Shown here in pieces: positions 1 through 64,000 of a stretch of DNA of 64,000 nucleotides. Position numbers and translations under genes: made by a program. Position 1 is the stretch's first letter. Each line of letters begins with the position of its first letter. Under the pieces are notes generated by a model. The model was given only the letters and a program-made list of their open reading frames with translations. It was not told the origin of the DNA and did no database searches. The stretch is from assembly GCA_900320055.1 (NCBI GenBank), contig ONQS01000002.1, forward strand, positions 83,567-147,566, read 5' to 3'. The DNA comes from an uncultured Prevotellaceae bacterium (GTDB lineage Bacteria; Bacteroidota; Bacteroidia; Bacteroidales; Muribaculaceae).

Positions 1-875
1 GCAAGCGACAGAAGACCCTGCAACGCGAGTTGGAATGGGTGCGCATGGCACCCAAGGCCCGCCAGGCCAAGGGCAAAGCGCGCTTGAACAGTTACGACAA
101 ACTGCTCAACGAGACCGTCAAGGAGAAGGAAGAGAAACTCGAGATCTTCATTCCCAACGGTCCCCGCTTGGGCAACAAGGTGATCGAGGCCCAGCATGTG
201 GCCAAGGCCTTTGGCGACAAACTGCTGTTTGACGACCTGAACTTCATGCTGCCGCCCAACGGCATCGTGGGCGTGATTGGTCCCAACGGCGCCGGCAAGA
301 CGACCCTGTTCCGCCTGATCATGGGCCTGGAGAAACCCGACAGCGGCACCTTTGAGGTCGGCGAGACGGTCAAGGCGGTCTATGTCGACCAGCAGCACAC
401 GAGCATCGACCCGGACAAGACGGTCTATGAGGTGATCTCGGGTGGCGTGGAACTGCTGCGCATGGGCGGACGCGACGTCAACGCCCGTGCCTATCTGTCG
501 CGCTTCAACTTCAGCGGCGTGGACCAGCAGAAGAAGTGCGGCGTGCTCTCCGGTGGTGAGCGCAACCGCCTGCAACTGGCATTGGCACTGAAGGAGGAGG
601 GCAACGTGCTCTTGCTCGATGAGCCCACCAACGACATCGACGTGAACACCCTGCGCGCCCTGGAGGAAGGTCTCGAGGACTTTGCCGGCTGTGCTGTGGT
701 CATCAGCCACGACCGTTGGTTCATGGACCGCATCTGCACCCACATCCTGGCCTTTGAGGGCGACAGCAACGTGTTCTTCTTCGAGGGCAGTTACAGCGAG
801 TATGAGCAGAACAAACTCAAGCGTCTGGGCAAGGAAGAGCCCACCCGCGTGCGTTATCGCAAACTCGACAACTAA
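1..875 (+). CDS. ettA: Energy-dependent translational throttle protein EttA, 3' part
   Basis: ABC-F family ATPase that in its characterised relative binds the ribosomal E site and gates translation according to ATP/ADP ratio; cytoplasmic, with no membrane segments. The reading frame is already open at base 3, so the gene begins left of the window. The visible part is the inter-domain linker (LEWVRM followed by PKARQAKGKAR, typical of EttA) and the whole second ABC domain: Walker A GPNGAGKT, signature LSGGER, Walker B LLLDEPTND and the switch His in ISHDRW. The end (RVRYRKLDN) also matches EttA rather than other ABC-F members. The TTG at base 30 is internal, not a start. Confidence 0.93.
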   Translation, partial: KRQKTLQRELEWVRMAPKARQAKGKARLNSYDKLLNETVKEKEEKLEIFIPNGPRLGNKVIEAQHVAKAFGDKLLFDDLNFMLPPNGIVGVIGPNGAGKTTLFRLIMGLEKPDSGTFEVGETVKAVYVDQQHTSIDPDKTVYEVISGGVELLRMGGRDVNARAYLSRFNFSGVDQQKKCGVLSGGERNRLQLALALKEEGNVLLLDEPTNDIDVNTLRALEEGLEDFAGCAVVISHDRWFMDRICTHILAFEGDSNVFFFEGSYSEYEQNKLKRLGKEEPTRVRYRKLDN

Positions 876-996
876 GCAGAGGTGACCTCGTCCGTGCCTG
901 CGCTTGGACAGCCGGTTCTCTCTTAGGAAGACAATCCATACAATAAAAACAAGGGCAATCGCGTTGATGCGTTTGTCAACAACTAACAACTGCGAT

Positions 997-2010
997 ATGA
1001 GACATCTTATATTAATCTTTCTGGCTCTGGCCATCGTATCGTGCACGGGCAAGTGGAGCCACGGCGACCAGATCAACAATGGCCACGACTTCCTGTGCAG
1101 TGCTGGCATCTGTGATGACTCGCTCATGTCCAGCGACAAGGAATTCCGCTATGACAACGACGGCGAGAAACTGCCTCACCGCATCCTCGACCTGGCCACC
1201 TGCCAGGCCATCGGGCTCGACCAGGTAATGCATGTGGACACCAACACGACCATCGTGCGTGTGTGGAACGTGCTTGATTATCCCGACAAGGGCATCACCC
1301 TGCTCATGGGACAGACCTCCTACAGCGACACGCGCACCTGCTGGCTGGCCACCTACGGCAAGGACGGCATGATTGACTTCATGCGGCTGGGCGAGTGTGG
1401 AGGCATGAACCTCTCCTACTGGGACGACATCGACGAGCACACCCGCCACGTGGGCATCGACTCGATGCGCATGGTCATGCCCGACAAGTGGGGCAAGCCC
1501 ATCAACGTGAGCCGCTGGATCTCATTCAATGAGCAGCGCGATGGCATGGAGGCCGACTCGACGTTGTGGTTTATCGACCATGAGGTACCCGTAACCATCG
1601 GCGGAGACGGTCGCTTCGCACTGGGCAAGATTGGCGTGGTCTATAGCACCGACACCACCCTGCTCACCTCATTCTGGCGCAACAAGCGCGCGCTCGAAGT
1701 GCTGTCGTGGACCCCGCTGAGCGATACCACCTTCTGCGACAAAGTGAACAATTTCCTGGAATCGGCCCGCGGCAGCATCACCGACCCGGCCTTGCTGCTG
1801 GGCGACTTCCACATGCTGGTGACCAATCGTCTCTACTGCGACACCCAGGGCATGATGCAATGGTGCCTGGATCACCCCGACGCCCAGTTGACCCAGGGCT
1901 TGAAAAAGACTCTGAGCGATATCAACCCCGAGTGGATTTTGGGCGAACTCAACAGGATCAAGGATCCCAAGATCCTAGCCCGCAGCAAGCAACTCCTGGG
2001 CTTGAAGTAA
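997..2010 (+). CDS. Hypothetical lipoprotein
   Basis: Unrecognised 337-residue exported protein. The ATG at 997 is chosen over an upstream TTG at 904 because it is followed at once by a lipoprotein signal peptide: MRHLI, a hydrophobic stretch, then a lipobox-like IVSC with the acceptor Cys near residue 15. The mature part is hydrophilic and rich in Trp and Asp, with no motif I can name. It stands alone: 121 bases after ettA, and convergent with the next gene. The outer or inner membrane location is inferred only from the lipobox. Confidence 0.75.
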   Translation: MRHLILIFLALAIVSCTGKWSHGDQINNGHDFLCSAGICDDSLMSSDKEFRYDNDGEKLPHRILDLATCQAIGLDQVMHVDTNTTIVRVWNVLDYPDKGITLLMGQTSYSDTRTCWLATYGKDGMIDFMRLGECGGMNLSYWDDIDEHTRHVGIDSMRMVMPDKWGKPINVSRWISFNEQRDGMEADSTLWFIDHEVPVTIGGDGRFALGKIGVVYSTDTTLLTSFWRNKRALEVLSWTPLSDTTFCDKVNNFLESARGSITDPALLLGDFHMLVTNRLYCDTQGMMQWCLDHPDAQLTQGLKKTLSDINPEWILGELNRIKDPKILARSKQLLGLK

Positions 2011-2012
2011 AC

Positions 2013-2114
2013 GCCCTACGTTTCGTAGGGCAGATAACTTGCTCACTGGTTAGAGATTAGAGAAGCACAATAAATACAAATGGCTAGCCATCAGGCCGCC
2101 TGTACTTATTGTGC
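2013..2114. terminator. Convergent terminator region with two hairpins
   Basis: Two inverted repeats lie between convergent genes. The first (2013-2031) is GCCCTACG, loop TTT, CGTAGGGC. The second (2065-2114) pairs GCACAATAA with TTATTGTGC around a roughly 30-base loop. Neither has a long T tract, so termination is inferred from position. Confidence 0.5.
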
Positions 2115-2142
2115 CTCTTGTCTTCTGCTTGTTATCTTGATG

Positions 2143-3108
2143 TTACCGCTGTCTTCTCTCATGCTGCTTCATGAACTCTTCCCGATTAGTCAAGAATTGC
2201 TGATATAATGCGCTGAGGCTTCCGTCTTGAAAATCTTCCTCGTGCAGACACACCCTGCCTTCAAAAAACTCATGGCAGGTCAGCCACTTTGAGAACGCCT
2301 TCAACTCCTCGCCATACCGGGCCTCAAATTCATCACACACCCGCTGCAACGAGTCCTCGTCTTCACCCTCCCACTCGATTTGCACCTTGCGGGATGAAAG
2401 ATACTGATAATACCACTTCTCCGAATCCTTATTATAGGTCGTGACATTGTGCGACACTAACTCAAACAGGTCATCAGGATAGTCTTGCCTGAAACTGATA
2501 GTCAACTCTCGCAACTGGGGCATCAATGCGATGAGGCTGTCAGGACGGTTATGCACCACAGCAGCGCAACACTGATCCATGAGGGTAACCAATTCATCAC
2601 AACGGTCGTTGGGACTCCAGCACTCGGCCGCATCACCATGCGCCTCCAGGTGATAGGTCACGCCATCATAGCCAAGTCGCCTGAAAAGATAGGACGAGGT
2701 CTCGACTGCCGATTCCACCAGCGTCTCCATCATCCGCATCACGCTGTCAGGCACCTGCATCTGGTAAATATACACCTTGGCAGGATCATATTTGACCATG
2801 CGGCTCTTGTCTAAATTGTGAATGTTTGCATAGTACAGATTCTCCCTTGCCCAGGTGCAAGTCAGCACATGGCTATCACGGTTACCCGTCAAGGCGTATT
2901 CCCCAGTGAAAGACGGCCGCGCCATATAGATAAACAACGGGTAATTGCCATAGCCGTCCAACTGGCCATGCAGCAGATAATCCTTCACAATCGCCATATA
3001 GCCATCACCGCCAGCATCCTCAATCTTGGCCGTAGGCACCAACCTGCTCTGCCCCATCACGCTCATCACTGCAAGCATCAAAGCCAGAAATAAACAATAA
3101 CGTCTCAT
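2143..3108 (-). CDS. Hypothetical secreted protein
   Basis: Unrecognised protein of 321 residues. The start at 3108 gives MRRYCLFLALML, a hydrophobic core and a likely signal peptidase I site after SVMGQ. A TAnnTTTG box at 3137-3144 would start transcription near 3130, so the longer in-frame start at 3132 is unlikely. The mature protein is mixed alpha-type in composition with scattered Cys and many Asp, Glu and Tyr residues; no repeats or catalytic motifs are seen. Its orientation is shared with the sigma-factor operon to its right, but it has its own promoter box and there is no evidence of co-transcription. Confidence 0.7.
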   Translation of the reverse strand: MRRYCLFLALMLAVMSVMGQSRLVPTAKIEDAGGDGYMAIVKDYLLHGQLDGYGNYPLFIYMARPSFTGEYALTGNRDSHVLTCTWARENLYYANIHNLDKSRMVKYDPAKVYIYQMQVPDSVMRMMETLVESAVETSSYLFRRLGYDGVTYHLEAHGDAAECWSPNDRCDELVTLMDQCCAAVVHNRPDSLIALMPQLRELTISFRQDYPDDLFELVSHNVTTYNKDSEKWYYQYLSSRKVQIEWEGEDEDSLQRVCDEFEARYGEELKAFSKWLTCHEFFEGRVCLHEEDFQDGSLSALYQQFLTNREEFMKQHERRQR

Positions 3109-3136
3109 CTTCACCTCCATTCTTAAATACACTGTG

Positions 3137-3144
3137 CAAAAGTA
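3137..3144 (-). promoter_or_regulatory. -7 box of the secreted-protein gene ending at 2143
   Basis: Minus strand reads TACTTTTG, matching the Bacteroidetes -7 consensus TAnnTTTG. The -33 position has TTG-like bases (ATTG, complement of CAAT at 3164-3167) at 19-base spacing, a one-base departure from TTTG. Confidence 0.5.
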
Positions 3145-3224
3145 GTGGCAAAAACTGAAATTTCAATACTATTACCAGCATTTTCTGGCACCATGAGAAT
3201 GACACGGCTGCGTAGTGATGCCTA

Positions 3225-3539
3225 TCACACGTCGGCGGCGTGGAGCAGCGAGGCGATGGTCTGCCACAGCACGGTGAGCGTGACCACACCCATCGTGGCG
3301 TTATAGAGCAAGTCTCGCACAGTGATGGCACCCCAGTCCTGGCCACGCCACATCATCAGCCAGCACACGACGCAAGCCACCAGAGCGATGGCATAGACGA
3401 CCGTAGTGGCCCACGAGCCACGAGGCCTGCGCTCGGGCAATTTGTTGAGCACACGGCGGGTAAACCAGGGGTTCTCCCCAGGGTCATGAGCGCCCTGCTT
3501 GAGCACTTGTGCCAGTTTATTGTCTTCAATATCGTTCAT
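3225..3539 (-). CDS. Small inner-membrane protein, candidate anti-sigma factor
   Basis: A 104-residue protein encoded after an ECF sigma gene on the same strand. The N-terminal part is hydrophilic (MNDIEDNKLAQVLKQG, then a PWFTRRVLNKLPER segment), followed by two hydrophobic helices around residues 43-60 and 75-95. The 'NPWFTRRVLNKLP' style N-terminus is seen in small Bacteroidetes proteins that follow ECF sigma genes. Start 3539 is used rather than 3569 because the longer version adds only a hydrophilic leader encoded by a hairpin-containing gap. Anti-sigma activity is inferred from position and topology only. Confidence 0.65.
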   Translation of the reverse strand: MNDIEDNKLAQVLKQGAHDPGENPWFTRRVLNKLPERRPRGSWATTVVYAIALVACVVCWLMMWRGQDWGAITVRDLLYNATMGVVTLTVLWQTIASLLHAADV

Positions 3540-3555
3540 AGTCCTTTGTATTCTT

Positions 3556-3620
3556 ACCGTGCTTTGCACGGGAAATTAAACAACTTATTATTAAGATTTT
3601 CTTTTCATTTCCCGCCCGCC
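3556..3620. repeat. Hairpin element, copy 1 of a possible intergenic repeat family
   Basis: ACCGTGC, loop TTT, GCACGGGAAAT, then an AT-rich stretch and ATTTCCCGCCC. The same order of blocks occurs at 56825-56934. GGGAAAT and ATTTCCC can also pair with each other, so two alternative folds are possible. Here it lies between the ECF sigma gene and the downstream membrane-protein gene. Confidence 0.45.
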
Positions 3621-3647
3621 AGGGCAGTGGATATCAATTCAATGGCA

Positions 3648-4199
3648 TCATGTGTCTATCAGTGCCTTCATCTTGCCCTTGGCGCGGTAGATCAGTGACT
3701 TGACCGAGCCTTCAGGCATCTGCATAATCTTGGCGACCTGCTTGAGCGGCTGGTCCTCGATATAGAACAGCGTCACGGCCACACGCTCGGTGTCGCCCAA
3801 TGCAGCCAGCGCCCGCTGCACCGTCATCGAGGCGTCGATGGCATCGCTCGCCGCCGTGCTGGCCTCGGCCATGCGTGTGATGTCCTCGACATGCTCCTCC
3901 TGATGATGGCGGGTATGGTTATAGAACTGGTTGTAGGCGATGCGGTACAACCAGGTGCTGAACGAGGACAGCCCCTTAAAGCCACGGATGCCCACATAGG
4001 CCTTGATGAACGTCTCCTGTGCCAGGTCGTCGGTCAGCATCTCATCGCCCGCGGTCAGGTTCAGCAGGAACCGGCGCACACGCGGCTGATAGGCCTCGAC
4101 GAGCCTGCCGAATGCGTCCCGGTTGTCGGCCAGGGCGCATTGCGACAGCAGTCTTATTTCATCTAACTTTGAGAGCATATCTGGAGGGATGTGCGCCAT
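3648..4199 (-). CDS. RNA polymerase ECF sigma factor
   Basis: Sigma-70 family protein of extracytoplasmic function type, 183 residues, the usual size. Region 2 is clear (a run containing DDLAQETFIKAY, then STWLYRIAYNQFYNHTR), and region 4 near the C-terminus carries an HTH (QPLKQVAKIMQMPEGSVKSLIYRAKGKMK). It lies 36 bases after the membrane-protein gene 4236-5144 and before the small membrane protein 3225-3539, so the three probably form one unit. The start could also be Met8. Target promoters are unknown. Confidence 0.9.
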   Translation of the reverse strand: MAHIPPDMLSKLDEIRLLSQCALADNRDAFGRLVEAYQPRVRRFLLNLTAGDEMLTDDLAQETFIKAYVGIRGFKGLSSFSTWLYRIAYNQFYNHTRHHQEEHVEDITRMAEASTAASDAIDASMTVQRALAALGDTERVAVTLFYIEDQPLKQVAKIMQMPEGSVKSLIYRAKGKMKALIDT

Positions 4200-4235
4200 C
4201 GGCGCAATGGATATATGGGCTGAGGGATGAGGGGA

Positions 4236-5144
4236 TCAATCGGTCTGATAGGGGTCATCGTTGTTATACACCGGGTCGTTGCCAAAGGCTGGCGGCACGG
4301 GGATGCCCTCTCGCATGGGTTCGTTGGACTGTCTCTGCTGGGCGCGCTTCCAGGCATCCTGCAGCGCCTTCTGCTCCTTGTAGAGGATAAAGCCCTTGCA
4401 CACGCCCACAATCACCAGGGCCAGGCCGATGGGCCAGAACGGATTCTCAGCATCGCCAATCGCTATAGAGAAGAGTATCAGCATCGTTCCCCAGCCAATC
4501 CACTTGACGGCAGGCGTCAGGGCGCGCCAATTGACCATATTGGCCATGACAACGGGATTGTCGGCAGTCTGGCCCTGAATGGGAGTGCCTACGGGCACCC
4601 CGCTCTGCTGCGGGGCAGAGGTGGACACCGGAGCCGAGTGAACCACGGGCTGCGGCACATAGATGGCGCTGTGCTTGACGTCGGTGAGCGAGAGTTCGTT
4701 GAGGGGGTAATTGTTCTCGATGGCCTTCTCGATGACACGGTACTTGTTGCGGCGGTTCAGGAAGCGGAAAAACAGCACCAGCAGCACCAGGGCCAGCAGA
4801 CCCGCAATCGATGCGCAGGCAATCACCTGGGATGTCACAGCCCACTGGCCGCTGATGACCTTGATGTCGTCGGGCGTGAGTTCTCCCTTGCGGCCTGCAA
4901 TCTCCACGGTTGTGCCAGCGCCCCCGGTGAGCGTATCGTCGAGAGCCTCGTTAATCTTTTTGTTCACCTTCTGCAGGTCCAGGCCGCTGATGGTCACGGC
5001 ATCCTTGCCGTCGGTCACTACGATCGAGTCACCCTTTTGTGCCACATGGGGCTTGCTGGCAGGCGTGGCCTTGATAGCCGGGCCTGCGGTGGCGGCCAGC
5101 GCCATCATCAGCATCAGTGCGAGTGTTAGAATCGTCTTCTTCAT
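4236..5144 (-). CDS. Exported membrane protein with DUF6249-like region
   Basis: A 302-residue protein with a signal peptide (MKKTILTLALMLMMALAATAG), a soluble external region to about residue 100, a strong membrane helix (about 107-130), then a basic RFLNRRNKYRVIEKAIENNYP segment that resembles Bacteroidetes DUF6249 proteins. Two further hydrophobic segments follow near residues 215-255. The tail is acidic and rich in Asn, Asp and Pro. It is the first gene of the unit with the ECF sigma factor. A role in sensing or regulating that sigma factor is possible, but only position suggests it. Confidence 0.65.
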   Translation of the reverse strand: MKKTILTLALMLMMALAATAGPAIKATPASKPHVAQKGDSIVVTDGKDAVTISGLDLQKVNKKINEALDDTLTGGAGTTVEIAGRKGELTPDDIKVISGQWAVTSQVIACASIAGLLALVLLVLFFRFLNRRNKYRVIEKAIENNYPLNELSLTDVKHSAIYVPQPVVHSAPVSTSAPQQSGVPVGTPIQGQTADNPVVMANMVNWRALTPAVKWIGWGTMLILFSIAIGDAENPFWPIGLALVIVGVCKGFILYKEQKALQDAWKRAQQRQSNEPMREGIPVPPAFGNDPVYNNDDPYQTD

Positions 5145-5272
5145 TGTCTTATCATTTTATTTGTTATTGTTATTAGTTATTTAAGCAGCGTTGCAATCCG
5201 CTTTCATGCATTAGATGCAACAACCCCCCAAAAAAGTTTCACAAAGATGAAAAAAATTTTGGAAATAATCCT

Positions 5273-5280
5273 TAATTTTG
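5273..5280 (+). promoter_or_regulatory. -7 box of the GHL10-dockerin gene
   Basis: TAATTTTG fits TAnnTTTG and sits 50 bases upstream of the start codon at 5331. No TTTG at the usual 19-21 base spacing; a TTTTG lies too close. Confidence 0.5.
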
Positions 5281-5330
5281 TGGCTAATAACCAAATAAAT
5301 ATTTTCCGACCGCTCAAAATCAACTGAATT

Positions 5331-7991
5331 ATGATGAAACGACTATTATTGCTGCTCATCGCCATTGCCATGACAGCAAGCATAAGCACCCAAGCCGCCG
5401 AGGCCCAGAAGCGTGAGATGCGCGCCGCATGGATCGCTACCGTCTATCGCATCGACTGGCCCACGAGCGTCAACAACGCCTCGGCCCAGAAGGCCGAACT
5501 CGACGCCTATCTCGATCGATTCCAAGCCCAGCACTTCAATGCCGTCTTCTTGCAGGTGCGCACGATGTGCGACGCCTTCTACAAGTCGAGTTACGAGCCG
5601 TGGTCGAGTTATCTGACGGGCACACGCGGCAAGGACCCGGGCTACGATCCGCTGGCCTATGCCGTGGAGCAGTGCCATGCGCGCGGCATCCAGTGCCATG
5701 CCTGGATCAACCCTTATCGATGGAGCACCGGCAGCAACTGGAACACGGCACAGGATCAGGCCCTGCAACAGTCGGGCATGCTGCTGGCCTACAACAACGG
5801 CAGCAACACCTACACCATCCTTAACCCAGGACTGCCAGCCACGCGCGAGCGCATCGTCAATGTCATCCGCGAGATCATCACCAACTATGATGTCGACGGC
5901 ATCATCTTTGACGACTATTTCTATCCCGAGGGCATCCCCACCAACAGCAATGCCGATGACTATGACCTGTGGAACGACTCGGGAGTGGACATGACCTTTG
6001 CCGACTGGCGCCGCAACAACGTGAACATGATGGTGGCCGACGTGTATAACATGATACAGGAGGTGAAACCCGAGGTGCGTTTCGGCATCAGCCCGGCAGG
6101 TGTAGCCGGCACACGCAGCACATCGGCCTCGCAGCATGGCGTCACGCCGTGCCCCACGGGCAGCGACTGGCAGTACAACGGCATCTTCAGCGACCCGCTG
6201 GCCTGGCTCGAGCAGGGCACCATCGACTACATCTCACCCCAGTTATACTGGAAGACGACCCACTCGACCAATCCCTTCGGCCCATTGACCCAATGGTGGA
6301 GTTACATCGCCAAGCACTTTGGCCGTCACCACTATGCCAGCCACAGCATCTCGTTTCTGGCCTCACAGAGCAACACAGCCAGTGACTGGGCCGAGGTAGA
6401 ACAGCAGGTGAACTACTCCCGCCAGTATACCGAGGACAATGCCCCGGGTGCCGTGATGTACTCGGCTCGCAACGTGAGTGGGCCGGGCGCCAGCGGACTG
6501 GGCAATTACCTGCTCGAAGGTGTCTTTCAGCACCCCGCCATCATCCCCGCGGTGACGTGGAAGCAGTCACCCGGCTTCAGTGCCCCCACGGGGTTGGCCC
6601 GTGACGGCAACACCCTCGTCTGGGACGCGCAAGATGGCACCTTAGTGAAGTATTCGGTCTATGCCGTGCCCTCGGGCCTCACGATGGACGATGTGGCCAG
6701 CCCCGTCTATGGCGGCATCAAGAGTGACTATCTGCTGGGCGTGACCTACCGGCCCACCTACACCCTGCCCGATGGGTATCTGAGCGACTGCTGGTATGCC
6801 GTGTGTGTCATCGACGGCTATGGCAACGAGAGCGAACCCGCTTGCATCCAAGCGCCTGACACTCCAGTCGATCCCTATCAGCCCACCCCTGTCACTTACA
6901 GCATCGTCAAGGTGTGGGAGATCAGCGACGTGTCATTCCTGCCCGTCGCCGACACACGGCAAGGATTCGGCATGAACGGCAAGTTCTATGTTAACGACAA
7001 AGCCACCGAGACCATCTATGAGATTGGCCCCGACGGTCCGACAGGAACCACCTACGAGGGAGGGCGCAACGTGGGATTCAGCCGCGACCAGGCAGGCAAC
7101 CTGGTGGTCAGCGACGCCTTGTTCCCCAACGCATGGGCGGGCAACCCCGTCATCAAGGTCATCAATCCCATCACGGGCGATGTCGTGACCCACACGCTGC
7201 CCGCTGATGTCGTCAACTTTGGCCGCAGCGACAACATGGGCTTTGCCCGCGGCAACCTGCTGGACGAGGGCGAACTCTACCTGGTGGGTGCGGGCAGCGG
7301 CACCACCATCAGCCGCATCGCCATCAGCGGCGGCGAGGTGGACGAGGCTGGCTCATACCTGGCTAACTGCGATGGCGTGAACCCCAACAGCGGCGCGGTG
7401 CTCAACTATTACACCGACGCCAGCGGCGAACCAGCCGTGCTCTACGTCAACCGCTCGAGCGCGGTTGTCAAGATGCGGTATGATGGCGACGACTTTGTCG
7501 GGACAACGGTTTCCCTGCCTGGCAAGGGCAATTGCAATGGTGCGTTCCCCTTTGTATGGAACGGTACCGACTATCTTCTCTACCCAACCGTGAACAATTA
7601 CCGCGATGGATTTGCCGTGGCTGAGCCAAATGCCGCAGAGCCCATCGTCGATGTGCCCCAGACAGCCACAACCGACGCCAACACCTACCAGGCCGACTGG
7701 CTCAATGCCGAGGTCATCGACTCGCGCCATGTGGCCATCTACCAGTATTATCCTGGCGGTCACCTCACCCTGTGGCGGCTCACCAAGCAGGGCGGCATCC
7801 TGCGCGGCGACGTGAATGAAGACGGCGCCATCAATATATCTGACGTGACGGCCTTGATCGACTATCTGCTGAGCGGCAGCACCGACGGCATCAACCTCGA
7901 CAATACCGACTGCAACGCTGACAGCGCCATCAACATCAGCGACGTCACCGCACTGATCGACTTCCTGCTAAGCGGCTCCTGGCCAGAATAA
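5331..7991 (+). CDS. Secreted GHL10-family protein with C-terminal dockerin-like repeats
   Basis: An 886-residue exported protein. Order: signal peptide (about 1-23); a glycoside-hydrolase-like GHL10 (PF02638, YngK-type) TIM-barrel domain at about 27-400, recognised from REMRAAWIATVYRIDWP, FLQVRTMCDAFYKS, HAWINPYRW and the acidic FDDYFYP motif; an Fn3-like region to about 510; a beta-rich, propeller-like region to about 825; and two dockerin-like loops at the end (DVNEDGAINISD and DCNADSAINISD, each followed by VTALID). GHL10 proteins are thought to act on peptidoglycan or other glycans; the substrate here is unknown. No cohesin is visible in the window. Confidence 0.88.
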   Translation: MMKRLLLLLIAIAMTASISTQAAEAQKREMRAAWIATVYRIDWPTSVNNASAQKAELDAYLDRFQAQHFNAVFLQVRTMCDAFYKSSYEPWSSYLTGTRGKDPGYDPLAYAVEQCHARGIQCHAWINPYRWSTGSNWNTAQDQALQQSGMLLAYNNGSNTYTILNPGLPATRERIVNVIREIITNYDVDGIIFDDYFYPEGIPTNSNADDYDLWNDSGVDMTFADWRRNNVNMMVADVYNMIQEVKPEVRFGISPAGVAGTRSTSASQHGVTPCPTGSDWQYNGIFSDPLAWLEQGTIDYISPQLYWKTTHSTNPFGPLTQWWSYIAKHFGRHHYASHSISFLASQSNTASDWAEVEQQVNYSRQYTEDNAPGAVMYSARNVSGPGASGLGNYLLEGVFQHPAIIPAVTWKQSPGFSAPTGLARDGNTLVWDAQDGTLVKYSVYAVPSGLTMDDVASPVYGGIKSDYLLGVTYRPTYTLPDGYLSDCWYAVCVIDGYGNESEPACIQAPDTPVDPYQPTPVTYSIVKVWEISDVSFLPVADTRQGFGMNGKFYVNDKATETIYEIGPDGPTGTTYEGGRNVGFSRDQAGNLVVSDALFPNAWAGNPVIKVINPITGDVVTHTLPADVVNFGRSDNMGFARGNLLDEGELYLVGAGSGTTISRIAISGGEVDEAGSYLANCDGVNPNSGAVLNYYTDASGEPAVLYVNRSSAVVKMRYDGDDFVGTTVSLPGKGNCNGAFPFVWNGTDYLLYPTVNNYRDGFAVAEPNAAEPIVDVPQTATTDANTYQADWLNAEVIDSRHVAIYQYYPGGHLTLWRLTKQGGILRGDVNEDGAINISDVTALIDYLLSGSTDGINLDNTDCNADSAINISDVTALIDFLLSGSWPE

Positions 7992-8019
7992 CACCGCCAC
8001 TGACAAGTAAAAACGACCT

Positions 8020-8052
8020 CATCCTCCCTGCCTCACTGAAGCAGGGAGGATG
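8020..8052 (+). terminator. Hairpin after the GHL10-dockerin gene
   Basis: CATCCTCCCTGC pairs perfectly with GCAGGGAGGATG around a nine-base loop, 28 bases after the stop codon. The downstream T tract is weak. Confidence 0.7.
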
Positions 8053-8362
8053 TATCTTGCATCGACATCGTTTTAAAGGATCAGCGGAAAATGAGTGGGG
8101 GGGGCAAACAGAGGGTGTTGCAACGCTTGCTGCAGGTCGACGACCTGCTTGGCCACACGACATTCACCACAGCGCAATGGCGTGTCCCATGGAGGAAAAC
8201 AGGAGCCAAAAAGTTGTTCCAGTTGTAAGAGTTATCTTTATTTCATTGTAGCACAACAATTTGTATTTCTTGTATTTGTTGTTGTTTTCTTAACCATTAG
8301 GCGCAAAAGCGTTGTTGATAAAGCGTTGTTGTTGCCATGCGACTCAAAAAGTTGGCACGCAA

Positions 8363-8394
8363 TTTGCCTGTGTGGGTTTTGAGTATTACCTTTG
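8363..8394 (+). promoter_or_regulatory. panC promoter
   Basis: TTTG at 8363-8366 and TACCTTTG at 8387-8394 with 20 bases between: a full match to the Bacteroidetes housekeeping promoter. The panC start codon lies 34 bases downstream. Confidence 0.8.
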
Positions 8395-8428
8395 CACGTT
8401 AAAACAAAAAAAAATTAGACATTAAGTA

Positions 8429-9277
8429 ATGAAGATTATCAGCAAGGTAGATGAGTTGCGCGAAGCCGTTCAGGCCTTTCGCCAGGCAGGTAAGTCAATA
8501 GGTTTGGTGCCCACGATGGGTGCCCTGCACGAGGGCCACAAGTCGCTTGTGGAGCGTGCCCGCAACGAGAATGATGCCGTGGTGGTGAGTGTATTCCTCA
8601 ACCCCACCCAGTTCAACAACAAGGAGGACTTGCGCACTTATCCCCGCACCGCAGAGCGCGATGCGGCCATGCTCGAGGGCTGTGGCGTGGACATCGCCTT
8701 TATGCCCACCGTCGAGGATATCTATCCCGAGCCCGACACCCGCGTGTTTGACCTCGGCCCCGTCCAGCAGGTGATGGAGGGTGCCATGCGCCCAGGCCAC
8801 TTCAACGGTGTGTGCCAGATCGTGAGCAAACTCTTCTCGTTTGTCACGCCCGACCGTGCCTACTTTGGTGAGAAGGATTTCCAGCAGATTGCCGTCATCC
8901 GTGCGATGATCAAGCAACTGGGCTTCAACATCGATATCGTGCAGTGCCCCTGCATCCGCGAGGAAGACGGCCTGGCCAAGAGCAGCCGTAACGTGCGCCT
9001 CACCCCCGAGGTGCGCAAGGTGGCCCCGCAGATCTATGCCACGCTCAAGCGCAGCCTGGAGTTTGCCAACGACCACACCATCGAGCAGACCCACGACTGG
9101 GTAGTGGCCACCATCAACGCCTGGCCCGAGATGGAAGTGGAGTATTTCTCGATCTGCGACGGCATCACCCTGCAGCCCGTCACCAACTGGGACGAGAGCG
9201 ACTACATCGTGGGCTGCATCACCGTGTATTGCGGCGACGTGCGCGAGATCGACAATATCACCTACAAGAAAAACTAA
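8429..9277 (+). CDS. panC: Pantothenate synthetase PanC
   Basis: Cytoplasmic ligase joining D-pantoate and beta-alanine, with ATP, to give pantothenate for coenzyme A. At 282 residues it has the family length. Clear motifs: [10 protein letters not shown] (28-37, the HIGH-like ATP site), [17 protein letters not shown] and KSSRNVRL (the KMSKS-like loop). The gene is followed after 27 bases by panD, whose product makes the beta-alanine substrate, so the pair is one operon from the promoter at 8363. Confidence 0.97.
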
Positions 9278-9304
9278 GGACAAAGGACTAAAAACTAAGA
9301 TACT

Positions 9305-9667
9305 ATGTATATCCAAGTCATGAAATCCAAGATTCACCGCGTGACGGTGACCGATGCCAACCTCAACTACATCGGTAGCATCACCATCGACCAGGATCTG
9401 ATGGATGCCGCTGGCATCATCGAGGGCGAGCGCGTGTACATCGTTGACGTGAACAATGGTGAGAGACTGGACACTTATGCCATCGCAGGCGAGCGGGGCA
9501 AGGGTACCATCTGCCTGAACGGTGCCGCCGCGCGCAAGGTCGAAGTGGGTGACATCGTCATCATCATGGCCTACGCCATGGTCACCCCCGAAGAGGGCCG
9601 CGAGTTCAAGCCCTCGATTGTCTTCCCCGACACCAAGACCAACCGCTTGATCCCCAAGAAGAAATAA
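9305..9667 (+). CDS. panD: Aspartate 1-decarboxylase PanD precursor
   Basis: Pyruvoyl enzyme converting L-aspartate to beta-alanine. It is made as a proenzyme that cuts itself at Gly24-Ser25; with the start at 9305 the sequence [10 protein letters not shown] places Gly24 and Ser25 at exactly those positions, which supports this start. The length of 120 residues is normal. Second gene of the pan operon. The panB gene (ketopantoate hydroxymethyltransferase) is not in the window. Confidence 0.96.
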
Positions 9668-9734
9668 CAGATTTTAACACTCGCGCACCACCCTGCGATG
9701 TTTAAGACGAAATCATAAAAACCTCAATCACAAT

Positions 9735-11084
9735 ATGTTTGAAAATTTATCCGAAAAACTCGAACGGTCATTCAAGGTCCTGAAGGGACAAGGCCGCATC
9801 ACCGAGATCAATGTAGCATCAACCCTGAAGGAAGTGCGCCGAGCCCTTGTCGACGCCGACGTTAGTTATCCCGTCGCCAAGAAGTTTGTCGATGACGTCA
9901 AGGCTAAGGCAATGGGCCAAAACGTGATCAACGCTGTCAATCCCAGCCAGTTGATGGTCAAGATTGTCCATGACGAGTTGGCCGCACTGATGGGTGGCGA
10001 AGAGTCCACCTTCAGCATCGAGGGCAACCCCGCCGTGATTCTGATGTCGGGTCTGCAGGGTTCTGGTAAGACCACCTTTACCGGCAAACTCGCCAACCGC
10101 CTCAAGAGCGGTAAGGAGAAGCGCAAACCGCTGCTGGTGGCCTGCGACGTGTATCGTCCCGCCGCTATCGAGCAGTTGAAGACCATCGCTGAGCAGATCG
10201 ACGTGCCCGTCTATAGCGAGCCCGAGAGCAAAGACCCCGTGCGCATCGCCCTCAACGCCATCGAGCATGCCAAGAGCAACGGCTATGACCTGGTAATCGT
10301 CGATACCGCCGGCCGCCTGGCCGTCGACGAGGCCATGATGGTCGAGATCAAGGCCATCAAGGATGCCATCCACCCCAACGAGACCCTGTTTGTCGTCGAC
10401 TCGATGACCGGTCAGGACGCTGTGAACACGGCCAAGGCCTTCAACGAGCGCTTGGACTTTGACGGCGTCGTGCTGACCAAACTCGATGGTGACACCCGTG
10501 GCGGTGCCGCCCTGTCGATCCGTGCCGTCGTCGACAAGCCCATCAAGTTTGTGGGTATCGGCGAGAAGATGACCGACCTGGATCCTTTCCGTCCCGCCGG
10601 TATGGCCGACCGCATCCTGGGCATGGGCGACATCGTGTCGTTTGTGGACCGCATGCAGCAGCAATATGACGAGGCCGAAGCCGAGAAGTTGGAGAAGAAG
10701 ATCAAGCAGAACAAGTTTGACTTTGACGATTTCCTGAAACAGATTAAGCAGATCAAGAAGATGGGTAACCTCAAGAGCCTGGCATCGATGATTCCCGGCG
10801 TGGGCAAGGCCATCAAGGACATTGACATCCCCGACGACGCCTTCAAGGGCGTGGAGGCCATCATCGGCTCGATGACCCCGCAAGAGCGTTCCAATCCCGA
10901 CATCATCGACGCCAGCCGCCGCAAGCGCATTGCCAAGGGCAGCGGCACCAGCGTTGAGGAGGTCAACCGCCTGCTCAAGCAGTTCCTGTCGATGCGCAAA
11001 GTGATGCACCAAGTATCGACCAACCCGATGCAGATGATGCGCGCCGCCAAGGCCAACGCCAAGGGTCAGAGGCACCTACGATAA
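9735..11084 (+). CDS. ffh: Signal recognition particle protein Ffh
   Basis: GTPase and RNA-binding component of SRP, which brings ribosomes making membrane or secreted proteins to FtsY at the inner membrane. It has 449 residues: N domain 1-95; G domain with GLQGSGKTT (106-114), DVYRPAAIEQL, DTAGRL and TKLDGD; and a C-terminal M domain with the RNA-binding helix-turn-helix around RRKRIAKGSGTS and a Met-rich end (SMRKVMHQVSTNPMQMMRA). The 4.5S RNA gene was not found in the window. Confidence 0.97.
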   Translation: MFENLSEKLERSFKVLKGQGRITEINVASTLKEVRRALVDADVSYPVAKKFVDDVKAKAMGQNVINAVNPSQLMVKIVHDELAALMGGEESTFSIEGNPAVILMSGLQGSGKTTFTGKLANRLKSGKEKRKPLLVACDVYRPAAIEQLKTIAEQIDVPVYSEPESKDPVRIALNAIEHAKSNGYDLVIVDTAGRLAVDEAMMVEIKAIKDAIHPNETLFVVDSMTGQDAVNTAKAFNERLDFDGVVLTKLDGDTRGGAALSIRAVVDKPIKFVGIGEKMTDLDPFRPAGMADRILGMGDIVSFVDRMQQQYDEAEAEKLEKKIKQNKFDFDDFLKQIKQIKKMGNLKSLASMIPGVGKAIKDIDIPDDAFKGVEAIIGSMTPQERSNPDIIDASRRKRIAKGSGTSVEEVNRLLKQFLSMRKVMHQVSTNPMQMMRAAKANAKGQRHLR

Positions 11085-11127
11085 CGTTTCAACCGTCTGA
11101 CTGCGGACATCAGCCTGCACACAAAGT

Positions 11128-12189
11128 ATGCAACTGCTCTCCATATTGCTCCTGTCGGTCGTGTCGTTGCTCCAGGGCAACACCATGGTCAACCTGACGT
11201 TTGTAGGCGATGCCATGCAGCATGCGCCACAGATTACCGCGGCCCAGCAGGCCGATGGCACCTATGACTACAGCCCCTGCTTTGAGTACCTCAAGGACGA
11301 CATCGCCTGGGCCGACCTGGCCGTTGCCAACCTCGAGTGTCCGCTGGGCGGCAAGCCCTATACGGGCTATCCCTGCTTCAGCGCTCCCGACAGTTATGCC
11401 CAACAGTTGCGCGACGTGGGCTTCGACCTGCTGCTGACGGCCAACAATCACTGTCTGGACCGCCGCGACAAGGGCCTCGTGCGTACCTGCCAAGCGCTGG
11501 ACTCACTGAGCATTCCCCACATCGGCACCTACATCGACCAGCAACAGCGCGACAAGGTCATTCCCTACATCGTCAACGTCAAGGGCATGAAAATCGCCTT
11601 TCTGGACTATACCTATGGCACCAACGGCATCCCCATCCAGGGCAACGTCATCGTCGACTTTATCGATCAACAGCAGATTGCAGCCGACATCGCCCTAGCC
11701 CGTGAGCGCGGGGCGCATGCCATCTGTGTGAACCTGCACTGGGGCATCGAGTATCAGTTGAAGCCCGTTGCCTCACAGCGCACGCTGGCCGACTGGCTCG
11801 TCAGCCAGGGCGTGGACCTGATCATTGGCGGCCACCCCCACGTGGTTGAGCCCATGGAGGTGCGCCATAGCCAGGAATTTAACAAAGACGTGCTGCTGGT
11901 CTATAGCATGGGCAACTTCATCAGCAACCAGAGCGACATCGACACGCGTGGCGGCGCCATGGTCAAGGTGTCGTTAAGGATGGAGGGCGATCATGCTGTG
12001 ATCTTAGAGCCCCGCTACAAACTCTTCTTTGTGCAGAAGCCCGTCGCCCATGGACAGAACTACGTCCTCATCCCGGAGGCCCGTCCCGACCTGTTGCGTC
12101 CCGACAGCCGCAGCGAATTCACCCGCTTCATGCAACGCGCCCACGACCTGGTGATGAGCAACAACAAAGGCGTCCCCGCCGAACAGTAA
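11128..12189 (+). CDS. CapA-family metallophosphatase-like protein
   Basis: A protein of 353 residues with an N-terminal hydrophobic signal (MQLLSILLLSVVSLLQG) and the PGA_cap/CapA fold (PF09587). Visible family blocks: LTFVGDAM near residue 24, NLECP, LLTANNHCLDR, VNLHWGIEYQ, IIGGHPHVVEPME and YSMGNFISN. Family members are calcineurin-like enzymes linked to poly-gamma-glutamate or other envelope polymers, but the substrate is usually unknown. It starts 43 bases after ffh and may share its transcript. Confidence 0.88.
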   Translation: MQLLSILLLSVVSLLQGNTMVNLTFVGDAMQHAPQITAAQQADGTYDYSPCFEYLKDDIAWADLAVANLECPLGGKPYTGYPCFSAPDSYAQQLRDVGFDLLLTANNHCLDRRDKGLVRTCQALDSLSIPHIGTYIDQQQRDKVIPYIVNVKGMKIAFLDYTYGTNGIPIQGNVIVDFIDQQQIAADIALARERGAHAICVNLHWGIEYQLKPVASQRTLADWLVSQGVDLIIGGHPHVVEPMEVRHSQEFNKDVLLVYSMGNFISNQSDIDTRGGAMVKVSLRMEGDHAVILEPRYKLFFVQKPVAHGQNYVLIPEARPDLLRPDSRSEFTRFMQRAHDLVMSNNKGVPAEQ

Positions 12190-12276
12190 ACAGTAATCAT
12201 CATGGCACAGATCAGGGCCGAAAAGAGACACCGATTGCTCATAAGCCCAATCGACTAACTCAGTGAAGCAGTGTGA

Positions 12277-12372
12277 GATAGCACACTAAGGGGCAGCAAG
12301 AAACATATCGAACCGGACATCATTTCCGGCCTTGTGGCAGAATATGAGGACATCCACTACCCCATCAGATAG
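12277..12372 (+). pseudogene. Possible remnant of a HigA-type antitoxin
   Basis: An open frame without a start codon, bounded by TGA at 12274 and TAG at 12370. It ends EPDIISGLVAEYEDIHYPIR. The segment LVAEYEDIHYPI strongly recalls the N-terminal part of COG5499 (HigA-like, DNA-binding) antitoxins, where a similar phrase precedes the HTH. No HTH and no toxin gene follow. Identification is from memory of one short motif. Confidence 0.3.
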
Positions 12373-12400
12373 CCGTCACCGGTGGACACCGCGTAACCGC

Positions 12401-12467
12401 ATAATAGACAAGAAGGGCAACCCGTTATAGGCTGTCCTTCTTGTCTGCTGTCCTTCTTGTCTATTAT
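12401..12467. terminator. Bidirectional terminator between capA-like gene and DUF3784 gene
   Basis: ATAATAGACAAGAAGG pairs with CCTTCTTGTCTATTAT and is followed by a T-rich tail on the plus strand. The second arm carries a duplicated TGTCCTTCTTGTCT block, so two stem registers are possible. The hairpin overlaps the stop codon of the minus-strand gene ending at 12464. Confidence 0.75.
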
Positions 12468-12778
12468 TTTTTCCTGCACCAGGTGTAGACGAGGATGATG
12501 CCGATGACAACGACTATGAGCAACACGGGCAGGAAATCCAGCGTAATGCCAGTAATATCGTCAAAACAGGCTGCTACCAGAATCAATGCCGGCACAAACA
12601 ATATCATCGCCGCGACGACAATCCTCAATCGCTTGATATTGAACTTTTCCTGTTCTTCTTTGCTGGCTGTGTTGTAGCCCGCAATGAGTCTATCACCCCA
12701 GCCCTTCAAGATGACGAAGGCAAGGGCAACCATCATCAGGGCAATCGGCAAAAATATGAGAATCTCTACGGTATCCAT
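12464..12778 (-). CDS. DUF3784-like small membrane protein
   Basis: A 104-residue inner-membrane protein. The start at 12778 (MDTVEILIFLPIALM) gives an N-terminal helix, a short loop (KGWGDRLIAGYNTASKEEQEKF), and two further hydrophobic helices ending in a basic tail (CRKK). The GDRLIAGYNT...EE layout is that of DUF3784 proteins, common in Bacteroidetes and Firmicutes, function unknown. It lies 10 bases after trxB on the same strand, so co-expression is likely. An upstream in-frame extension runs inside trxB and is rejected. Confidence 0.75.
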   Translation of the reverse strand: MDTVEILIFLPIALMMVALAFVILKGWGDRLIAGYNTASKEEQEKFNIKRLRIVVAAMILFVPALILVAACFDDITGITLDFLPVLLIVVVIGIILVYTWCRKK

Positions 12779-12788
12779 TGCGTCAATA

Positions 12789-13715
12789 TCAGGAGAGGTA
12801 CTGCTTGACGTCGATGGCGGCGCGGCAGCCACCAGCGGCAGCGACGATGGCCTGGCGGTAATGCGGGTCGGCAACGTCACCTGCGGCAAAGACGCCTTCA
12901 ACGTTGGTCGCCGTGTTGTGGCCCGTCAACTTGATGTAGCCCTGCTCGTCGAGGTCGATCTGTCCACCGAGGAAGTCGGTATTGGGACGGTGACCGATGG
13001 CCAGGAAGAAGCCGTCGATGGCGATATCAAACAGTTCCTCCTTGTCGGTACCCTTGAAGCGCACCAGATGGGCGCCTTCCACGCCGTTGTCACCGAAGAG
13101 GCCCACCGTGTTGGTATTGAACAGGATCTCGATCTTCTCGTTATCCTTGACGCGCTGCTGCATGGCCTCGCTGGCGCGCAGATAGTCTTTGCGCACGATC
13201 AAGTAGACCTTGTTGGCCAAGTGGCTCAGATAGTCGGCCTCCTCACAGGCGGTGTCGCCACCACCCACCACGGCAACCACCTTCTTGCGGTAGAAGAAGC
13301 CGTCGCAGGTGGCGCAGGCCGATACGCCCTGACCGGCATACTTGGTCTCGTCAGGCAGACCCAGATACTTGGCCGTGGCACCCGTGGCCACGATGATAGT
13401 GTCGGCCGTGAGTTGCTCACCGCCGTCGAGGGTCACCACGAAGGGGCGCTGGCTCATATCGATGCCAGCCACGAGGCCCGACTTCATCTTCGCGCCCAGG
13501 TTCACAGCCTGCTGGCGCATGTTATCCATCAACTGGAATCCGTCGATACCCTCAGGGAAACCCGGGAAATTCTCGATAGTCGTGGTCTGGGTCAACTGGC
13601 CACCTACCTGCAGGCCTTCGATGAGCAGGCAGTCGATAGCCGAGCGCACCAGATAGATGGCTGCGGTGTAGCCGGCAGGGCCAGAGCCGATGATTAATGA
13701 TTGAGTATGTGTCAT
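12789..13715 (-). CDS. trxB: Thioredoxin reductase TrxB
   Basis: FAD/NADPH flavoprotein that reduces thioredoxin in the cytoplasm; 308 residues. Motifs: FAD site GSGPAG (10-15), redox pair CATC (134-137), NADPH site GGGDTA (151-156), and the C-terminal FAD motif VFAAGDV. It lies downstream of a TlpA-like gene whose promoter is at 14970, and upstream of the DUF3784 gene. Its start codon is preceded directly by an array of seven-base repeats (13718-13777) in place of an ordinary leader. Confidence 0.96.
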   Translation of the reverse strand: MTHTQSLIIGSGPAGYTAAIYLVRSAIDCLLIEGLQVGGQLTQTTTIENFPGFPEGIDGFQLMDNMRQQAVNLGAKMKSGLVAGIDMSQRPFVVTLDGGEQLTADTIIVATGATAKYLGLPDETKYAGQGVSACATCDGFFYRKKVVAVVGGGDTACEEADYLSHLANKVYLIVRKDYLRASEAMQQRVKDNEKIEILFNTNTVGLFGDNGVEGAHLVRFKGTDKEELFDIAIDGFFLAIGHRPNTDFLGGQIDLDEQGYIKLTGHNTATNVEGVFAAGDVADPHYRQAIVAAAGGCRAAIDVKQYLS

Positions 13716-13717
13716 AT

Positions 13718-13777
13718 CTAGTTGTTAGTTGTTAGTTGTTAGTTGTTAGTTGTTAGTTGTTAGTTGCTAGTTGTCGT
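13718..13777. repeat. Tandem heptamer array before trxB
   Basis: Six perfect GTTGTTA units from 13721 to 13762 (TAACAAC on the trxB strand), then two degenerate copies. The array ends about five bases before the trxB start codon, so it forms the translation-initiation leader. Unit number could change by replication slippage. Confidence 0.9.
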
Positions 13778-13782
13778 GTGGA

Positions 13783-13800
13783 CCGTGGCTGAGCCACGGT
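13783..13800. terminator. Hairpin between TlpA-like gene and trxB
   Basis: ACCGTGGC, loop TGA, GCCACGGT, seven bases after the stop of the minus-strand gene 13807-14931. The T-rich side is on the plus strand, so termination of the minus transcript is uncertain; it may be an mRNA-processing hairpin. Its ACCGTG...CACGG form recalls the hairpins at 3556 and 56825. Confidence 0.4.
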
Positions 13801-13806
13801 ATATTA

Positions 13807-14931
13807 TTATTTCATCGCTTCGTCCAGGTAGTCGTAGAAGGCGGGATCCTCGCCAACGATGATTTTGGCCACGTTGCCTTGGGGGTCAACGACGACCTTG
13901 GTGGGGAAACCGCGCACACCGTACAATGCCAACGGGTTGTCTCCGTTGTCCTTGTCCCAGTAGACATGCAGCCAGGGCAGATCATGCTCCTTGACGGCTG
14001 CTTTCCACTTCTCGACGGTGTCGTTGCAGTCCACACCCAGAATCTCGAGTTTGTCACCGTACTTGGCATAATACTTCTTCATATCGGGTATGCCCTTGAT
14101 GCACCACTTGCACCATGAGCCCCAGAAGTCGATGATGACCCACTTGCCACGCAGACTACTCAATGCCAACGGCTTGCCATTGATATCGCTGAGTGTGAAG
14201 TCAGGAGCGGGAGTGCCGACCATGCCCTCTTGACGGGCTTCTTCCTCGGCCTCCTTCTGTGCAGCCTCCAAGATGGCCTTGTACAGGTTGGCGGCCACGC
14301 TGCCACGGGCGCGCTCGGTCAACAAGGCTGCGGCAGCCTCGATCGACTCGGTATCGTCCTCGAGCAGAGCGATCAGCGCAGCAGAGGCATCCTGGTCGGG
14401 ATGGGCCTTGACATAGGCCATCACAGCATCGGCGAGAGCCTGGGTGAGCACAGGCACTCGCTCCTCATAATCCTTCATCACCTGCTCTTGAGGAACGCCT
14501 TGCATGATGCGGTGCTGGCATTCGCCCGCAAAGTTCTTCAACGCTATCATCGGTTGCTCAATGCTCTGCTCGGCGATATCATAGTCCACATAGAACTGCG
14601 ATCCTCTTAAGTGAGTGAAGTTGTTGCCATCACGATAAATCTCGACGGTTTCGCCCGGGATGGCAGGCATTGAGATATAGCCTCTCGAATTGTTATTGTC
14701 CAGCACGAAGAGCATCGCCGCATCCTTCAATTCATAGGACATTTCATGCATCTGACCATTGACCTGAAAAACCTGCTTCTCGATGGACCGAGAACTCTTG
14801 ACATCAACGAGTGCTAGTCCCACCGAGTCGCCCCGGCCCTCAAAGGTGCTTTTTACTGTGAATTTCCCATCTTGGGCCAATGCGCCCAGCGCCATTATGC
14901 CCGCAAGCATTGAGAACAATATCTTCTTCAT
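13807..14931 (-). CDS. Exported TlpA-like thioredoxin-fold protein (1)
   Basis: A 374-residue protein with a signal peptide (MKKILFSMLAGIMALGALAQ), an N-terminal DUF4369-like beta region (about 25-120), a helical middle, and a C-terminal thioredoxin domain of the TlpA/ResA kind starting near residue 240 (GTPAPDFTLSDINGKPLALSSLRGKWV). The redox motif is CKWC in WGSWCKWCIKGIP, a variant of the usual CGPC or CxPC, so its redox potential may be unusual. It acts in the periplasm or at the outer membrane. The first gene of a probable unit with trxB and the DUF3784 gene. Confidence 0.9.
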   Translation of the reverse strand: MKKILFSMLAGIMALGALAQDGKFTVKSTFEGRGDSVGLALVDVKSSRSIEKQVFQVNGQMHEMSYELKDAAMLFVLDNNNSRGYISMPAIPGETVEIYRDGNNFTHLRGSQFYVDYDIAEQSIEQPMIALKNFAGECQHRIMQGVPQEQVMKDYEERVPVLTQALADAVMAYVKAHPDQDASAALIALLEDDTESIEAAAALLTERARGSVAANLYKAILEAAQKEAEEEARQEGMVGTPAPDFTLSDINGKPLALSSLRGKWVIIDFWGSWCKWCIKGIPDMKKYYAKYGDKLEILGVDCNDTVEKWKAAVKEHDLPWLHVYWDKDNGDNPLALYGVRGFPTKVVVDPQGNVAKIIVGEDPAFYDYLDEAMK

Positions 14932-14969
14932 AATTTCTACTATTTAGTTATTATAATGCATATTTGTGG

Positions 14970-15001
14970 CAAAGATAATAAGAATCACATCAAAAACCAA
15001 A
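14970..15001 (-). promoter_or_regulatory. Promoter of the TlpA-like(1)-trxB unit
   Basis: On the minus strand TTTG (complement of 14998-15001), 20 bases, then TATCTTTG (complement of 14970-14977): an exact Bacteroidetes promoter. The start codon at 14931 is 39 bases beyond. The same TATCTTTG and spacing precede both C10 peptidase genes. Confidence 0.8.
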
Positions 15002-15122
15002 TCTTTTAAGAAAACGAGCGACACACCCATTTTCAAGATTCGGGTGACTGACATGCAGGCACCCGAACCACAATAGAAAAAAATATATATATTATACTTG
15101 AATGGTCTGAATTGACCGTTTC

Positions 15123-16304
15123 TTAATTGCCGAGGAGTTCAGCGAGTTTCTGGGCGAGGGCTTCGCCACGAGCGTTATCTCCTGATTCAATCACGGTCAA
15201 CTGCTCGGCATCGATCAGGAACATGGCCGGTATAGAACGCACCTTGTAGGCATCGGCAGCGCCCATAATGTCCAGGAAATTGGGCCATTGCAACTGTTCC
15301 TGCTGGAGGGCTTTGCGCCATGCAGCCTCGTTCTTGTCGATGCTGATGCTCACGACCTCAAATCCCTTGTCCTTGTAGAGATCGTAGAGTTTTTTGACAT
15401 TGGGAATCTCCTTGCGGCAGGGTCCACACCACGATGCCCAGAAGTCGATAAGCAACAACTTTTTGCCCTGTGCCAGGTCCTCAAGTGTCAACTGCTTGCC
15501 GTCATCGCCTTTAACGGTCAACAGTTTGGCCTTCTGTCCCTTGTCGCCTGCAGGCATCATCTCGTCGATCATCTTCTTGCCATACCAACTCTGTTGAGCC
15601 TCGGGCGACAAACTATCATACAGGGGCTTGTCATCGGCTGTGAAGTAGGTCCACAGGTAGATGGCCATCATTGGGCCCCAATAGGTATCCTTGTTCTCGT
15701 CTACGATGCCCTTGTAGGTTCCCTCGACCTGGGCAAAGAAATCCTTCTCGGCCTTGTCAAATGCCTTGTACTGATCGGTCTCCATGATTTGCTTCTCGCG
15801 GGCGCTATCCTTGGCCTGGCGGGCCTCGTTCAACTGTTGCAGAACCTGGGCATATTGCTCGTGATAGTCATTGAAGAGTTTGTCGAGATCGGCACGACGT
15901 TGCTTGTAGCCATTAAATTTGTCGGTCATCGGGGATCCCTTGACGGTGACATCCCAACTATAACCGCACACCCCATCCTGGTTGGGCTCACCCTTAGTGA
16001 CCTTACCGTCGATGGTAATGTTTCCATTTTCAAGCATGAAAGTCTCGGCGCCATAGGCATCCTTGACCATGAGGTTGACGCAGATGGGCAATGGCAGGCT
16101 GTCGCCAATCTCGCCCTCAAAGGTGAATTTGCCGCCTCTGACGGTCGCCTCGGCAATGGGCTCCTCATTGTCATGGCTCATGGGCACGAGTTGCACCACG
16201 GTGCCATCGTCGAGCCCAGAGACGTTACACTCGACCTTGTATTGACGGGCATTGCAACTACAAACGAGCATGCACAGCAGGCATGCGAATAATATCTTCT
16301 TCAT
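15123..16304 (-). CDS. TlpA-like thioredoxin-fold lipoprotein (2)
   Basis: A 393-residue predicted lipoprotein: MKKILFACLLCMLVCSC with an acceptor Cys near residue 17. It has an N-terminal DUF4369-like region, a charged helical middle (about 150-230) and a C-terminal TlpA-type domain with WASWCGPCRKEIP (CGPC) followed by VVSISIDKNEAAWRKAL. It follows the SusD gene after only 17 bases and so is the last gene of the SusC-SusD transcript. TlpA-like proteins next to SusCD systems are known in Bacteroidetes; their redox partners are usually undefined. DsbD, encoded at 23232-25349, is a plausible reductant. Confidence 0.9.
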   Translation of the reverse strand: MKKILFACLLCMLVCSCNARQYKVECNVSGLDDGTVVQLVPMSHDNEEPIAEATVRGGKFTFEGEIGDSLPLPICVNLMVKDAYGAETFMLENGNITIDGKVTKGEPNQDGVCGYSWDVTVKGSPMTDKFNGYKQRRADLDKLFNDYHEQYAQVLQQLNEARQAKDSAREKQIMETDQYKAFDKAEKDFFAQVEGTYKGIVDENKDTYWGPMMAIYLWTYFTADDKPLYDSLSPEAQQSWYGKKMIDEMMPAGDKGQKAKLLTVKGDDGKQLTLEDLAQGKKLLLIDFWASWCGPCRKEIPNVKKLYDLYKDKGFEVVSISIDKNEAAWRKALQQEQLQWPNFLDIMGAADAYKVRSIPAMFLIDAEQLTVIESGDNARGEALAQKLAELLGN

Positions 16305-16321
16305 AGCGTTATCAACTGTAT

Positions 16322-17734
16322 TTATCGTTCGACATTCTGAGTTATGGTTCCGTTACCGGAGTTCTTCACGGCGCCCATGGGGAAAGGCATCACCCACATG
16401 TGACTACTGGGCGAGAGCGTGTATTGCTGGCCATTCTCGACCTTGGTCAGAGTACGGGCATGCGCAGGCTCCAGGTTCAAGCGGCGTGCGTCACAGAAGG
16501 GGATAATCGTCTGTACCAAGGCGTCCCCCTTGACCTTGATGATCATGTCGATAGCCACATCAGCACTCGAGGCAGCCAATGGCTGGTAGTACTCAGGCAG
16601 GATGCGTTTTTGACGGACCTTGTTAAGTACATCCATAGCGCCAGCGACGTTGCCCGTGCGAGCGAGGCATTCGGCCTGGATGAGGTAAACCTCGGTTGTC
16701 GTCAAGCCGCCCCGGTTGAAGTAGCCACCCATGTTAGGATTATAATAAGTAGCGCCAGCCATAGTGCGGATTTTCCAGCGGCTCATGAAGTGGGCATCGC
16801 CCTGCTCAAAACGGTTGCCACGATCTTCACGCATCTGCAGATCATTTCCCGAATAGGAATTATTGCCGTGGCAGAAGATGTAGTTCTCCTCATAGTCAAA
16901 TCCCATGGGCGACGTTATGCTCTGATATACATCGGGCACACTCAGCACAGCGGCATTGTCATTATAGAATGCCACCCAGTCAAACAACCTATCGTTGCGC
17001 TTCAGCGCCTCGCCAGCATTGGCCAGGGCTTCCTGATAGTTGCCCATCTGCAGATAGACGCGTGCAGCCAGCGCATAGGCCGTAGCCTTGTCGGCATAGA
17101 GTACGTTGAGGGCCCTCTCGGGCAAAGCGGGCAGAGCCTCGCTGATATCCTGAACAATGAAGTCATAGATCTCCTGAACCGAGGGCTGCGTGTAGGTGGC
17201 GCCCACCTCGGCACTGGTGATCAGGGGCACACCACCATCGGTTGCAGCCGTAGCGGCGTTATAGGTCTTAGCATAATAGTTCACGAGAGTGAAATACTTC
17301 ATCGCCCTTAATATCTTGGCCTGGGCGATCACCTGTCCACGCTCAGCATCGGTGGCTTCGGTTGCCGTGGGCGCATTCTCGATGAGCAGATTGGCGGTGG
17401 AGATGCCTGCATATCCGTTATAATAGGTCGTCTCGTCACTCTTGTTCATGGCAATGCGGTCGGCATTCTCATCCCAGAAGTAGTTGGCGTTCCACAGTTC
17501 ATAATAGGACAGGTAGCCATCCGAGACATAGCGATCGTTGAGAAGGACAAGCGCCTGTGTCACGTCTTCGCGGCAATTGGTGTATTCATCGGCAAGCATG
17601 ACCGAGAAGTCGTTGAGCGTGGTGGGAATGCGCTGTCCCTTGGGCACATTGCTCAGATAGTCATCACAACTGCACAAGCAGGCGAGCAGCACCAGGCAAG
17701 AGCCTAAAAGCAGTTTATTTATCTTGGTTTTCAT
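16322..17734 (-). CDS. RagB/SusD-family outer-membrane lipoprotein
   Basis: Substrate-capturing partner of a SusC/RagA transporter, on the cell surface. It has 470 residues from the start at 17734 (MKTKINKLLL), with a lipoprotein signal and lipobox LCSC followed by DDYL, the usual SusD start. TPR-like helices of the family are seen (AQAKILRAMKYFTLVNYYAKTY; TAYALAARVYLQMGNYQEALA). The C-terminal block DARRLNLEPAH is also typical. It lies 38 bases after the SusC gene. The ligand is unknown; no polysaccharide-degrading genes flank the pair. Confidence 0.93.
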   Translation of the reverse strand: MKTKINKLLLGSCLVLLACLCSCDDYLSNVPKGQRIPTTLNDFSVMLADEYTNCREDVTQALVLLNDRYVSDGYLSYYELWNANYFWDENADRIAMNKSDETTYYNGYAGISTANLLIENAPTATEATDAERGQVIAQAKILRAMKYFTLVNYYAKTYNAATAATDGGVPLITSAEVGATYTQPSVQEIYDFIVQDISEALPALPERALNVLYADKATAYALAARVYLQMGNYQEALANAGEALKRNDRLFDWVAFYNDNAAVLSVPDVYQSITSPMGFDYEENYIFCHGNNSYSGNDLQMREDRGNRFEQGDAHFMSRWKIRTMAGATYYNPNMGGYFNRGGLTTTEVYLIQAECLARTGNVAGAMDVLNKVRQKRILPEYYQPLAASSADVAIDMIIKVKGDALVQTIIPFCDARRLNLEPAHARTLTKVENGQQYTLSPSSHMWVMPFPMGAVKNSGNGTITQNVER

Positions 17735-17772
17735 ATCTCTCAATATATTATTGTTGTTAGTTACTCGTTTTC

Positions 17773-20700
17773 TTAGAAGTCCAGATAGAGGCCAAAGACA
17801 TAGTTGGGAGCATTGTAGCCACCCAGCAGGTACTTGGCCGTGGTGCTCTTGGCAAAGGTAACAGCATTCTCCACATTGAACTGGAGACGCGCACTGCTCA
17901 GACCGATGTTGCGCAGACAGGAACCGGGCAAGTTGTAGGCCAGCGATATGTTGGCCAGACGCAGGTTGGTCGCACTGATAACATTGTTGTCGGCGTAGCC
18001 GTAGATCGTGCGCGATGCGTCACTGAACAACGGATTCTCGGCAAAGATGGCAGCGGGGATGTCGGTTTTGGCCTCATCACCCGGTTGGCGCCAGCGGTTG
18101 GCGATATCCTTGTTGACGGGGTCGAGCGTTGAGACATAACTCCACAACGAGTAGTTATAGGCCGAGTTGAGCATGGGCAGATCGGTATTACGCATCTTGT
18201 GTCCGCCCTGGAACAGCCACATGCAGGAGAGGTCAAAGCGCTTGTAACCCAGATGCAGGTTAAGCGAGGCCAAATGTGTGGGCTCGGTGCTGCCCGCATA
18301 GATGATAGCCGCCAGATCTGAGGGATTATAGGTAGTGGCTTCGCCAGCGGCATCCAACACCTGAGGCAGACCATCGGCGCTCAGCCCAGCCCACTTGTAG
18401 GCATAGATGGCATTATACGGGTTGCCCACGATGGGATATGCATCGGGATAGTCGAGTTGGAGGAAATAGACCGGAGCCTCGACATTGACATAGACCACCT
18501 TATTCTTATTATAACTGTAGGTCACACCCGCATCAAAACTGAAGTCGGCCGTGCGGACGATCTGCCCATTCAGGGAGAGTTCCACTCCGCGGTTACGCAT
18601 CTTGCCATTGTTGATGCGATAAGTCGTATAGCCAAAGCCCTCAGTCGGGACACCCATCGTGTTGGCCAGCAGATCAGTACCCATCTTGTTATAAAACTCG
18701 ATGCTACCGTTCAGGCGATTGTTCAGCAAGGCAAAGTCCAGACCCACGTTGGTCGTAGTGGTCTTTTCCCAGCGCAGGTTGGGATTGGGACGAGTGCTCA
18801 CCGAGCCATAGACGCCACCCACATTGGGATTGTTGTCATAGGATGCAGTCATATAGGGTGCCGCATCCTTGGCAATATTACCGGCGATACCGTAAGATGC
18901 ACGCAGTTTCAAGCGATTGACCCAATCGACACGGAACCAGGGTTCGCGGTCGATGTTCCATCCGGCACCTATGCTCCAGATGGGCTTGTTCTGGTACTTG
19001 GAGCCCGTTCCCCACAAATTGGAACGGTCCCAACGGATACTTGCCGAGAACATATACTTGTTGTCGTAGGTGTAAGCCGCGTTAGCAAACAGCGACACGA
19101 AGCGGTTATCGATATTGCGCAGACTGGCAAAGTCGCTGGGGTTCAATCCATAGCCGCCCATCAGGCCATTAGTGTTGTAGAGCACATTCTGGTCCACCAT
19201 CGAGAAGGACAGCATGTCTGGATCATAGTTGTAGAGCGTGTTGTTGTCATAGTCGATGACCGTCTTACGCACCTCATGACCCAGCAAGGCCACCACATTA
19301 TGCTTGTCGGCAAAGGTGTTTTCATAATTCAACTGCTGGCGGAAGGTATAGGCTTTAGACGTCTGATTAGCACGGTAGAAGATGTTACCATAAGGCACAT
19401 TGAGCGTTGCCTCGCCCGTGCCATAGTCGTCGGTGGCATACTGACCGACCAAGTTGCGCACATGGTAACTATCCTTCTCATAGAGTTGGCGCGTCCTGTC
19501 GTAGGCATACTCATACTGGAACATCACATTGTACTTGAAGTTCCAGGGCAGGTCAAAGTCGAGTTTGCCGTAGGTGCGGTTGATAAACTCATTAGTGACG
19601 CGGATGTTACGGCCGATCTCATCCAGCGGCGTGATATTGTAATCAGGGAGCGCGTAGCCTGTGAGGATAGCGAGATCGGACTGTCCGAGTCGTGACTCCT
19701 GGGTCGAAGTGAAATGGGTGCCGTCATCGTTGCGCAGGCGGTCATAGGGCATAAAGGAGTAACCCGGGCTCATGGGGTCATAGGCTTGCTGGTTACCCTT
19801 TTTATAATAGGTATAGGAACCGATACCTAGCGACAGCCAGTTGGTCACATCCAGTTGGTCGCGCAGGTCGATGCCCCATGAGTTGTCGTTGGTGAACTTG
19901 TCGTTCATCTTGTTGTTGCGATAAGTGATGGCTGCACGGAAGTTGTTATTGTCACTAGAGCGGCCCACACTCAGGTGATACTGCTGGTAGAAGGCATCGC
20001 GCTTGGCATACTTGGCCACATCGTCATAGTAACGGTAGCCCTGGCTTGCCAACTGATTGAGGCGGCTCTCCATCTCGCTCTGCGAGATATTACCGGCATA
20101 GTAGTTGGCGATGGTCTGAATACCTTGTGAAGTATACACTTTGTCGTTGATGATGGAACGGGCATAGTCGGCAGCACCCTCTCCCTGCAGATTGGGGTTG
20201 GCAGCCGCCCACTCGCGCTCCAGATCGATGATGTCGGCGGCATCGGTGAGCCTGTTCTTATTGAAGGAATAAGGATGCCAAGTCAATGATGTGCTGAACG
20301 ACACATTGGTGCGCTTGCCCTTGGCCTTCTTGGTGACAATGACCACGACACCGTTGGCGGCACGGGCACCATAGATGCTGGCAGCGGCGGCATCCTTGAG
20401 CACCGTGATGCTCTCGATCTCGTTGATGTCGACATTGGGCACACTCTCGTTAAGGCTACCCCACTCGTCGTAACGGGTCGACTCGACGGGGAACCCGTCG
20501 ATCACATAGAGCGGATTGGTGACACCGTTCATGGTCGTGGTACCGCGAATGAGGCCACTCTGAGTGTTGAAACCCGCGATTTCACCTTCGAGCAGTTGCG
20601 ACAGGTTGTCATATCGCTTGGTCATGAGGTTGTCGGCAGTCACCTTGGCAAACGAGCCGGTGGTTCTCTCTTTGGAAATCTGCTGATAACCTGTCACCAC

Positions 20701-21270
20701 CACGTCGTCCATGACATTGGCATTATCCTCGAGGATAAGCACGCTATTGCTGGAAGCCGCCTTGCGCTCTACGGTTTTCTTACCTATATAGGAATAGACA
20801 AGTGTGCTGTTGGGGTCAACGTCCTCGAGCACGTAGTTGCCGTCCATGTCTGTGGCGGTACCGTTATCTGTGCCCGAGACTCGCACGGTGACACCGATGA
20901 GCGGCTCACCGTCGGCATCCACCACCTGCCCCTTGACTGTGCGCTTAGTCACGCCAGCCTCGGCGCGCTTCTCGCTCTTGGTCACCTGGATGAACCGGCC
21001 ATCGACCGAACTGGTCAGCGGCAGTCCCTTGATGAGCGACTTGACCGCATCGGGGGCTGTCGCATTTTTGACGTCGGCTGTCACCTTATAGTCCTTGATG
21101 ACCTCATAAGGATAGTTGATCTTGTAATAGCCGGATTGTTGCTCCACCTGGCGCAGGGCAGTGGGCAACGGTGTCTGATTGACCTTGATGGTCACCCGCT
21201 GTCCCTGGGCTAAAAGCGCCAGAGGCAACATCATTAGGCACAATAAAGCCATGAGTTGTTTCTTGTTCAT
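17773..21270 (-). CDS. SusC/RagA-family TonB-dependent transporter with STN domain
   Basis: Outer-membrane beta-barrel importer powered by TonB; 1165 residues. Order: signal peptide (1-21); STN domain (about 24-95: VTIKVNQTPLPTALRQVEQQSGYY) which in FecA-type systems contacts FecR; a CarboxypepD_reg-like domain (VKGQVVDADGEPLIGVTVRV, about 111-195); the plug (DDVVVTGYQQISKERTTGSFA, then a NEIESITVLKDAAAASIYG block); then the barrel, ending in Phe (GLYLDF). The STN domain plus the upstream sigma/FecR pair suggest trans-envelope signalling on ligand uptake. Confidence 0.95.
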   Translation of the reverse strand: MNKKQLMALLCLMMLPLALLAQGQRVTIKVNQTPLPTALRQVEQQSGYYKINYPYEVIKDYKVTADVKNATAPDAVKSLIKGLPLTSSVDGRFIQVTKSEKRAEAGVTKRTVKGQVVDADGEPLIGVTVRVSGTDNGTATDMDGNYVLEDVDPNSTLVYSYIGKKTVERKAASSNSVLILEDNANVMDDVVVTGYQQISKERTTGSFAKVTADNLMTKRYDNLSQLLEGEIAGFNTQSGLIRGTTTMNGVTNPLYVIDGFPVESTRYDEWGSLNESVPNVDINEIESITVLKDAAAASIYGARAANGVVVIVTKKAKGKRTNVSFSTSLTWHPYSFNKNRLTDAADIIDLEREWAAANPNLQGEGAADYARSIINDKVYTSQGIQTIANYYAGNISQSEMESRLNQLASQGYRYYDDVAKYAKRDAFYQQYHLSVGRSSDNNNFRAAITYRNNKMNDKFTNDNSWGIDLRDQLDVTNWLSLGIGSYTYYKKGNQQAYDPMSPGYSFMPYDRLRNDDGTHFTSTQESRLGQSDLAILTGYALPDYNITPLDEIGRNIRVTNEFINRTYGKLDFDLPWNFKYNVMFQYEYAYDRTRQLYEKDSYHVRNLVGQYATDDYGTGEATLNVPYGNIFYRANQTSKAYTFRQQLNYENTFADKHNVVALLGHEVRKTVIDYDNNTLYNYDPDMLSFSMVDQNVLYNTNGLMGGYGLNPSDFASLRNIDNRFVSLFANAAYTYDNKYMFSASIRWDRSNLWGTGSKYQNKPIWSIGAGWNIDREPWFRVDWVNRLKLRASYGIAGNIAKDAAPYMTASYDNNPNVGGVYGSVSTRPNPNLRWEKTTTTNVGLDFALLNNRLNGSIEFYNKMGTDLLANTMGVPTEGFGYTTYRINNGKMRNRGVELSLNGQIVRTADFSFDAGVTYSYNKNKVVYVNVEAPVYFLQLDYPDAYPIVGNPYNAIYAYKWAGLSADGLPQVLDAAGEATTYNPSDLAAIIYAGSTEPTHLASLNLHLGYKRFDLSCMWLFQGGHKMRNTDLPMLNSAYNYSLWSYVSTLDPVNKDIANRWRQPGDEAKTDIPAAIFAENPLFSDASRTIYGYADNNVISATNLRLANISLAYNLPGSCLRNIGLSSARLQFNVENAVTFAKSTTAKYLLGGYNAPNYVFGLYLDF

Positions 21271-21319
21271 ACTAATACAGATTTAGTTCAGGTTTAACTT
21301 GCTCTGAACTTAATACTTA

Positions 21320-21357
21320 AAAAAAATAAGCGGGGTACATCACTCCGCTCATTTTAT
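21320..21357 (-). terminator. Hairpin and T tract between the FecR and SusC genes
   Basis: On the minus strand AGCGG...CCGCT (arms about 21330-21350) is followed by a run of eight Ts. This looks like an intrinsic terminator or attenuator between fecR and susC, so susC probably has its own, perhaps sigma-dependent, promoter in 21271-21320. No TAnnTTTG box is evident there. Confidence 0.6.
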
Positions 21358-21373
21358 ATTTCTTTAACATTTA

Positions 21374-22423
21374 TCACTTGATAACGACCACATTGCCCTC
21401 AATCTCGGCCCGGACCACCCCAAGCGCGTTCAGATTGGCGAGGGCTTCCTGAAGACTCTTGCCGCGCTCCACGACGAAGTGGAGCCGCACCTGCATCTTG
21501 CTGGTGTCGTCAAACGACACATTCACGCCATACCATCTGGCCAGTTCACGCATGATGCCGATCAGGGTCTGGTTGTCAAAATAGAAGAAGCCTTCCTTCC
21601 ACTGTGTGATAGGATAGGTGTCCACCGTATTGACGGCCAATTGTGTGCCAGAGAGTGACGCCTGTTGTCCTTGGGTCAGCACCCGAGAGGCATCAGCGCT
21701 ATTGACCTGCACACGCCCCGACACTAGCGTGACCGAAGCATCCTTACCCGAGCGCGCCCTGACATTGAATGCTGTGCCCAATACTCTAGTCGTGAGATAG
21801 TCGCTATATACGATAAAGGGGTGTTTCGCATCTTTTTTCACCTCAAAATAGGCCTCGCCCTGCAGGCGCACTTCACGCTTGTCACCTGTGAAGTGATCCG
21901 GGAACTCCAGTCGGCTCTCGGCATTGAGCCACACTTGTGTACCATCGGCTAGCGTCAAGTGATAATCCTTGCCACGGGGCGTGGATAGTGCCATCAATTG
22001 GACGGGTGCATCGGAGGGACGATCCAGTTTCAACTGCTTACCGCTTGCCGGCTGATTCCTGCCATCGGCTGTAGAAACGGTCACCTCGTCGATCTCTTCC
22101 GGCACATTGACAGCAAACGCCGACGCATCGACATGAGCCACCGGGGTTGACTGACCGGTCCAGTAACTATAGCCGACAATCAAGGCCAGCGTTGCGGCGA
22201 TGCCCACGGTCCAACGCACCCAGGGGCGCCTAAGCATCGGCACCGCCCCAGCCGTGTCAAGATCCTGTTCATCGGCAAGGCCCAGCCGCTCACTGACCAC
22301 ATGCCACTGCTCGTCAATATCTGGGCAAGTGGCGTGCTCACGCGACATCGCCTCGCGCAGTTCCCATTGCTCGTGCCGACTAAGCGGTTGCTGCTCCTCT
22401 ATGTTCTTGTTATCGTGTTCCAT
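21374..22423 (-). CDS. FecR-family anti-sigma/signal transducer
   Basis: Inner-membrane regulator passing the SusC occupancy signal to the sigma factor; 349 residues from Met at 22423. The cytoplasmic part is 1-70, one membrane helix follows (WTVGIAATLALIVGYSYW), then the FecR domain (LSTPRGKDYHLTLADGTQVWLNAESRLEFP and LQGEAYFEVKKDAKHPF) and a C-terminal DUF4974 STN-like domain (QTLIGIMRELARWYGVNVSF). The longer start at 22462 would overlap the sigma gene and adds an odd Tyr/His-rich leader; the gap to the sigma stop is 4 bases with the chosen start. Confidence 0.92.
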   Translation of the reverse strand: MEHDNKNIEEQQPLSRHEQWELREAMSREHATCPDIDEQWHVVSERLGLADEQDLDTAGAVPMLRRPWVRWTVGIAATLALIVGYSYWTGQSTPVAHVDASAFAVNVPEEIDEVTVSTADGRNQPASGKQLKLDRPSDAPVQLMALSTPRGKDYHLTLADGTQVWLNAESRLEFPDHFTGDKREVRLQGEAYFEVKKDAKHPFIVYSDYLTTRVLGTAFNVRARSGKDASVTLVSGRVQVNSADASRVLTQGQQASLSGTQLAVNTVDTYPITQWKEGFFYFDNQTLIGIMRELARWYGVNVSFDDTSKMQVRLHFVVERGKSLQEALANLNALGVVRAEIEGNVVVIK

Positions 22424-22427
22424 TTCA

Positions 22428-22976
22428 CTAACTGATACATGATAATAGCAATAGTGGTACAAACTTTAACATTTTTTTACCCAATGATATCCTCATCTGG
22501 GCAAATGCGCGCTGGATGATTTTCTTCACGCCATCCACGCTGATTCCTAGCATATCGGCCACCTCCTGGTTAGTCTTCTGCTCATAGAATCGCAGATACA
22601 ATACACGCCTCACGCGCTCAGGCTGCCGATTGAGTTCTGCCCTCAAGTGTGCAATGCGCGCTTCATACTCGTTCCAGTCGCTTTCGGTATTGTGTTCCAA
22701 ATCGTTGAGCACTTCTTGCATCAACGGCACTTGGCGGTTGCTCTGCCTCAACTGATCCAAACAACGGTTGCGCACGCTGGTGTACAGATAGGGCAAAACG
22801 GTACTTGGCTCAATTGTTTCTCTCAGTCGCCACACGTTGACAAACACCTCGCTGGTCACATCTTTGGCAACGTCCTCATCATGGACTATGGCATGTGCAT
22901 GGTAATACAGCCGCTCATAGTTTTGTCTGAACAGCGTTTCAAAATCATGAACCGATATGACCATGCTTTTATTCAT
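22428..22976 (-). CDS. ECF sigma factor, FecI-like
   Basis: Sigma-70 family factor of 182 residues, expected to activate the susC-susD-tlpA genes downstream. Region 2: FETLFRQNYERLYYHAHAI and DVAKDVTSEVFVNVW; region 4: RVLYLRFYEQKTNQEVADMLGISVDGVKKIIQRAFAQMR. The hydrophobic tail (KFVPLLLLSC) is common in Bacteroidetes members. The gene directly precedes fecR. A weak TATCTTTG box lies at 23000-23007. Confidence 0.93.
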   Translation of the reverse strand: MNKSMVISVHDFETLFRQNYERLYYHAHAIVHDEDVAKDVTSEVFVNVWRLRETIEPSTVLPYLYTSVRNRCLDQLRQSNRQVPLMQEVLNDLEHNTESDWNEYEARIAHLRAELNRQPERVRRVLYLRFYEQKTNQEVADMLGISVDGVKKIIQRAFAQMRISLGKKMLKFVPLLLLSCIS

Positions 22977-22999
22977 CCCAACATTGAATTAACGGGGGA

Positions 23000-23007
23000 C
23001 AAAGATA
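23000..23007 (-). promoter_or_regulatory. -7 box of the ECF sigma gene
   Basis: Minus strand TATCTTTG, 24 bases upstream of the start codon at 22976. The nearest -33-like bases are one base off TTTG and spaced 22, so the match is partial. Confidence 0.45.
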
Positions 23008-23194
23008 TAACAATAATTTGAAAAAGAATCAATACTCACCTTAAAACACATCATTGAATCATCCTAGGCGATATCGCATATTCACACCTGCCAAACAATC
23101 CCATGCGCAGAATAAAACCGAAAACTTTCCAAAAAAAAATGTCCCCTTCGTCATAAATAAGCCGTAATAACTGTAAACAATTGAGATTTTTAAT

Positions 23195-23202
23195 TAACTT
23201 TG
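23195..23202 (+). promoter_or_regulatory. -7 box of dsbD
   Basis: TAACTTTG, 30 bases before the start at 23232. It lies inside the longest possible reading frame, which argues against the TTG start at 23181. Confidence 0.55.
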
Positions 23203-23231
23203 CAAACCAAATAACCAAAAAAACTATTATT

Positions 23232-25349
23232 ATGATGAAAAGAATAGCAACGTTGTTGACGATGGCTATGGTCGTGATGATGGCCATTGCTCAGATGGCT
23301 AATCCCGTAACCTTTACGTCCCAACTTAAGACTACCAACGGTTCCAGCGAGGGCGAGATCGTCTTCACTGGTAAAATCGACAAAGGATGGCACGTATATT
23401 CTACCAACCTGGGCGACGCCGGCCCCACCGAAGCCAGCATCACCTTCCACAAGAAGGACGGCGTGGAACCCGTGGGCAAACTCAAGCCCGTGGGCAAGGA
23501 GATCTCGCAGTTTGACGAGATGTTTGGCGCCAAGTTGCGCTATTTTGAAAATAATGTGCAGTTTGTTCAGAAGGTGAAGTTCACCAAGCCCAACTATGAT
23601 ATCGACGCCGACCTGGAGTATGGCGCCTGCAACGACCAGTCGTGCCTGCCTCCTAGTGCGGTAAGTTTCAAGAAGGCTGGCAAATCGCCCGCTGTTGACG
23701 GTGAGGCCGACAAGGCCAAGGAGGGGCAGGCCGATGCCGAGGCACTCGCCAAGGCCAAGGCCGACTCACTCGCTGCCCTGGCTGCCGCTGCAGCCGATAG
23801 CGCAGCGATGGGTGCTCCCATCGATAGTGCGGCACTGGCCGCCCTCGACCACGACGCGCTGTGGAAGCCTGTCGTGGGCGAAATCCAAGCCATCGACGGC
23901 ACTAGCAGCGGCAACAGCCGCTCACTGTGGTGGATCTTCCTGATGGGTCTGCTAGGCGGTCTGGTGGCCTTGTTCACGCCATGCGTGTGGCCCATCATCC
24001 CCATGACGGTAAGTTTCTTCCTCAAGCGAGCCAAGGATGATAAGAAGAAAGGCATCAAGGATGCCATCACCTATGGCATCTCGATTGTGGTCATCTACCT
24101 GCTGCTGGGCTTGATCGTGACCGCGATTTTCGGTCCTAGCGCGCTGAATGCCCTGTCGACCAACGCCGTGTTCAACATCTTCCTGTGCCTGCTGCTCGTG
24201 GTCTTCGCCCTGTCGTTCTTCGGCATGTTCGAGATCAAGTTGCCCAGCAAGTGGTCCAATGCCGTCGACAGTAAGGCCAGCAGCACCAGCGGCTTGCTGT
24301 CCATCTTCCTGATGGCCTTTACACTCGTGCTGGTGTCCTTCTCGTGCACAGGTCCCATCATCGGCTTCCTGCTGGTGGATTTCGCCACCAGCGGCAACTT
24401 CTGGGGTCCCGCCATCGGCATGCTGGGCTTCGCGTTGGCCCTGGCATTGCCCTTCACGCTGTTTGCCCTCTTCCCCTCATGGCTGAAGTCGGCCCCCAAG
24501 TCGGGCGGCTGGATGAACATCCTGAAGGTGACCCTGGGCTTCATCGAGTTGGCGTTTGCGTGCAAGTTCTTCTCGGTGGCCGACCTGGCCTATGGCTGGC
24601 ACTTGATGGACCGCGAGGTGTTCCTGTGCCTGTGGATTGCCATCTTCGGCCTGCTGGGTCTGTACCTGATCGGCAAACTCAAGTTCAAGAGCGATATCGT
24701 CGAGCCTGGCGATGAGACCAAACCCATGCCTGTGATCTGCATCATGGGTGGACTGATCTCGCTGGCCTTTGCCATCTATATGATTCCGGGCCTGTGGGGT
24801 GCACCGTGCAAGGCCGTTAGCGCCTTCTCGCCTCCCATGAACACGCAGGACTTCAACCTCAACACCAAGGAGGTGCGTGCCGCCTACACCGACTATGAGC
24901 AGGGCATGGCCGCTGCCGCTGCCGCCGGCAAACCCGTCTTTCTGGACTTCACGGGCTTCGGCTGCGTGAACTGCCGCAAGATGGAGGCTGCCGTGTGGAC
25001 CGACCCCTCTGTGGCCGACAAATTGAGCAAAGACTATGTGCTGATCTCGCTGTTTGTCGACGACAAGCGCCCGCTGCCCGAGCCCATCGAGGTGACCGAG
25101 GCCACCGGCGAGAAACGCACGCTGCGCACCATCGGCGACAAGTGGAGTTACCTGCAGCGCTACAAGTTCGGCAGCAACACGCAGCCGTTCTATGTGTGCG
25201 TCGACCCGCAGGGCAATGCCTTGAGCGGCTCGTTCAGTTACAAGGAGGACGTGCCCGCCTTCCTCGACTTCCTGGATGGCGGCCTGACCCAGTTCAAGGA
25301 AGGCTTCGACAAAAAGATGCAAGAGATCGAGGAGACTTTGTATCCATAA
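23232..25349 (+). CDS. dsbD: Thiol:disulfide interchange protein DsbD
   Basis: Membrane enzyme that carries electrons from cytoplasmic thioredoxin to periplasmic thioredoxin-fold proteins; 705 residues. Order: signal peptide; N-terminal DsbD-alpha-like domain with a Cys pair (YGACNDQSCLPP); an Ala/Asp-rich linker (about 155-200); an eight-helix membrane domain with the two buried redox Cys (FTPCVWPIIP and FSCTGPIIGF); and a C-terminal thioredoxin domain with GCVNCRKME. Downstream targets could be the TlpA-like proteins encoded nearby, and TrxB/thioredoxin would feed it; both are inference. A divergent neighbour of the ECF sigma gene. Confidence 0.94.
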   Translation: MMKRIATLLTMAMVVMMAIAQMANPVTFTSQLKTTNGSSEGEIVFTGKIDKGWHVYSTNLGDAGPTEASITFHKKDGVEPVGKLKPVGKEISQFDEMFGAKLRYFENNVQFVQKVKFTKPNYDIDADLEYGACNDQSCLPPSAVSFKKAGKSPAVDGEADKAKEGQADAEALAKAKADSLAALAAAAADSAAMGAPIDSAALAALDHDALWKPVVGEIQAIDGTSSGNSRSLWWIFLMGLLGGLVALFTPCVWPIIPMTVSFFLKRAKDDKKKGIKDAITYGISIVVIYLLLGLIVTAIFGPSALNALSTNAVFNIFLCLLLVVFALSFFGMFEIKLPSKWSNAVDSKASSTSGLLSIFLMAFTLVLVSFSCTGPIIGFLLVDFATSGNFWGPAIGMLGFALALALPFTLFALFPSWLKSAPKSGGWMNILKVTLGFIELAFACKFFSVADLAYGWHLMDREVFLCLWIAIFGLLGLYLIGKLKFKSDIVEPGDETKPMPVICIMGGLISLAFAIYMIPGLWGAPCKAVSAFSPPMNTQDFNLNTKEVRAAYTDYEQGMAAAAAAGKPVFLDFTGFGCVNCRKMEAAVWTDPSVADKLSKDYVLISLFVDDKRPLPEPIEVTEATGEKRTLRTIGDKWSYLQRYKFGSNTQPFYVCVDPQGNALSGSFSYKEDVPAFLDFLDGGLTQFKEGFDKKMQEIEETLYP

Positions 25350-25382
25350 TATGAGTTCAAACAGTTTTCACATAGAAAACAC

Positions 25383-25400
25383 ACCGCCCAAACGGGCGGT
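25383..25400 (+). terminator. dsbD terminator
   Basis: ACCGCCC, loop AAAC, GGGCGGT followed by TTATATAATA, 34 bases after the dsbD stop codon. Confidence 0.75.
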
Positions 25401-25461
25401 TTATATAATAGAAACAGGCAATATCGTTTCATAGAAAAACAACCTACTGACATAAAGAAAT

Positions 25462-26751
25462 ATGATCGAGAAAAGTATTAGAGAGCAGATTATCGCGTTG
25501 ATGAAACGTGAGGTGGTTCCTGCCGTGGGCTGTACCGAGCCTATGGCAGTGGCCCTGTGCGTGAGCCGCGCCACCGAGGCCCTGGGTTGCCGACCCGAGA
25601 AAATCACCGCCCTGTTGAGCGCCAACATCCTCAAGAACGCCATGGGCGTGGGCATTCCTGGCACAGGCATGATAGGCCTGCCCATCGCCATCGCCCTGGG
25701 CGCCCTCATCGGCAAGAGTGAATACCAACTCGAGGTCATCAAGGATGTGTGTCCCGAAGCCATCGAGCAGGGCAAACAGTACATCAACGAGGGCCGCATC
25801 GACATCCGGTTGAAACAGGGCAACTGCGACAAACTCTATATCGAAATCTTGTGCGAGGGCGGCGGGCACACGGCCAGCGCCATCATCCAAGGCTCCCACA
25901 CCCACTTTGTGCGCGTGGCCCGCGACAACGAGGTGCTGCTCGACGAGCAGGCCGGCCACAGCAGCGACTGTGATGAGGGCGATATCGCATTAAACCTGCG
26001 ACTGGTCTATGACTTTGCCCTAGAGGCTCCCATCGACGAGATACGCTTCATCCTCGAGACCCGCGACTATAACCTTAAGGCCGCCCAAGAGTCGCTCAAG
26101 GGCAACTACGGCCATTGCCTGGGCAAGACCTTGGACAGGCCGCTCAGCCACGGCATCTTTGGCAACACCATTTTCTCTCGCATCCTCTCCAAGACCGCCC
26201 TGGCCTGCGATGCCCGTATGGGCGGCGCCCTCATCCCCGTCATGAGCAATAGTGGCTCGGGCAATCAGGGCATCTGCGCTACCAATCCCGTGGCCGTCTA
26301 TGCCCTCGAGAACGAGAACACCGAGGAAGAGACCATCCGCGCCCTCACGCTAAGTCACCTGACTGCCATCTACATCAAGCAGAGTCTGGGCAAACTGAGT
26401 GCCTTGTGCGGCTGCGTGGTGGCCTCGATCGGCAGCAGTTGCGGCATCACCTACCTGATGGGCGGCGACTTTGACCGCATCTGCTTTGCCGTCAAGAACA
26501 TGATCGCCAACCTCACGGGCATGATCTGTGACGGCGCCAAGCCCAGTTGCGCGCTGAAGATCACCTCGGGCGTCTCGACCGCCCTGCTCAGTGCCGTGCT
26601 GGCCATGGAAGGCCGCCATGTCACCAGTGCCGAGGGCATCATCGACGATGATGTGGACCGCTCGATCCGCAACCTGACCAGCATCGGTGCCGATGCGATG
26701 TGCGCTACCGACAAGATGGTACTGGACATCATGACCGGCAAGGATTGCTGA
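25462..26751 (+). CDS. UPF0597 / CyuA-like L-cysteine desulfidase
   Basis: A 429-residue cytoplasmic protein of the UPF0597 (YhaM/CyuA) family, related to the alpha chain of iron-sulfur serine dehydratases. Known members split L-cysteine to pyruvate, ammonia and sulfide. Family marks: VPAVGCTEPMAVAL near residue 20, ANILKNAMGVGIPGTG, GGGHTASAIIQG, MSNSGSGNQGICATNPV and the Cys-rich GKLSALCGCVVASIGSSCGITY, likely Fe-S ligands. Single gene between two terminators. Substrate preference (cysteine or serine) cannot be settled from sequence. Confidence 0.88.
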   Translation: MIEKSIREQIIALMKREVVPAVGCTEPMAVALCVSRATEALGCRPEKITALLSANILKNAMGVGIPGTGMIGLPIAIALGALIGKSEYQLEVIKDVCPEAIEQGKQYINEGRIDIRLKQGNCDKLYIEILCEGGGHTASAIIQGSHTHFVRVARDNEVLLDEQAGHSSDCDEGDIALNLRLVYDFALEAPIDEIRFILETRDYNLKAAQESLKGNYGHCLGKTLDRPLSHGIFGNTIFSRILSKTALACDARMGGALIPVMSNSGSGNQGICATNPVAVYALENENTEEETIRALTLSHLTAIYIKQSLGKLSALCGCVVASIGSSCGITYLMGGDFDRICFAVKNMIANLTGMICDGAKPSCALKITSGVSTALLSAVLAMEGRHVTSAEGIIDDDVDRSIRNLTSIGADAMCATDKMVLDIMTGKDC

Positions 26752-26800
26752 GGTCAGAGGTTAGTGAGTTATCAATCCCGACAATATCAAAGCAACAAAG

Positions 26801-26830
26801 GCCGTTACAATCCTTGCGGATTATAACGGC
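26801..26830 (+). terminator. Terminator after the cysteine desulfidase gene
   Basis: GCCGTTA-c-AATCC, loop TTGC, GGATT-a-TAACGGC, with one internal mismatch. Position 50 bases after the stop. Confidence 0.7.
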
Positions 26831-26848
26831 TTGATGCTTTGTAGAGTA

Positions 26849-26865
26849 GCGGGCTCTAGACCCGC
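26849..26865 (-). terminator. Candidate rpmH terminator
   Basis: GCGGG, loop CTCTAGA, CCCGC, 20 bases beyond the rpmH stop on the minus strand. The stem is short, and the T tract is weak. Confidence 0.4.
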
Positions 26866-26885
26866 AACGTCACTTACAAGCGGGA

Positions 26886-27038
26886 TTACTTGTAAACGGT
26901 ATCGCTTACAGTGAGGCTGTAACGACCCTTAGCGCGGCGACGAGCCAAGACCTTGCGGCCGTCGGCGGTGCGCATGCGATGACGGAAGCCATGCTTGTTG
27001 GCTTTCTTGCGGTTCGAGGGTTGGAATGTTCTTTTCAT
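26886..27038 (-). CDS. rpmH: 50S ribosomal protein L34
   Basis: A 50-residue basic protein beginning [20 protein letters not shown] and continuing [20 protein letters not shown], the standard L34 sequence. The C-terminal extension [10 protein letters not shown] is the longer form seen in Bacteroidetes. It is divergent from efp. The usual rpmH neighbours (rnpA, dnaA) are not adjacent here. Confidence 0.97.
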
Positions 27039-27090
27039 TTCTTATCTCTGTTTTTTTAGTTGTTCCGAAAATTTTTCGCAAAATGCGGTG

Positions 27091-27098
27091 CAAAATTA
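27091..27098 (-). promoter_or_regulatory. -7 box of rpmH
   Basis: Minus strand TAATTTTG, 53 bases before the rpmH start. No TTTG at normal spacing. Confidence 0.45.
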
Positions 27099-27148
27099 GT
27101 CCTTTTTTTCAAATTACACAAGAGTAAACGCATTTTTGCAGAAAAGTT

Positions 27149-27179
27149 TTTGTTTTTTTTCTCAAAATCACTACTTTTG
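27149..27179 (+). promoter_or_regulatory. efp promoter
   Basis: TTTG (27149-27152), 19 bases, TACTTTTG (27172-27179). Full match to the Bacteroidetes promoter; the efp start lies 67 bases downstream. Confidence 0.8.
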
Positions 27180-27245
27180 CACCCACAAACGACTGAGAAC
27201 AAACAACATTTATATAAAACAATAGCATAACTACATTACAAGATT

Positions 27246-27809
27246 ATGATTAATGCTCAAGACATCAAGAACGGAACGTGCATCCGCTTGGACGGCGATC
27301 TGTATTTCTGCATCGAATTCCTTCATGTAAAGCCCGGTAAGGGTAACACCTTTATGCGCACCAAGTTGAAAAACGTGGTTGACGGCCGCGTGCTGGAGCG
27401 TCGCTTCAACATCGGTGAGAAACTCGAGGACGTGCGCGTAGAGCGTCGCCCCTATCAGTACCTGTACATGGACGGCCAGGACGCTATGTTCATGAACAAC
27501 GAGACCTTTGAGCAAATCCCCATCAGCAAGGAGATGATTACCGGCGCCGACTTTATGAAGGAAGGTGACATCGTTGAGGTTGTCAGCGACGCTTCGACCG
27601 AGACCGTGCTCTTTGCCGAGATGCCCATCAAGACTCAACTGAAGATCACCTACACCGAGCCTGGTGTGAAAGGCGACACCGCCACCAACACTTTGAAGCC
27701 CGCCACCGTCGAGACCGGCGCCACCGTACGCGTGCCCCTGTTCATCGACACCGACGAGATCATCGAGGTTGACACCCGCGACGGCAGTTATCAGGGTCGC
27801 GTGAGGTAA
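27246..27809 (+). CDS. efp: Elongation factor P
   Basis: Translation factor that relieves ribosome stalling at polyproline; 187 residues with the three-domain EF-P layout. The modification loop reads [10 protein letters not shown] with Lys32 at the tip, so a Lys-based modification or unmodified Lys is expected rather than the Arg form. The C-terminal signature ([28 protein letters not shown]) is present. The organism encodes proline-rich proteins (for example 36402-37430) that would depend on it. Own promoter and terminator. Confidence 0.97.
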
Positions 27810-27836
27810 TCGCCCCACCCTGCTGACAGCATACAC

Positions 27837-27866
27837 AAGGGACGCTCCATCGACGGGGCGTCCCTT
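27837..27866. terminator. Bidirectional terminator between efp and the SPOR lipoprotein gene
   Basis: AAGGGACGC pairs with GCGTCCCTT around a 12-base loop, 28 bases after the efp stop and between convergent genes. Confidence 0.75.
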
Positions 27867-27923
27867 GCTGTTATCTCACTCACTTGCCGTGCTTGCCTAT
27901 GGACAGCACCCAGATCATGAGGG

Positions 27924-28424
27924 CTAGATCTTCTTGAGGATCCAAGGCAGAGGCTCGAGTATCTTGAGGCAGACTTTCTGATCAATGCCACGGAGCAAGG
28001 CTGCGGCATCGCCACTATTGTCAAACCCCTGCAGCACCACATAGTATTGCTTGTCCTTGCCGCCAAACAGGACGTAACTGCCCTTGTAGCCGCACTCCTC
28101 GCGCAAGCGGTCGCGGTAACTCTTGGCGTTGATGCGCTGCGAGAAGGTGGCCACCACCACGTTATAGTCGCTGGCCTGATCGGTCGAGTCGATAGCAACG
28201 GTGGCATTGACATAGACCATCCTGACGCTGTCGCCATTGATGACGTGGGTGTAACGCTGACGCTCGGCTTCGATCTTGGCATAAGTCTCGGCACTGATAC
28301 CCGTCTTGCGCCGTTCGACGGCCTTCTCGTAGGCCTCGCGGTAGTTCTTCTCACTGCTATGGCATGACGTGAACATCATGCCCGCCATCAGCACTGCACC
28401 AATTATATATAATGTCTTTTTCAT
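27924..28424 (-). CDS. SPOR-domain lipoprotein
   Basis: A 166-residue lipoprotein (start 28424): MKKTLYIIGAVLMAGMMFTSC, lipobox FTSC. A helical charged stretch (AYEKAVERRKTGISAETYAKIEAERQRY) precedes a C-terminal SPOR domain (YNVVVATFSQRINAKSYRDRLREE and QYYVVLQGFDNSGDAAALL), the fold that binds denuded peptidoglycan at the division septum. It follows the phosphoesterase gene by 28 bases on the same strand. A cell-division or envelope role is inferred from SPOR. Confidence 0.82.
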   Translation of the reverse strand: MKKTLYIIGAVLMAGMMFTSCHSSEKNYREAYEKAVERRKTGISAETYAKIEAERQRYTHVINGDSVRMVYVNATVAIDSTDQASDYNVVVATFSQRINAKSYRDRLREECGYKGSYVLFGGKDKQYYVVLQGFDNSGDAAALLRGIDQKVCLKILEPLPWILKKI

Positions 28425-28452
28425 CTCTCGTCTCATTAACACTGGTTTCTAA

Positions 28453-28947
28453 TCATTTGCCCAACTCTATGACCTGGGCATGTGTGATATTGCCCTGATC
28501 GAGCGTGAGTGTGACTAGGGTACGCACCACCTGCCAGCCCTGCACACCGGCTGCACCCGGATTGACCACCAGGCAACCCAAGGCACGGTCGGGCATGACC
28601 TTGAGGATGTGGCTATGGCCGCACACAAACAGTTTGGGACGCGACAATTCCAGCCGCGACTTGATGCCAGGTGCATACTTGCCCGGATAACCGCCGATAT
28701 GGGTCATCACCACCTTGACGCCCTCGACCTCAAAGATTTCCATGTCCTTGAAACGGCGCCTGAGGCTGGCTCCATCCACATTGCCCGCCACTGCACGAAA
28801 AACCGGAGCAATGGCTTCCAGCCTGTCGGCCAGGTCATCGCTACCGATGTCGCCGGCATGCCATATCTCGTCGCAGTCGGCAAAGTGCTCGGCATAGCGG
28901 TCGTCCCACCACGCATGCGTGTCACTGATGATACCTATCTTCTTCAT
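28453..28947 (-). CDS. YfcE/MJ0936-type metallophosphoesterase
   Basis: Small calcineurin-like phosphodiesterase, 164 residues, cytoplasmic. All metal-binding blocks are present: ISDTHAWWDD (Asp9, His11), HAGDIGS, AVAGNVDG, MTHIGG and CGHSHI. Members cleave phosphodiesters such as bis-pNPP in vitro; the natural substrate is generally unknown. First gene of a pair with the SPOR lipoprotein. Confidence 0.92.
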   Translation of the reverse strand: MKKIGIISDTHAWWDDRYAEHFADCDEIWHAGDIGSDDLADRLEAIAPVFRAVAGNVDGASLRRRFKDMEIFEVEGVKVVMTHIGGYPGKYAPGIKSRLELSRPKLFVCGHSHILKVMPDRALGCLVVNPGAAGVQGWQVVRTLVTLTLDQGNITHAQVIELGK

Positions 28948-29133
28948 TGTCGTTGGTGTGTAAGGCGGGAATGCCGCCTTGCTGTTTGATCACATTGTAT
29001 TAACGAGGGCTTGTGCGCTTTATTGCACAGCCGATATTCTAAGAGACTGGCCTCGCAAGCCACCCAACGTGTTAAAAAAGCCTAAATTAGCGATTTTATT
29101 TGAATCAGTTAGCCGGAAATGCCATTGTTTTGT

Positions 29134-29141
29134 TAATTTTG
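29134..29141 (+). promoter_or_regulatory. -7 box of the small HTH gene
   Basis: TAATTTTG, 30 bases before the ATG at 29172; a fitting -33 element is absent. Confidence 0.45.
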
Positions 29142-29171
29142 CCCATTCAAGTGCAAAACTTCTAAACATTG

Positions 29172-29399
29172 ATGGGGAAAAGATGCATTCACATAGGAAA
29201 TGAGATACACAAAGAGTTAATAAGCCAAAGGCGCAGCGTATCATGGCTCTCCAACCAGTTGGGGTGTAACCGCACCAACATTTACAACATCTTTAACCGC
29301 GAGAGCATAAACACCGACTTGCTATTACAGATCTGCACCTCACTGCACAGGGATTTCTTTGCGCTATACTCTCAACAATTCAACGAGGACCAACAGTAA
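29172..29399 (+). CDS. Small XRE-like helix-turn-helix protein
   Basis: A 75-residue protein. Residues 8-60 form a lambda-repressor-like HTH: IHKELISQRRSVSWLSNQLG, CNRTNIYNIFNRESINTDLLLQI, then SLHRDFFALYS. This short 'one HTH plus DFF-YS tail' form is common and uncharacterised in Bacteroidales. Start is the ATG at 29172, next to an in-frame TTG at 29169. Single gene with its own -7 box. Confidence 0.8.
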   Translation: MGKRCIHIGNEIHKELISQRRSVSWLSNQLGCNRTNIYNIFNRESINTDLLLQICTSLHRDFFALYSQQFNEDQQ

Positions 29400-29964
29400 C
29401 ACAGGCCACTCGACTCAACCGTGACGTCTGATCAGCACCCGACTGAATCAGACCGCATATGTTACGCACTACAGCCTGCCCACACACGGGATAATGAGTG
29501 GGGGCAAGCAGGGGGTATTGCAAAACTCAGACAGCAAACATGAGGTCGCGCTGCGTGCAAGAACCTTTAGTTCGGCGTAGCCAAATTTCACAAAATTATA
29601 GGAAACGATATAGCAGTTGACCCTGAAACGTTTTTTTAATGCTAATTTCGCTAATCAAGTGAATTTCATGAATTTATATTTAAAATTCGCATCATTCGCA
29701 TTAGCCCCGCAGGGTTTGGGCCATCTTCCACATCATTGCCAAATTAGATATAAAGTCATTGGTGTCCGGAGTAGTTTCAGTGCTGCTGTTGAATGCAGGG
29801 CAACGCCAAGGCGTGGCACCCATAAAAAAACCCCCGCCTCCTGAACACCAGGGGCGGGGAGCAAGCCGTTTAGAAGTTAAACTATATACTTAAAGTCCTG
29901 CGGGGTAGCCCGAGACGATAAGCCGAATCAAGGGAGGCGCCCAAGGGCACCATCCGATTTGCCA
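29400..29964. other. Long intergenic region between the HTH gene and pfp
   Basis: 565 bases without a credible gene. Contents: a G-rich block at 29483-29516 shared in part with 8083-8120; an AT-rich, imperfectly repeated stretch at about 29640-29705 (repeated GCTAAT, GAATTT and ATTCGCAT words); the pfp terminator at 29824-29859; and a small hairpin (GGCGCCC/GGGCACC) at about 29935-29950. No tRNA or known RNA fold recognised. Confidence 0.6.
29824..29859 (-). terminator. pfp terminator
   Basis: On the minus strand CCCCGCC pairs with GGCGGGG (arms 29832-29838 and 29853-29859) and is followed by a run of seven Ts. It lies about 105 bases beyond the pfp stop codon. Confidence 0.8.
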
Positions 29965-31623
29965 TCACTTGCCGAACTGCTCAAAGAAGAGCGTGTAGGA
30001 AATCTTGTCGACCAATTCCTCGGGACCGAAGAACTGGATAGGTCCAGGATAGATGTAGCAGGTCTCCAGGGCCCACTTCTCACGATTCTCGACAAAGTGT
30101 TTGAAGGGTGCGCCTTCGAGGTCGACAAGCGCCTTGCGGATCACGGGCTTGTCTTTACCAGAGCGACGCTCCATGTTCATCATCATGGTGATAGGCACAC
30201 CACAGGCCACCCAATCCTGAGCCTTGCGTCCCAGGTGGGTGATGGCCGACATATAGCCGGTAGCGCCCACAAAGATGAGGTGGGAAGCATTGTAGCCGAG
30301 CGAGTAGCAGTAGTCGGCATCAAAGTTGGAGGGGAAGGAGCAACGTCCCTCATAACCGAAGAAGTGGTGCTGCGTCTTGAACTTCACGCGGTCGATCTCG
30401 CCAGCCTCCATCCGCAGGTCCAGCACATGGCCTACCATGCGGCTGAGCAGTCGCTCCGACTCGATCTGCGACACCAGCACATTGCCGTGCTCGTCGCGGT
30501 CGAGGGTCAACTGGCGGGCCACATCGTCGGGCAGGGAGTCATAGACGGCCCTGTTCTCCTCACCGAGGTGCTCGCGCACAAATTTGGTCTGAGCCTCATC
30601 ACGCAGGCTTGAGATCTCGGGATGCTTGGTCATCATCTCGTTGAGTTCTGCGATCAGTTTCTTCATCGTGGGCACAAACTCGACGATGCCTTCGGGCACG
30701 AGCACAGTGCCGTAGTCCATGCCCATGTCGTGACGCTTCAGCACGATGTCGGCAATCTCCTCGGCAATGTCATGCAGGGTCATGTTGCGAGCCTCTACCT
30801 CCTCACTGATGATGCAGTAGTTGGGGCGGGTCTGCAGGGCGCACTCGAGTGCGATGTGCGATGCCGAGCGTCCCATCAGTTTCATGAAGTGCCAGTACTT
30901 CTTGGCCGAGTTGCAGTCACGTGCCACATTACCGATCAACTCGCTGTAGACCTTGGTAGCCGTGTCAAAGCCGAATGAAATCTCGATATGGTCGTTCTTG
31001 AGGTCGCCATCGATGGTCTTGGGGACACCGATTACCTGGACGCCAGCATCATGAGCCTTGTAATACTCGGCAAGCACTGCGGCATTGGTATTGCTGTCGT
31101 CACCACCGATGATGACCACAGCGGTAATATTGAGTTCACGGAGGATATTCAATCCAGCCTCGAACTGCTCAGGGCTCTCGAGTTTGGTACGGCCCGAACC
31201 GATGATGTCAAAGCCACCGGTGTTGCGGTACTGCTCGATAACGTCCTCGGTGAGTTCACGATAACGGTGCTTAACCAAACCGTTGGGGCCACCCAAGAAG
31301 CCATACAGACGGCAATACTTGTTCAGAGCCTTGATACCATCATAGAGGCCACAAATCACATTGTGTCCACCGGGAGCCTGACCGCCACTGAGGATCACGC
31401 CCACGTTGAAGGGCTTCTCGGGCGGCATCGCCGAGTCGTCACGCTCAAAAGTGAGTTCGGGCATTCCATAGGTGCAGGGGAAGAGGGCTTGGATAGCCTC
31501 TTGGTCTGCAACCGACTGAGTGGGCTCGCCCTCGACCGCACGCACCGGGCACCGAAGTGTTGCGGGCAGTTTGGGTCTGTAAGTCAGCCTCATATTCTCC
31601 AGATAACTCTTATTGTCTGTCAT
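29965..31623 (-). CDS. pfp: Pyrophosphate-dependent 6-phosphofructokinase
   Basis: Diphosphate:fructose-6-phosphate 1-phosphotransferase, the reversible glycolytic enzyme that uses PPi in place of ATP; 552 residues, the long (plant-beta/Bacteroidetes) class. GVILSGGQAPGGHNVICGLYDG is the N-terminal phosphate site, and GGDDSNTNA (Asp in place of Gly of ATP enzymes) marks PPi specificity. VPKTIDGDLKN holds the catalytic Asp, and MGRSASHIALECAL is family-typical. Divergent from rfbA. Confidence 0.96.
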   Translation of the reverse strand: MTDNKSYLENMRLTYRPKLPATLRCPVRAVEGEPTQSVADQEAIQALFPCTYGMPELTFERDDSAMPPEKPFNVGVILSGGQAPGGHNVICGLYDGIKALNKYCRLYGFLGGPNGLVKHRYRELTEDVIEQYRNTGGFDIIGSGRTKLESPEQFEAGLNILRELNITAVVIIGGDDSNTNAAVLAEYYKAHDAGVQVIGVPKTIDGDLKNDHIEISFGFDTATKVYSELIGNVARDCNSAKKYWHFMKLMGRSASHIALECALQTRPNYCIISEEVEARNMTLHDIAEEIADIVLKRHDMGMDYGTVLVPEGIVEFVPTMKKLIAELNEMMTKHPEISSLRDEAQTKFVREHLGEENRAVYDSLPDDVARQLTLDRDEHGNVLVSQIESERLLSRMVGHVLDLRMEAGEIDRVKFKTQHHFFGYEGRCSFPSNFDADYCYSLGYNASHLIFVGATGYMSAITHLGRKAQDWVACGVPITMMMNMERRSGKDKPVIRKALVDLEGAPFKHFVENREKWALETCYIYPGPIQFFGPEELVDKISYTLFFEQFGK

Positions 31624-31680
31624 GTTGTTGATGAAATATTAAATGGTTTGTATAAACGTTCACAATCTTTTTCACGGCTA

Positions 31681-31688
31681 CAAAAGTA
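31681..31688 (-). promoter_or_regulatory. -7 box of pfp
   Basis: Minus strand TACTTTTG, 58 bases before the pfp start. No TTTG at 19-21 bases upstream. Confidence 0.45.
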
Positions 31689-31842
31689 CTGCTTATTTGT
31701 CACGCATACATCATAAAACCCTAACAATTTTTCGATTTATCAAGCCCTATTTAGAATTTTTGACACTTTCGGACCAAAAACTGATGATTTTTTGGCTTCA
31801 GCATCGCGTTTGTTCTGATTTTTCATCTTTTTCGACCGATTG

Positions 31843-31874
31843 TTTGGCATGTTATGAAAAACTTAGTAACTTCG
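31843..31874 (+). promoter_or_regulatory. Promoter of the rfbA cassette
   Basis: TTTG (31843-31846), 20 bases, TAACTTCG (31867-31874), one base off TAnnTTTG. The rfbA ATG is 54 bases downstream; it lies inside the long upstream frame extension and so argues against that extension. Confidence 0.55.
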
Positions 31875-31927
31875 CCATTCAAAACTCAACCAAGTTTTCA
31901 ATTACGACCATAATAAACGACCGCTAT

Positions 31928-32809
31928 ATGAAAGGAATCGTACTTGCAGGTGGCTCAGGCACACGGCTTTATCCAGTGACAAAAGGTATCTCCAAACAAT
32001 TGATACCTATCTATGACAAGCCGATGGTGTATTACCCCATTTCGGTGCTGATGCTGGCGGGTATCCGCGAGATACTCATCATCTCCACGCCACAGGACCT
32101 GCCCATGTTCAGGCGCCTGCTGGGCAGTGGCGAGGATATCGGCGTGCGCTTTGAGTATGCCGAGCAGCCACGGCCCGAAGGGCTTGCCCAGGCGTTTATC
32201 ATCGGCGAGGAGTTTATCGGTGATGACAGTGTGTGCTTGGTGTTAGGAGATAACATCTTCTACGGCCAGAGTTTCACCCGCATGCTCATCGACGCCGTCC
32301 AACGCACCGAGCGCGAGCAGATAGCCACCTTGTGGGCCTATGCCGTGAAAGATCCCAACCGCTTTGGTGTGGTGGCCTTTGACGCCGCGGGCAACGCGAC
32401 CAGCCTGGAGGAGAAGCCAGAGCACCCCAAGAGCAACTATGCCGTGACGGGGCTCTACTTCTATCCCAACGACGTGGTGAACATCGCCAAGGGCATCAAG
32501 CCTAGTGCCCGTGGTGAACTTGAGATCACCACCGTCAACCAGGAATTCCTGGCCCAAGGGCGCGTCTATGTGCAGACGCTAGGCCGCGGATTTGCCTGGC
32601 TGGACACGGGCACGAGCGAGTCGATGGCCGATGCGACCAACTTTATCGGCACCATCGTCAACATGCAAGGCGTGCAGGTTGCCGCCCTCGAGGAAATCGC
32701 CTTCCGCAAGGGCTGGATCGACGCGGCACAGTTGATGGACCTGGCCCAACCCATGCGGAATAATCATTATGGCCAGTACCTGATTAAACTCGCAAAAAAT
32801 GGAATTTAA
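31928..32809 (+). CDS. rfbA: Glucose-1-phosphate thymidylyltransferase RfbA
   Basis: Makes dTDP-glucose from glucose-1-phosphate and dTTP, the first step to dTDP-deoxysugars; 293 residues. Starts [20 protein letters not shown] (nucleotide loop), with [54 protein letters not shown]. The reading frame is open for 285 bases upstream, but that part has no family similarity and contains the promoter. Its last 11 bases overlap the next gene, so translation is coupled. The 4,6-dehydratase rfbB is not in the window. Confidence 0.96.
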
Positions 32810-33230
32810 CGCCAACGACACCACCCGCTTAATAGAATTGCCCAAGATCAATGATCCACGGGGCAATCTCACCTTTATCGAGAGCGGCACGCACGTCCCC
32901 TTTCACGTCATGCGCAACTACTGGATCTACGATGTTCCCAGCGGCATGTGGCGCGATGGGCACGCGTTTAAGCGGCAGGACGAGTTTATGGTGGCCCTCA
33001 GCGGCAGTTTTGACGTAGTCGTCAACGATGGCACCGGCGAGCACATCTTCCATCTGTCCCGTCCGCAGATCGGCCTGTATATCCCGCACATGACCTGGCG
33101 CCACATCAACAACTTCTCGACCAACTCGGTAGCGCTTGTGCTGACCAACGTGCGCTATGACGAAAATGACTACATAACCGACTTTAACCAATTTCTAACC
33201 CTAAAAAGACCCTCAGATGAATCGTATTGA
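32799..33230 (+). CDS. FdtA/WxcM-like cupin (sugar 3,4-ketoisomerase-like), copy 1
   Basis: A 143-residue cupin similar to FdtA, which isomerises dTDP-4-keto-6-deoxyglucose to the 3-keto sugar. Family blocks: [50 protein letters not shown]. In FdtA the active site uses the HxH of a HAHK motif; here the motif is GHAFK (His55, Phe57), so one of the two His is missing. Overlaps rfbA by 11 bases and copy 2 by 14. It may be non-catalytic, may have altered specificity, or may pair with copy 2. Confidence 0.85.
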
Positions 33231-33669
33231 CAAGGCCCAAATCCACAAGCAGTCGCGCATCAACGACTGCCATATCATTACTCTGAATCGCCACCATCAC
33301 GCCAATGGCAACCTCACCGCGGTGAACAACGGCGTGGAACTGCCCTTTGACATCCAGCGCACATTCTATATATATGATGTACCCGGAGGAGCCGAGCGCG
33401 GCGGTCACAGCCACTACACGTGCAATGAGTTTATCATCGCCATCAGTGGAAGTTTTGACGTTACTATCGACGACGGCACCGACCAGTATACCTATACCCT
33501 GAACCGTCCCTACCAGGGGTTGCTGGTGGTACCTGGCATCTGGCGCACCCTACAGAACTTCTCGTCGGGCTCGGTGTGCCTGGCATTGGCGTCGCACCAC
33601 TTTGACGAAGAGGACTATGTGAGAGATTACCAGATGTTTCTGAAATTGAAAAACGGACCGATTGAATAA
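33217..33669 (+). CDS. FdtA/WxcM-like cupin (sugar 3,4-ketoisomerase-like), copy 2
   Basis: A 150-residue paralogue of the preceding gene. It keeps the HxH pair (RGGHSHYTCNEF, His64 and His66) and the blocks IYDVPGGAE, AISGSFDVTIDDG and VVPGIWRTLQNFSSGS. It probably acts as the dTDP-3-keto-6-deoxyhexose-forming isomerase feeding the aminotransferase encoded 18 bases downstream. The product stereochemistry (galacto or gluco) cannot be read from sequence. Confidence 0.88.
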   Translation: MNRIDKAQIHKQSRINDCHIITLNRHHHANGNLTAVNNGVELPFDIQRTFYIYDVPGGAERGGHSHYTCNEFIIAISGSFDVTIDDGTDQYTYTLNRPYQGLLVVPGIWRTLQNFSSGSVCLALASHHFDEEDYVRDYQMFLKLKNGPIE

Positions 33670-33686
33670 ACTAACCACCACCACTC

Positions 33687-34808
33687 ATGAAGCAGTATCC
33701 ATTCCTTGACCTGGCACTTGCCAACGCACCCTACGCCGACGAGTTAAAAGCCGCCGCCTGCGAAGTGATTGAGCGCGGGCGTTATCTGCACAGCACCCAG
33801 ACCCAACTGTTTGAGCAGGAAATCGCGGCTTTGTGTCAGGTAAAGTGCTGTGTGAGTGTAAGCAACGGATTGGATGCCCTGAGGCTCATCCTGCGCGCCT
33901 ACAAGGAGATGGGTCTGTTGCATGACGGTGACGAAGTCATCGTACCGGCCAACACCTATGTGGCCAGTGTGCTCGCCATCAGCGACAACGGGCTGGCGCC
34001 CGTGCTGTGTGACCCCAGCGAGCGAACCATGAACCTCGACTCCAGCCTGATCGGTGACCTGATAACCCCGCGCACCCGCGCCATCATGCCCGTGCACCTG
34101 TATGGAACGCCCTGCTGGGATGCCACGCTCATGCGTGTAACCCGCGAGCACGACTTGCTTGTCGTCGAGGACAACGCCCAAGCCATCGGCGCTATGAGCG
34201 ACACACCCGGCCTGCATGGCACGGTCCTCACCGGCGGCCTGGGGCATGTGGGCGCCATCAGTTTCTATCCGACCAAAAATCTTGGCGCGCTGGGCGACGG
34301 AGGCGCCGTGGTCACCAACGACGAGCGGCTAGCCACTACCGTCAGGGCCCTCGCCAATTATGGTTCGGACCGCCGTTACCACAACATCTACAAGGGATAT
34401 AACTGCCGCCTGGACGAGATTCAGGCCGCCATGCTGCGCGTCAAGTTGCGCCATCTGGAACAGGAAAACGCCACCCGCCATGCCGTAGCACTCGCCTACA
34501 GCGAGAGCATCAGTCATCCGAGGGTGAAGACGCCGGCCATACTGCCAGGCACCAAACAGACGTGGCACCAGTATGTGGTGCGCGTCGATGACCGTGAGGC
34601 CTTCCGTGCCTATCTGCAGAGCCAAGGCGTGGGCACCGATGTGCACTATGCCACGCCTGCACACCGGCAGCCCTGCTACCAGGACCTAGAGCACACCGCG
34701 CTGCCCGTGACCGAGCGTCTGGCTACCGAAGTCGTGTCACTGCCTATCGCACCTCCCATCACGCCCGACGACGCCCGCGCCATCGCCGACATCATCAATC
34801 GTTATTGA
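33687..34808 (+). CDS. DegT/DnrJ/EryC1-family sugar aminotransferase (FdtB-like)
   Basis: PLP enzyme of 373 residues that would place an amino group at C3 of the dTDP-3-keto-6-deoxyhexose. Motifs: PFLDLALANAPY start, SNGLDALRLILRA (PLP phosphate site), EVIVPANTYVAS, VEDNAQAIGA (Asp162), and SFYPTKNLGALGDGGA with Schiff-base Lys197. With rfbA and the FdtA-like cupins this gives a pathway to dTDP-3-amino-3,6-dideoxyhexose (Fuc3N or Qui3N type), used in surface glycans. The N-acetyltransferase (FdtC) is not adjacent. Confidence 0.93.
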   Translation: MKQYPFLDLALANAPYADELKAAACEVIERGRYLHSTQTQLFEQEIAALCQVKCCVSVSNGLDALRLILRAYKEMGLLHDGDEVIVPANTYVASVLAISDNGLAPVLCDPSERTMNLDSSLIGDLITPRTRAIMPVHLYGTPCWDATLMRVTREHDLLVVEDNAQAIGAMSDTPGLHGTVLTGGLGHVGAISFYPTKNLGALGDGGAVVTNDERLATTVRALANYGSDRRYHNIYKGYNCRLDEIQAAMLRVKLRHLEQENATRHAVALAYSESISHPRVKTPAILPGTKQTWHQYVVRVDDREAFRAYLQSQGVGTDVHYATPAHRQPCYQDLEHTALPVTERLATEVVSLPIAPPITPDDARAIADIINRY

Positions 34809-34844
34809 CCCTCACCCCACCCGATGAGCATGCGAGGCCATGGA

Positions 34845-35882
34845 ATGAAACGATTTGTCCTGCTCAGCCTGCTGGCGCTGCTGCCCGCACTGCTGGTGGT
34901 CGCCTTTTATCTCATCAAAGACCCCTTCCACGTGGTAAAGCCCTATCAGGGCAAGGTGTATGACGAGGGCGACACGCTGTCGCTCACGATCAACTGGGGC
35001 CATGTGACCATCGAGTCGTTTAAGTATTTTGACCCGCAGGAGCATTTCGACTCGTTTATCTTCGGGTCCTCGCTGTCAGGCTACTACCGCATCCAGGACT
35101 GGCGGCGGCACCTGCCCGCTGACGCCCGCCCGTTTCACTTCAATGCGACCCGCGAGACACTCCACGGCATTTTGGACAAACTGCGCTACCTTACCGCCCA
35201 TGGCACACACATCAGGCATGCGCTGCTCATCATCGAGGACGAGATGCTGCAGCGGCGCCCGCTGGATGCCGATGTGCTCTATGTGCGCCATCCGCAGACG
35301 ACCGGCGACGTGTCGTGGTGGAAGTTTCATCAGATGTTTTTCAACACCTACCGCCACCCCGACATCATTGCCTACCTGATCTGTCCTGAGGCGATGACCC
35401 GCCGCGTGCTTGACAAGGGATATGCCACAACCGACATCACCACGCGCATCGAGCCCCTCAACGAGGGTTACTACCGCTGGGCCGACTCGGTGATCGCCGT
35501 CAACCCCGCTGTCTACTATACGCCCCAGCACATCGCCCGATACCGCCATAACATGAAGTGCATGCCCTGCCCTAGCAAAATCACAGCCGAAGTCGAGGAT
35601 CTGCTGCGCGGCATTGCTGATGTGCTCGACCAGCAGGGCGCCGATTATCACATCATCATCCCGCCGCACTACGCCACCGAGGCCATTAGCAGCAGCGACT
35701 TGTACCAGATGGAGGCCATTTTTGGTGCCGCCAGGGTGCATGATTACAGCCACGACGCAGCCATGGGCAGCGACCTGCATTACTATTACGACGACGGTCA
35801 CCTGATTGCCCAGGAGTGCGCGCGACTGATGGATAGCGCCTACCAAGCGTTGACGCTACCCTCCCCCTATTTGAAGCCTTAA
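34845..35882 (+). CDS. Membrane-anchored SGNH-like protein of the surface-sugar cassette
   Basis: A 345-residue protein, unrecognised by name. One N-terminal membrane helix (MKRFVLLSLLALLPALLVVAFYLI) anchors an exported domain. FIFGSSLSGYYRIQDW looks like the nucleophile block of SGNH/DltD-like enzymes, and DLHYYYDDGHL near the C-terminus looks like the DGxH block. Such domains add or remove acyl groups on envelope glycans. The start could also be Met at 34824. Position 36 bases after the aminotransferase suggests work on the same glycan; function is inferred. Confidence 0.65.
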   Translation: MKRFVLLSLLALLPALLVVAFYLIKDPFHVVKPYQGKVYDEGDTLSLTINWGHVTIESFKYFDPQEHFDSFIFGSSLSGYYRIQDWRRHLPADARPFHFNATRETLHGILDKLRYLTAHGTHIRHALLIIEDEMLQRRPLDADVLYVRHPQTTGDVSWWKFHQMFFNTYRHPDIIAYLICPEAMTRRVLDKGYATTDITTRIEPLNEGYYRWADSVIAVNPAVYYTPQHIARYRHNMKCMPCPSKITAEVEDLLRGIADVLDQQGADYHIIIPPHYATEAISSSDLYQMEAIFGAARVHDYSHDAAMGSDLHYYYDDGHLIAQECARLMDSAYQALTLPSPYLKP

Positions 35883-35904
35883 TCGATTCTGCTATAATTT
35901 CTGC

Positions 35905-36405
35905 TTAGTCGGCGGCAGCAACCCGCTTGCACTTGCCGCTCCACGCGTCGATGTCAATGCGGAGGATTTCGACCCTATGAAACGATGCCGCCGCATACTT
36001 CATGCCGATTGCCGCGTCGTCGGGCGAGAGTTTATCGAGCAAGAGTGCCAAGGCTTGGCGTTTTTCCTCCTCCTCGAGATGTTGCACCGCGCGCCCCGTC
36101 AAGACGATGCTCTCATACTCGGTTGTAAACTTTGCCGGCAAGAGATTTACCTGGCCCACCACGCAGAACGACACCCTCGCATCCTGACCCAGACAACGAA
36201 GTTTGCGGCCCTCAGGGGCACAATGGATATAGATCGAATGGTTTCCGTCCCACACATAGTTGACCGGCACGCCATAGGGGGCCCCGTCAGCATCGCGCAT
36301 CGAAAGCACGCCCCACTCCGCCCTGCGCAAGAGATCCATAGCGCTGGACTCATCGAGCAGGCGGTCTTGCCGCCTCACTTGGTCATTGTCGTAAGTCATC
36401 GTCAT
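35905..36405 (-). CDS. Nim-like pyridoxamine-5'-phosphate-oxidase-family flavoprotein
   Basis: A 166-residue FMN-binding split-barrel protein. LLRRAEWGVLSMRDADGAPYGVPVNYVWD and IYIHCAPEGRKLRCL are the typical N-terminal half of the NimA-like group; the body has VSFCVVGQVNLLPAKFTTEYESIVLTGRA. Family members reduce nitroimidazoles or bind heme or F420/FMN in other contexts; the physiological role is unknown, and drug resistance should not be assumed. Its start overlaps the stop of the HU-LysM gene by four bases (ATGA), so the two are translationally coupled. Confidence 0.88.
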   Translation of the reverse strand: MTMTYDNDQVRRQDRLLDESSAMDLLRRAEWGVLSMRDADGAPYGVPVNYVWDGNHSIYIHCAPEGRKLRCLGQDARVSFCVVGQVNLLPAKFTTEYESIVLTGRAVQHLEEEEKRQALALLLDKLSPDDAAIGMKYAAASFHRVEILRIDIDAWSGKCKRVAAAD

Positions 36406-37430
36406 TTACCATTCAGGATTTCCCATGAGCGCCGCTGGGCACGCGCCAGGCTGGTAGAGTCGCTGGCATCGATGCCGTATTTCTCGGCAGGCGGAATCAC
36501 CACAGCAGTGCCAGGAGGCACATTGTCGGGATCGTCAAGGACGCCCTGATTCTCCTCATAAATATATACCCAGAACCACGGGCTGCCATAATACTTCTGC
36601 GAGAGGGTGCTCAGCACCTCGGTCGAGGTGACGGTATCGGTCACTACAGGTGGCGTGGCCACGGCAGCGATGGTGTCGCTATCGGCAGCGGCGGCCGACG
36701 GGTTGGCCTGTCCGCCACGGGACAGCAGCCACACGAGCACGCCTATGCCCACCACTGCGGCCAATGCTATCCACCACCAGCGCTTGCTGCCGCTCTCGGA
36801 TTTCTGCTCTGATGGAGCCGAGGCCAAGGTCAATACTGGCTCTGGGGCGGGTTCCGCTATCGGCTCAGGTTCCGATACCTCGACAGATTCCTGTTGCGGC
36901 TCGGGCTCTGGGGCGGGTTCTGGCTCTGAATCCACGACAGGTTCAGGATCGGCGGGGGCTGATTCTTTGACGGGTTCCTGCTCGGGCTCTGACTCCTCGG
37001 CAGGTTCCTGTTCGGGTTCGGGTTGTGGTTTGCGCAACTGTTCGAGGGTTTCGGGAGAGGTCGAGGGGAACCGTTTGTCGATATCGGCCAGCCGTTCGTC
37101 GGTCACAGCATCATCGAGAACGACCGAGACAAACTGCGCAAAGGGCTGATTGACAGCCTCGGCAAGACTCTTGTCTGGCGTAAAGGTCAACTTGTTGTGG
37201 CCCGCAATCTCGATGGCGTCGCCCGTTGATACGTTCACACTCTTGCGCGGCTTGACCGGCGTCACCTTGAAGGTACCGATGCCCTTGATCTTGACCGTCT
37301 CGCCGTCGATAAGTGCCTGTGTCACTGTTGCGAACAATTCACGCAGAAACAGTTCACACACACGCTTGGTGGTAGATGTGGCCTCGGCCATCAAATCCAC
37401 GAGTTCGACAAATGTGATTTTGGTATACAT
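36402..37430 (-). CDS. HU domain / transmembrane / LysM-like fusion protein
   Basis: A 342-residue protein with unusual architecture. Residues 1-90: HU/IHF-like DNA-binding domain (GETVKIKGIGTFKVTPVKPRK is the HU beta-arm entry). Residues 130-200: acidic, with many repeated EPEP and EPxx words, probably extended. Residues 218-236: one membrane helix (WWWIALAAVVGIGVLVWLL) with basic residues (KR) before it, predicting a cytoplasmic N-terminus. Residues 268-315: LysM-like (TLSQKYYGSPWFWVYIYEENQ...PDNVPPGTAVVIP). Read literally, DNA binding is inside and peptidoglycan binding outside. The gene follows a separate HU gene by 19 bases. Confidence 0.85.
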   Translation of the reverse strand: MYTKITFVELVDLMAEATSTTKRVCELFLRELFATVTQALIDGETVKIKGIGTFKVTPVKPRKSVNVSTGDAIEIAGHNKLTFTPDKSLAEAVNQPFAQFVSVVLDDAVTDERLADIDKRFPSTSPETLEQLRKPQPEPEQEPAEESEPEQEPVKESAPADPEPVVDSEPEPAPEPEPQQESVEVSEPEPIAEPAPEPVLTLASAPSEQKSESGSKRWWWIALAAVVGIGVLVWLLSRGGQANPSAAAADSDTIAAVATPPVVTDTVTSTEVLSTLSQKYYGSPWFWVYIYEENQGVLDDPDNVPPGTAVVIPPAEKYGIDASDSTSLARAQRRSWEILNGK

Positions 37431-37449
37431 GTGCTGTGTCTCCTTTCCG

Positions 37450-37722
37450 TTACTTCAGTTTGGCCTTGAGCACATTGCTCACCTTAAAGCCCACCACCAC
37501 CTTGGGCGGCACCAGCATGCGCTTGCCCGTGCTGGGCTGTACCATCACGTGTTCGTTCCTCTTTTTGGGCTCAAACGTGCCAAATCCAGGCACATACACA
37601 CAGTCCATCTCGCCACAGCGGGTGCGCAGAACACCGGCAAGGGCCTCGAGCAGTTTGCTCACGTCCTCGTCAGAGCGCCCCAGATTGGCGGCCACCGTTT
37701 CGACCAGTTTCTTGTTGTCCAT
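37450..37722 (-). CDS. HU-family DNA-binding protein
   Basis: A 90-residue nucleoid protein. VYVPGFGTFEPKKRNEHVMVQPSTGKRMLVPPKVVVGFK matches the HU arm and C-terminal helix; the usual RNP tip is replaced by QPSTGK. It is the first gene of an operon with the HU-TM-LysM fusion and the Nim-like gene. It may form heterodimers with the membrane-bound HU domain; that is inference from their adjacency. Confidence 0.92.
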   Translation of the reverse strand: MDNKKLVETVAANLGRSDEDVSKLLEALAGVLRTRCGEMDCVYVPGFGTFEPKKRNEHVMVQPSTGKRMLVPPKVVVGFKVSNVLKAKLK

Positions 37723-37747
37723 AGCGGGTATTGTTGTTATGATAGTG

Positions 37748-37755
37748 CAAAATTA
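37748..37755 (-). promoter_or_regulatory. -7 box of the HU operon
   Basis: Minus strand TAATTTTG, 26 bases before the HU start codon. No clear -33 TTTG. Confidence 0.5.
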
Positions 37756-37764
37756 AGGATTATT

Positions 37765-37795
37765 TTTGTCATTTGGCTTTTTTCGCTTAATTTTG
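37765..37795 (+). promoter_or_regulatory. Promoter of the 2-hydroxyacid dehydrogenase gene
   Basis: TTTG (37765-37768), 19 bases, TAATTTTG (37788-37795). Start codon at 37858. It diverges from the HU operon promoter, with about 10 bases between the two elements. Confidence 0.75.
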
Positions 37796-37857
37796 TCATT
37801 GATTACAACCGACAATCACCAGTGACAGATTACCAAACCCATTCATTATATGACATT

Positions 37858-38820
37858 ATGAGAAAAATCGTTATTCTTGATGGCTATGCCGGCAATCCCG
37901 GCGACCTCTCGTGGGAACCGATGAAGGCGCTTGCGCCCTGTGACATCTATGACTTTGGCACCGCCGACACCGTGCTCGAGCGCTGCCAGGGCGCCGAGAT
38001 GGTGCTGACCAACAAGGTGCCCATCGATGCCGATGCCATCGCACAGTTGCCTGAGTTGAAGTATATTGGCGTGATGGCTACAGGCTTTAACGTCGTGGAC
38101 AGCGCCGAGGCCGCACGCCGAGGCATCATCGTGACCAATGTGCCGGCCTATAGCACCGACAGCGTGGCACAACTCACCATCGCCCACCTGCTCAACATCT
38201 GCTGGCAGCCTCAGCACTATACCGACGAGGCTCATGACCTGAAGTGGACCAACTGCGGCAGTTATGCCTACTTCAACACGCCGCTTATCGAGTTGGCAGG
38301 CAAGCAGATGGGTATCGTAGGCCTAGGCAACATCGGTAGCGCCGTGGCCCGTATGGCTCTGGCGATGAATATGCGCGTGATGGCCTATACCAGCAAGAGC
38401 GCCGACCAGTTGCCCGAAGGCATCATCAAGGCCGACAGCCTCGAGCACCTGCTGCGCACCAGCGACGTGCTCTCGATGCACTGCCCGCTCAATGCCGACA
38501 CCACCGGCATGATCAATGCCAAGGGGCTGGCGCTGATGAAACAGGGATCCATCGTGCTCAACATGGCACGTGGCGCCCTCATCAACGAGCAAGACCTGGC
38601 CGACGCCCTGAACAGCGGTCACCTGTATGCCGCCGCTATCGACTGTACCAGCGTTGAGCCGCCCGCAGCCGACCATCCGCTGCTCAGCGCCCGCAACTGC
38701 TACATCACGCCCCACATCGGCTGGACCAGTTACGAGGCCCGCACGCGCCTGATGGACGCCATTACCGAGAACGTCGCCGCCTACCTCAATGGCAAACCCA
38801 TCAACGTTGTCAACCAATAA
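37858..38820 (+). CDS. D-2-hydroxyacid dehydrogenase (glycerate dehydrogenase-like)
   Basis: A cytoplasmic NAD(P)-dependent reductase of 320 residues. GLGNIGSAVARMALAMNMRVMAY is the Rossmann loop; catalytic Arg, Glu and His appear in NMARGALINEQDLADAL, AAIDCTSVEPP and YITPHIGWTSYEARTRL. VMATGFNVVDSAEAARRGIIVTNVPAY is typical of hydroxypyruvate/glycerate dehydrogenases (HprA class). The start at 37858 is set by similarity and by the promoter; a long in-frame extension to 37150 crosses the HU gene and is rejected. Confidence 0.93.
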   Translation: MRKIVILDGYAGNPGDLSWEPMKALAPCDIYDFGTADTVLERCQGAEMVLTNKVPIDADAIAQLPELKYIGVMATGFNVVDSAEAARRGIIVTNVPAYSTDSVAQLTIAHLLNICWQPQHYTDEAHDLKWTNCGSYAYFNTPLIELAGKQMGIVGLGNIGSAVARMALAMNMRVMAYTSKSADQLPEGIIKADSLEHLLRTSDVLSMHCPLNADTTGMINAKGLALMKQGSIVLNMARGALINEQDLADALNSGHLYAAAIDCTSVEPPAADHPLLSARNCYITPHIGWTSYEARTRLMDAITENVAAYLNGKPINVVNQ

Positions 38821-38856
38821 TGATCATCCCCGTGACCCATTTTTAAAAAAAACGTT

Positions 38857-39225
38857 ATGACGAACGAACCATTTTTTAAAGACATAGAAGAGGCCCTGGC
38901 CTGGGCCGAGGGCACACATTGTGCCATCACCGTGTGTGACCTGGAAGGGAAAGTGATTTTCATGAACGAGCGCTCACGTGCCACCTTTGACAAGGAGGGC
39001 CGCACCATGCTGGGCCAGAACCTGATGCCCTGCCATAGCGCGAAGTCGCAAGAGAAGATTCGCCACATGATAGAGACCGACACCGTCAACTGCTACACCA
39101 TCGACAAGCAGGGTGTCAAGAAGATGATCTACCAGACCCCGTGGCGCAAAGACGGCAAGGTCTGCGGCATGGTGGAAATCTCGATGGTCATCCCCAGCGA
39201 GATGCCCCACTACGTGAGAGGTTAA
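38857..39225 (+). CDS. Stand-alone PAS-domain protein
   Basis: A 122-residue protein that is essentially one PAS domain: AITVCDLEGKVIFMNERSRATFDKEG, GQNLMPCHSAKSQEKIRHMI, then TPWRKDGKVCGMVEISMVI. The 'G..L..CH..KS..KI' block resembles the PAS domain of DUF438 proteins, some of which bind heme; Cys and His here could be ligands. No output domain is attached. Located 36 bases after the dehydrogenase gene and 14 before the next, so it probably belongs to that transcript. Confidence 0.8.
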   Translation: MTNEPFFKDIEEALAWAEGTHCAITVCDLEGKVIFMNERSRATFDKEGRTMLGQNLMPCHSAKSQEKIRHMIETDTVNCYTIDKQGVKKMIYQTPWRKDGKVCGMVEISMVIPSEMPHYVRG

Positions 39226-39239
39226 AAACAATATTTTTG

Positions 39240-39761
39240 ATGAAACGTTGGGTAATCGCATTGATGGCGGCTGTGGCCACTTTCTGCTCAATGGCCCAGG
39301 GGCGTTCTCTCGATCCTGAGGATAAGGCGCTCTGGGTCATCGACGGGCTCGTGATGGACACGACTACCGTGACGAGAGGGGAAATTGTCACCGACAGCAT
39401 CGAGCCGTGGCTGGAACGCTATTTCCCATTGATCAAGACGGATGACATCAAGGAAATCCGACTGTTACGAGCCAGTGATGAAATCCAGATATACTGCGTC
39501 AACCCCAACGTCGGAATAATTGTCATCACAACACGAAAAGATAGCGGATTAAGAGACCTGGAACTCAACGGCGTTTACACGACCAAGAGGAAGAGAATCG
39601 GTCTGGCAGAATTATCTTTCAAGACCTACCTTAACGACGCCATTGAGAAGAGGTGGAAAATCAAGCACATCAAGTCCATCCAGATTCACCCCGAGGGAAA
39701 GACCGTCGTTGACCGCAAAGGCCGCTCCCACACCGTGTTTATCAGTATCGAGACGAAATAA
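39240..39761 (+). CDS. Small exported protein with a TonB-plug-like segment
   Basis: A 173-residue protein with a signal peptide (MKRWVIALMAAVATFCSMAQG). Residues about 65-100, DDIKEIRLLRASDEIQIYC followed by NPNVGIIVITTRKDSG, resemble the end of a TonB-receptor plug (consensus: IEVLKDASAxAIYGxRGANGVIxITTK). No beta-barrel follows; the rest is a short basic region ending in SIETK. It may be a free plug-like protein, or the likeness may be a shared small fold. The start at 39240 is chosen for the signal peptide. Confidence 0.65.
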   Translation: MKRWVIALMAAVATFCSMAQGRSLDPEDKALWVIDGLVMDTTTVTRGEIVTDSIEPWLERYFPLIKTDDIKEIRLLRASDEIQIYCVNPNVGIIVITTRKDSGLRDLELNGVYTTKRKRIGLAELSFKTYLNDAIEKRWKIKHIKSIQIHPEGKTVVDRKGRSHTVFISIETK

Positions 39762-39797
39762 TCGAGCGAAGGTGTGGGAGTGTTGTGAGTTTTTTTG

Positions 39798-39805
39798 TAC
39801 TTTTG
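39798..39805 (+). promoter_or_regulatory. -7 box of glnS
   Basis: TACTTTTG, 53 bases before the glnS start. The -33 region lacks TTTG at normal spacing. Confidence 0.5.
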
Positions 39806-39857
39806 TGGCTTAAATAATAGTAAAAGACATTAAAAACGAGATATATTTAATCATACT

Positions 39858-41579
39858 ATGGCGGAGAATATTGAGAATATCAACGCATCGGGCGAGGAGA
39901 AGAAGCCCTTGAATTTTGTACAGCAGTTTGTGGCCGAGGATCTGGCGGCTGGTAAGAACGGAGGAAGGCTGAACACGCGTTTCCCGCCGGAGCCTAACGG
40001 CTACCTGCACATCGGCCATGCCAAGGCCATCTGCATGGACTTTGGCGTAGCCGAGAAGTTTGGCGGCACTTGCAACCTGCGCTTTGACGACACCAACCCC
40101 CAGAAGGAGGACACCGAGTATGTCGAGGCCATCATGCGCGACATTCACTGGTTGGGCTATGATTGGGGTGACAGGCTGTACTATGCCAGCGACTACTTCC
40201 CCAAACTGTATGACTTCGCCATCCGCCTGATTAAGGAGGGCAAGGCATACGTTGATGACCAGACGAGCGAGCAGATTGCCCAGCAGAAGGGCACGCCCAC
40301 GACGCCTGGCACCAACAGCCCCTACCGCGACCGCACCGTCGAGGAGAACCTGGATCTGTTCCAGAGGATGAATGCAGGCGAGTTTGAGGAGGGCAGCCAC
40401 GTGCTGCGCGCCAAGATTGACATGGCATCGAGCAACATGCACTTCCGCGACCCGATCATCTACCGCATCATCAAGACGCCGCACTGGCGCACGGGCAACA
40501 AGTGGAACGTCTATCCCATGTATGACTTTGCCCACGGCCAGAGCGACTACTTCGAGGGCGTGACCCACTCGATCTGCACCCTGGAGTTTGTTCCGCACCG
40601 CGACCTGTATGACTACTTCGTGCACGAGTTGGCCGGCGAGAGCGCTGCCGAGTATTGCCCCCGCCAGATTGAGTTCAACCGCCTGAACCTCACCTACACC
40701 GTGATGAGCAAGCGCAAACTGCTGCAACTCGTCAAGGAAGGTCTGGTGGCCGGTTGGGACGATCCCCGCATGCCGACCCTGTGCGGCCTGCGCCGCCGCG
40801 GCTATACTGCCCAGAGCATCAAGAACTTTATCGAGGACATCGGCTATACCAAGTATGAGGCACTCAACGACATCGGCCTGCTGGAGCACAACATCCGCGA
40901 GGAGTTGAACCACCATGCCAACCGCGTGAGCGCCGTGCTGAACCCCGTCAAGGTGGTCATCACCAACTATCCCGAGGACAAGGTGGAAATGATGGAGATG
41001 GACAACAATCCCGAGCAGGAGAACGCCGGCAAGCACCAGATGCCGTTCTCGCGCGAGATCTACATCGAGCGTGACGACTTCATGGAAGAACCGCCCAAGA
41101 AGTTCTTCCGCCTCACGCCTGGCAAGGAAGTGCGCCTCAAGGGTGCCTACATCATCATGTGCACCGGCTGCACGAAGGATGCCGATGGCAACGTGACAGA
41201 GATCCAGTGCACCTACGACCCTGACACGCTGAGCGGCAGTGCCGGCAGTCAGCGCAAGGTCAAGGGCACGCTGCACTGGGTGAGCGCCCGCCACTGTGTG
41301 GATGCCGAGGTCAGGCTGTATGACCGCCTGTTTGCCGTCGAGAATCCCAGCGCCGACACAGAGCACGACTTCCGCGAACTGCTCAATCCCGAGTCGCTGC
41401 GCGTCATCACCGATGCCAAGATCGAGCCGTTCCTGGCCGAAAATGCCCAGGTTGGCGACAAATATCAGTTCCAGCGCATCGGCTACTTCTGTGTCGATGA
41501 GGACTCTACCGAGGGTCGCCTCGTGTTTAACCGCACCATCGGCCTGAAAGACAGTTGGGCCAAGATGCAGAAGAACTAA
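39858..41579 (+). CDS. glnS: Glutaminyl-tRNA synthetase
   Basis: Class I aminoacyl-tRNA synthetase charging tRNA-Gln, 573 residues. [16 protein letters not shown] (HIGH at 51-54) and VMSKRKL (the KMSKS equivalent) are present, with [17 protein letters not shown] and the C-terminal anticodon-binding beta barrels ([22 protein letters not shown]). The NP/PE features and length fit GlnRS, not GluRS. Likely monocistronic. Confidence 0.97.
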
Positions 41580-41626
41580 GCCATCGGACCAAGGCCTACA
41601 CGCAGGCCACCGACCAACCAACACAA

Positions 41627-41663
41627 ACCGGTGCGGCTCACGACAGGAGTCGCGCCGGCATTG
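41627..41663 (+). terminator. Weak candidate glnS terminator
   Basis: CCGG-t-GCG and CGC-g-CCGG arms separated by about 14 bases, followed by CATTGTTTTA, 48 bases after the stop codon. Confidence 0.35.
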
Positions 41664-41784
41664 TTTTACGGGTTGCCTCCCGCACATGGCTTTCTGGAAT
41701 CAGCGGAAAATGTGCGAGGACGGATTCTTACTGCCAGAAATGAAAAAATCCCTCTCGCATGTTGCGGGTATGGGCGGTTTGCAT

Positions 41785-41792
41785 TATCTTTG
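41785..41792 (+). promoter_or_regulatory. -7 box of the tsaC-fmt run
   Basis: TATCTTTG, 21 bases before the tsaC ATG at 41813. GTTG stands at the -33 position with 20-base spacing (one mismatch). Supports the 41813 start over an upstream one at 41759. Confidence 0.6.
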
Positions 41793-41812
41793 CAAATTGC
41801 AAACCATCGAAA

Positions 41813-42415
41813 ATGAGTTTAAACAAAGAACAAATACAGAAGACCAAAGCGCAGCAAGATGCTGAAATCGTGCAATGCCTCAAAACCTTAAGTGCCGGAG
41901 GGCTGATTTTGTACCCGACCGACACGGTGTGGGGCATCGGCTGTGACGCCACCAATGCCGAGGCGGTGAAACGTGTGTACCAACTCAAGCGACGCGACGA
42001 TAACAAAGCCCTGATCGTGCTGATCGACAGCGCCGACCATCTGGACCACTATGTGATCGATGTGCCAATGATCGCGCGCGAACTCATCGATGTCGCCGTC
42101 AAGCCGTTGACCATCATCTATGAGGGCGCCTACAATCTGGCTCCCAACCTGATGGGCGAGGGAGAGAGCGTGGGCATACGCATCCCCAGCGATGAGTTCT
42201 GCCACCGACTGTGTGAACGCTACGGCAAGCCCATCGTCTCGACCTCGGCCAACGTGAGCGGGCAGCCCACGGCCACGACATTTGCCGCCATCGACGAGTC
42301 GATTGTGCAAGGCGTGGATTATGCGGTGAACTATCGGCGTGACGAGGCCACACCGCACCAGCCCTCCAACATCATCATGCTGCATCGCGACGGCACCTTC
42401 AAAATCATCCGCTAG
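41813..42415 (+). CDS. tsaC: L-threonylcarbamoyladenylate synthase (TsaC/YrdC type)
   Basis: Makes threonylcarbamoyl-AMP from threonine, bicarbonate and ATP for the t6A37 modification of ANN-decoding tRNAs; 200 residues, the short YrdC form without the Sua5 tail. Motifs: GGLILYPTDTVWGIGCDATN, KRRDDNKALIVLI, PLTIIYEGA, GIRIPSDEFC and KPIVSTSANVSGQPTATTF. It starts a tightly spaced run of five genes (gaps of 12, 2, 6 and 13 bases). Confidence 0.95.
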   Translation: MSLNKEQIQKTKAQQDAEIVQCLKTLSAGGLILYPTDTVWGIGCDATNAEAVKRVYQLKRRDDNKALIVLIDSADHLDHYVIDVPMIARELIDVAVKPLTIIYEGAYNLAPNLMGEGESVGIRIPSDEFCHRLCERYGKPIVSTSANVSGQPTATTFAAIDESIVQGVDYAVNYRRDEATPHQPSNIIMLHRDGTFKIIR

Positions 42416-42427
42416 ATCATCCCTGCC

Positions 42428-43864
42428 ATGAAGATCAGGCTCGACATCCGCAACAAAGCACATCGCCAGCGCATCAAGTATGTGGTGGGCGACCTGGTGA
42501 TGTCTAACGTGGCCTGGTTCCTCTACAACATCGTGCGCTACCAGATGGGTACGGTGGTGGGCTGGCCCTATCTGGAGAGTTACCTCAAGAGCGACATGGT
42601 GGTTGCAGGGCAGATATTCTTCCCGCTACTGATGATGGTGACCTACATCTTCAGCGGCTACTACAACAACGTGTGCCGCAAGTCACGCATACAGGAACTG
42701 CTCACCACGGCAGCCAGTGCTGTGATCAATACGCTACTCATCTTCTTCCTGGCGCTGATCAACGACGTGATCGGTGTGCGTGGCGACGACTATGAGATGA
42801 TCCTCATCCTGTGGCTTCTGCTCTTTGGTCTGGTGTATCTGGTGCGAGCCATCATCACCAACAGAGCGTCGTCCCAGATCAAATCCCGCAAGTGGACATT
42901 CCCGACGCTCATCATCGGCAGCGGAGCAGCCGCCGTGGCCTTTGCCCACAAACTCAACAGCCGCCGCTACTCGTCGGGGCACGAGATCATGGGATTCGTC
43001 AATATCCCTGGCGAGAACCCTGTCAAGGACAATCCCCTGCCCTGCTATGACCTGGACGAGATTCAGGAGGTGTGTGACAGTCTGGGCATCTGGGAACTCA
43101 TCGTCGTGCCCACCCGCGACGACACGCACCAGACGATGAATGCCATCAACCACCTGTTCAACCTGAGCCTGCCCATCATGATCTCTCCGGAGTATTTCAA
43201 CAAGATGCAGACTCCGGTCAGGGTGTCGGACATGTATGGCGAGCCGCTGGTCAACATCTCGCTGAGCAGCATGAGCGACAGCGGCAAGAACATCAAGCGC
43301 GCGCTCGACATCGTCATCTCGGCGGTCGCACTGGTTGTGCTGCTGCCCGTGTTTGGCCTTGTGGCCCACATCATCCGGAAGACCAGTCCAGGTCCCATCT
43401 TCTACCTGCAAGAGCGCATCGGCCTGCACAACAAGCCGTTCAAGATCATCAAGTTCCGCTCGATGATACACAACGCCGAGTCCTCGGGCAAGCCTCAGTT
43501 GTCGTCGGACAACGACCCGCGCATCACATCCTTTGGCCGCTTTATGCGCAAATACCGCATCGATGAGTTGCCCCAATTCTGGAACGTGCTCAAGGGAGAT
43601 ATGTCGCTGGTTGGACCGCGCCCTGAGCGCAAGTACTATATCGACCAGATTCTGCCCCTTGTTCCCGCCTATGCCCTGCTCCATCAGGTGCGCCCGGGCA
43701 TCACCTCAATGGGCATGGTCAAGTTTGGCTATGCCAAGGACTTGGACGAGATGCTCGAGCGGGTGAAATATGACTTGATGTACCTGAACAACATGTCGTT
43801 GCTCAACGACCTGAAAATCCTCATTTACACCATTAAAATCGTCTTTACCGGACGCGGCATGTAA
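42428..43864 (+). CDS. Polyprenyl-phosphate sugar-1-phosphate transferase (WbaP/WcaJ-like)
   Basis: Inner-membrane enzyme starting a surface glycan by moving a sugar-1-phosphate from an NDP-sugar to undecaprenyl phosphate; 478 residues. Four or five N-terminal helices, a nucleotide-fold middle (FPTLIIGSGAAAVAFAHKLN), then a further helix and the bacterial sugar transferase domain: KRALDIVISAVALVVLLPVF, PGPIFYLQERIGLHNKPFKI, KFRSM, RKYRIDELPQFWNVLKGDMS and LVGPRPER. The sugar is unknown; it could initiate the glycan that receives the amino-sugar made by the 31928-34808 cassette. Confidence 0.93.
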   Translation: MKIRLDIRNKAHRQRIKYVVGDLVMSNVAWFLYNIVRYQMGTVVGWPYLESYLKSDMVVAGQIFFPLLMMVTYIFSGYYNNVCRKSRIQELLTTAASAVINTLLIFFLALINDVIGVRGDDYEMILILWLLLFGLVYLVRAIITNRASSQIKSRKWTFPTLIIGSGAAAVAFAHKLNSRRYSSGHEIMGFVNIPGENPVKDNPLPCYDLDEIQEVCDSLGIWELIVVPTRDDTHQTMNAINHLFNLSLPIMISPEYFNKMQTPVRVSDMYGEPLVNISLSSMSDSGKNIKRALDIVISAVALVVLLPVFGLVAHIIRKTSPGPIFYLQERIGLHNKPFKIIKFRSMIHNAESSGKPQLSSDNDPRITSFGRFMRKYRIDELPQFWNVLKGDMSLVGPRPERKYYIDQILPLVPAYALLHQVRPGITSMGMVKFGYAKDLDEMLERVKYDLMYLNNMSLLNDLKILIYTIKIVFTGRGM

Positions 43865-43866
43865 CT

Positions 43867-45720
43867 ATGGCACAGGATCAGAGCAACAACACAAGCGCCC
43901 ACATCGGCGATTTGCCAGCCGACCGAGCCAAGGAACGCTTCAACTGGTGGATCAGACTGCTCATCTGGCGCGAGAAGCATATCCCCGAGAAGACCTTTGT
44001 GGCTATGCTCGCCCTGATTGTGGGTATCGCGTCAGGCCTTGCCGCCGTGTTGCTCAAGACACTCATCGGCCTGATTGCGGGCTTCCTGATCAGTCATGTC
44101 ATCATTGAGCACGGCAACTTGCTGTATCTGGTGTTTCCCGCTATCGGCATCCTGCTGGCCAGCATGTATGTGTACTATATCGCCCGCGAGCCCATCTCGC
44201 ATGGTGTCACGCGCGTGCTATATGCCCTGGCGCTGAAGAAGAGCCGCCTAAAGATCCATAACATGTATTCATCGCTCATCGCGTCATCACTGACCATCGG
44301 CTTTGGCGGATCGGTCGGAGCCGAGGGTCCCATCGTGTTTACCGGAGCCGCTATCGGCAGTAATCTGGGACAAGCATTCCGCCTCACCCCACAGACGCTG
44401 GCCATGCTTGTGGCCTGTGGCGCTGCCGCCGGTATAGCGGGCATCTTCAAGGCCCCTATCGCAGGCATGCTGTTCACCATCGAAGTGCTGATGCTTGACT
44501 TGACCGCAGGCGCTGCCCTCCCCCTGATCACAGCATCGGTGGCCGGAGCGACTGTCGCCTATGTGTTTACGGGCTACAACGTGGAATTCTTCTTCTCGCA
44601 GAGCGAGCCCTTCTTTGCCTCACGCATCCCGTATGTGTTGTTGCTGGGCGTGTTCTGCGGTTTTGTGTCGCTCTACTTCATCACCTTGATCGACCGCATC
44701 GAGACCAGATTCAAGCGGTTGCGCAATCGCTGGGTGCGATTTGCCGTGGGCGGCATCACCCTGAGTCTGCTCATCTTCCTGATGCCCCCGCTCTATGGCG
44801 AAGGCTACGAGAACATCACCCAACTGATCAACGGCGACGTGTCGAGCATCTTCAACAACAGCCCCTTCTATACCTATAGGGACAATACGGTGGCCGTGTT
44901 GCTGTTCCTGTTTGCCCTGGGCGCCTTCAAGGTGTTTGCCACCGCAGCGACCAATGGCGGCGGCGGTGTGGGCGGAACGTTTGCCCCCTCGCTGTTTGTC
45001 GGTGTGATGGCAGGCGTGTTCTTTGCCTACCTGTTCAACCACTTGGGTTTTATCGATCCCCACACCCCACTCAGCATCAAGAATTTTGCCCTGATGGGCA
45101 TGGCCGGAGTCATGGCCGGAGTCATGCACGCCCCTCTGATGGCCATCTTCCTCACGGCCGAGATGACGGGAGGTTATGACCTGTTCCTGCCACTACTCAT
45201 CGTATCGGCCAGCAGTTATGGCATCTGCCGCATCTTCACGCCCTATGGCATCTACTCGCGCCGCTTGGCCAAGCGCGGCGAACTGCTCACCCACCAGAAG
45301 GACCGCTCGGTGCTGACGCTGCTGAAGATGGACAGCGTCATCGAGAAAGACTTCTCGATTGTGCATGCCGACATGAGCCTCAAGGACATGGTCGACATCA
45401 TAGCCCAGAGCCGCCGCAACCTGTTTCCCGTGACCGACGATGACGGCCGACTGCTGGGCGTGGTGCAACTCGACGACATCCGCAACATCATGTTCCGTCC
45501 CGATCTGTACCGCCGCATGCACGTCAACCGCTTTATGGCCATCCCGCCCGCCAAGGTGGTAGTGGGCACCCCGATGGAGAAGGTGATGAAGACCTTCGAC
45601 GACACGGGAGCGTGGAATCTGCCCGTCGTTGACGAGGAAGGCAAATATGTGGGATTTGTCTCCAAGAGCAAGATTTTTAACAGTTACCGACAAGTATTGA
45701 AACATTATACCTACGATTAA
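43867..45720 (+). CDS. ClC-family chloride channel/antiporter with CBS pair
   Basis: A membrane protein of 617 residues. About ten hydrophobic helices carry the ClC selectivity motifs: GGSVGAEGP (with the gating Glu, so H+/anion exchange is possible), GGGGVGGTFAPSLFVG, and the helix after it. Residues from about 480 to the end are two CBS domains (SLKDMVDIIAQSRRNLFPVTDDDGRLLGVVQLDDI and VMKTFDDTGAWNLPVVDEEGKYVGFV), which bind adenine nucleotides in relatives. It starts 2 bases after the sugar transferase gene. Confidence 0.94.
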   Translation: MAQDQSNNTSAHIGDLPADRAKERFNWWIRLLIWREKHIPEKTFVAMLALIVGIASGLAAVLLKTLIGLIAGFLISHVIIEHGNLLYLVFPAIGILLASMYVYYIAREPISHGVTRVLYALALKKSRLKIHNMYSSLIASSLTIGFGGSVGAEGPIVFTGAAIGSNLGQAFRLTPQTLAMLVACGAAAGIAGIFKAPIAGMLFTIEVLMLDLTAGAALPLITASVAGATVAYVFTGYNVEFFFSQSEPFFASRIPYVLLLGVFCGFVSLYFITLIDRIETRFKRLRNRWVRFAVGGITLSLLIFLMPPLYGEGYENITQLINGDVSSIFNNSPFYTYRDNTVAVLLFLFALGAFKVFATAATNGGGGVGGTFAPSLFVGVMAGVFFAYLFNHLGFIDPHTPLSIKNFALMGMAGVMAGVMHAPLMAIFLTAEMTGGYDLFLPLLIVSASSYGICRIFTPYGIYSRRLAKRGELLTHQKDRSVLTLLKMDSVIEKDFSIVHADMSLKDMVDIIAQSRRNLFPVTDDDGRLLGVVQLDDIRNIMFRPDLYRRMHVNRFMAIPPAKVVVGTPMEKVMKTFDDTGAWNLPVVDEEGKYVGFVSKSKIFNSYRQVLKHYTYD

Positions 45721-45726
45721 CCATCT

Positions 45727-47457
45727 ATGCGAATCATCAACATCACACTACCAGCCCTGTTCCTACTGTTCACAAGTCTCACCGCCATCGCTGCTGAGGC
45801 GCCTGATTCTTGTCGCAATGACCTGGAGGCCGCATCGGTCGAAGCACTGACCGCCGACGAGGCTGACGCCATGGCCGAGGCTGCCGCGCCCGACACCGTC
45901 GTCATTAATGCCGACGACGAGTTGCCGATGTGTTGTTTCGCGGTAGGGCCATCCTACTACAGGAAATATCGCGGGCCTGACTTCCATTTCTTTAAGAACA
46001 CCACCAATTACAGCATCAAGCCCTACACCTTCATCCAGGACCAGACATGGGTAGGCATACCCGTGTTTATTGCCGGCTGGATTGCCAAGAGCGAGAAAAA
46101 AGCCTTCCAGCAAAACTACAAGAACAGTAACACCAGAATCCGCCTGATCAAGTATAACTTCCACAGCGAGGTGGACAACTACACCCAATTCTCGGGCATC
46201 GCCCTGACGGCGGGCCTGAAAATGGCCGGCGTTGAGGGCCGCTCGAGTTGGCCTCGCCTGATTGCCTCGTCGCTGGCTTCCTATGGCGTGATGGCTGCCT
46301 TTGTCAATGGTATCAAATACAGCGCCAAGGAGATGCGTCCCGACGAGTCGACCAAAAATTCGTGGCCATCGGGGCACACGGCAACGGCCTTTGTCGGCGC
46401 CACGATTCTGCACAAGGAGTATGGCCTGACACGCTCGCCGTGGTATTCCATCGCGGGTTACACTGTAGCCACTGCCACCGGTGTGATGCGTGTGCTCAAC
46501 AACCGCCACTGGATCAGCGACGTGCTCTCGGGGGCGGGCATCGGCATCCTCTCGACAGAGTTGGCCTACGGCATCTGTGACCTGCTGTTCAAAGACCGAG
46601 GCCTGCTGATGAACGACCTGAACATCCATCCTGACCTGAGCAAGAATCCCTCATTCTTTGCCATCTCGATGGGCCTTGGCTTCGGCAACAAGCACCTGGT
46701 GCTGCCGGATTTTGACTTTGAAGGCTATGGAGTGGAGCATGACGACAAGCCCATGAGCCTGGAGTTTGGCAATGCCACCGCAGTGGGTGTCGAAGCCGCC
46801 TACTTCTTTAATCGCTACATCGGTGTGGGAGCCAGGCTGCGAGTCAAAGCCACCCCTATCAAGAAGTGGTCGGCGTTTGCCACCGATGAGGAAATAATCA
46901 TGAAGGAGAAATTCGAGGCTACCGAACTATGGGATGGTGTCCAATATCTTAGACTGAAAGTCCAGAGCGACCATATCACAGAGTTTGCCGCCGATGCCGG
47001 CATCTACTTCAACCTGCCACTCTCCTCACGCTTTGCCCTTGGCACCAAGGTGCTTGCAGGCCGCAGCGTGATGGACGACGTGGATGTGGACGGCATACTC
47101 AAAGGCTTTAAGATGAAGCGAGTGAACGGGCGTTTTGTCCCGACCGATTATTACATCGACACCAAGTGGGACTACATCAACCTGAGCGCTACCAACTCAT
47201 TTAAATTCGGTTCCGGCCTCTCGTTGACCTATGCCCATAAAAATTCCTTCTCCTGGCGAGTGTTTCTGGACTACGACTATGCATCCAAGACTTACACGGC
47301 CTCCTATTCCCCGCTCAAGGTCATCGAAGAGTTCGCACCACAAATTCTGGAACAATTCGAGGGTTACAATTGGAATCCTGCCATGACCTTCAAGTCCAGC
47401 ATCCACAAGCATCTGCACCAGTGGGTAGCAGGCGGAGCCCTGTGCGTATCGTTTTAA
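45727..47457 (+). CDS. PAP2 phosphatase fused to an outer-membrane-like domain
   Basis: A 576-residue exported protein. Signal peptide (1-22); an acidic N-terminal region; a PAP2 phosphatase core at about 150-285 with all three motifs (KYSAKEMRP 197-205, PSGH 214-217, R255 with H261 and D265 in RVLNNRHWISD); and from about 300 a beta-rich C-terminal half (SMGLGFGNKH, AVGVEAAYFFNRYIGVGARLRV, SFSWRVFLDYDYAS) that looks like an outer-membrane barrel. PAP2 enzymes remove phosphates from lipids such as lipid A or undecaprenyl-PP. Its neighbours hint at lipid-carrier recycling. Confidence 0.85.
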   Translation: MRIINITLPALFLLFTSLTAIAAEAPDSCRNDLEAASVEALTADEADAMAEAAAPDTVVINADDELPMCCFAVGPSYYRKYRGPDFHFFKNTTNYSIKPYTFIQDQTWVGIPVFIAGWIAKSEKKAFQQNYKNSNTRIRLIKYNFHSEVDNYTQFSGIALTAGLKMAGVEGRSSWPRLIASSLASYGVMAAFVNGIKYSAKEMRPDESTKNSWPSGHTATAFVGATILHKEYGLTRSPWYSIAGYTVATATGVMRVLNNRHWISDVLSGAGIGILSTELAYGICDLLFKDRGLLMNDLNIHPDLSKNPSFFAISMGLGFGNKHLVLPDFDFEGYGVEHDDKPMSLEFGNATAVGVEAAYFFNRYIGVGARLRVKATPIKKWSAFATDEEIIMKEKFEATELWDGVQYLRLKVQSDHITEFAADAGIYFNLPLSSRFALGTKVLAGRSVMDDVDVDGILKGFKMKRVNGRFVPTDYYIDTKWDYINLSATNSFKFGSGLSLTYAHKNSFSWRVFLDYDYASKTYTASYSPLKVIEEFAPQILEQFEGYNWNPAMTFKSSIHKHLHQWVAGGALCVSF

Positions 47458-47470
47458 TTGAGGAACTATC

Positions 47471-48451
47471 ATGATAAAAGAAGATTTGAAAATCATATTT
47501 TTCGGCACACCTGATTTTGCCGTTGAGAGTCTGAGCCGACTGGTTGAGGGCGACTACAACATCGCTGCTGTAGTGACCATGCCCGACAAGCCTGCCGGTC
47601 GTGGCCGCCAGTTGCAGCAGAGCGACGTGAAGCGCTATGCCGTGGAGCATGGTCTGCCGGTGTTGCAGCCCGTGAGCCTCAAGGATGAGGCGTTTATCGA
47701 GCAGTTGCGCTCCTATGGGGCTCAGTTGTTTATTGTCATCGCCTTCAGAATGCTGCCCGAGGTCGTGTGGCAGATGCCACCGCTGGGCACCTTCAATCTG
47801 CATGCGTCGCTGCTGCCGCGCTACCGTGGAGCAGCGCCCATCAACTGGGCCGTGATCAATGGTGACACCGAGACCGGTGTGACCACCTTCTTTCTAAAGC
47901 ATGAGATCGACACGGGCGACGTCATCCAGCAGCGCTCGTGCCCCATCGCGCGCCACGACAATGTCGAGGACGTGCACGACCGCCTGATGGCTATGGGAGC
48001 CGACATGGTGCTCGAGACCGTCGATGCCATCATCGCCGGAACCGTTAAGCCCATCCCGCAGGACCAACTGCTCACTGCCGGTCAGCAAGCGACCCCTGCG
48101 CCTAAGATCTTTAAGGATACGTGCCGCATCGACTGGAGCCGCCCTGCCGAGACGCTGTACAACCACATACGCGGCCTGTCTCCCTATCCTGCCGCCTGGA
48201 CAACGCTGGCCGATGGGCAGGGCAACGAGGTGACAACGCTCAAGATCTTTGCCACTAGCGAGCCACAACCGATGGGCGCTGGTGAGCAACCCGCTCCCGG
48301 CACCATCCAAGCCGACCGCAAGAGGCTGCGTGTGGCTTGCGCCGATGGCTGGCTCGAAGTGCTCTCGTTGCAACAGTCGGGCAAGAAGCGCATGGACACC
48401 GACGCTTTTCTGCGCGGATTCACCCTCACCGACGGCACCCACTGCAAGTAG
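47471..48451 (+). CDS. fmt: Methionyl-tRNA formyltransferase
   Basis: Formylates the initiator Met-tRNA with 10-formyl-THF; 326 residues. IIFFGTPDFAVESL start, VTMPDKPAGRGR, FRMLPEVVW, NLHASLLPRYRGAAPINWAVINGD (catalytic Asn, His and the SLLP loop) and a C-terminal OB-like domain ending FLRGFTLTDG. Last gene of the tsaC-fmt run. As I remember, tsaC, a ClC gene and fmt often sit together in Bacteroidales, with the sugar transferase and PAP2 genes as additions here. Confidence 0.97.
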   Translation: MIKEDLKIIFFGTPDFAVESLSRLVEGDYNIAAVVTMPDKPAGRGRQLQQSDVKRYAVEHGLPVLQPVSLKDEAFIEQLRSYGAQLFIVIAFRMLPEVVWQMPPLGTFNLHASLLPRYRGAAPINWAVINGDTETGVTTFFLKHEIDTGDVIQQRSCPIARHDNVEDVHDRLMAMGADMVLETVDAIIAGTVKPIPQDQLLTAGQQATPAPKIFKDTCRIDWSRPAETLYNHIRGLSPYPAAWTTLADGQGNEVTTLKIFATSEPQPMGAGEQPAPGTIQADRKRLRVACADGWLEVLSLQQSGKKRMDTDAFLRGFTLTDGTHCK

Positions 48452-48491
48452 CGGGCATCGAGTCATCATATTGATATATTGCCACACAGAT

Positions 48492-48533
48492 AACAATCAC
48501 GGGGCTCCCGCACTTGGAAGCCCCGTGATTGTT
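48492..48533. terminator. Bidirectional terminator between fmt and the C10 peptidase gene
   Basis: AACAATCACGGGGCT pairs perfectly with AGCCCCGTGATTGTT around a 12-base loop: a strong 15-base-pair stem between convergent genes, followed by GTTTATC on the plus strand. Confidence 0.85.
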
Positions 48534-48562
48534 GTTTATCGCCGATTGCGACAGACGCTTGA

Positions 48563-50788
48563 TCAGTTGCCAGAGAGCAGCATGTCGATCAAGGCGGTCA
48601 CATCCGTGATGTTGACGGTGCCGTCGCCATTGACGTCGGCAGCCTGGGTATCGGTATCTTCACTAGGATTCAGCAGATAGTCGATCAGCGCCGTCACGTC
48701 CGTGATGTTGATGGAACCATCGTTGTTCACGTCACCAGGGGTGAAAGTGGGCTGCTGGAGCAGGGTTACCTGCTGGGTGTTACTCCAATTGCTCTCGGTG
48801 CCGTCAAAGTACAGAGCCTTAACCTTATAGGTATAGAGGGCACCAGCGGTGAGGTTGTTGAGTGTGAAGAACTTGTTGGCAATGCCGGTCACGGTCTGGC
48901 TATTGCCACCAGTGGCATATTCCAGCGTATAACTGGTGACTGCACTGGCGGGCGTCTGGTCGGTCCAATCGGCGCGGAACGACGTCTCGGTGACATAAGC
49001 CTCGTTGGCAGGCTGCATCACGGGAGCGTATGTCGTCACGGTAGCGGTACCGTTCAGTGCCACATAGATGGTATCAGCGTCCTTGCTGCGCAGCATCACG
49101 CGCGTGGTGTGATTGCCTGCAGTGGTGGGCTTGTAGGTCACTGTGATGTCAACACCAGCGGTTGCAGCAGTCTTGGTGACATTGGTCTTATCGACTGTGA
49201 AGCCATTGGCAGGACTGAGCACCTTCACAGAAACGGCACCTGTCAGATTATAACCCTTGAGGTTAAAAGTACCGGTCACGCTCTCGCCGACGGTGGTGTT
49301 GAAGTTCAGTTCCATCGGGTTTGCCGTTAACAAAGGCACAGCCTCGGCGGTACCCTCGCAAACGACGATAGTGGTCTCGGCAGCGCCACCAGAAACTTCG
49401 ATATTGGCCTTATGGCTGCCAGATGTAGTAGGATTATAGGTTACCGTGATGTCGGCACCTGCCATAACCTCGGCTGCAGTGAGCGTAGTAGGAGTCACAC
49501 TAAAGGAGCCATTTCCGCTACGATTGAAGGTAATGTCACCCAGCAAGTTCTGTCCACTCACGTGGAAGGTGCGGGTCACCGGCGTACCCGTCTTGGTCGT
49601 GCCAAAGTGGATTGTGTCGGGCTCAACAGTGATTACAGGGAATGTCACCTGACCGCCAGGAGGCTGAATGCCAATCACCATCTGCTGATAGATATCGAAA
49701 GTCATACCATCTATGTCGGTAAAAGCATTGAGTGCAAAGTCGCCATTACCAGCACCACTCCAACCCCAGTTGATGTGATACTTGTTGGAAGATGAGGTAT
49801 ATCCATCCACATTGAAGGCATGGCCACCGCCTTCACCCTCGTCAGAGATGGCACAATACACGATGGGATGGCCTGCCGCCAGTTCGTTCTGCATCAAGGT
49901 AGCCCACTGAGCATCTGTGTAATAACTATAGCCATAATAGGAACTCTTCTTGATTGCACGCACATTGTTGTCATAGCCAAAAGTCTTGCAGGCGGTGGAA
50001 ATCAGATCGGTACGGTCAGAACTGATGCCACTGCCATCGGGGCCGTATTCCATGCGTTCGGCCTGGCCGATGTAGCGCATCAGAGTAGCCACAGCAGCCT
50101 TCTGCGCAGCAGTTGCTCCCCAACCATAGGAAGCCCTCATATTGGCCCAATCAAACGTCGTTGAGGGCAATGCGGGAATTGTATAGCCATTAGAGGTATA
50201 GCCTGCGATACTGGGTGTGGGGGCCGTCGGATATTTCCAATAGAAGAACACCTGTGCCAGCGAAGTGGCAGGGCAACCCGTAAAGCACTGAGTGCCATTA
50301 AATACGCACTGATTCCAATAGGGGCTCTGCTGGTCCCAAGTAGCGGTAAGCAAGGGTGCCACGGTCTGAATGCGATTGGGAGCCTTGATCTTGGATTGCA
50401 CCTCAACAACCAAGCCGGGACGTTCCTGCAGATATTCGATCTGCTTCTGATACAGGTTTAACCAACCCTGCATATTGGCAGGAATATGATCAAAATCGAG
50501 CGGCTGATCGCCCACGGCGAGGATTTCCTCGGCACGGTCTTCACCCGACACGATAACGAAATTGTCGCGAGTATTAAAGATGTAATACACGGGCATGGTC
50601 ACGTTAGAGGAATTGGTGATGGTCCGTTGCGAAACGAACTGAACCTGAGATGCCGTCAGTTTTCCTCCCGAGGCCTGAGATCTCAGGAACTCAGCAGCCT
50701 TGGCCTGAGCGGTCACGAGGTCCACATTGGCGGCTGTCATTTGTAGCGCTGCCACAGCGACAGCAAGCATTAGAAAGATCTTTTTCAT
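48563..50788 (-). CDS. Secreted C10 (streptopain-type) cysteine peptidase with dockerin-like tail (1)
   Basis: A 741-residue protein. Signal peptide (MKKIFLMLAVAVAALQMTAA); Spi-like pro-region to about 135; peptidase C10 domain about 140-390 with catalytic Cys172 (FTGCPATSLAQVFFYWKYP) and His323 (GGHAFNVDGY), and INWGWSGAGNGDF. Then two Ig-like choice-of-anchor repeats (each ending in ...TVTYxPTTxGxH), an Fn3 domain (SFRADWTDQTP...SYTLEYATGG), and two dockerin-like loops (DVNNDGSINITD and DVNGDGTVNITD). The pro-region would keep the enzyme inactive until cleaved. The longer start at 50866 is rejected: it runs through the promoter. Confidence 0.9.
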   Translation of the reverse strand: MKKIFLMLAVAVAALQMTAANVDLVTAQAKAAEFLRSQASGGKLTASQVQFVSQRTITNSSNVTMPVYYIFNTRDNFVIVSGEDRAEEILAVGDQPLDFDHIPANMQGWLNLYQKQIEYLQERPGLVVEVQSKIKAPNRIQTVAPLLTATWDQQSPYWNQCVFNGTQCFTGCPATSLAQVFFYWKYPTAPTPSIAGYTSNGYTIPALPSTTFDWANMRASYGWGATAAQKAAVATLMRYIGQAERMEYGPDGSGISSDRTDLISTACKTFGYDNNVRAIKKSSYYGYSYYTDAQWATLMQNELAAGHPIVYCAISDEGEGGGHAFNVDGYTSSSNKYHINWGWSGAGNGDFALNAFTDIDGMTFDIYQQMVIGIQPPGGQVTFPVITVEPDTIHFGTTKTGTPVTRTFHVSGQNLLGDITFNRSGNGSFSVTPTTLTAAEVMAGADITVTYNPTTSGSHKANIEVSGGAAETTIVVCEGTAEAVPLLTANPMELNFNTTVGESVTGTFNLKGYNLTGAVSVKVLSPANGFTVDKTNVTKTAATAGVDITVTYKPTTAGNHTTRVMLRSKDADTIYVALNGTATVTTYAPVMQPANEAYVTETSFRADWTDQTPASAVTSYTLEYATGGNSQTVTGIANKFFTLNNLTAGALYTYKVKALYFDGTESNWSNTQQVTLLQQPTFTPGDVNNDGSINITDVTALIDYLLNPSEDTDTQAADVNGDGTVNITDVTALIDMLLSGN

Positions 50789-50835
50789 TGTAGTAGTTAT
50801 ATATAGTAAATGATATTTTTTCAGAAAAAGCCCCG

Positions 50836-50867
50836 CAAAGATATGCAAGTTAAGCAATAATACCAAA
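50836..50867 (-). promoter_or_regulatory. Promoter of C10 peptidase gene 1
   Basis: Minus strand TTTG (50864-50867), 20 bases, TATCTTTG (50836-50843). Exact match; the start codon at 50788 is 48 bases away. Confidence 0.8.
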
Positions 50868-51104
50868 TTTTCGGCTTTGTTTTCACATATTTTATTAGGA
50901 TTGTCACAATCAGGAACTTACCGACCACGCATCGATCGGCAAACCCGACCGCTACCGGATTCCACAATGCGTCACGAGCATGGGGTCAACGTTATGTCGG
51001 CCTCCTCATCAAGCAAAATCGAGGCGCCCAAGCATATTTGGGCACCTCGATGAGTAATGGGTATGGATCCGATGGTCACCCATCGGCATAGTCACCAGGG
51101 TTTG
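50868..51104. other. Intergenic region between the two C10 peptidase genes
   Basis: Contains no gene. The left part is AT-rich leader DNA beyond the promoter of peptidase gene 1; the right part carries the terminator of peptidase gene 2 at 51015-51050. Nothing else was seen. Confidence 0.6.
51015..51050 (-). terminator. Terminator of C10 peptidase gene 2
   Basis: On the minus strand TCGAGGTGCCCAA pairs with TTGGGCGCCTCGA (one T-G wobble) around a six-base loop and is followed by TTTT. Lies 54 bases after the stop codon at 51105. Confidence 0.75.
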
Positions 51105-53600
51105 TTACTTGCCGCTGCTGATCACCGGCTTAACCATGTTGAAGTTGGCGGTTTGAGCATCGCTTGCGAGCAGCAGGTCGATCAGACTGGTGACATCCGT
51201 GATAGTGATAGCGCCATCACCATTGAGGTCGGCTGCCGCGGTATCGATATCGGTAGTATCATCCAGCAGATAATCGACGAGGGCGGTCACATCGGTGATT
51301 GACAACTGACCATCGCGGTTCACGTCGCCCATGAGGATGCTCTGGGACAAGGTCACCTCCTCGACATTGCTCCATGCGCTCTCGGTACCGTTGACATACA
51401 GCGCCTTAACCCTATAGAGGAAAGTGCCATTAGCGGTAAGGTTCTCGACCGTGTAGGACTTGTCGGTGATGCCGGTAATCAGACGGCTATCGGCGTCTCC
51501 GCTCTCGGCTGCCTTCATCATCAAGGTTGCGGCGGTAGCATCACCGGTATAAACCTCGATCTTGGCGATATCGGGCGAGTAGTTAGCGTCGGTCGATGTG
51601 ATGGTAATCTTCTGGCCAGTGCTTGCGGTAACCAACCAAGCGTAGGTCTCGCCTGCGGCAAAATTATGCCCTACTGCGGCGGTATTCGGCGTTGCCACGG
51701 TGAGGTTACCATCGCCGTCAGAGGTGCTGCCGGTAGTAATCTTCATCGTGAAGGTTGCATTGTTATATCCCTCAGGAATGGTGTAGGTGATATTGCCATC
51801 GACATTGGCACTATTGGATTTATTCCTGAAGTAGATGATTGAATTCAAACCACCGCGTGTGTTCGTGCCACCCCAGGGAGCGGACAACGTGATGTTGTAA
51901 TAACCCGATGCGCTACCCGTGAAATCGGTGCCAACCAGCGAGCCGATCAGTTGCACCTCGGGCACCAAAGGCTTGGTGCTGACTTCCAGGGTGTAACTCT
52001 CGACGTTCTCGGCAGGGGTCTGGTCGGTCCATGTTGCGGCAAACGAGGTGGAGGTGATATTGCCGGCCTCGAGCATCACGGGGTCATAAGTTACCAGAGG
52101 CACAGCCTCGGCGGTACCGTTGAGTTTGACGGTCACCGATTCGGCATCGGTGCTGGTCAATGTCACGGTAGCCTCATGAATGCCAACCGTGGAAGGATTG
52201 AAGGTCACAGTGACAGTGACGCCATTCTCGGCCTGAGTGGCGCTGATGCTGGTGGTGCTGAGCGAGAAAGCGTTATCACCGCTAGTGCTCAAAGCCACAC
52301 GGCTGGTGAGGTTAGCACCGGTAACGGTGAAGGTGGCAGTGACGGGGGTACCCACGGTAGTGCTCATCTCAAGGGTAGAGGGATTAACCGTAATCCTGGG
52401 ATTGTTCAAAGCACCTTCGGGGGGCTCGATACCGATAATCATGGCCTCGCCATAGTTGAAGACGTAGGAACCCGACTGGCCCGTAGCGCCCGTAGAGGTG
52501 GTGAAATTGTGCAGCGTGCAATAGCCATTGCTGTCGCCGCTCCATCCCCAGTTCACATAGTACTGTCCGCTGGCATTGACGCCAAACACGTTGAAGGCGT
52601 GACCCGCAGGCTGGTAACTACTGCAGTCATAGGCCAGATACTCGATGGGGCGGCCGTTGTACAGTTCGTTGAGCATCCATTGGTTCCACTGGGCATCGGT
52701 ATACTGCTGTGGACCGTTGGTGTACCCCCATCCAGATGATTGGAGTTCAGTGAGGGTGAGCAATTTGGCATCGGTGTAGCCCATGTTGTGACATCCTTCC
52801 AGAATTTCAGGATCGTTGGCACCGCTAGCGCTGGTTCCGTACATATAGTCGGGAATAGCCTGGCCAGTATAGCGCATCAGCCACGCCACGGCATTGGCCT
52901 GAGCGGTGGTGTAGGACGTGTTGGTGGGTCCGGTGTACTCGTCAATAATGTTATCCCAGTCAGCCGCACGTTCAGGCAGGGCAGCAGCCGAGACGCCACC
53001 CGAACTCGAGCCATTGATGGCTGCCACGGCGGGGAAGGTCTCGGGCCATTTCCACTTATAGTAGCACATGCTCAACGAGGTAGCGGGGCAACCGGTCAGT
53101 GTGCGCCGGCCACCACTGGTGGGGCACTGGTTATAGTAGGGAGCGCTTTGGTCCCAATTAGCCTTTACCAGTGGTGCGACCGCGGTGGCTGTAAACTTAG
53201 GGGCCTCAGTCGGTTTCAGCGTACCGGCCTTCAGACCGTCGATCTGATACTTGTACTTGTTGAGCAACCACTGCATGGCGGGCGGGATGTTATTCATGTC
53301 GAGGGCACCTTCCTCGCCATACATCAGAATCTGCGGTGCCTGGTCATCACCGGCAACGACCACATAGGATTTATCAGTATTAAAGATGTAGTAGTCCACT
53401 GCCGTAGGCTTGGCTACAGAGGCTTCGGCCTTAACGAGTTTGAGATTGGCAGCGGCGAAACCATTGAGGCGGCCAGTCTTTACTTGTTTTGATAGGAAAG
53501 CACTTGCAGCAGCCTGAGCCCGACTGACAGACACGTCGGCGGCCGACAACTGCAACGTCGCAAGCGCAACTGCGACAAGCAGGAATAAGAATTTCTTCAT
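51105..53600 (-). CDS. Secreted C10 (streptopain-type) cysteine peptidase with dockerin-like tail (2)
   Basis: An 831-residue paralogue of the preceding peptidase. Signal peptide (MKKFLFLLVAVALATLQLSA); pro-region to about 135; C10 domain with Cys171 (LTGCPATSLSMCYYKW) and His334 (PAGHAFNVFG), then YVNWGWSGDSNGYC. One Ig-like choice-of-anchor repeat, then an Fn3 domain with a long insert (about 580-700) absent from paralogue 1, then two dockerin-like loops (DVNRDGQLSITD and DLNGDGAITITD). Unlike paralogue 1, about 17 residues follow the second loop. Both genes have the same promoter, so joint expression is likely. Confidence 0.9.
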   Translation of the reverse strand: MKKFLFLLVAVALATLQLSAADVSVSRAQAAASAFLSKQVKTGRLNGFAAANLKLVKAEASVAKPTAVDYYIFNTDKSYVVVAGDDQAPQILMYGEEGALDMNNIPPAMQWLLNKYKYQIDGLKAGTLKPTEAPKFTATAVAPLVKANWDQSAPYYNQCPTSGGRRTLTGCPATSLSMCYYKWKWPETFPAVAAINGSSSGGVSAAALPERAADWDNIIDEYTGPTNTSYTTAQANAVAWLMRYTGQAIPDYMYGTSASGANDPEILEGCHNMGYTDAKLLTLTELQSSGWGYTNGPQQYTDAQWNQWMLNELYNGRPIEYLAYDCSSYQPAGHAFNVFGVNASGQYYVNWGWSGDSNGYCTLHNFTTSTGATGQSGSYVFNYGEAMIIGIEPPEGALNNPRITVNPSTLEMSTTVGTPVTATFTVTGANLTSRVALSTSGDNAFSLSTTSISATQAENGVTVTVTFNPSTVGIHEATVTLTSTDAESVTVKLNGTAEAVPLVTYDPVMLEAGNITSTSFAATWTDQTPAENVESYTLEVSTKPLVPEVQLIGSLVGTDFTGSASGYYNITLSAPWGGTNTRGGLNSIIYFRNKSNSANVDGNITYTIPEGYNNATFTMKITTGSTSDGDGNLTVATPNTAAVGHNFAAGETYAWLVTASTGQKITITSTDANYSPDIAKIEVYTGDATAATLMMKAAESGDADSRLITGITDKSYTVENLTANGTFLYRVKALYVNGTESAWSNVEEVTLSQSILMGDVNRDGQLSITDVTALVDYLLDDTTDIDTAAADLNGDGAITITDVTSLIDLLLASDAQTANFNMVKPVISSGK

Positions 53601-53669
53601 AATCTTGATGGTATTAATTAATATTAAAAAAAATTACTGTTTATGCCTTGTAAGATTCTAAAGCCGACG

Positions 53670-53701
53670 CAAAGATAATAGTACGTTAGGGAAAAACCAA
53701 A
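53670..53701 (-). promoter_or_regulatory. Promoter of C10 peptidase gene 2
   Basis: Minus strand TTTG (53698-53701), 20 bases, TATCTTTG (53670-53677). Identical -7 box and spacing to the promoters at 50836 and 14970. Confidence 0.8.
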
Positions 53702-53867
53702 TTTTTGTTTGAATTTATCACTAAAATCATAAAAATAATTAGAAGCCTCAACGCTTTCATCCTTTCTGCAAGAGTCTGTTTCACTTGATAAAGAACGTCG
53801 TTCACTTAACAATTCAGCCGCATTATAAAAATTAGTTAATTCCTACCGAACAATGCTCAGATTTGAG

Positions 53868-53875
53868 TAAATTTG
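53868..53875 (+). promoter_or_regulatory. -7 box of the CDF transporter operon
   Basis: TAAATTTG, 21 bases before the ATG at 53897. It overlaps the start of the longer frame (53873), so that start is unlikely. Confidence 0.5.
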
Positions 53876-53896
53876 CCGCCACAGACGCTATCAACG

Positions 53897-54847
53897 ATGA
53901 ACAACGAGCAGCAAATCAACCATAACCGTGAGGAAAAGCGATGCACCGTCGTGGGCATGACCTGCGACGTGTGCCTCTCTGCGCTGAAGATCGGCACAGG
54001 CATCGTGGGGCACTCCAGCGCCATTCTGGCCGACGGCATTCACTCGATCAGCGACACAGTCACCGATGCACTGGTCTATACGATGGTCAGGCTGTCGGGC
54101 AAGGGTCCCGACCAGCGCTATCGCTATGGCCGAGGCAAGTATGAGACGCTCGCCGCTTTCCTGATCAGCATCATCCTGGTGGTAGTGGCTCTGGGCCTGA
54201 TGATTGAAGGCGCCAGAGACGTGTGGGAAGCCATCAACGGTGGCTCGCTCGAGCGCCCACACGATATCGCTCTGGCTGTCGGCATCATCGCCGTCGTGGT
54301 CAAGGAAGGGCTGTACCACTATACTCGACTGAAAGGGCGCAAAACCGGCAGCAGCGCACTCAAGGCCTATGCCTGGCATCACCGCGCCGACGCGCTCTCG
54401 ACAGCAGCGACCCTGCTGGGTGTTGCCGGTGCCATGTTTCTGGGCGAGCCGTGGCGCGTGCTCGACCCGCTGGCGGCTATTGCCGTGAGTGTGCTCATCC
54501 TGGTACTGGCCTATCGCATGGGTAAGCCCGCGGTCGAGGAACTGCTCGAAGTATCGCTGCCAACCGACGAGCAGAATCGCATCGCCGCCATCGTGACGGC
54601 CACGCCGGGCGTCAAAGCGTTTCACAACCTGCGCACCCGCCGCAACGGCAGCCTGCGCGTGGTGGACATACACATCAAGATGGATGGCGAGATGAGCGTC
54701 GCTCAATCCCACGACATCACCCGTGAGATCGAGCGCCAACTCAATGAAGCCTTGGGCGAAGTGATGACCAACATCCACGTTGAGCCCTATCACGGTCACA
54801 ACCACTGTGAGAAAGTCGGCAATAACACAACAATCGAATCGAAATGA
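53897..54847 (+). CDS. Cation diffusion facilitator (CDF) metal exporter
   Basis: A 316-residue membrane protein. Six hydrophobic helices with the metal sites HSSAILADGIHSISDTVTD (helix II) and YAWHHRADALSTAATLLG (helix V: HxxxD, the Zn-type His rather than an Asp/Asn start of Mn-type), then a cytoplasmic C-terminal ferredoxin-like domain (HNLRTRRNGSLRVVDIHIKMDGEMSVAQSHDI). The His-rich tail HGHNH may also bind metal. Zn/Co/Fe-type export is likely. Overlaps the ABC ATPase gene by four bases. Confidence 0.92.
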   Translation: MNNEQQINHNREEKRCTVVGMTCDVCLSALKIGTGIVGHSSAILADGIHSISDTVTDALVYTMVRLSGKGPDQRYRYGRGKYETLAAFLISIILVVVALGLMIEGARDVWEAINGGSLERPHDIALAVGIIAVVVKEGLYHYTRLKGRKTGSSALKAYAWHHRADALSTAATLLGVAGAMFLGEPWRVLDPLAAIAVSVLILVLAYRMGKPAVEELLEVSLPTDEQNRIAAIVTATPGVKAFHNLRTRRNGSLRVVDIHIKMDGEMSVAQSHDITREIERQLNEALGEVMTNIHVEPYHGHNHCEKVGNNTTIESK

Positions 54848-55488
54848 AACAAATAGCACTCAACAACACCCTACCCCGCGTGTTTGCCGGTCACCACGGC
54901 ATCCACAGCGACGTGTGGCTGCAAGACATCGGTCTGGAACGCGGCAAGCGCTATCTGATCAGCGCCGAGAGCGGCACCGGCAAGTCGTCGATGTGCAGTT
55001 ACATCTATGGATATCGCCAGGACTACAGCGGCGCTATCACCTTCGACGGCCAGGACATCCGCTCACTCACCATCGACCAGTGGTGTGAAGTGCGCCAGCG
55101 CCACATCGCCTATCTGCCACAAGACATGCGCCTGTTTGGCGAACTCACGGCGATGGAGAATGTGGAACTGAAAAACCGCCTCACGCAATTCAAGTCGGCC
55201 AGCGAGATTGGCCACCTGTTTGAGGCGCTGGGCATCGCCGACAAGCAGAACAGCCTGGCGTCTAAATTGTCGATCGGCCAGCAACAGCGCGTGGCCATCA
55301 TCCGCACCCTGTGCCAGCCGTGTGACTTCATCCTGCTCGACGAGCCGGTAAGCCACCTCGATGAGGAGAACAACCGCACAGTCGCCGAGATCATCGTCAA
55401 AGAGGCCGAGCGACAGGGGGCTGGCATCATCGCCACCTCGGTGGGCAACCACCTGAGGATGGAAGTGGATCAAGTCTTCAACCTCTAG
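54844..55488 (+). CDS. ABC transporter ATP-binding protein
   Basis: A 214-residue ATPase of the LolD/MacB class. Walker A is SAESGTGKSS, with the conserved first Gly-Pro replaced; YLPQDMRLFGELTAMENV is the Q-loop region, LSIGQQQRVAIIRTL the signature (LSIGQ, not LSGGQ), FILLDEPVSHLDE Walker B and D-loop. The switch His is replaced (ATSVGNHL), as in divergent members. Translationally coupled to the CDF gene (ATGA overlap) and upstream of the permease gene by 73 bases. Substrate unknown. Confidence 0.88.
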   Translation: MKQIALNNTLPRVFAGHHGIHSDVWLQDIGLERGKRYLISAESGTGKSSMCSYIYGYRQDYSGAITFDGQDIRSLTIDQWCEVRQRHIAYLPQDMRLFGELTAMENVELKNRLTQFKSASEIGHLFEALGIADKQNSLASKLSIGQQQRVAIIRTLCQPCDFILLDEPVSHLDEENNRTVAEIIVKEAERQGAGIIATSVGNHLRMEVDQVFNL

Positions 55489-55561
55489 CCCCTATAGCCG
55501 GAGGCCATCAATCCGCAGGGCTGAGTCTTGCCCCCCCTTAACAAATGACAAAAAGAATATA

Positions 55562-56758
55562 ATGAAAGATATCATCTGGAAACTGCTACGGCAACACATC
55601 AGCAAGAGCCAACTCATCGGCTTTGCGATTGCCAATCTCATAGGGCTCACCATCGTCCTGCTCGCGGTGCAGTTCTACCGCGATGTGCGACCCATATTCA
55701 ACGACGAGGAGAGTTTCATCAGCAAGGATTACCTCATCATCACACGCGCCGTGACGGGTGCCGGTGCGATGATGGGCAACAACGGCGAGTTCAGCGATAA
55801 CGACATCAGCGACCTCGAGCAGCAACACTGGTGCCGACAGGTGGGCCGGTTCCTGAACAGTGACTTCGCCATCGACGCACAGTTGGGCGTGGGCAGTGGC
55901 CATGCCATGCACACGCAGTTCTTCTTCGAAGCCATCCCCGACGAGTTTATCGACATCGACCCCAATGCGTGGGGTTTCTCGCTGGACAAGCCCGAAGTGC
56001 CCGTGGTCATCTCCCGCGACTACCTGTCGCTCTACAACTTCGGGTTTGCCGCCACACAGGGCATGCCACGCATCAGCGAGGGTCAAGCCGAGATGCTGCC
56101 GCTGGAGTTCACCTTGAGCGGCAACGGCAAGCGGCAGGTGATGCCTGGACGTATCGTCGGTTTCTCTAACCGTCTGAATACCGTCATCGTGCCACAAGAG
56201 TTCATGGAGTGGGCCAACGGCTACTTCGGCACCGGCAATGAGCAGCACCCGCAACGGCTCATCGTGGAGGTGAACAGCCCTGGCGACGTCAAGATCGAGC
56301 AGTACATGGAAGATCACCACTACGAGGTGGCCGGCGACAAGATGTCATCGAGCAAGGCCAATTACTTCCTCACGGTCATCAGTGGCATTGTCATTGCGGT
56401 GGGTATCATCATCAGCCTGCTCTCCTTCTTTGTGCTCATGCTGAGCATCTACCTGCTGCTGCAGAAGAACACCCGCAAACTGCAAGACCTCTTGCTGCTG
56501 GGCTACTCGCCCAACCAGGTCTCGCGGCACTACATCCTGCTGGTTTTGGGTCTGAATGCCGCAGTGCTCGTTCTCGCCATCGTGCTGATGATGCTGGGGC
56601 GCGTGGCCTATATGGACATGATCCACGCCTTCGGCATCAGTGGCTCGAGTGTGTGGGTAGCCATCCTGGTTGGCATCGTGATCATGGGTGCCATCACCGC
56701 CGGCAACATCCACGCCATCCGTCAGAAGGTCAACTCGCTCTGGCTCCACGAGAAGTAG
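55562..56758 (+). CDS. ABC transporter permease with one FtsX domain
   Basis: A 398-residue inner-membrane protein. One N-terminal helix (about 18-38), a large periplasmic part (about 40-265; a MacB-PCD-like region with FTLSGNGKRQVMPGRIVGFSN), then three helices (270-305, 325-350, 365-385) with the FtsX-style layout. It has the size of a half-permease and would work as a dimer with the preceding ATPase. Likely an exporter or mechanotransmitting complex rather than an importer; the substrate is unknown. Confidence 0.85.
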   Translation: MKDIIWKLLRQHISKSQLIGFAIANLIGLTIVLLAVQFYRDVRPIFNDEESFISKDYLIITRAVTGAGAMMGNNGEFSDNDISDLEQQHWCRQVGRFLNSDFAIDAQLGVGSGHAMHTQFFFEAIPDEFIDIDPNAWGFSLDKPEVPVVISRDYLSLYNFGFAATQGMPRISEGQAEMLPLEFTLSGNGKRQVMPGRIVGFSNRLNTVIVPQEFMEWANGYFGTGNEQHPQRLIVEVNSPGDVKIEQYMEDHHYEVAGDKMSSSKANYFLTVISGIVIAVGIIISLLSFFVLMLSIYLLLQKNTRKLQDLLLLGYSPNQVSRHYILLVLGLNAAVLVLAIVLMMLGRVAYMDMIHAFGISGSSVWVAILVGIVIMGAITAGNIHAIRQKVNSLWLHEK

Positions 56759-56824
56759 AGCCGAAGCCTCATCGCGGCCTTTACATCACTGCCGGGTGTG
56801 TCATCATTGCGACTCGGTAATATA

Positions 56825-56934
56825 ACCGTGCTATCGCACGGGAAATCATTCAAATTAATTTAATATTATCATTAATATAAATCAATTATTATTTTTAATT
56901 TAAATACTGGATATATTTCCCGCCCATAGGGCGG
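56825..56934. repeat. Hairpin element, copy 2 of a possible intergenic repeat family
   Basis: ACCGTGC, loop TATC, GCACGGGAAAT, about 70 AT-rich bases, then ATTTCCCGCCC and the terminator hairpin. The order of conserved blocks equals that at 3556-3620, though the interior differs in length and sequence. Lies in the 3' region of the ABC permease gene. Confidence 0.45.
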
Positions 56935-56942
56935 TTTTTTTT
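56920..56942 (+). terminator. Terminator of the CDF-ABC operon
   Basis: CCGCCC, loop ATA, GGGCGG, followed by eight Ts: a canonical intrinsic terminator. Confidence 0.85.
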
Positions 56943-57194
56943 GCAGCATTTGAATGATAACACACTCAGCAGTCGTTATCAGGCAGCGGCACGACTGGTG
57001 TGCCAGACGGTAGCCAGCGCCCATTGGCCAGAGGATTGGCAGTAGGCGCCATAGACGCCACTTCTTTAGTTTTTTTAAACCTTGGAGTGTATAAGTTGGG
57101 AGGAAAAAATTTGTCTAGTCGAGGGGAAAGCAGTAATTTTGGGGGTAAATTAACCTTTAAACATAAAATAACTACTAAAACTTCTGATTATCAA
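56943..57194. other. Intergenic region upstream of the histidine operon
   Basis: With 56759-56942 this makes a 436-base gap between genes. No gene is supported here. It holds GC-rich DNA (about 56975-57060, including CCAG/CTGG words that could fold) and then an AT-rich leader with the ftcD promoter. The long frame extension of ftcD to 57000 shows no family similarity. Confidence 0.6.
57110..57141 (+). promoter_or_regulatory. Promoter of the histidine-degradation operon
   Basis: TTTG (57110-57113), 20 bases, TAATTTTG (57134-57141): exact consensus. Start codon of ftcD-fchA is 53 bases downstream. No operator was recognised. Confidence 0.8.
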
Positions 57195-58904
57195 ATGAGT
57201 ATGGAGAAGAAAATCGTGGAATGCGTGCCTAACTTCAGTGAGGGACGCAATATGGCCATTATTAAGCAAATTACCGATGAGATCGAACGTGTCAAGGGCG
57301 TGAAACTGCTCGACGTGGACCCAGGCGAGGCTACCAATCGCACAGTGGTGACCTTTGTGGGTGAGCCCGACGCAGTGCTCGAGGCTGCCTTCCAGGCTGT
57401 CGGCAAGGCCGGTCAACTCATCGACATGCGTAACCACCACGGTGCACACCCGCGCATGGGTGCCACCGATGTATGCCCGCTGATTCCCGTGGCCGGCATC
57501 ACCCTTGAGGAGTGTGCCGAACTGGCCCACAAACTGGCCGAGCGCATTGCCCGCGAACACAATATCCCCTGCTACTGCTATGAGGCCGCTGCCATGAAGC
57601 CCGGTCGTCAGAACCTGGCCGTGTGCCGCGCTGGCGAGTATGAGGCTCTGCCCGAGAAGATGGGTAACCCCGAGAAGGGTCCCGACTTCGGCGACCGCCC
57701 CTTTGACGAGGGCGTGGCCCGTACGGGCTGCACCGCAGTAGGTGCCCGCGACTTCCTCATCGCTGTGAACTACAACCTGAACACCACCTCGACCCGTAGG
57801 GCCAATGCCATCGCATTTGACGTGCGCGAGAAGGGCCGCCCCGTGCGCGAGGGCAATCCCATCACCGGCAAGATCGTTAAGGACGAGAATGGCAACAACG
57901 TGATGAAGCCCGGTACCCTCAAGGGCACCAAGGCCATCGGCTGGTACATCGACGAGTACAAGATCGCTCAGGTGTCGATGAACATCACCAACATCAACGT
58001 GACGCCGCTGCACGTGGCCTTTGAAGAGGTGTGCCGTTGCGCACAGAACCGTGGCATCCGCGTCACCGGTACCGAGATCGTGGGTCTGATGCCCAAGCGC
58101 TGTCTGATCGAAGCCGGCAAGTACTTCCTGGAGAAGCAACAACGCTCGACGGGTATTCCCGAGGAGGATATCATCAACATCGCCATCCACTCGATGGGAT
58201 TGGATGACCTGAAACCCTTCGACCCCAACGAGAAGGTAATCGAGTTTATGCTCGAGGCCGACAACAATAAGGGTAACCGCCTGGTGGACCTCACCGTGAC
58301 CGGTTTTGCCGATGAGACTTCGCGCGAATCCCCCGCTCCCGGCGGTGGCTCAATCAGCGCCTATATGGGTGCCCTGGCAGCATCGCTGGGTACGATGGTA
58401 GCCAACCTGTCGAGCCACAAGCCCGGTTGGGACGACCGCTGGAACGAGTTCAGCGTGTGGGCCGACAAGGGCCAGGCCATCAAGGTCGAGTTGCTCCACC
58501 TCGTGGATGAGGACACCGACGCCTTCAACCGCATCATGGCTGCCTTCGGCATGCCCAAGAAGACCGATGAGGACAAGGCTGCCCGCACGGCTGCCATCCA
58601 GGACGCTACCCTGTATGCCACCCAGGTGCCCCTGCGCACGATGAAGGCCTCGTTCAAGGCATTTGAGATCTGCCGCGCTATGGTCGAGACGGGTAACCCC
58701 AACAGCGTGACTGACGCTGGTGTTGGCGCCCTGGCCGCTCGTGCCGCCGTCATCGGTGCCGGCATGAACGTGAAGATCAACGCCCAGAGCCTGACCGACC
58801 GTTCGGTAGCCGAGAAACTCATCGCCGAGGCCAACGAACTCGTTGCCAAGGCCAATGCCGAGGAGGCTGCCATCACCGCTATGGTAGAGGAGAAAATCAA
58901 GTAA
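57195..58904 (+). CDS. ftcD: Bifunctional glutamate formimidoyltransferase / formimidoyl-THF cyclodeaminase
   Basis: A 569-residue fusion, the order known from mammalian FTCD. Residues 1-330: formimidoyltransferase (KIVECVPNFSEGRN, HHGAHPRMGATDVCPL, GARDFLIAVNYNLNT), moving formimino from formiminoglutamate to THF. Residues about 365-569: cyclodeaminase (FADETSRESPAPGGGSISAY, LSSHKPGWDDRW), releasing ammonia to give methenyl-THF. A fusion lets the polyglutamate folate be channelled. Start is 57195 (or Met at 57201). First gene of the hut operon; it converts the last nitrogen of histidine to one-carbon folate and glutamate. Confidence 0.95.
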   Translation: MSMEKKIVECVPNFSEGRNMAIIKQITDEIERVKGVKLLDVDPGEATNRTVVTFVGEPDAVLEAAFQAVGKAGQLIDMRNHHGAHPRMGATDVCPLIPVAGITLEECAELAHKLAERIAREHNIPCYCYEAAAMKPGRQNLAVCRAGEYEALPEKMGNPEKGPDFGDRPFDEGVARTGCTAVGARDFLIAVNYNLNTTSTRRANAIAFDVREKGRPVREGNPITGKIVKDENGNNVMKPGTLKGTKAIGWYIDEYKIAQVSMNITNINVTPLHVAFEEVCRCAQNRGIRVTGTEIVGLMPKRCLIEAGKYFLEKQQRSTGIPEEDIINIAIHSMGLDDLKPFDPNEKVIEFMLEADNNKGNRLVDLTVTGFADETSRESPAPGGGSISAYMGALAASLGTMVANLSSHKPGWDDRWNEFSVWADKGQAIKVELLHLVDEDTDAFNRIMAAFGMPKKTDEDKAARTAAIQDATLYATQVPLRTMKASFKAFEICRAMVETGNPNSVTDAGVGALAARAAVIGAGMNVKINAQSLTDRSVAEKLIAEANELVAKANAEEAAITAMVEEKIK

Positions 58905-58936
58905 AGATGACAAGAAGAGACTAAAACCATAAGAAT

Positions 58937-60964
58937 ATGACCAAAGAAGAATTCATTGCCGACATCCGTGGCGGTATACCCGAGGAACTGCCTGAGTTGC
59001 AGCCCTATGACACTGAGATCAACCATGCGCCCAAGCGTAAGGACATCCTCACCCCCGAGCAGAAGAAACTCGCTCTGAGGAACGCGCTGCGCTATTTCCC
59101 CAAGAGGCTCCACGCCGCGCTCGCCCCCGAATTTGCCGAGGAGTTGAAGCAGTACGGACGCATCTACATGTACCGCTATCGTCCTAAATATGAGATGTAT
59201 GCACGTCCCATCGACGAGTATCCCGCACGCTCGCGCCAGGCTGCGGCCATCATGCTGATGATTCAGAACAACCTGGATCCCCGGGTGGCTCAGCATCCCC
59301 ACGAACTCATCATCTATGGTGGCAATGGCGCCATCTTTCAGAACTGGGCACAATACCGCCTGGTGATGAAGTACCTGAGCGAGATGACCGACGAGCAGAC
59401 CCTGGTCATGTACTCGGGACACCCCCTGGGCTTGTTCCCCTCGCACAAAAACGCGCCCCGCGTGGTTGTGACCAACGGTATGGTAATCCCCAATTACAGC
59501 AAGCCCGATGACTGGGAGCGTGACAACGCCCTAGGCGTGAGCCAGTATGGCCAGATGACCGCCGGCTCCTATATGTATATCGGACCGCAAGGCATCGTGC
59601 ATGGCACCACCATCACCGTGCTCAACGCAGCCCGCAAGCAACTGGTTAAGCGTGGCCAGAAGGGTGGCGACATCCATGGCATGCTGTTTGTCACCGCTGG
59701 TCTGGGTGGCATGTCGGGCGCTCAGCCCAAGGCCGGTAACATCGCTGGCGTGGTCAGCGTAACCGCCGAGATCAACCCGCTGGCCGCACAGAAGCGCTAT
59801 GACCAAGGTTGGGTCGACGAACTGCACGACAATCTTGACGAGTTGATTCCCGCTATCCGCAAGGCTGTGGCCGACAAGAGGACCGTCTCGATGGCCTATG
59901 TGGGCAATGTCGTTGATCTGTGGGAACGCCTGGCCGACGAGGATATGCATGTAGACCTGGGTAGTGACCAGACGTCGCTGCACAACCCCTGGGCCGGTGG
60001 CTACTATCCCGTGGGCCTGACCCTCGAGGAGAGCAAGCGGATGATGGCCGAGGAGCCTGAGAAGTTCAAGGAGTGTGTGCGTGCATCGCTGCGCCGCCAG
60101 TGTGCCGCCATCAACAAGTTGGCCGACAAGGGCATGTACTTCTTTGACTATGGCAACGCCTTCCTGCTGGAGTCGAGCCGCGCTGGTGCCGACATCATGA
60201 CGGCCGACGGCAAGTTCCGCTATCCGTCCTATGTTCAGGACATCATGGGCCCGATGTTCTTTGACTACGGCTTCGGTCCCTTCCGCTGGGTTTGCACCTC
60301 GGGCGATCCCAAGGACCTCGAGACCACCGACCGCCTGGCAGCCCAAGTGCTGGAGGAAATCCGCAAGGATGCTCCCGAAGACATTCAGGGCCAGATGGAT
60401 GACAACATCCACTGGATCAAGGAAGCCGGCCGCAACCACCTCGTGGTGGGTTCACAGGCCCGCATCCTGTATGCCGACGCCGAAGGCCGCACCAAGATTG
60501 CCCTGGCATTTAACGACGCCATCCGCAACGGCCAACTCAGCGCACCCGTCGTGCTCGGTCGTGACCACCACGACGTGTCGGGCACCGACTCACCCTTCCG
60601 CGAGACCAGCAACATCTATGACGGCTCGCAGTTCTGCGCCGACATGGCCGTACAGAACGTTATCGGCGACTCCTTCCGCGGAGCCACTTGGGTCAGCATC
60701 CACAATGGTGGCGGTGTAGGCTGGGGCGAGGTCATCAATGGCGGCTTCGGCATGGCCATCGACGGCAGTGAGGACTCGGCGCGCCACATCCGCGAGATGC
60801 TCTTCTGGGACGTGAACAACGGTATCGCACGCCGCAGTTGGGCCCGCAACAAGGGGTCGATGGACGCCATCCGCCGCGAGATGGAACGCACGCCCGAGTT
60901 GACCGTGACAATGCCTAACCTCGTGGATGACGACGTCATCGACAATGCCGTGACCATCTTCTGA
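58937..60964 (+). CDS. hutU: Urocanate hydratase
   Basis: NAD+-dependent conversion of urocanate to 4-imidazolone-5-propanoate. At 675 residues this is the long variant, well above the roughly 555 residues of the Bacillus and Pseudomonas enzyme. Motifs: YGGNGAIFQNWAQYRL, MYSGHPLGLFPSH, FVTAGLGGMSGAQPKAGN (NAD site), DQTSLHNPW, RDHHDVSGTDSPFRETSN (with the conserved Asp and His) and SIHNGGGVGWGEVINGGFG. It lies 32 bases after ftcD and 48 before hutH. Confidence 0.96.
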   Translation: MTKEEFIADIRGGIPEELPELQPYDTEINHAPKRKDILTPEQKKLALRNALRYFPKRLHAALAPEFAEELKQYGRIYMYRYRPKYEMYARPIDEYPARSRQAAAIMLMIQNNLDPRVAQHPHELIIYGGNGAIFQNWAQYRLVMKYLSEMTDEQTLVMYSGHPLGLFPSHKNAPRVVVTNGMVIPNYSKPDDWERDNALGVSQYGQMTAGSYMYIGPQGIVHGTTITVLNAARKQLVKRGQKGGDIHGMLFVTAGLGGMSGAQPKAGNIAGVVSVTAEINPLAAQKRYDQGWVDELHDNLDELIPAIRKAVADKRTVSMAYVGNVVDLWERLADEDMHVDLGSDQTSLHNPWAGGYYPVGLTLEESKRMMAEEPEKFKECVRASLRRQCAAINKLADKGMYFFDYGNAFLLESSRAGADIMTADGKFRYPSYVQDIMGPMFFDYGFGPFRWVCTSGDPKDLETTDRLAAQVLEEIRKDAPEDIQGQMDDNIHWIKEAGRNHLVVGSQARILYADAEGRTKIALAFNDAIRNGQLSAPVVLGRDHHDVSGTDSPFRETSNIYDGSQFCADMAVQNVIGDSFRGATWVSIHNGGGVGWGEVINGGFGMAIDGSEDSARHIREMLFWDVNNGIARRSWARNKGSMDAIRREMERTPELTVTMPNLVDDDVIDNAVTIF

Positions 60965-61012
60965 TTCAGACACAACAGACATCAACCTAACAAAACCATA
61001 CAGTAAACAGAA

Positions 61013-62500
61013 ATGACACATCAAATCAGTGCCGAGCATCTGACGGTAGAGAAAATCGCCGAGATCATCGAAGGCCACCATACGCTCAAACTCAGTGCCG
61101 ATGCCATCAAGCGCATCACCCACTGCCGTGAATACCTTGACAAGAAGATCGCCCAGAGCGACAAGCCCATCTATGGCGTGACCACAGGCTTTGGCTCGCT
61201 GTGCAAGATTTCGATCAGCAACGACCAGTTGTCACAACTGCAGATCAACCTGATGATGTCACACGCCTGTGGCGTGGGCGAACGTGTGCCCAACGACATT
61301 GTCAAGATCATGATCCTGCTCAAGGTGCAGTCCCTCAGTTATGGTTACTCGGGCGTGAAACTCGACACCGTGGAGCGGCTCATCGACCTGTTCAACAACG
61401 ACGTCTATCCCGTTGTCTACAAGCAGGGCTCGGTAGGTGCCTCGGGCGACCTCGTGCCGCTGGCCCACCTGTGCCTGCCCATCGTGGGACTCGGAGAGGT
61501 TGAGTACAAGGGCGAGCGCATGAGCGGTGCCGACATCTGCAAGCAGATGGGTTGGGAGCCCATTAAGTTGGGTTCCAAAGAGGGTCTGGCTCTGCTCAAC
61601 GGCACTCAGAACATGAGCGCCCATGCAGTGTGGGCCCTGATCAAGGCCAAGCGTCTGAGCCGTTGGGCCGACGTCATCGCCGCCATCTCGCTGGAGGCTT
61701 ATGACGGCCGCATCGAGCCCTTTACCCACGCCGTACACGCCGTTCGCCCCCATCAGGGCCAAATCGACACAGCAGCCCGCATGCGCGAGTTGCTCGACGG
61801 CAGTGAACTCATCCGCCAGCCCAAGGTCAACGTGCAGGATCCCTACTCATTCCGCTGCATCCCTCAGGTACACGGATCGGTCAAGGATACCATCCGCTAT
61901 GTGGGCTCGGTCATCGACACCGAGATTAACTCGGCAACCGACAATCCCACCGTATGTCCCGACGAGGACCTCATCATCTCGGCAGGTAACTTCCATGGTG
62001 AGCCCATCGCCATGCCCATGGACTTCCTGTGCATCGCTATGGCAGAGTTGAGCAACATCTCGGAGCGCCGCACCTACAAACTCGTGTCCGGCACCCGTGA
62101 TCTGCCCAGTTTCCTCGTGGCTCATCCTGGCGTGAACAGCGGCTTTATGATTCCGCAGTATACCGCCGCCGCTATCGCCAGCCAAAGCAAGACGCTGTGT
62201 ATGCCGTCGTCGGCCGACACCATCCCCACCTCGCAGGGTCAAGAAGACCACGTGAGCATGGGCGCTAATGCCGGTGTGAAGTTGTGCAAGGTTGTGGAGA
62301 ACACCGAGCGCGTGCTGGCCATCGAACTCTTCAACGCCGCTCAGGCGCTGGAGTTCCGTCGCCCGCTCAAGTCGTCGGCCATCCTCGAGCACGTGATAGC
62401 CGACTACCGCAAGTGCGTCCCGTTCATCAACGAGGACCAGCCCATGTATCCCCACATCGCCAAGTCGGTAGAGTTCTTGCAGAACAACAAGATTGACTGA
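61013..62500 (+). CDS. hutH: Histidine ammonia-lyase
   Basis: First step of histidine breakdown: removes ammonia to form urocanate. It has 495 residues. The MIO cofactor is built from Ala143-Ser144-Gly145 in QGSVGASGDLVPLAHL; YGVTTGFGSL carries the catalytic Tyr, and TDNPTV and SQGQEDHVSMGANAG are the usual active-site blocks. Its TGA stop shares a base with the ATG of hutI, so translation of the two is coupled. Confidence 0.97.
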   Translation: MTHQISAEHLTVEKIAEIIEGHHTLKLSADAIKRITHCREYLDKKIAQSDKPIYGVTTGFGSLCKISISNDQLSQLQINLMMSHACGVGERVPNDIVKIMILLKVQSLSYGYSGVKLDTVERLIDLFNNDVYPVVYKQGSVGASGDLVPLAHLCLPIVGLGEVEYKGERMSGADICKQMGWEPIKLGSKEGLALLNGTQNMSAHAVWALIKAKRLSRWADVIAAISLEAYDGRIEPFTHAVHAVRPHQGQIDTAARMRELLDGSELIRQPKVNVQDPYSFRCIPQVHGSVKDTIRYVGSVIDTEINSATDNPTVCPDEDLIISAGNFHGEPIAMPMDFLCIAMAELSNISERRTYKLVSGTRDLPSFLVAHPGVNSGFMIPQYTAAAIASQSKTLCMPSSADTIPTSQGQEDHVSMGANAGVKLCKVVENTERVLAIELFNAAQALEFRRPLKSSAILEHVIADYRKCVPFINEDQPMYPHIAKSVEFLQNNKID

Positions 62501-63741
62501 TGAAAAGATTGATCAAGAATATCGCTTGTCTGGCAGGCATTGATTCCGAAAGGAAACATTGCCTGCGAGGCAACGAGATGGCAACGCTCAACTGCATCGA
62601 CAATGCCTGGCTGCTCGTCGATGGAGACCGCTTCGACTCGTGGGGCAAAATGGACTCCATGCCCATGCCCGCCGATGATTGGGAGGTGATCGATGCACAG
62701 GGTGGCACCGTGCTGCCCTCGTGGTGCGACAGCCACACCCACATCGTGTATGCCGGCAGCCGTGAGGGCGAGTTTGTGGACAAGATCCGCGGGCTCTCCT
62801 ATGCCGAGATTGCACGCCGTGGAGGCGGCATTCTCAACTCGGCCGACCGCCTGCACCTCTTGAGTGAAGAGGAACTCTACAGTCAGGCTATGCGCCGCGT
62901 GAGCGAAATCATTGCCAAGGGTACCGGCGCCGTCGAGATCAAGAGCGGCTACGGTCTGAACACCGAGGACGAACTCAAGATGCTGCGCGTCATCCGCCGC
63001 ATCAGCGAGACCTCGCCCATCAAGGTGGTGTCCACCTTCCTTGGCGCCCATGCCGTGGGTCGCGAATACACCGGCCGACAGAGCGAGTATGTGGATATGC
63101 TCATCAGCGAGATGATTCCCGAAGTGGGCAAGCAAGGGCTGGCCGACTTTATCGACGTCTTCTGTGACGAGGGATTCTTCACTCCCGACGAGACATCGCG
63201 CATCCTTGAGGCTGGCGCCAAGTGGGGCATGAGGCCCAAAATCCACGTGCAAGAGTTGGCACCATCGGGCGGTGTCGAGGTCGGTGTCAAGCACCAGGCC
63301 GTTTCGGTCGACCACTTGGAGAGCATGATCGACGAGGACATCGAGATGCTCAAGGGCACCAACACCATTCCCACGGGGCTGCCCGGCACCTCCTTCTTCC
63401 TGAACATGCCGTTTGCTCCCGCACGCAAGATGATTGAGGCAGGATTGCCCGTAGCCACCGCCAGCGACTACAATCCCGGCTCAACACCCAGCGGTGACAT
63501 GAAGTTTGTAGTATCATTAGCCTGCATCAAGATGCGACTATTGCCGGCCGAGGCCATCAACGCCGCTACCATCAACACGGCAGCCGCTATGGACCTGAGC
63601 AAGGACTATGGTAGCATCGCAGCAGGCAAGGTCGCCAACTTCTTCATCACCGAGCCGATTCCCTCGATTGACTTTATCCCTTACTCCTACACCACCCCCA
63701 TTATCGCGAGGACCTTCCTCCAGGGTCAGGAAGTCAAGTAA
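62500..63741 (+). CDS. hutI: Imidazolonepropionase
   Basis: Amidohydrolase opening 4-imidazolone-5-propanoate to N-formimino-L-glutamate, the substrate of FtcD; 413 residues. Metal site SHTHIVYAGSREGEF (HxH), KSGYGL, FLGAHAVGREY, VQELAPSGG, VDHLE and ATASDYNPGSTP (metal Asp) are all present. Last gene of the operon; the terminator follows after 25 bases. A histidine permease or HutC/HutP-type regulator gene is absent. Confidence 0.97.
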   Translation: MKRLIKNIACLAGIDSERKHCLRGNEMATLNCIDNAWLLVDGDRFDSWGKMDSMPMPADDWEVIDAQGGTVLPSWCDSHTHIVYAGSREGEFVDKIRGLSYAEIARRGGGILNSADRLHLLSEEELYSQAMRRVSEIIAKGTGAVEIKSGYGLNTEDELKMLRVIRRISETSPIKVVSTFLGAHAVGREYTGRQSEYVDMLISEMIPEVGKQGLADFIDVFCDEGFFTPDETSRILEAGAKWGMRPKIHVQELAPSGGVEVGVKHQAVSVDHLESMIDEDIEMLKGTNTIPTGLPGTSFFLNMPFAPARKMIEAGLPVATASDYNPGSTPSGDMKFVVSLACIKMRLLPAEAINAATINTAAAMDLSKDYGSIAAGKVANFFITEPIPSIDFIPYSYTTPIIARTFLQGQEVK

Positions 63742-63766
63742 AAGCCAATCCCATACCCAACGCAAA

Positions 63767-63800
63767 GGCGGCACCAACAATCCCTCATGTTGGTGCCGCC
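63767..63800. terminator. Terminator of the histidine operon
   Basis: GGCGGCACCAACA pairs perfectly (13 bp) with TGTTGGTGCCGCC around an eight-base loop; TCTCTATATC follows on the plus strand. Confidence 0.85.
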
Positions 63801-63815
63801 TCTCTATATCCATAT

Positions 63816-63904
63816 CCAGCCAGTCCAGCCAGTCCAGCCAGTCCAGCCAGTCCAGATAGTCCAGCCAGTCCAGTCCGTCCAGACAGTCCAGCCAGTCCAG
63901 TCCA
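63816..63904. repeat. Tandem nine-base repeat array
   Basis: About nine or ten copies of CCAGCCAGT and close variants (CCAGATAGT, CCAGACAGT, and units shortened to CCAGTCCGT-like forms). It lies between the histidine-operon terminator and the rRNA terminator. No reading frame of note; no spacer structure as in CRISPR. Confidence 0.9.
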
Positions 63905-63913
63905 CCGGGGGAT

Positions 63914-63957
63914 AAAAAAAAACGAGAGGCGACGCCATCGCTGACATCACCTCTCTT
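63914..63957 (-). terminator. rRNA operon terminator
   Basis: On the minus strand GAGAGG (and further weak pairs) folds back on CCTCTC with a long loop, followed by nine Ts; directly after the 5S 3' end. Confidence 0.7.
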
Positions 63958-63959
63958 AG

Positions 63960-64000
63960 GGGGCGGTTACCTACTCTCCCACTTTCGCAGTACCATCGGC
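63960..64000 (-). rRNA. rrf: 5S ribosomal RNA, 3' end (partial)
   Basis: The minus strand reads GCCGATGGTACTGCGAAAG followed by TGGGAGAGTAGGTAACCGCC, the conserved 3' third of bacterial 5S rRNA (helices IV and V and the closing strand of helix I). The gene continues beyond the right edge, as presumably does the 23S-16S operon on the minus strand. Confidence 0.9.

Follow-up and report, generated by a model that had tools for sequence, protein, structure and literature searches.

The bacterial HU-CCDC81 proteins (PF18174/PF18175) are the closest described kind to the protein considered here. Both have an HU part, one transmembrane (TM) helix and a further C-terminal part; HU-CCDC81 proteins contain two tandem HU-CCDC81 domains, whereas the present protein has a single classical HU domain (PF00216), carries a LysM-like fold and is encoded next to an operon partner. 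In Cell Cycle in 2017, Burroughs et al. reportedly described HU-CCDC81-TM-SPOR proteins, for which they predicted a function in chromosome partition. The HU/IHF (DNABII) nucleoid proteins share with our protein the fold, the Pfam model and, in most members, the arm, and IHF provides a precedent for heterodimers of the HU type. Compared to these, the membrane protein adds a TM helix, a linker and a LysM-like end, and the membrane subunit is weakly charged; in Bacteroidales, its HU domain is devoid of the proline (Pro) at the tip of the arm, and the arm has been lost repeatedly. The nearest LysM proteins by NCBIfam profile, PDB sequence and fold are those of the Kbp/YgaU type, which are soluble and carry a BON domain where HU stands here; Kbp is cytoplasmic.

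The gene pair was found in a stretch of 64,000 nucleotides (the window). The window's genome also encodes one HU-CCDC81 protein (contig C19; L194:2805-3749) with one helix (TM 176-194), and HU-CCDC81 matches occur in 57 of 61 genomes; the two kinds thus coexist. Membership of the window protein in HU-CCDC81_bac was rejected: PF18174 was not reported and PF18175 reached 14 bits against a cut-off of 35. The HU-TM-LysM protein with its operon partner is distinct from, yet akin to, the known HU-CCDC81 kind. In the window's genome the two genes occupy separate contigs; in three genomes of the same genus (contigs G024:C17, G021:C11 and G018:C15), an HU-CCDC81 match lies approximately 4 kb from the HU-TM-LysM gene. 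Pfam SPOR had no match in the HU-CCDC81 copy of the window's genome; the sole SPOR match reported for this genome is located at approximately 27990-28172 on the minus strand of the window (G000:C38:111556-111738), in a frame of 174 aa. Two annotated records label the gene pair only as 'HU family DNA-binding protein', and our literature search brought up no recognised study of this architecture, which may still be mentioned in print. In our estimate there is about an even chance that the two genes form one device that straps DNA to the envelope.

Architecture of the gene pair

The features of the locus, beginning with the first gene of the pair, are the following:

37450..37722, minus strand: soluble HU partner, first gene of the pair, 90 aa (ORF list and Pfam)
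36402..37430, minus strand: membrane-anchored HU protein, 342 aa (ORF list)
37146..37430, minus strand: HU domain of the membrane protein, residues 1-95; arm present, valine (Val) at the usual position of the tip Pro
37110-37151: conserved NxPFxxFxxVxL extension of the membrane HU protein, residues 94-107
Residues 96-215 of the membrane HU protein: Glu/Pro-rich linker
36720..36776, minus strand: single membrane helix, residues 219-237 (hydropathy); Lys-Arg just before it
36492..36644, minus strand: LysM-like fold, residues 263-313 (NCBIfam, PDB sequence match, fold prediction)
Residues 325-340 of the membrane HU protein: C-terminal helix
35905..36405, minus strand: PPOX/Nim-like flavoprotein gene, overlapping the stop of the membrane HU gene by 4 bases; outside the system

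A preliminary description of this DNA had placed a separate HU gene 19 bases upstream of the membrane HU gene, in agreement with the ORF coordinates, and had read the membrane protein as an N-terminal HU domain, a helix and a LysM-like C-terminal domain, an order on which ORF, profile and fold prediction concur. The helix, first assigned to residues 218-236, is found at 219-237 by hydropathy (2.22), and the linker is longer than the approximately 70 residues originally given: it comprises approximately 120, among them 25 Glu and 23 Pro. The extension at residues 94-107, in which N94, F97 and F100 are invariant, is among the most conserved stretches of the membrane HU protein.

The HU end is well defined: residues 9-94 match Pfam Bac_DNA_binding (PF00216) at 9.3e-21 (74.3 bits, cut-off 22.4), and the soluble HU matches the same model at 1.3e-17. 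HU-HIG (PF18291, cut-off 26.2) scored 23.6 bits for the protein and 27.1 bits in a six-frame search of the genome, which makes membership borderline, PF00216 being far stronger. Structure prediction, which had been suggested as a check of both ends, produced an HU fold for residues 1-125 (pLDDT 88, 43-row alignment), for which Foldseek retrieved HU and IHF chains, including DNA-bound forms, at E 1e-8 to 1e-7, and a LysM-like fold at the other end, where residues 256-342 are predicted by AlphaFold as beta-alpha-alpha-beta plus the last helix (pLDDT 86, 58-row alignment).

The LysM-like character of the C-terminal domain is upheld by this prediction and by matches to Kbp, with Pfam LysM (PF01476) giving no match in the window protein up to E 1. 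NCBIfam PRK11198 (Kbp-type LysM) matches residues 258-315 at 1.9e-6, below its cut-off, and PDB 7pvc (Kbp) matches residues 245-314 at 2e-4. Kbp constructs and baseplate proteins, the latter chains presumably containing LysM domains, lead the Foldseek matches, followed lower down by chains titled LysM; the best E is 2.3e-3 and none is under 0.001. One relative from f49, a family placed in another class of the phylum, scored 17.4 bits against Pfam LysM (cut-off 20.9). Two members, L237:5983-7359 (Prevotella) and L132:1489-2877 (family f26), have no LysM match at the C-terminal end and retain HU, helix and partner; their C-terminal end looks like a decayed or divergent LysM.

Spread, orientation and genomic neighbourhood

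The surmise that similar fusions exist in other Bacteroidales proved correct: the same order of parts occurs in Muribaculaceae, Barnesiella, Dysgonomonas, Parabacteroides and Bacteroides, and also in f49. This recurrence, together with the matches within the genus given below, speaks against a chance arrangement. Genome searches, which use no LysM pattern, covered 61 genomes (the window's own and 60 relatives), 392 genomes of the phylum and 296 of the order. Among the 61, 30 of the 36 same-genus genomes have a match of at least 1e-18 quality (counted by eye from the search table). The profile search of the phylum gave matches in 275 genomes, mostly HU-length frames; 44 genomes reached 1e-17 or better. 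Of these, f49 accounts for 39, out of 40 f49 genomes listed, and the order for the other five, among them the window's own; long frames in G400 and G375 scored 5e-15. In the order, 64 genomes match at 1e-16, a few of them with HU-length or LysM-only matches.

Three sets of loci were used for the counts below: (i) 80 named loci, the best 80 of 245 relatives retrieved by means of two peptide patterns that lie within the LysM end, so that LysM is present in them by construction; (ii) 29 phylum loci, which are the best matches of the 392-genome search and not a random draw; (iii) 40 order-wide regions from 40 of the 64 matching genomes, partially overlapping with the named loci. ORF calling relied on ATG starts, except in the partner searches. 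Barnesiella sp. An22, Dysgonomonas spp. and a large number of MAGs from Muribaculaceae or Bacteroidales are among the named relatives, and the gene is also present in Parabacteroides distasonis and Bacteroides finegoldii. One record titled Lachnospiraceae (L124) shows the gene order of Bacteroidales and probably comes from a mislabelled bin. A functionless fusion, or an artefact of annotation or assembly, would hardly be kept across genera and two classes of the phylum and in megabase-size contigs, and we assign this explanation a negligible probability.

A mobile-element origin was considered as well and rejected. The phage records contain one match only, of 50% to the LysM part, in MT838247.1 ('Bacteriophage sp.', 5,498 bp, unannotated), which is possibly bacterial DNA that was wrongly labelled as phage. 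Matches occur in 164 records of the plasmid collection, and none of the 10 listed covers 80% of the query. Two Bacteroidales "plasmids", NZ_OY725834.1 and NZ_OY725888.1, have ftsY and rimO annotated (rpmG in one), and a third Bacteroidales record of 1.77 Mb, unannotated there, contains both genes according to profiles; the three records therefore look chromosomal.

Exactly one helix is predicted in all 80 named relatives, one TM in all 29 phylum loci and one helix in 36 of 38 order-wide regions (none in L230 and two in L231, by the threshold used). The preliminary description had pointed to basic residues on the N-terminal side of the helix; counts of flanking Lys and Arg agree, being higher on this side in 67 of the 80 named relatives, equal in 7 and lower in 6. 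By the positive-inside rule, we infer from this charge that the N-terminus resides in the cytoplasm and the C-terminus outside. The linkers, measured in 79 of the 80 named relatives, then have a median length of 143 residues on the cytoplasmic side and 40 on the periplasmic side. The reverse orientation, with HU outside acting on incoming or extracellular DNA and LysM inside as in Kbp, would fit the fact that this cytoplasmic protein is the first match of the LysM-like end by structure and by sequence; it is at odds with the flanking charge, with the hydropathy of the membrane HU protein, which reveals no N-terminal hydrophobic stretch, and with the partner HUs, none of those checked (29 phylum loci plus 3 further) having a helix. 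We regard it as very improbable.

The most constant neighbour is the soluble HU. It lies directly upstream in 81 of 81 loci (the 80 named ones and the window), with gaps of -26 to +81 bases, a count that is circular for those members from which the partner profile was built (good picks of the motif search, 73 found). The phylum loci agree, with the soluble HU upstream in all 29, of which 25 belong to f49 and 4 to the order. ORF calling recovered the long gene in 38 of the 40 order-wide regions; 35 of these 38 have the partner, and none was detected in the other 3. In the remaining two regions, an HU gene is found just upstream of a long frame with one recognised end (LysM in L227, HU in L232), the scan not recovering a complete long gene there. 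The earlier suggestion of soluble HU as dimer partner is likely to be right, and the N-x-P-F-x-x-F-x-x-V-x-L extension that follows the HU core may be a partner contact.

The pair is kept amid differing neighbours: ftsY-rimO and bat, or neither. In many Bacteroidales the gene order is ftsY-rimO-HU-[HU-TM-LysM]-moxR-DUF58-hypothetical-VWA-VWA-TPR-BatD-TPR, the downstream part being the Bat (Bacteroides aerotolerance) operon. Of the 80 named loci, some of them truncated at contig ends, 24 have moxR at most three genes downstream; in the order-wide set it lies downstream in 27 of 38 regions, and ftsY and/or rimO precede the pair in 15 of 38. Ten f49 stretches, each of 13 kb, were searched for ftsY, rimO and Bat beside the pair and gave no match in any of the ten; the window's genome has moxR-bat on another contig (C42), without the pair. 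Bat as an obligate partner is thereby rejected: the operon is a frequent neighbour and not required, and the unit is the pair of soluble HU and HU-TM-LysM, given that the partner is constant and that the f49 pair stands without ftsY, rimO and Bat. These neighbourhoods also bear on a role as membrane-bound regulator, in which the HU pair bends DNA at a few promoters, perhaps that of moxR-bat, and LysM signals the state of the wall. The position upstream of moxR-DUF58-bat in the 24 named and 27 order-wide loci just counted and in Parabacteroides and Bacteroides records speaks for such a role; the f49 stretches and the window's genome speak against it, as does the fact that HU binds DNA with little sequence preference, IHF being the exception. 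We consider a regulator improbable. According to a study of Leptospira (PMC3557215), aerotolerance is reduced in a B. fragilis bat mutant, and no such role of Bat was found in Leptospira.

On the other side of the window's pair, the overlap of a Nim-like gene with the stop of the membrane HU gene is real (4 bases), but the gene does not encode a Nim protein proper: its score of 103 bits is far below the cut-off of NCBIfam NimABCDEF (260), which makes it a PPOX relative. A functional link was rejected, this family being next downstream in only 7 of 80 named loci (by ORF calling). The neighbour is incidental and not conserved.

DNA-contact residues of the two subunits

In the 81-row alignment of the membrane HUs, the tip Pro position is occupied by Val in 52, Ile in 3 and Glu, Ala and Asn in 1 each, with a gap in 23; Pro does not occur. 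In 20 of the 81, no more than 16 residues of the arm region remain; the other 61, including the window, have kept the arm. The DNA-contact residues, which the preliminary description had named as a point to check, give a divided picture in the window: the arm is present, and Val replaces the tip Pro, which is found in the partner. The f49 membrane HUs have the tip Pro in 25 of 25; DNA binding therefore looks ancestral.

The mean net charge in 60 arm-keeping relatives is +1.35 for the membrane HU and +8.1 for the partner, in 20 armless relatives -2.55 and +2.4, and in the window's pair +1 and +6. Charge alone does not decide, since two ordinary HUs of the window's genome have net charges of +14 and only +5. 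Judged by charge, tip residue and arm, the membrane HU appears to bind DNA weakly on its own, and any DNA held by the pair would probably be held mostly by the partner. The partner has the tip Pro in 59 of 61 cases where the membrane arm is kept and in 2 of 20 where it is not; for Lys/Arg at arm position 58, the corresponding figures are 60 of 61 and 4 of 20. On a tree computed without the arm columns, the armless state requires four changes, three of them unavoidable given well-supported branches. If kinship is ignored, the states of the two arms are strongly linked (Fisher p 7e-14 for tip Pro). Corrected for kinship, three well-supported independent pairs remain, which on average change in the same direction in 2.3 of 3 for tip Pro and 1.9 of 3 for Arg/Lys and never in the opposite one; the median p is 0.5 and not significant, and the joint change of the arms is hence suggestive only.

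DNA binding is thus not universal in the family, because the arm was cut in approximately four events and most partners of the armless members are devoid of the key arm residues. The ancestral pair would have bound DNA through both subunits; the Bacteroidales would then have moved the grip to the soluble subunit, and some lineages would have abandoned HU-type gripping. The link to the nucleoid via HU that had been proposed initially accordingly stands in part: the arm kept in most members and the basic partner favour it, and the near-neutral membrane HU, the missing tip Pro and the cut arms do not.

These same losses suggest that the HU domain may have turned into a protein-protein module, in which case the heterodimer would serve as a cytoplasmic adaptor for a membrane protein that senses the wall, with DNA no longer the main ligand. 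The armless fifth or so of the alignment (20 of 81) with its low charges in both subunits, the separate origins of this state and the partners concerned, 18 of which have no tip Pro and 16 no Arg/Lys, would be accounted for, and the eukaryotic HU-CCDC81 clade has taken a similar turn to protein-protein binding. Arms and a strongly basic partner have been kept in the other 61, among them the window, and the arm is Pro-tipped in f49, which argues against an adaptor; we take it to be fairly unlikely.

A putative strap between nucleoid and wall

The preferred reading, a strap between DNA and envelope, could operate in the following manner: The soluble HU and the membrane HU domain would heterodimerise beneath the inner membrane, on its cytoplasmic side. 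Most of the DNA grip, basic and tipped with Pro, would come from the soluble subunit; the membrane subunit would add dimer contacts, a weaker second arm, the long, acidic and flexible linker and the single predicted helix. In the periplasm, the LysM domain, to judge from its fold, may hold peptidoglycan. Together they would form a loose strap holding nucleoid DNA close to the wall, in parallel with the HU-CCDC81-TM protein that this genome also encodes. In lineages with both arms decayed, the strap may hold a ligand other than DNA, or DNA via a different surface. The predicted folds, the single TM with its basic N side, the constant, basic and Pro-tipped partner, the Pro in f49 and the varied contexts argue for the strap; the near-neutral membrane HU without tip Pro, the arm losses, the weak LysM matches, the members with no LysM match and the loci in which no partner was detected argue against it, and on the whole we see the two sides as evenly balanced.

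A more far-reaching reading, which we put forward as tentative and on balance doubtful, is that the HU pair has strapped DNA to peptidoglycan since ancient times in this phylum and was converted approximately four times, by joint decay of both arms, into a strap without an HU-type grip; the family would then be a natural experiment in which anchoring can be told apart from DNA binding. To our knowledge, nucleoid placement and segregation in Bacteroidota have been little studied. A physical link between an HU dimer and peptidoglycan would couple the position of the chromosome directly to wall growth. The pair is present in gut genera such as Bacteroides, Parabacteroides and Barnesiella and is thus amenable to deletion and imaging, with the armless lineages as a built-in control.
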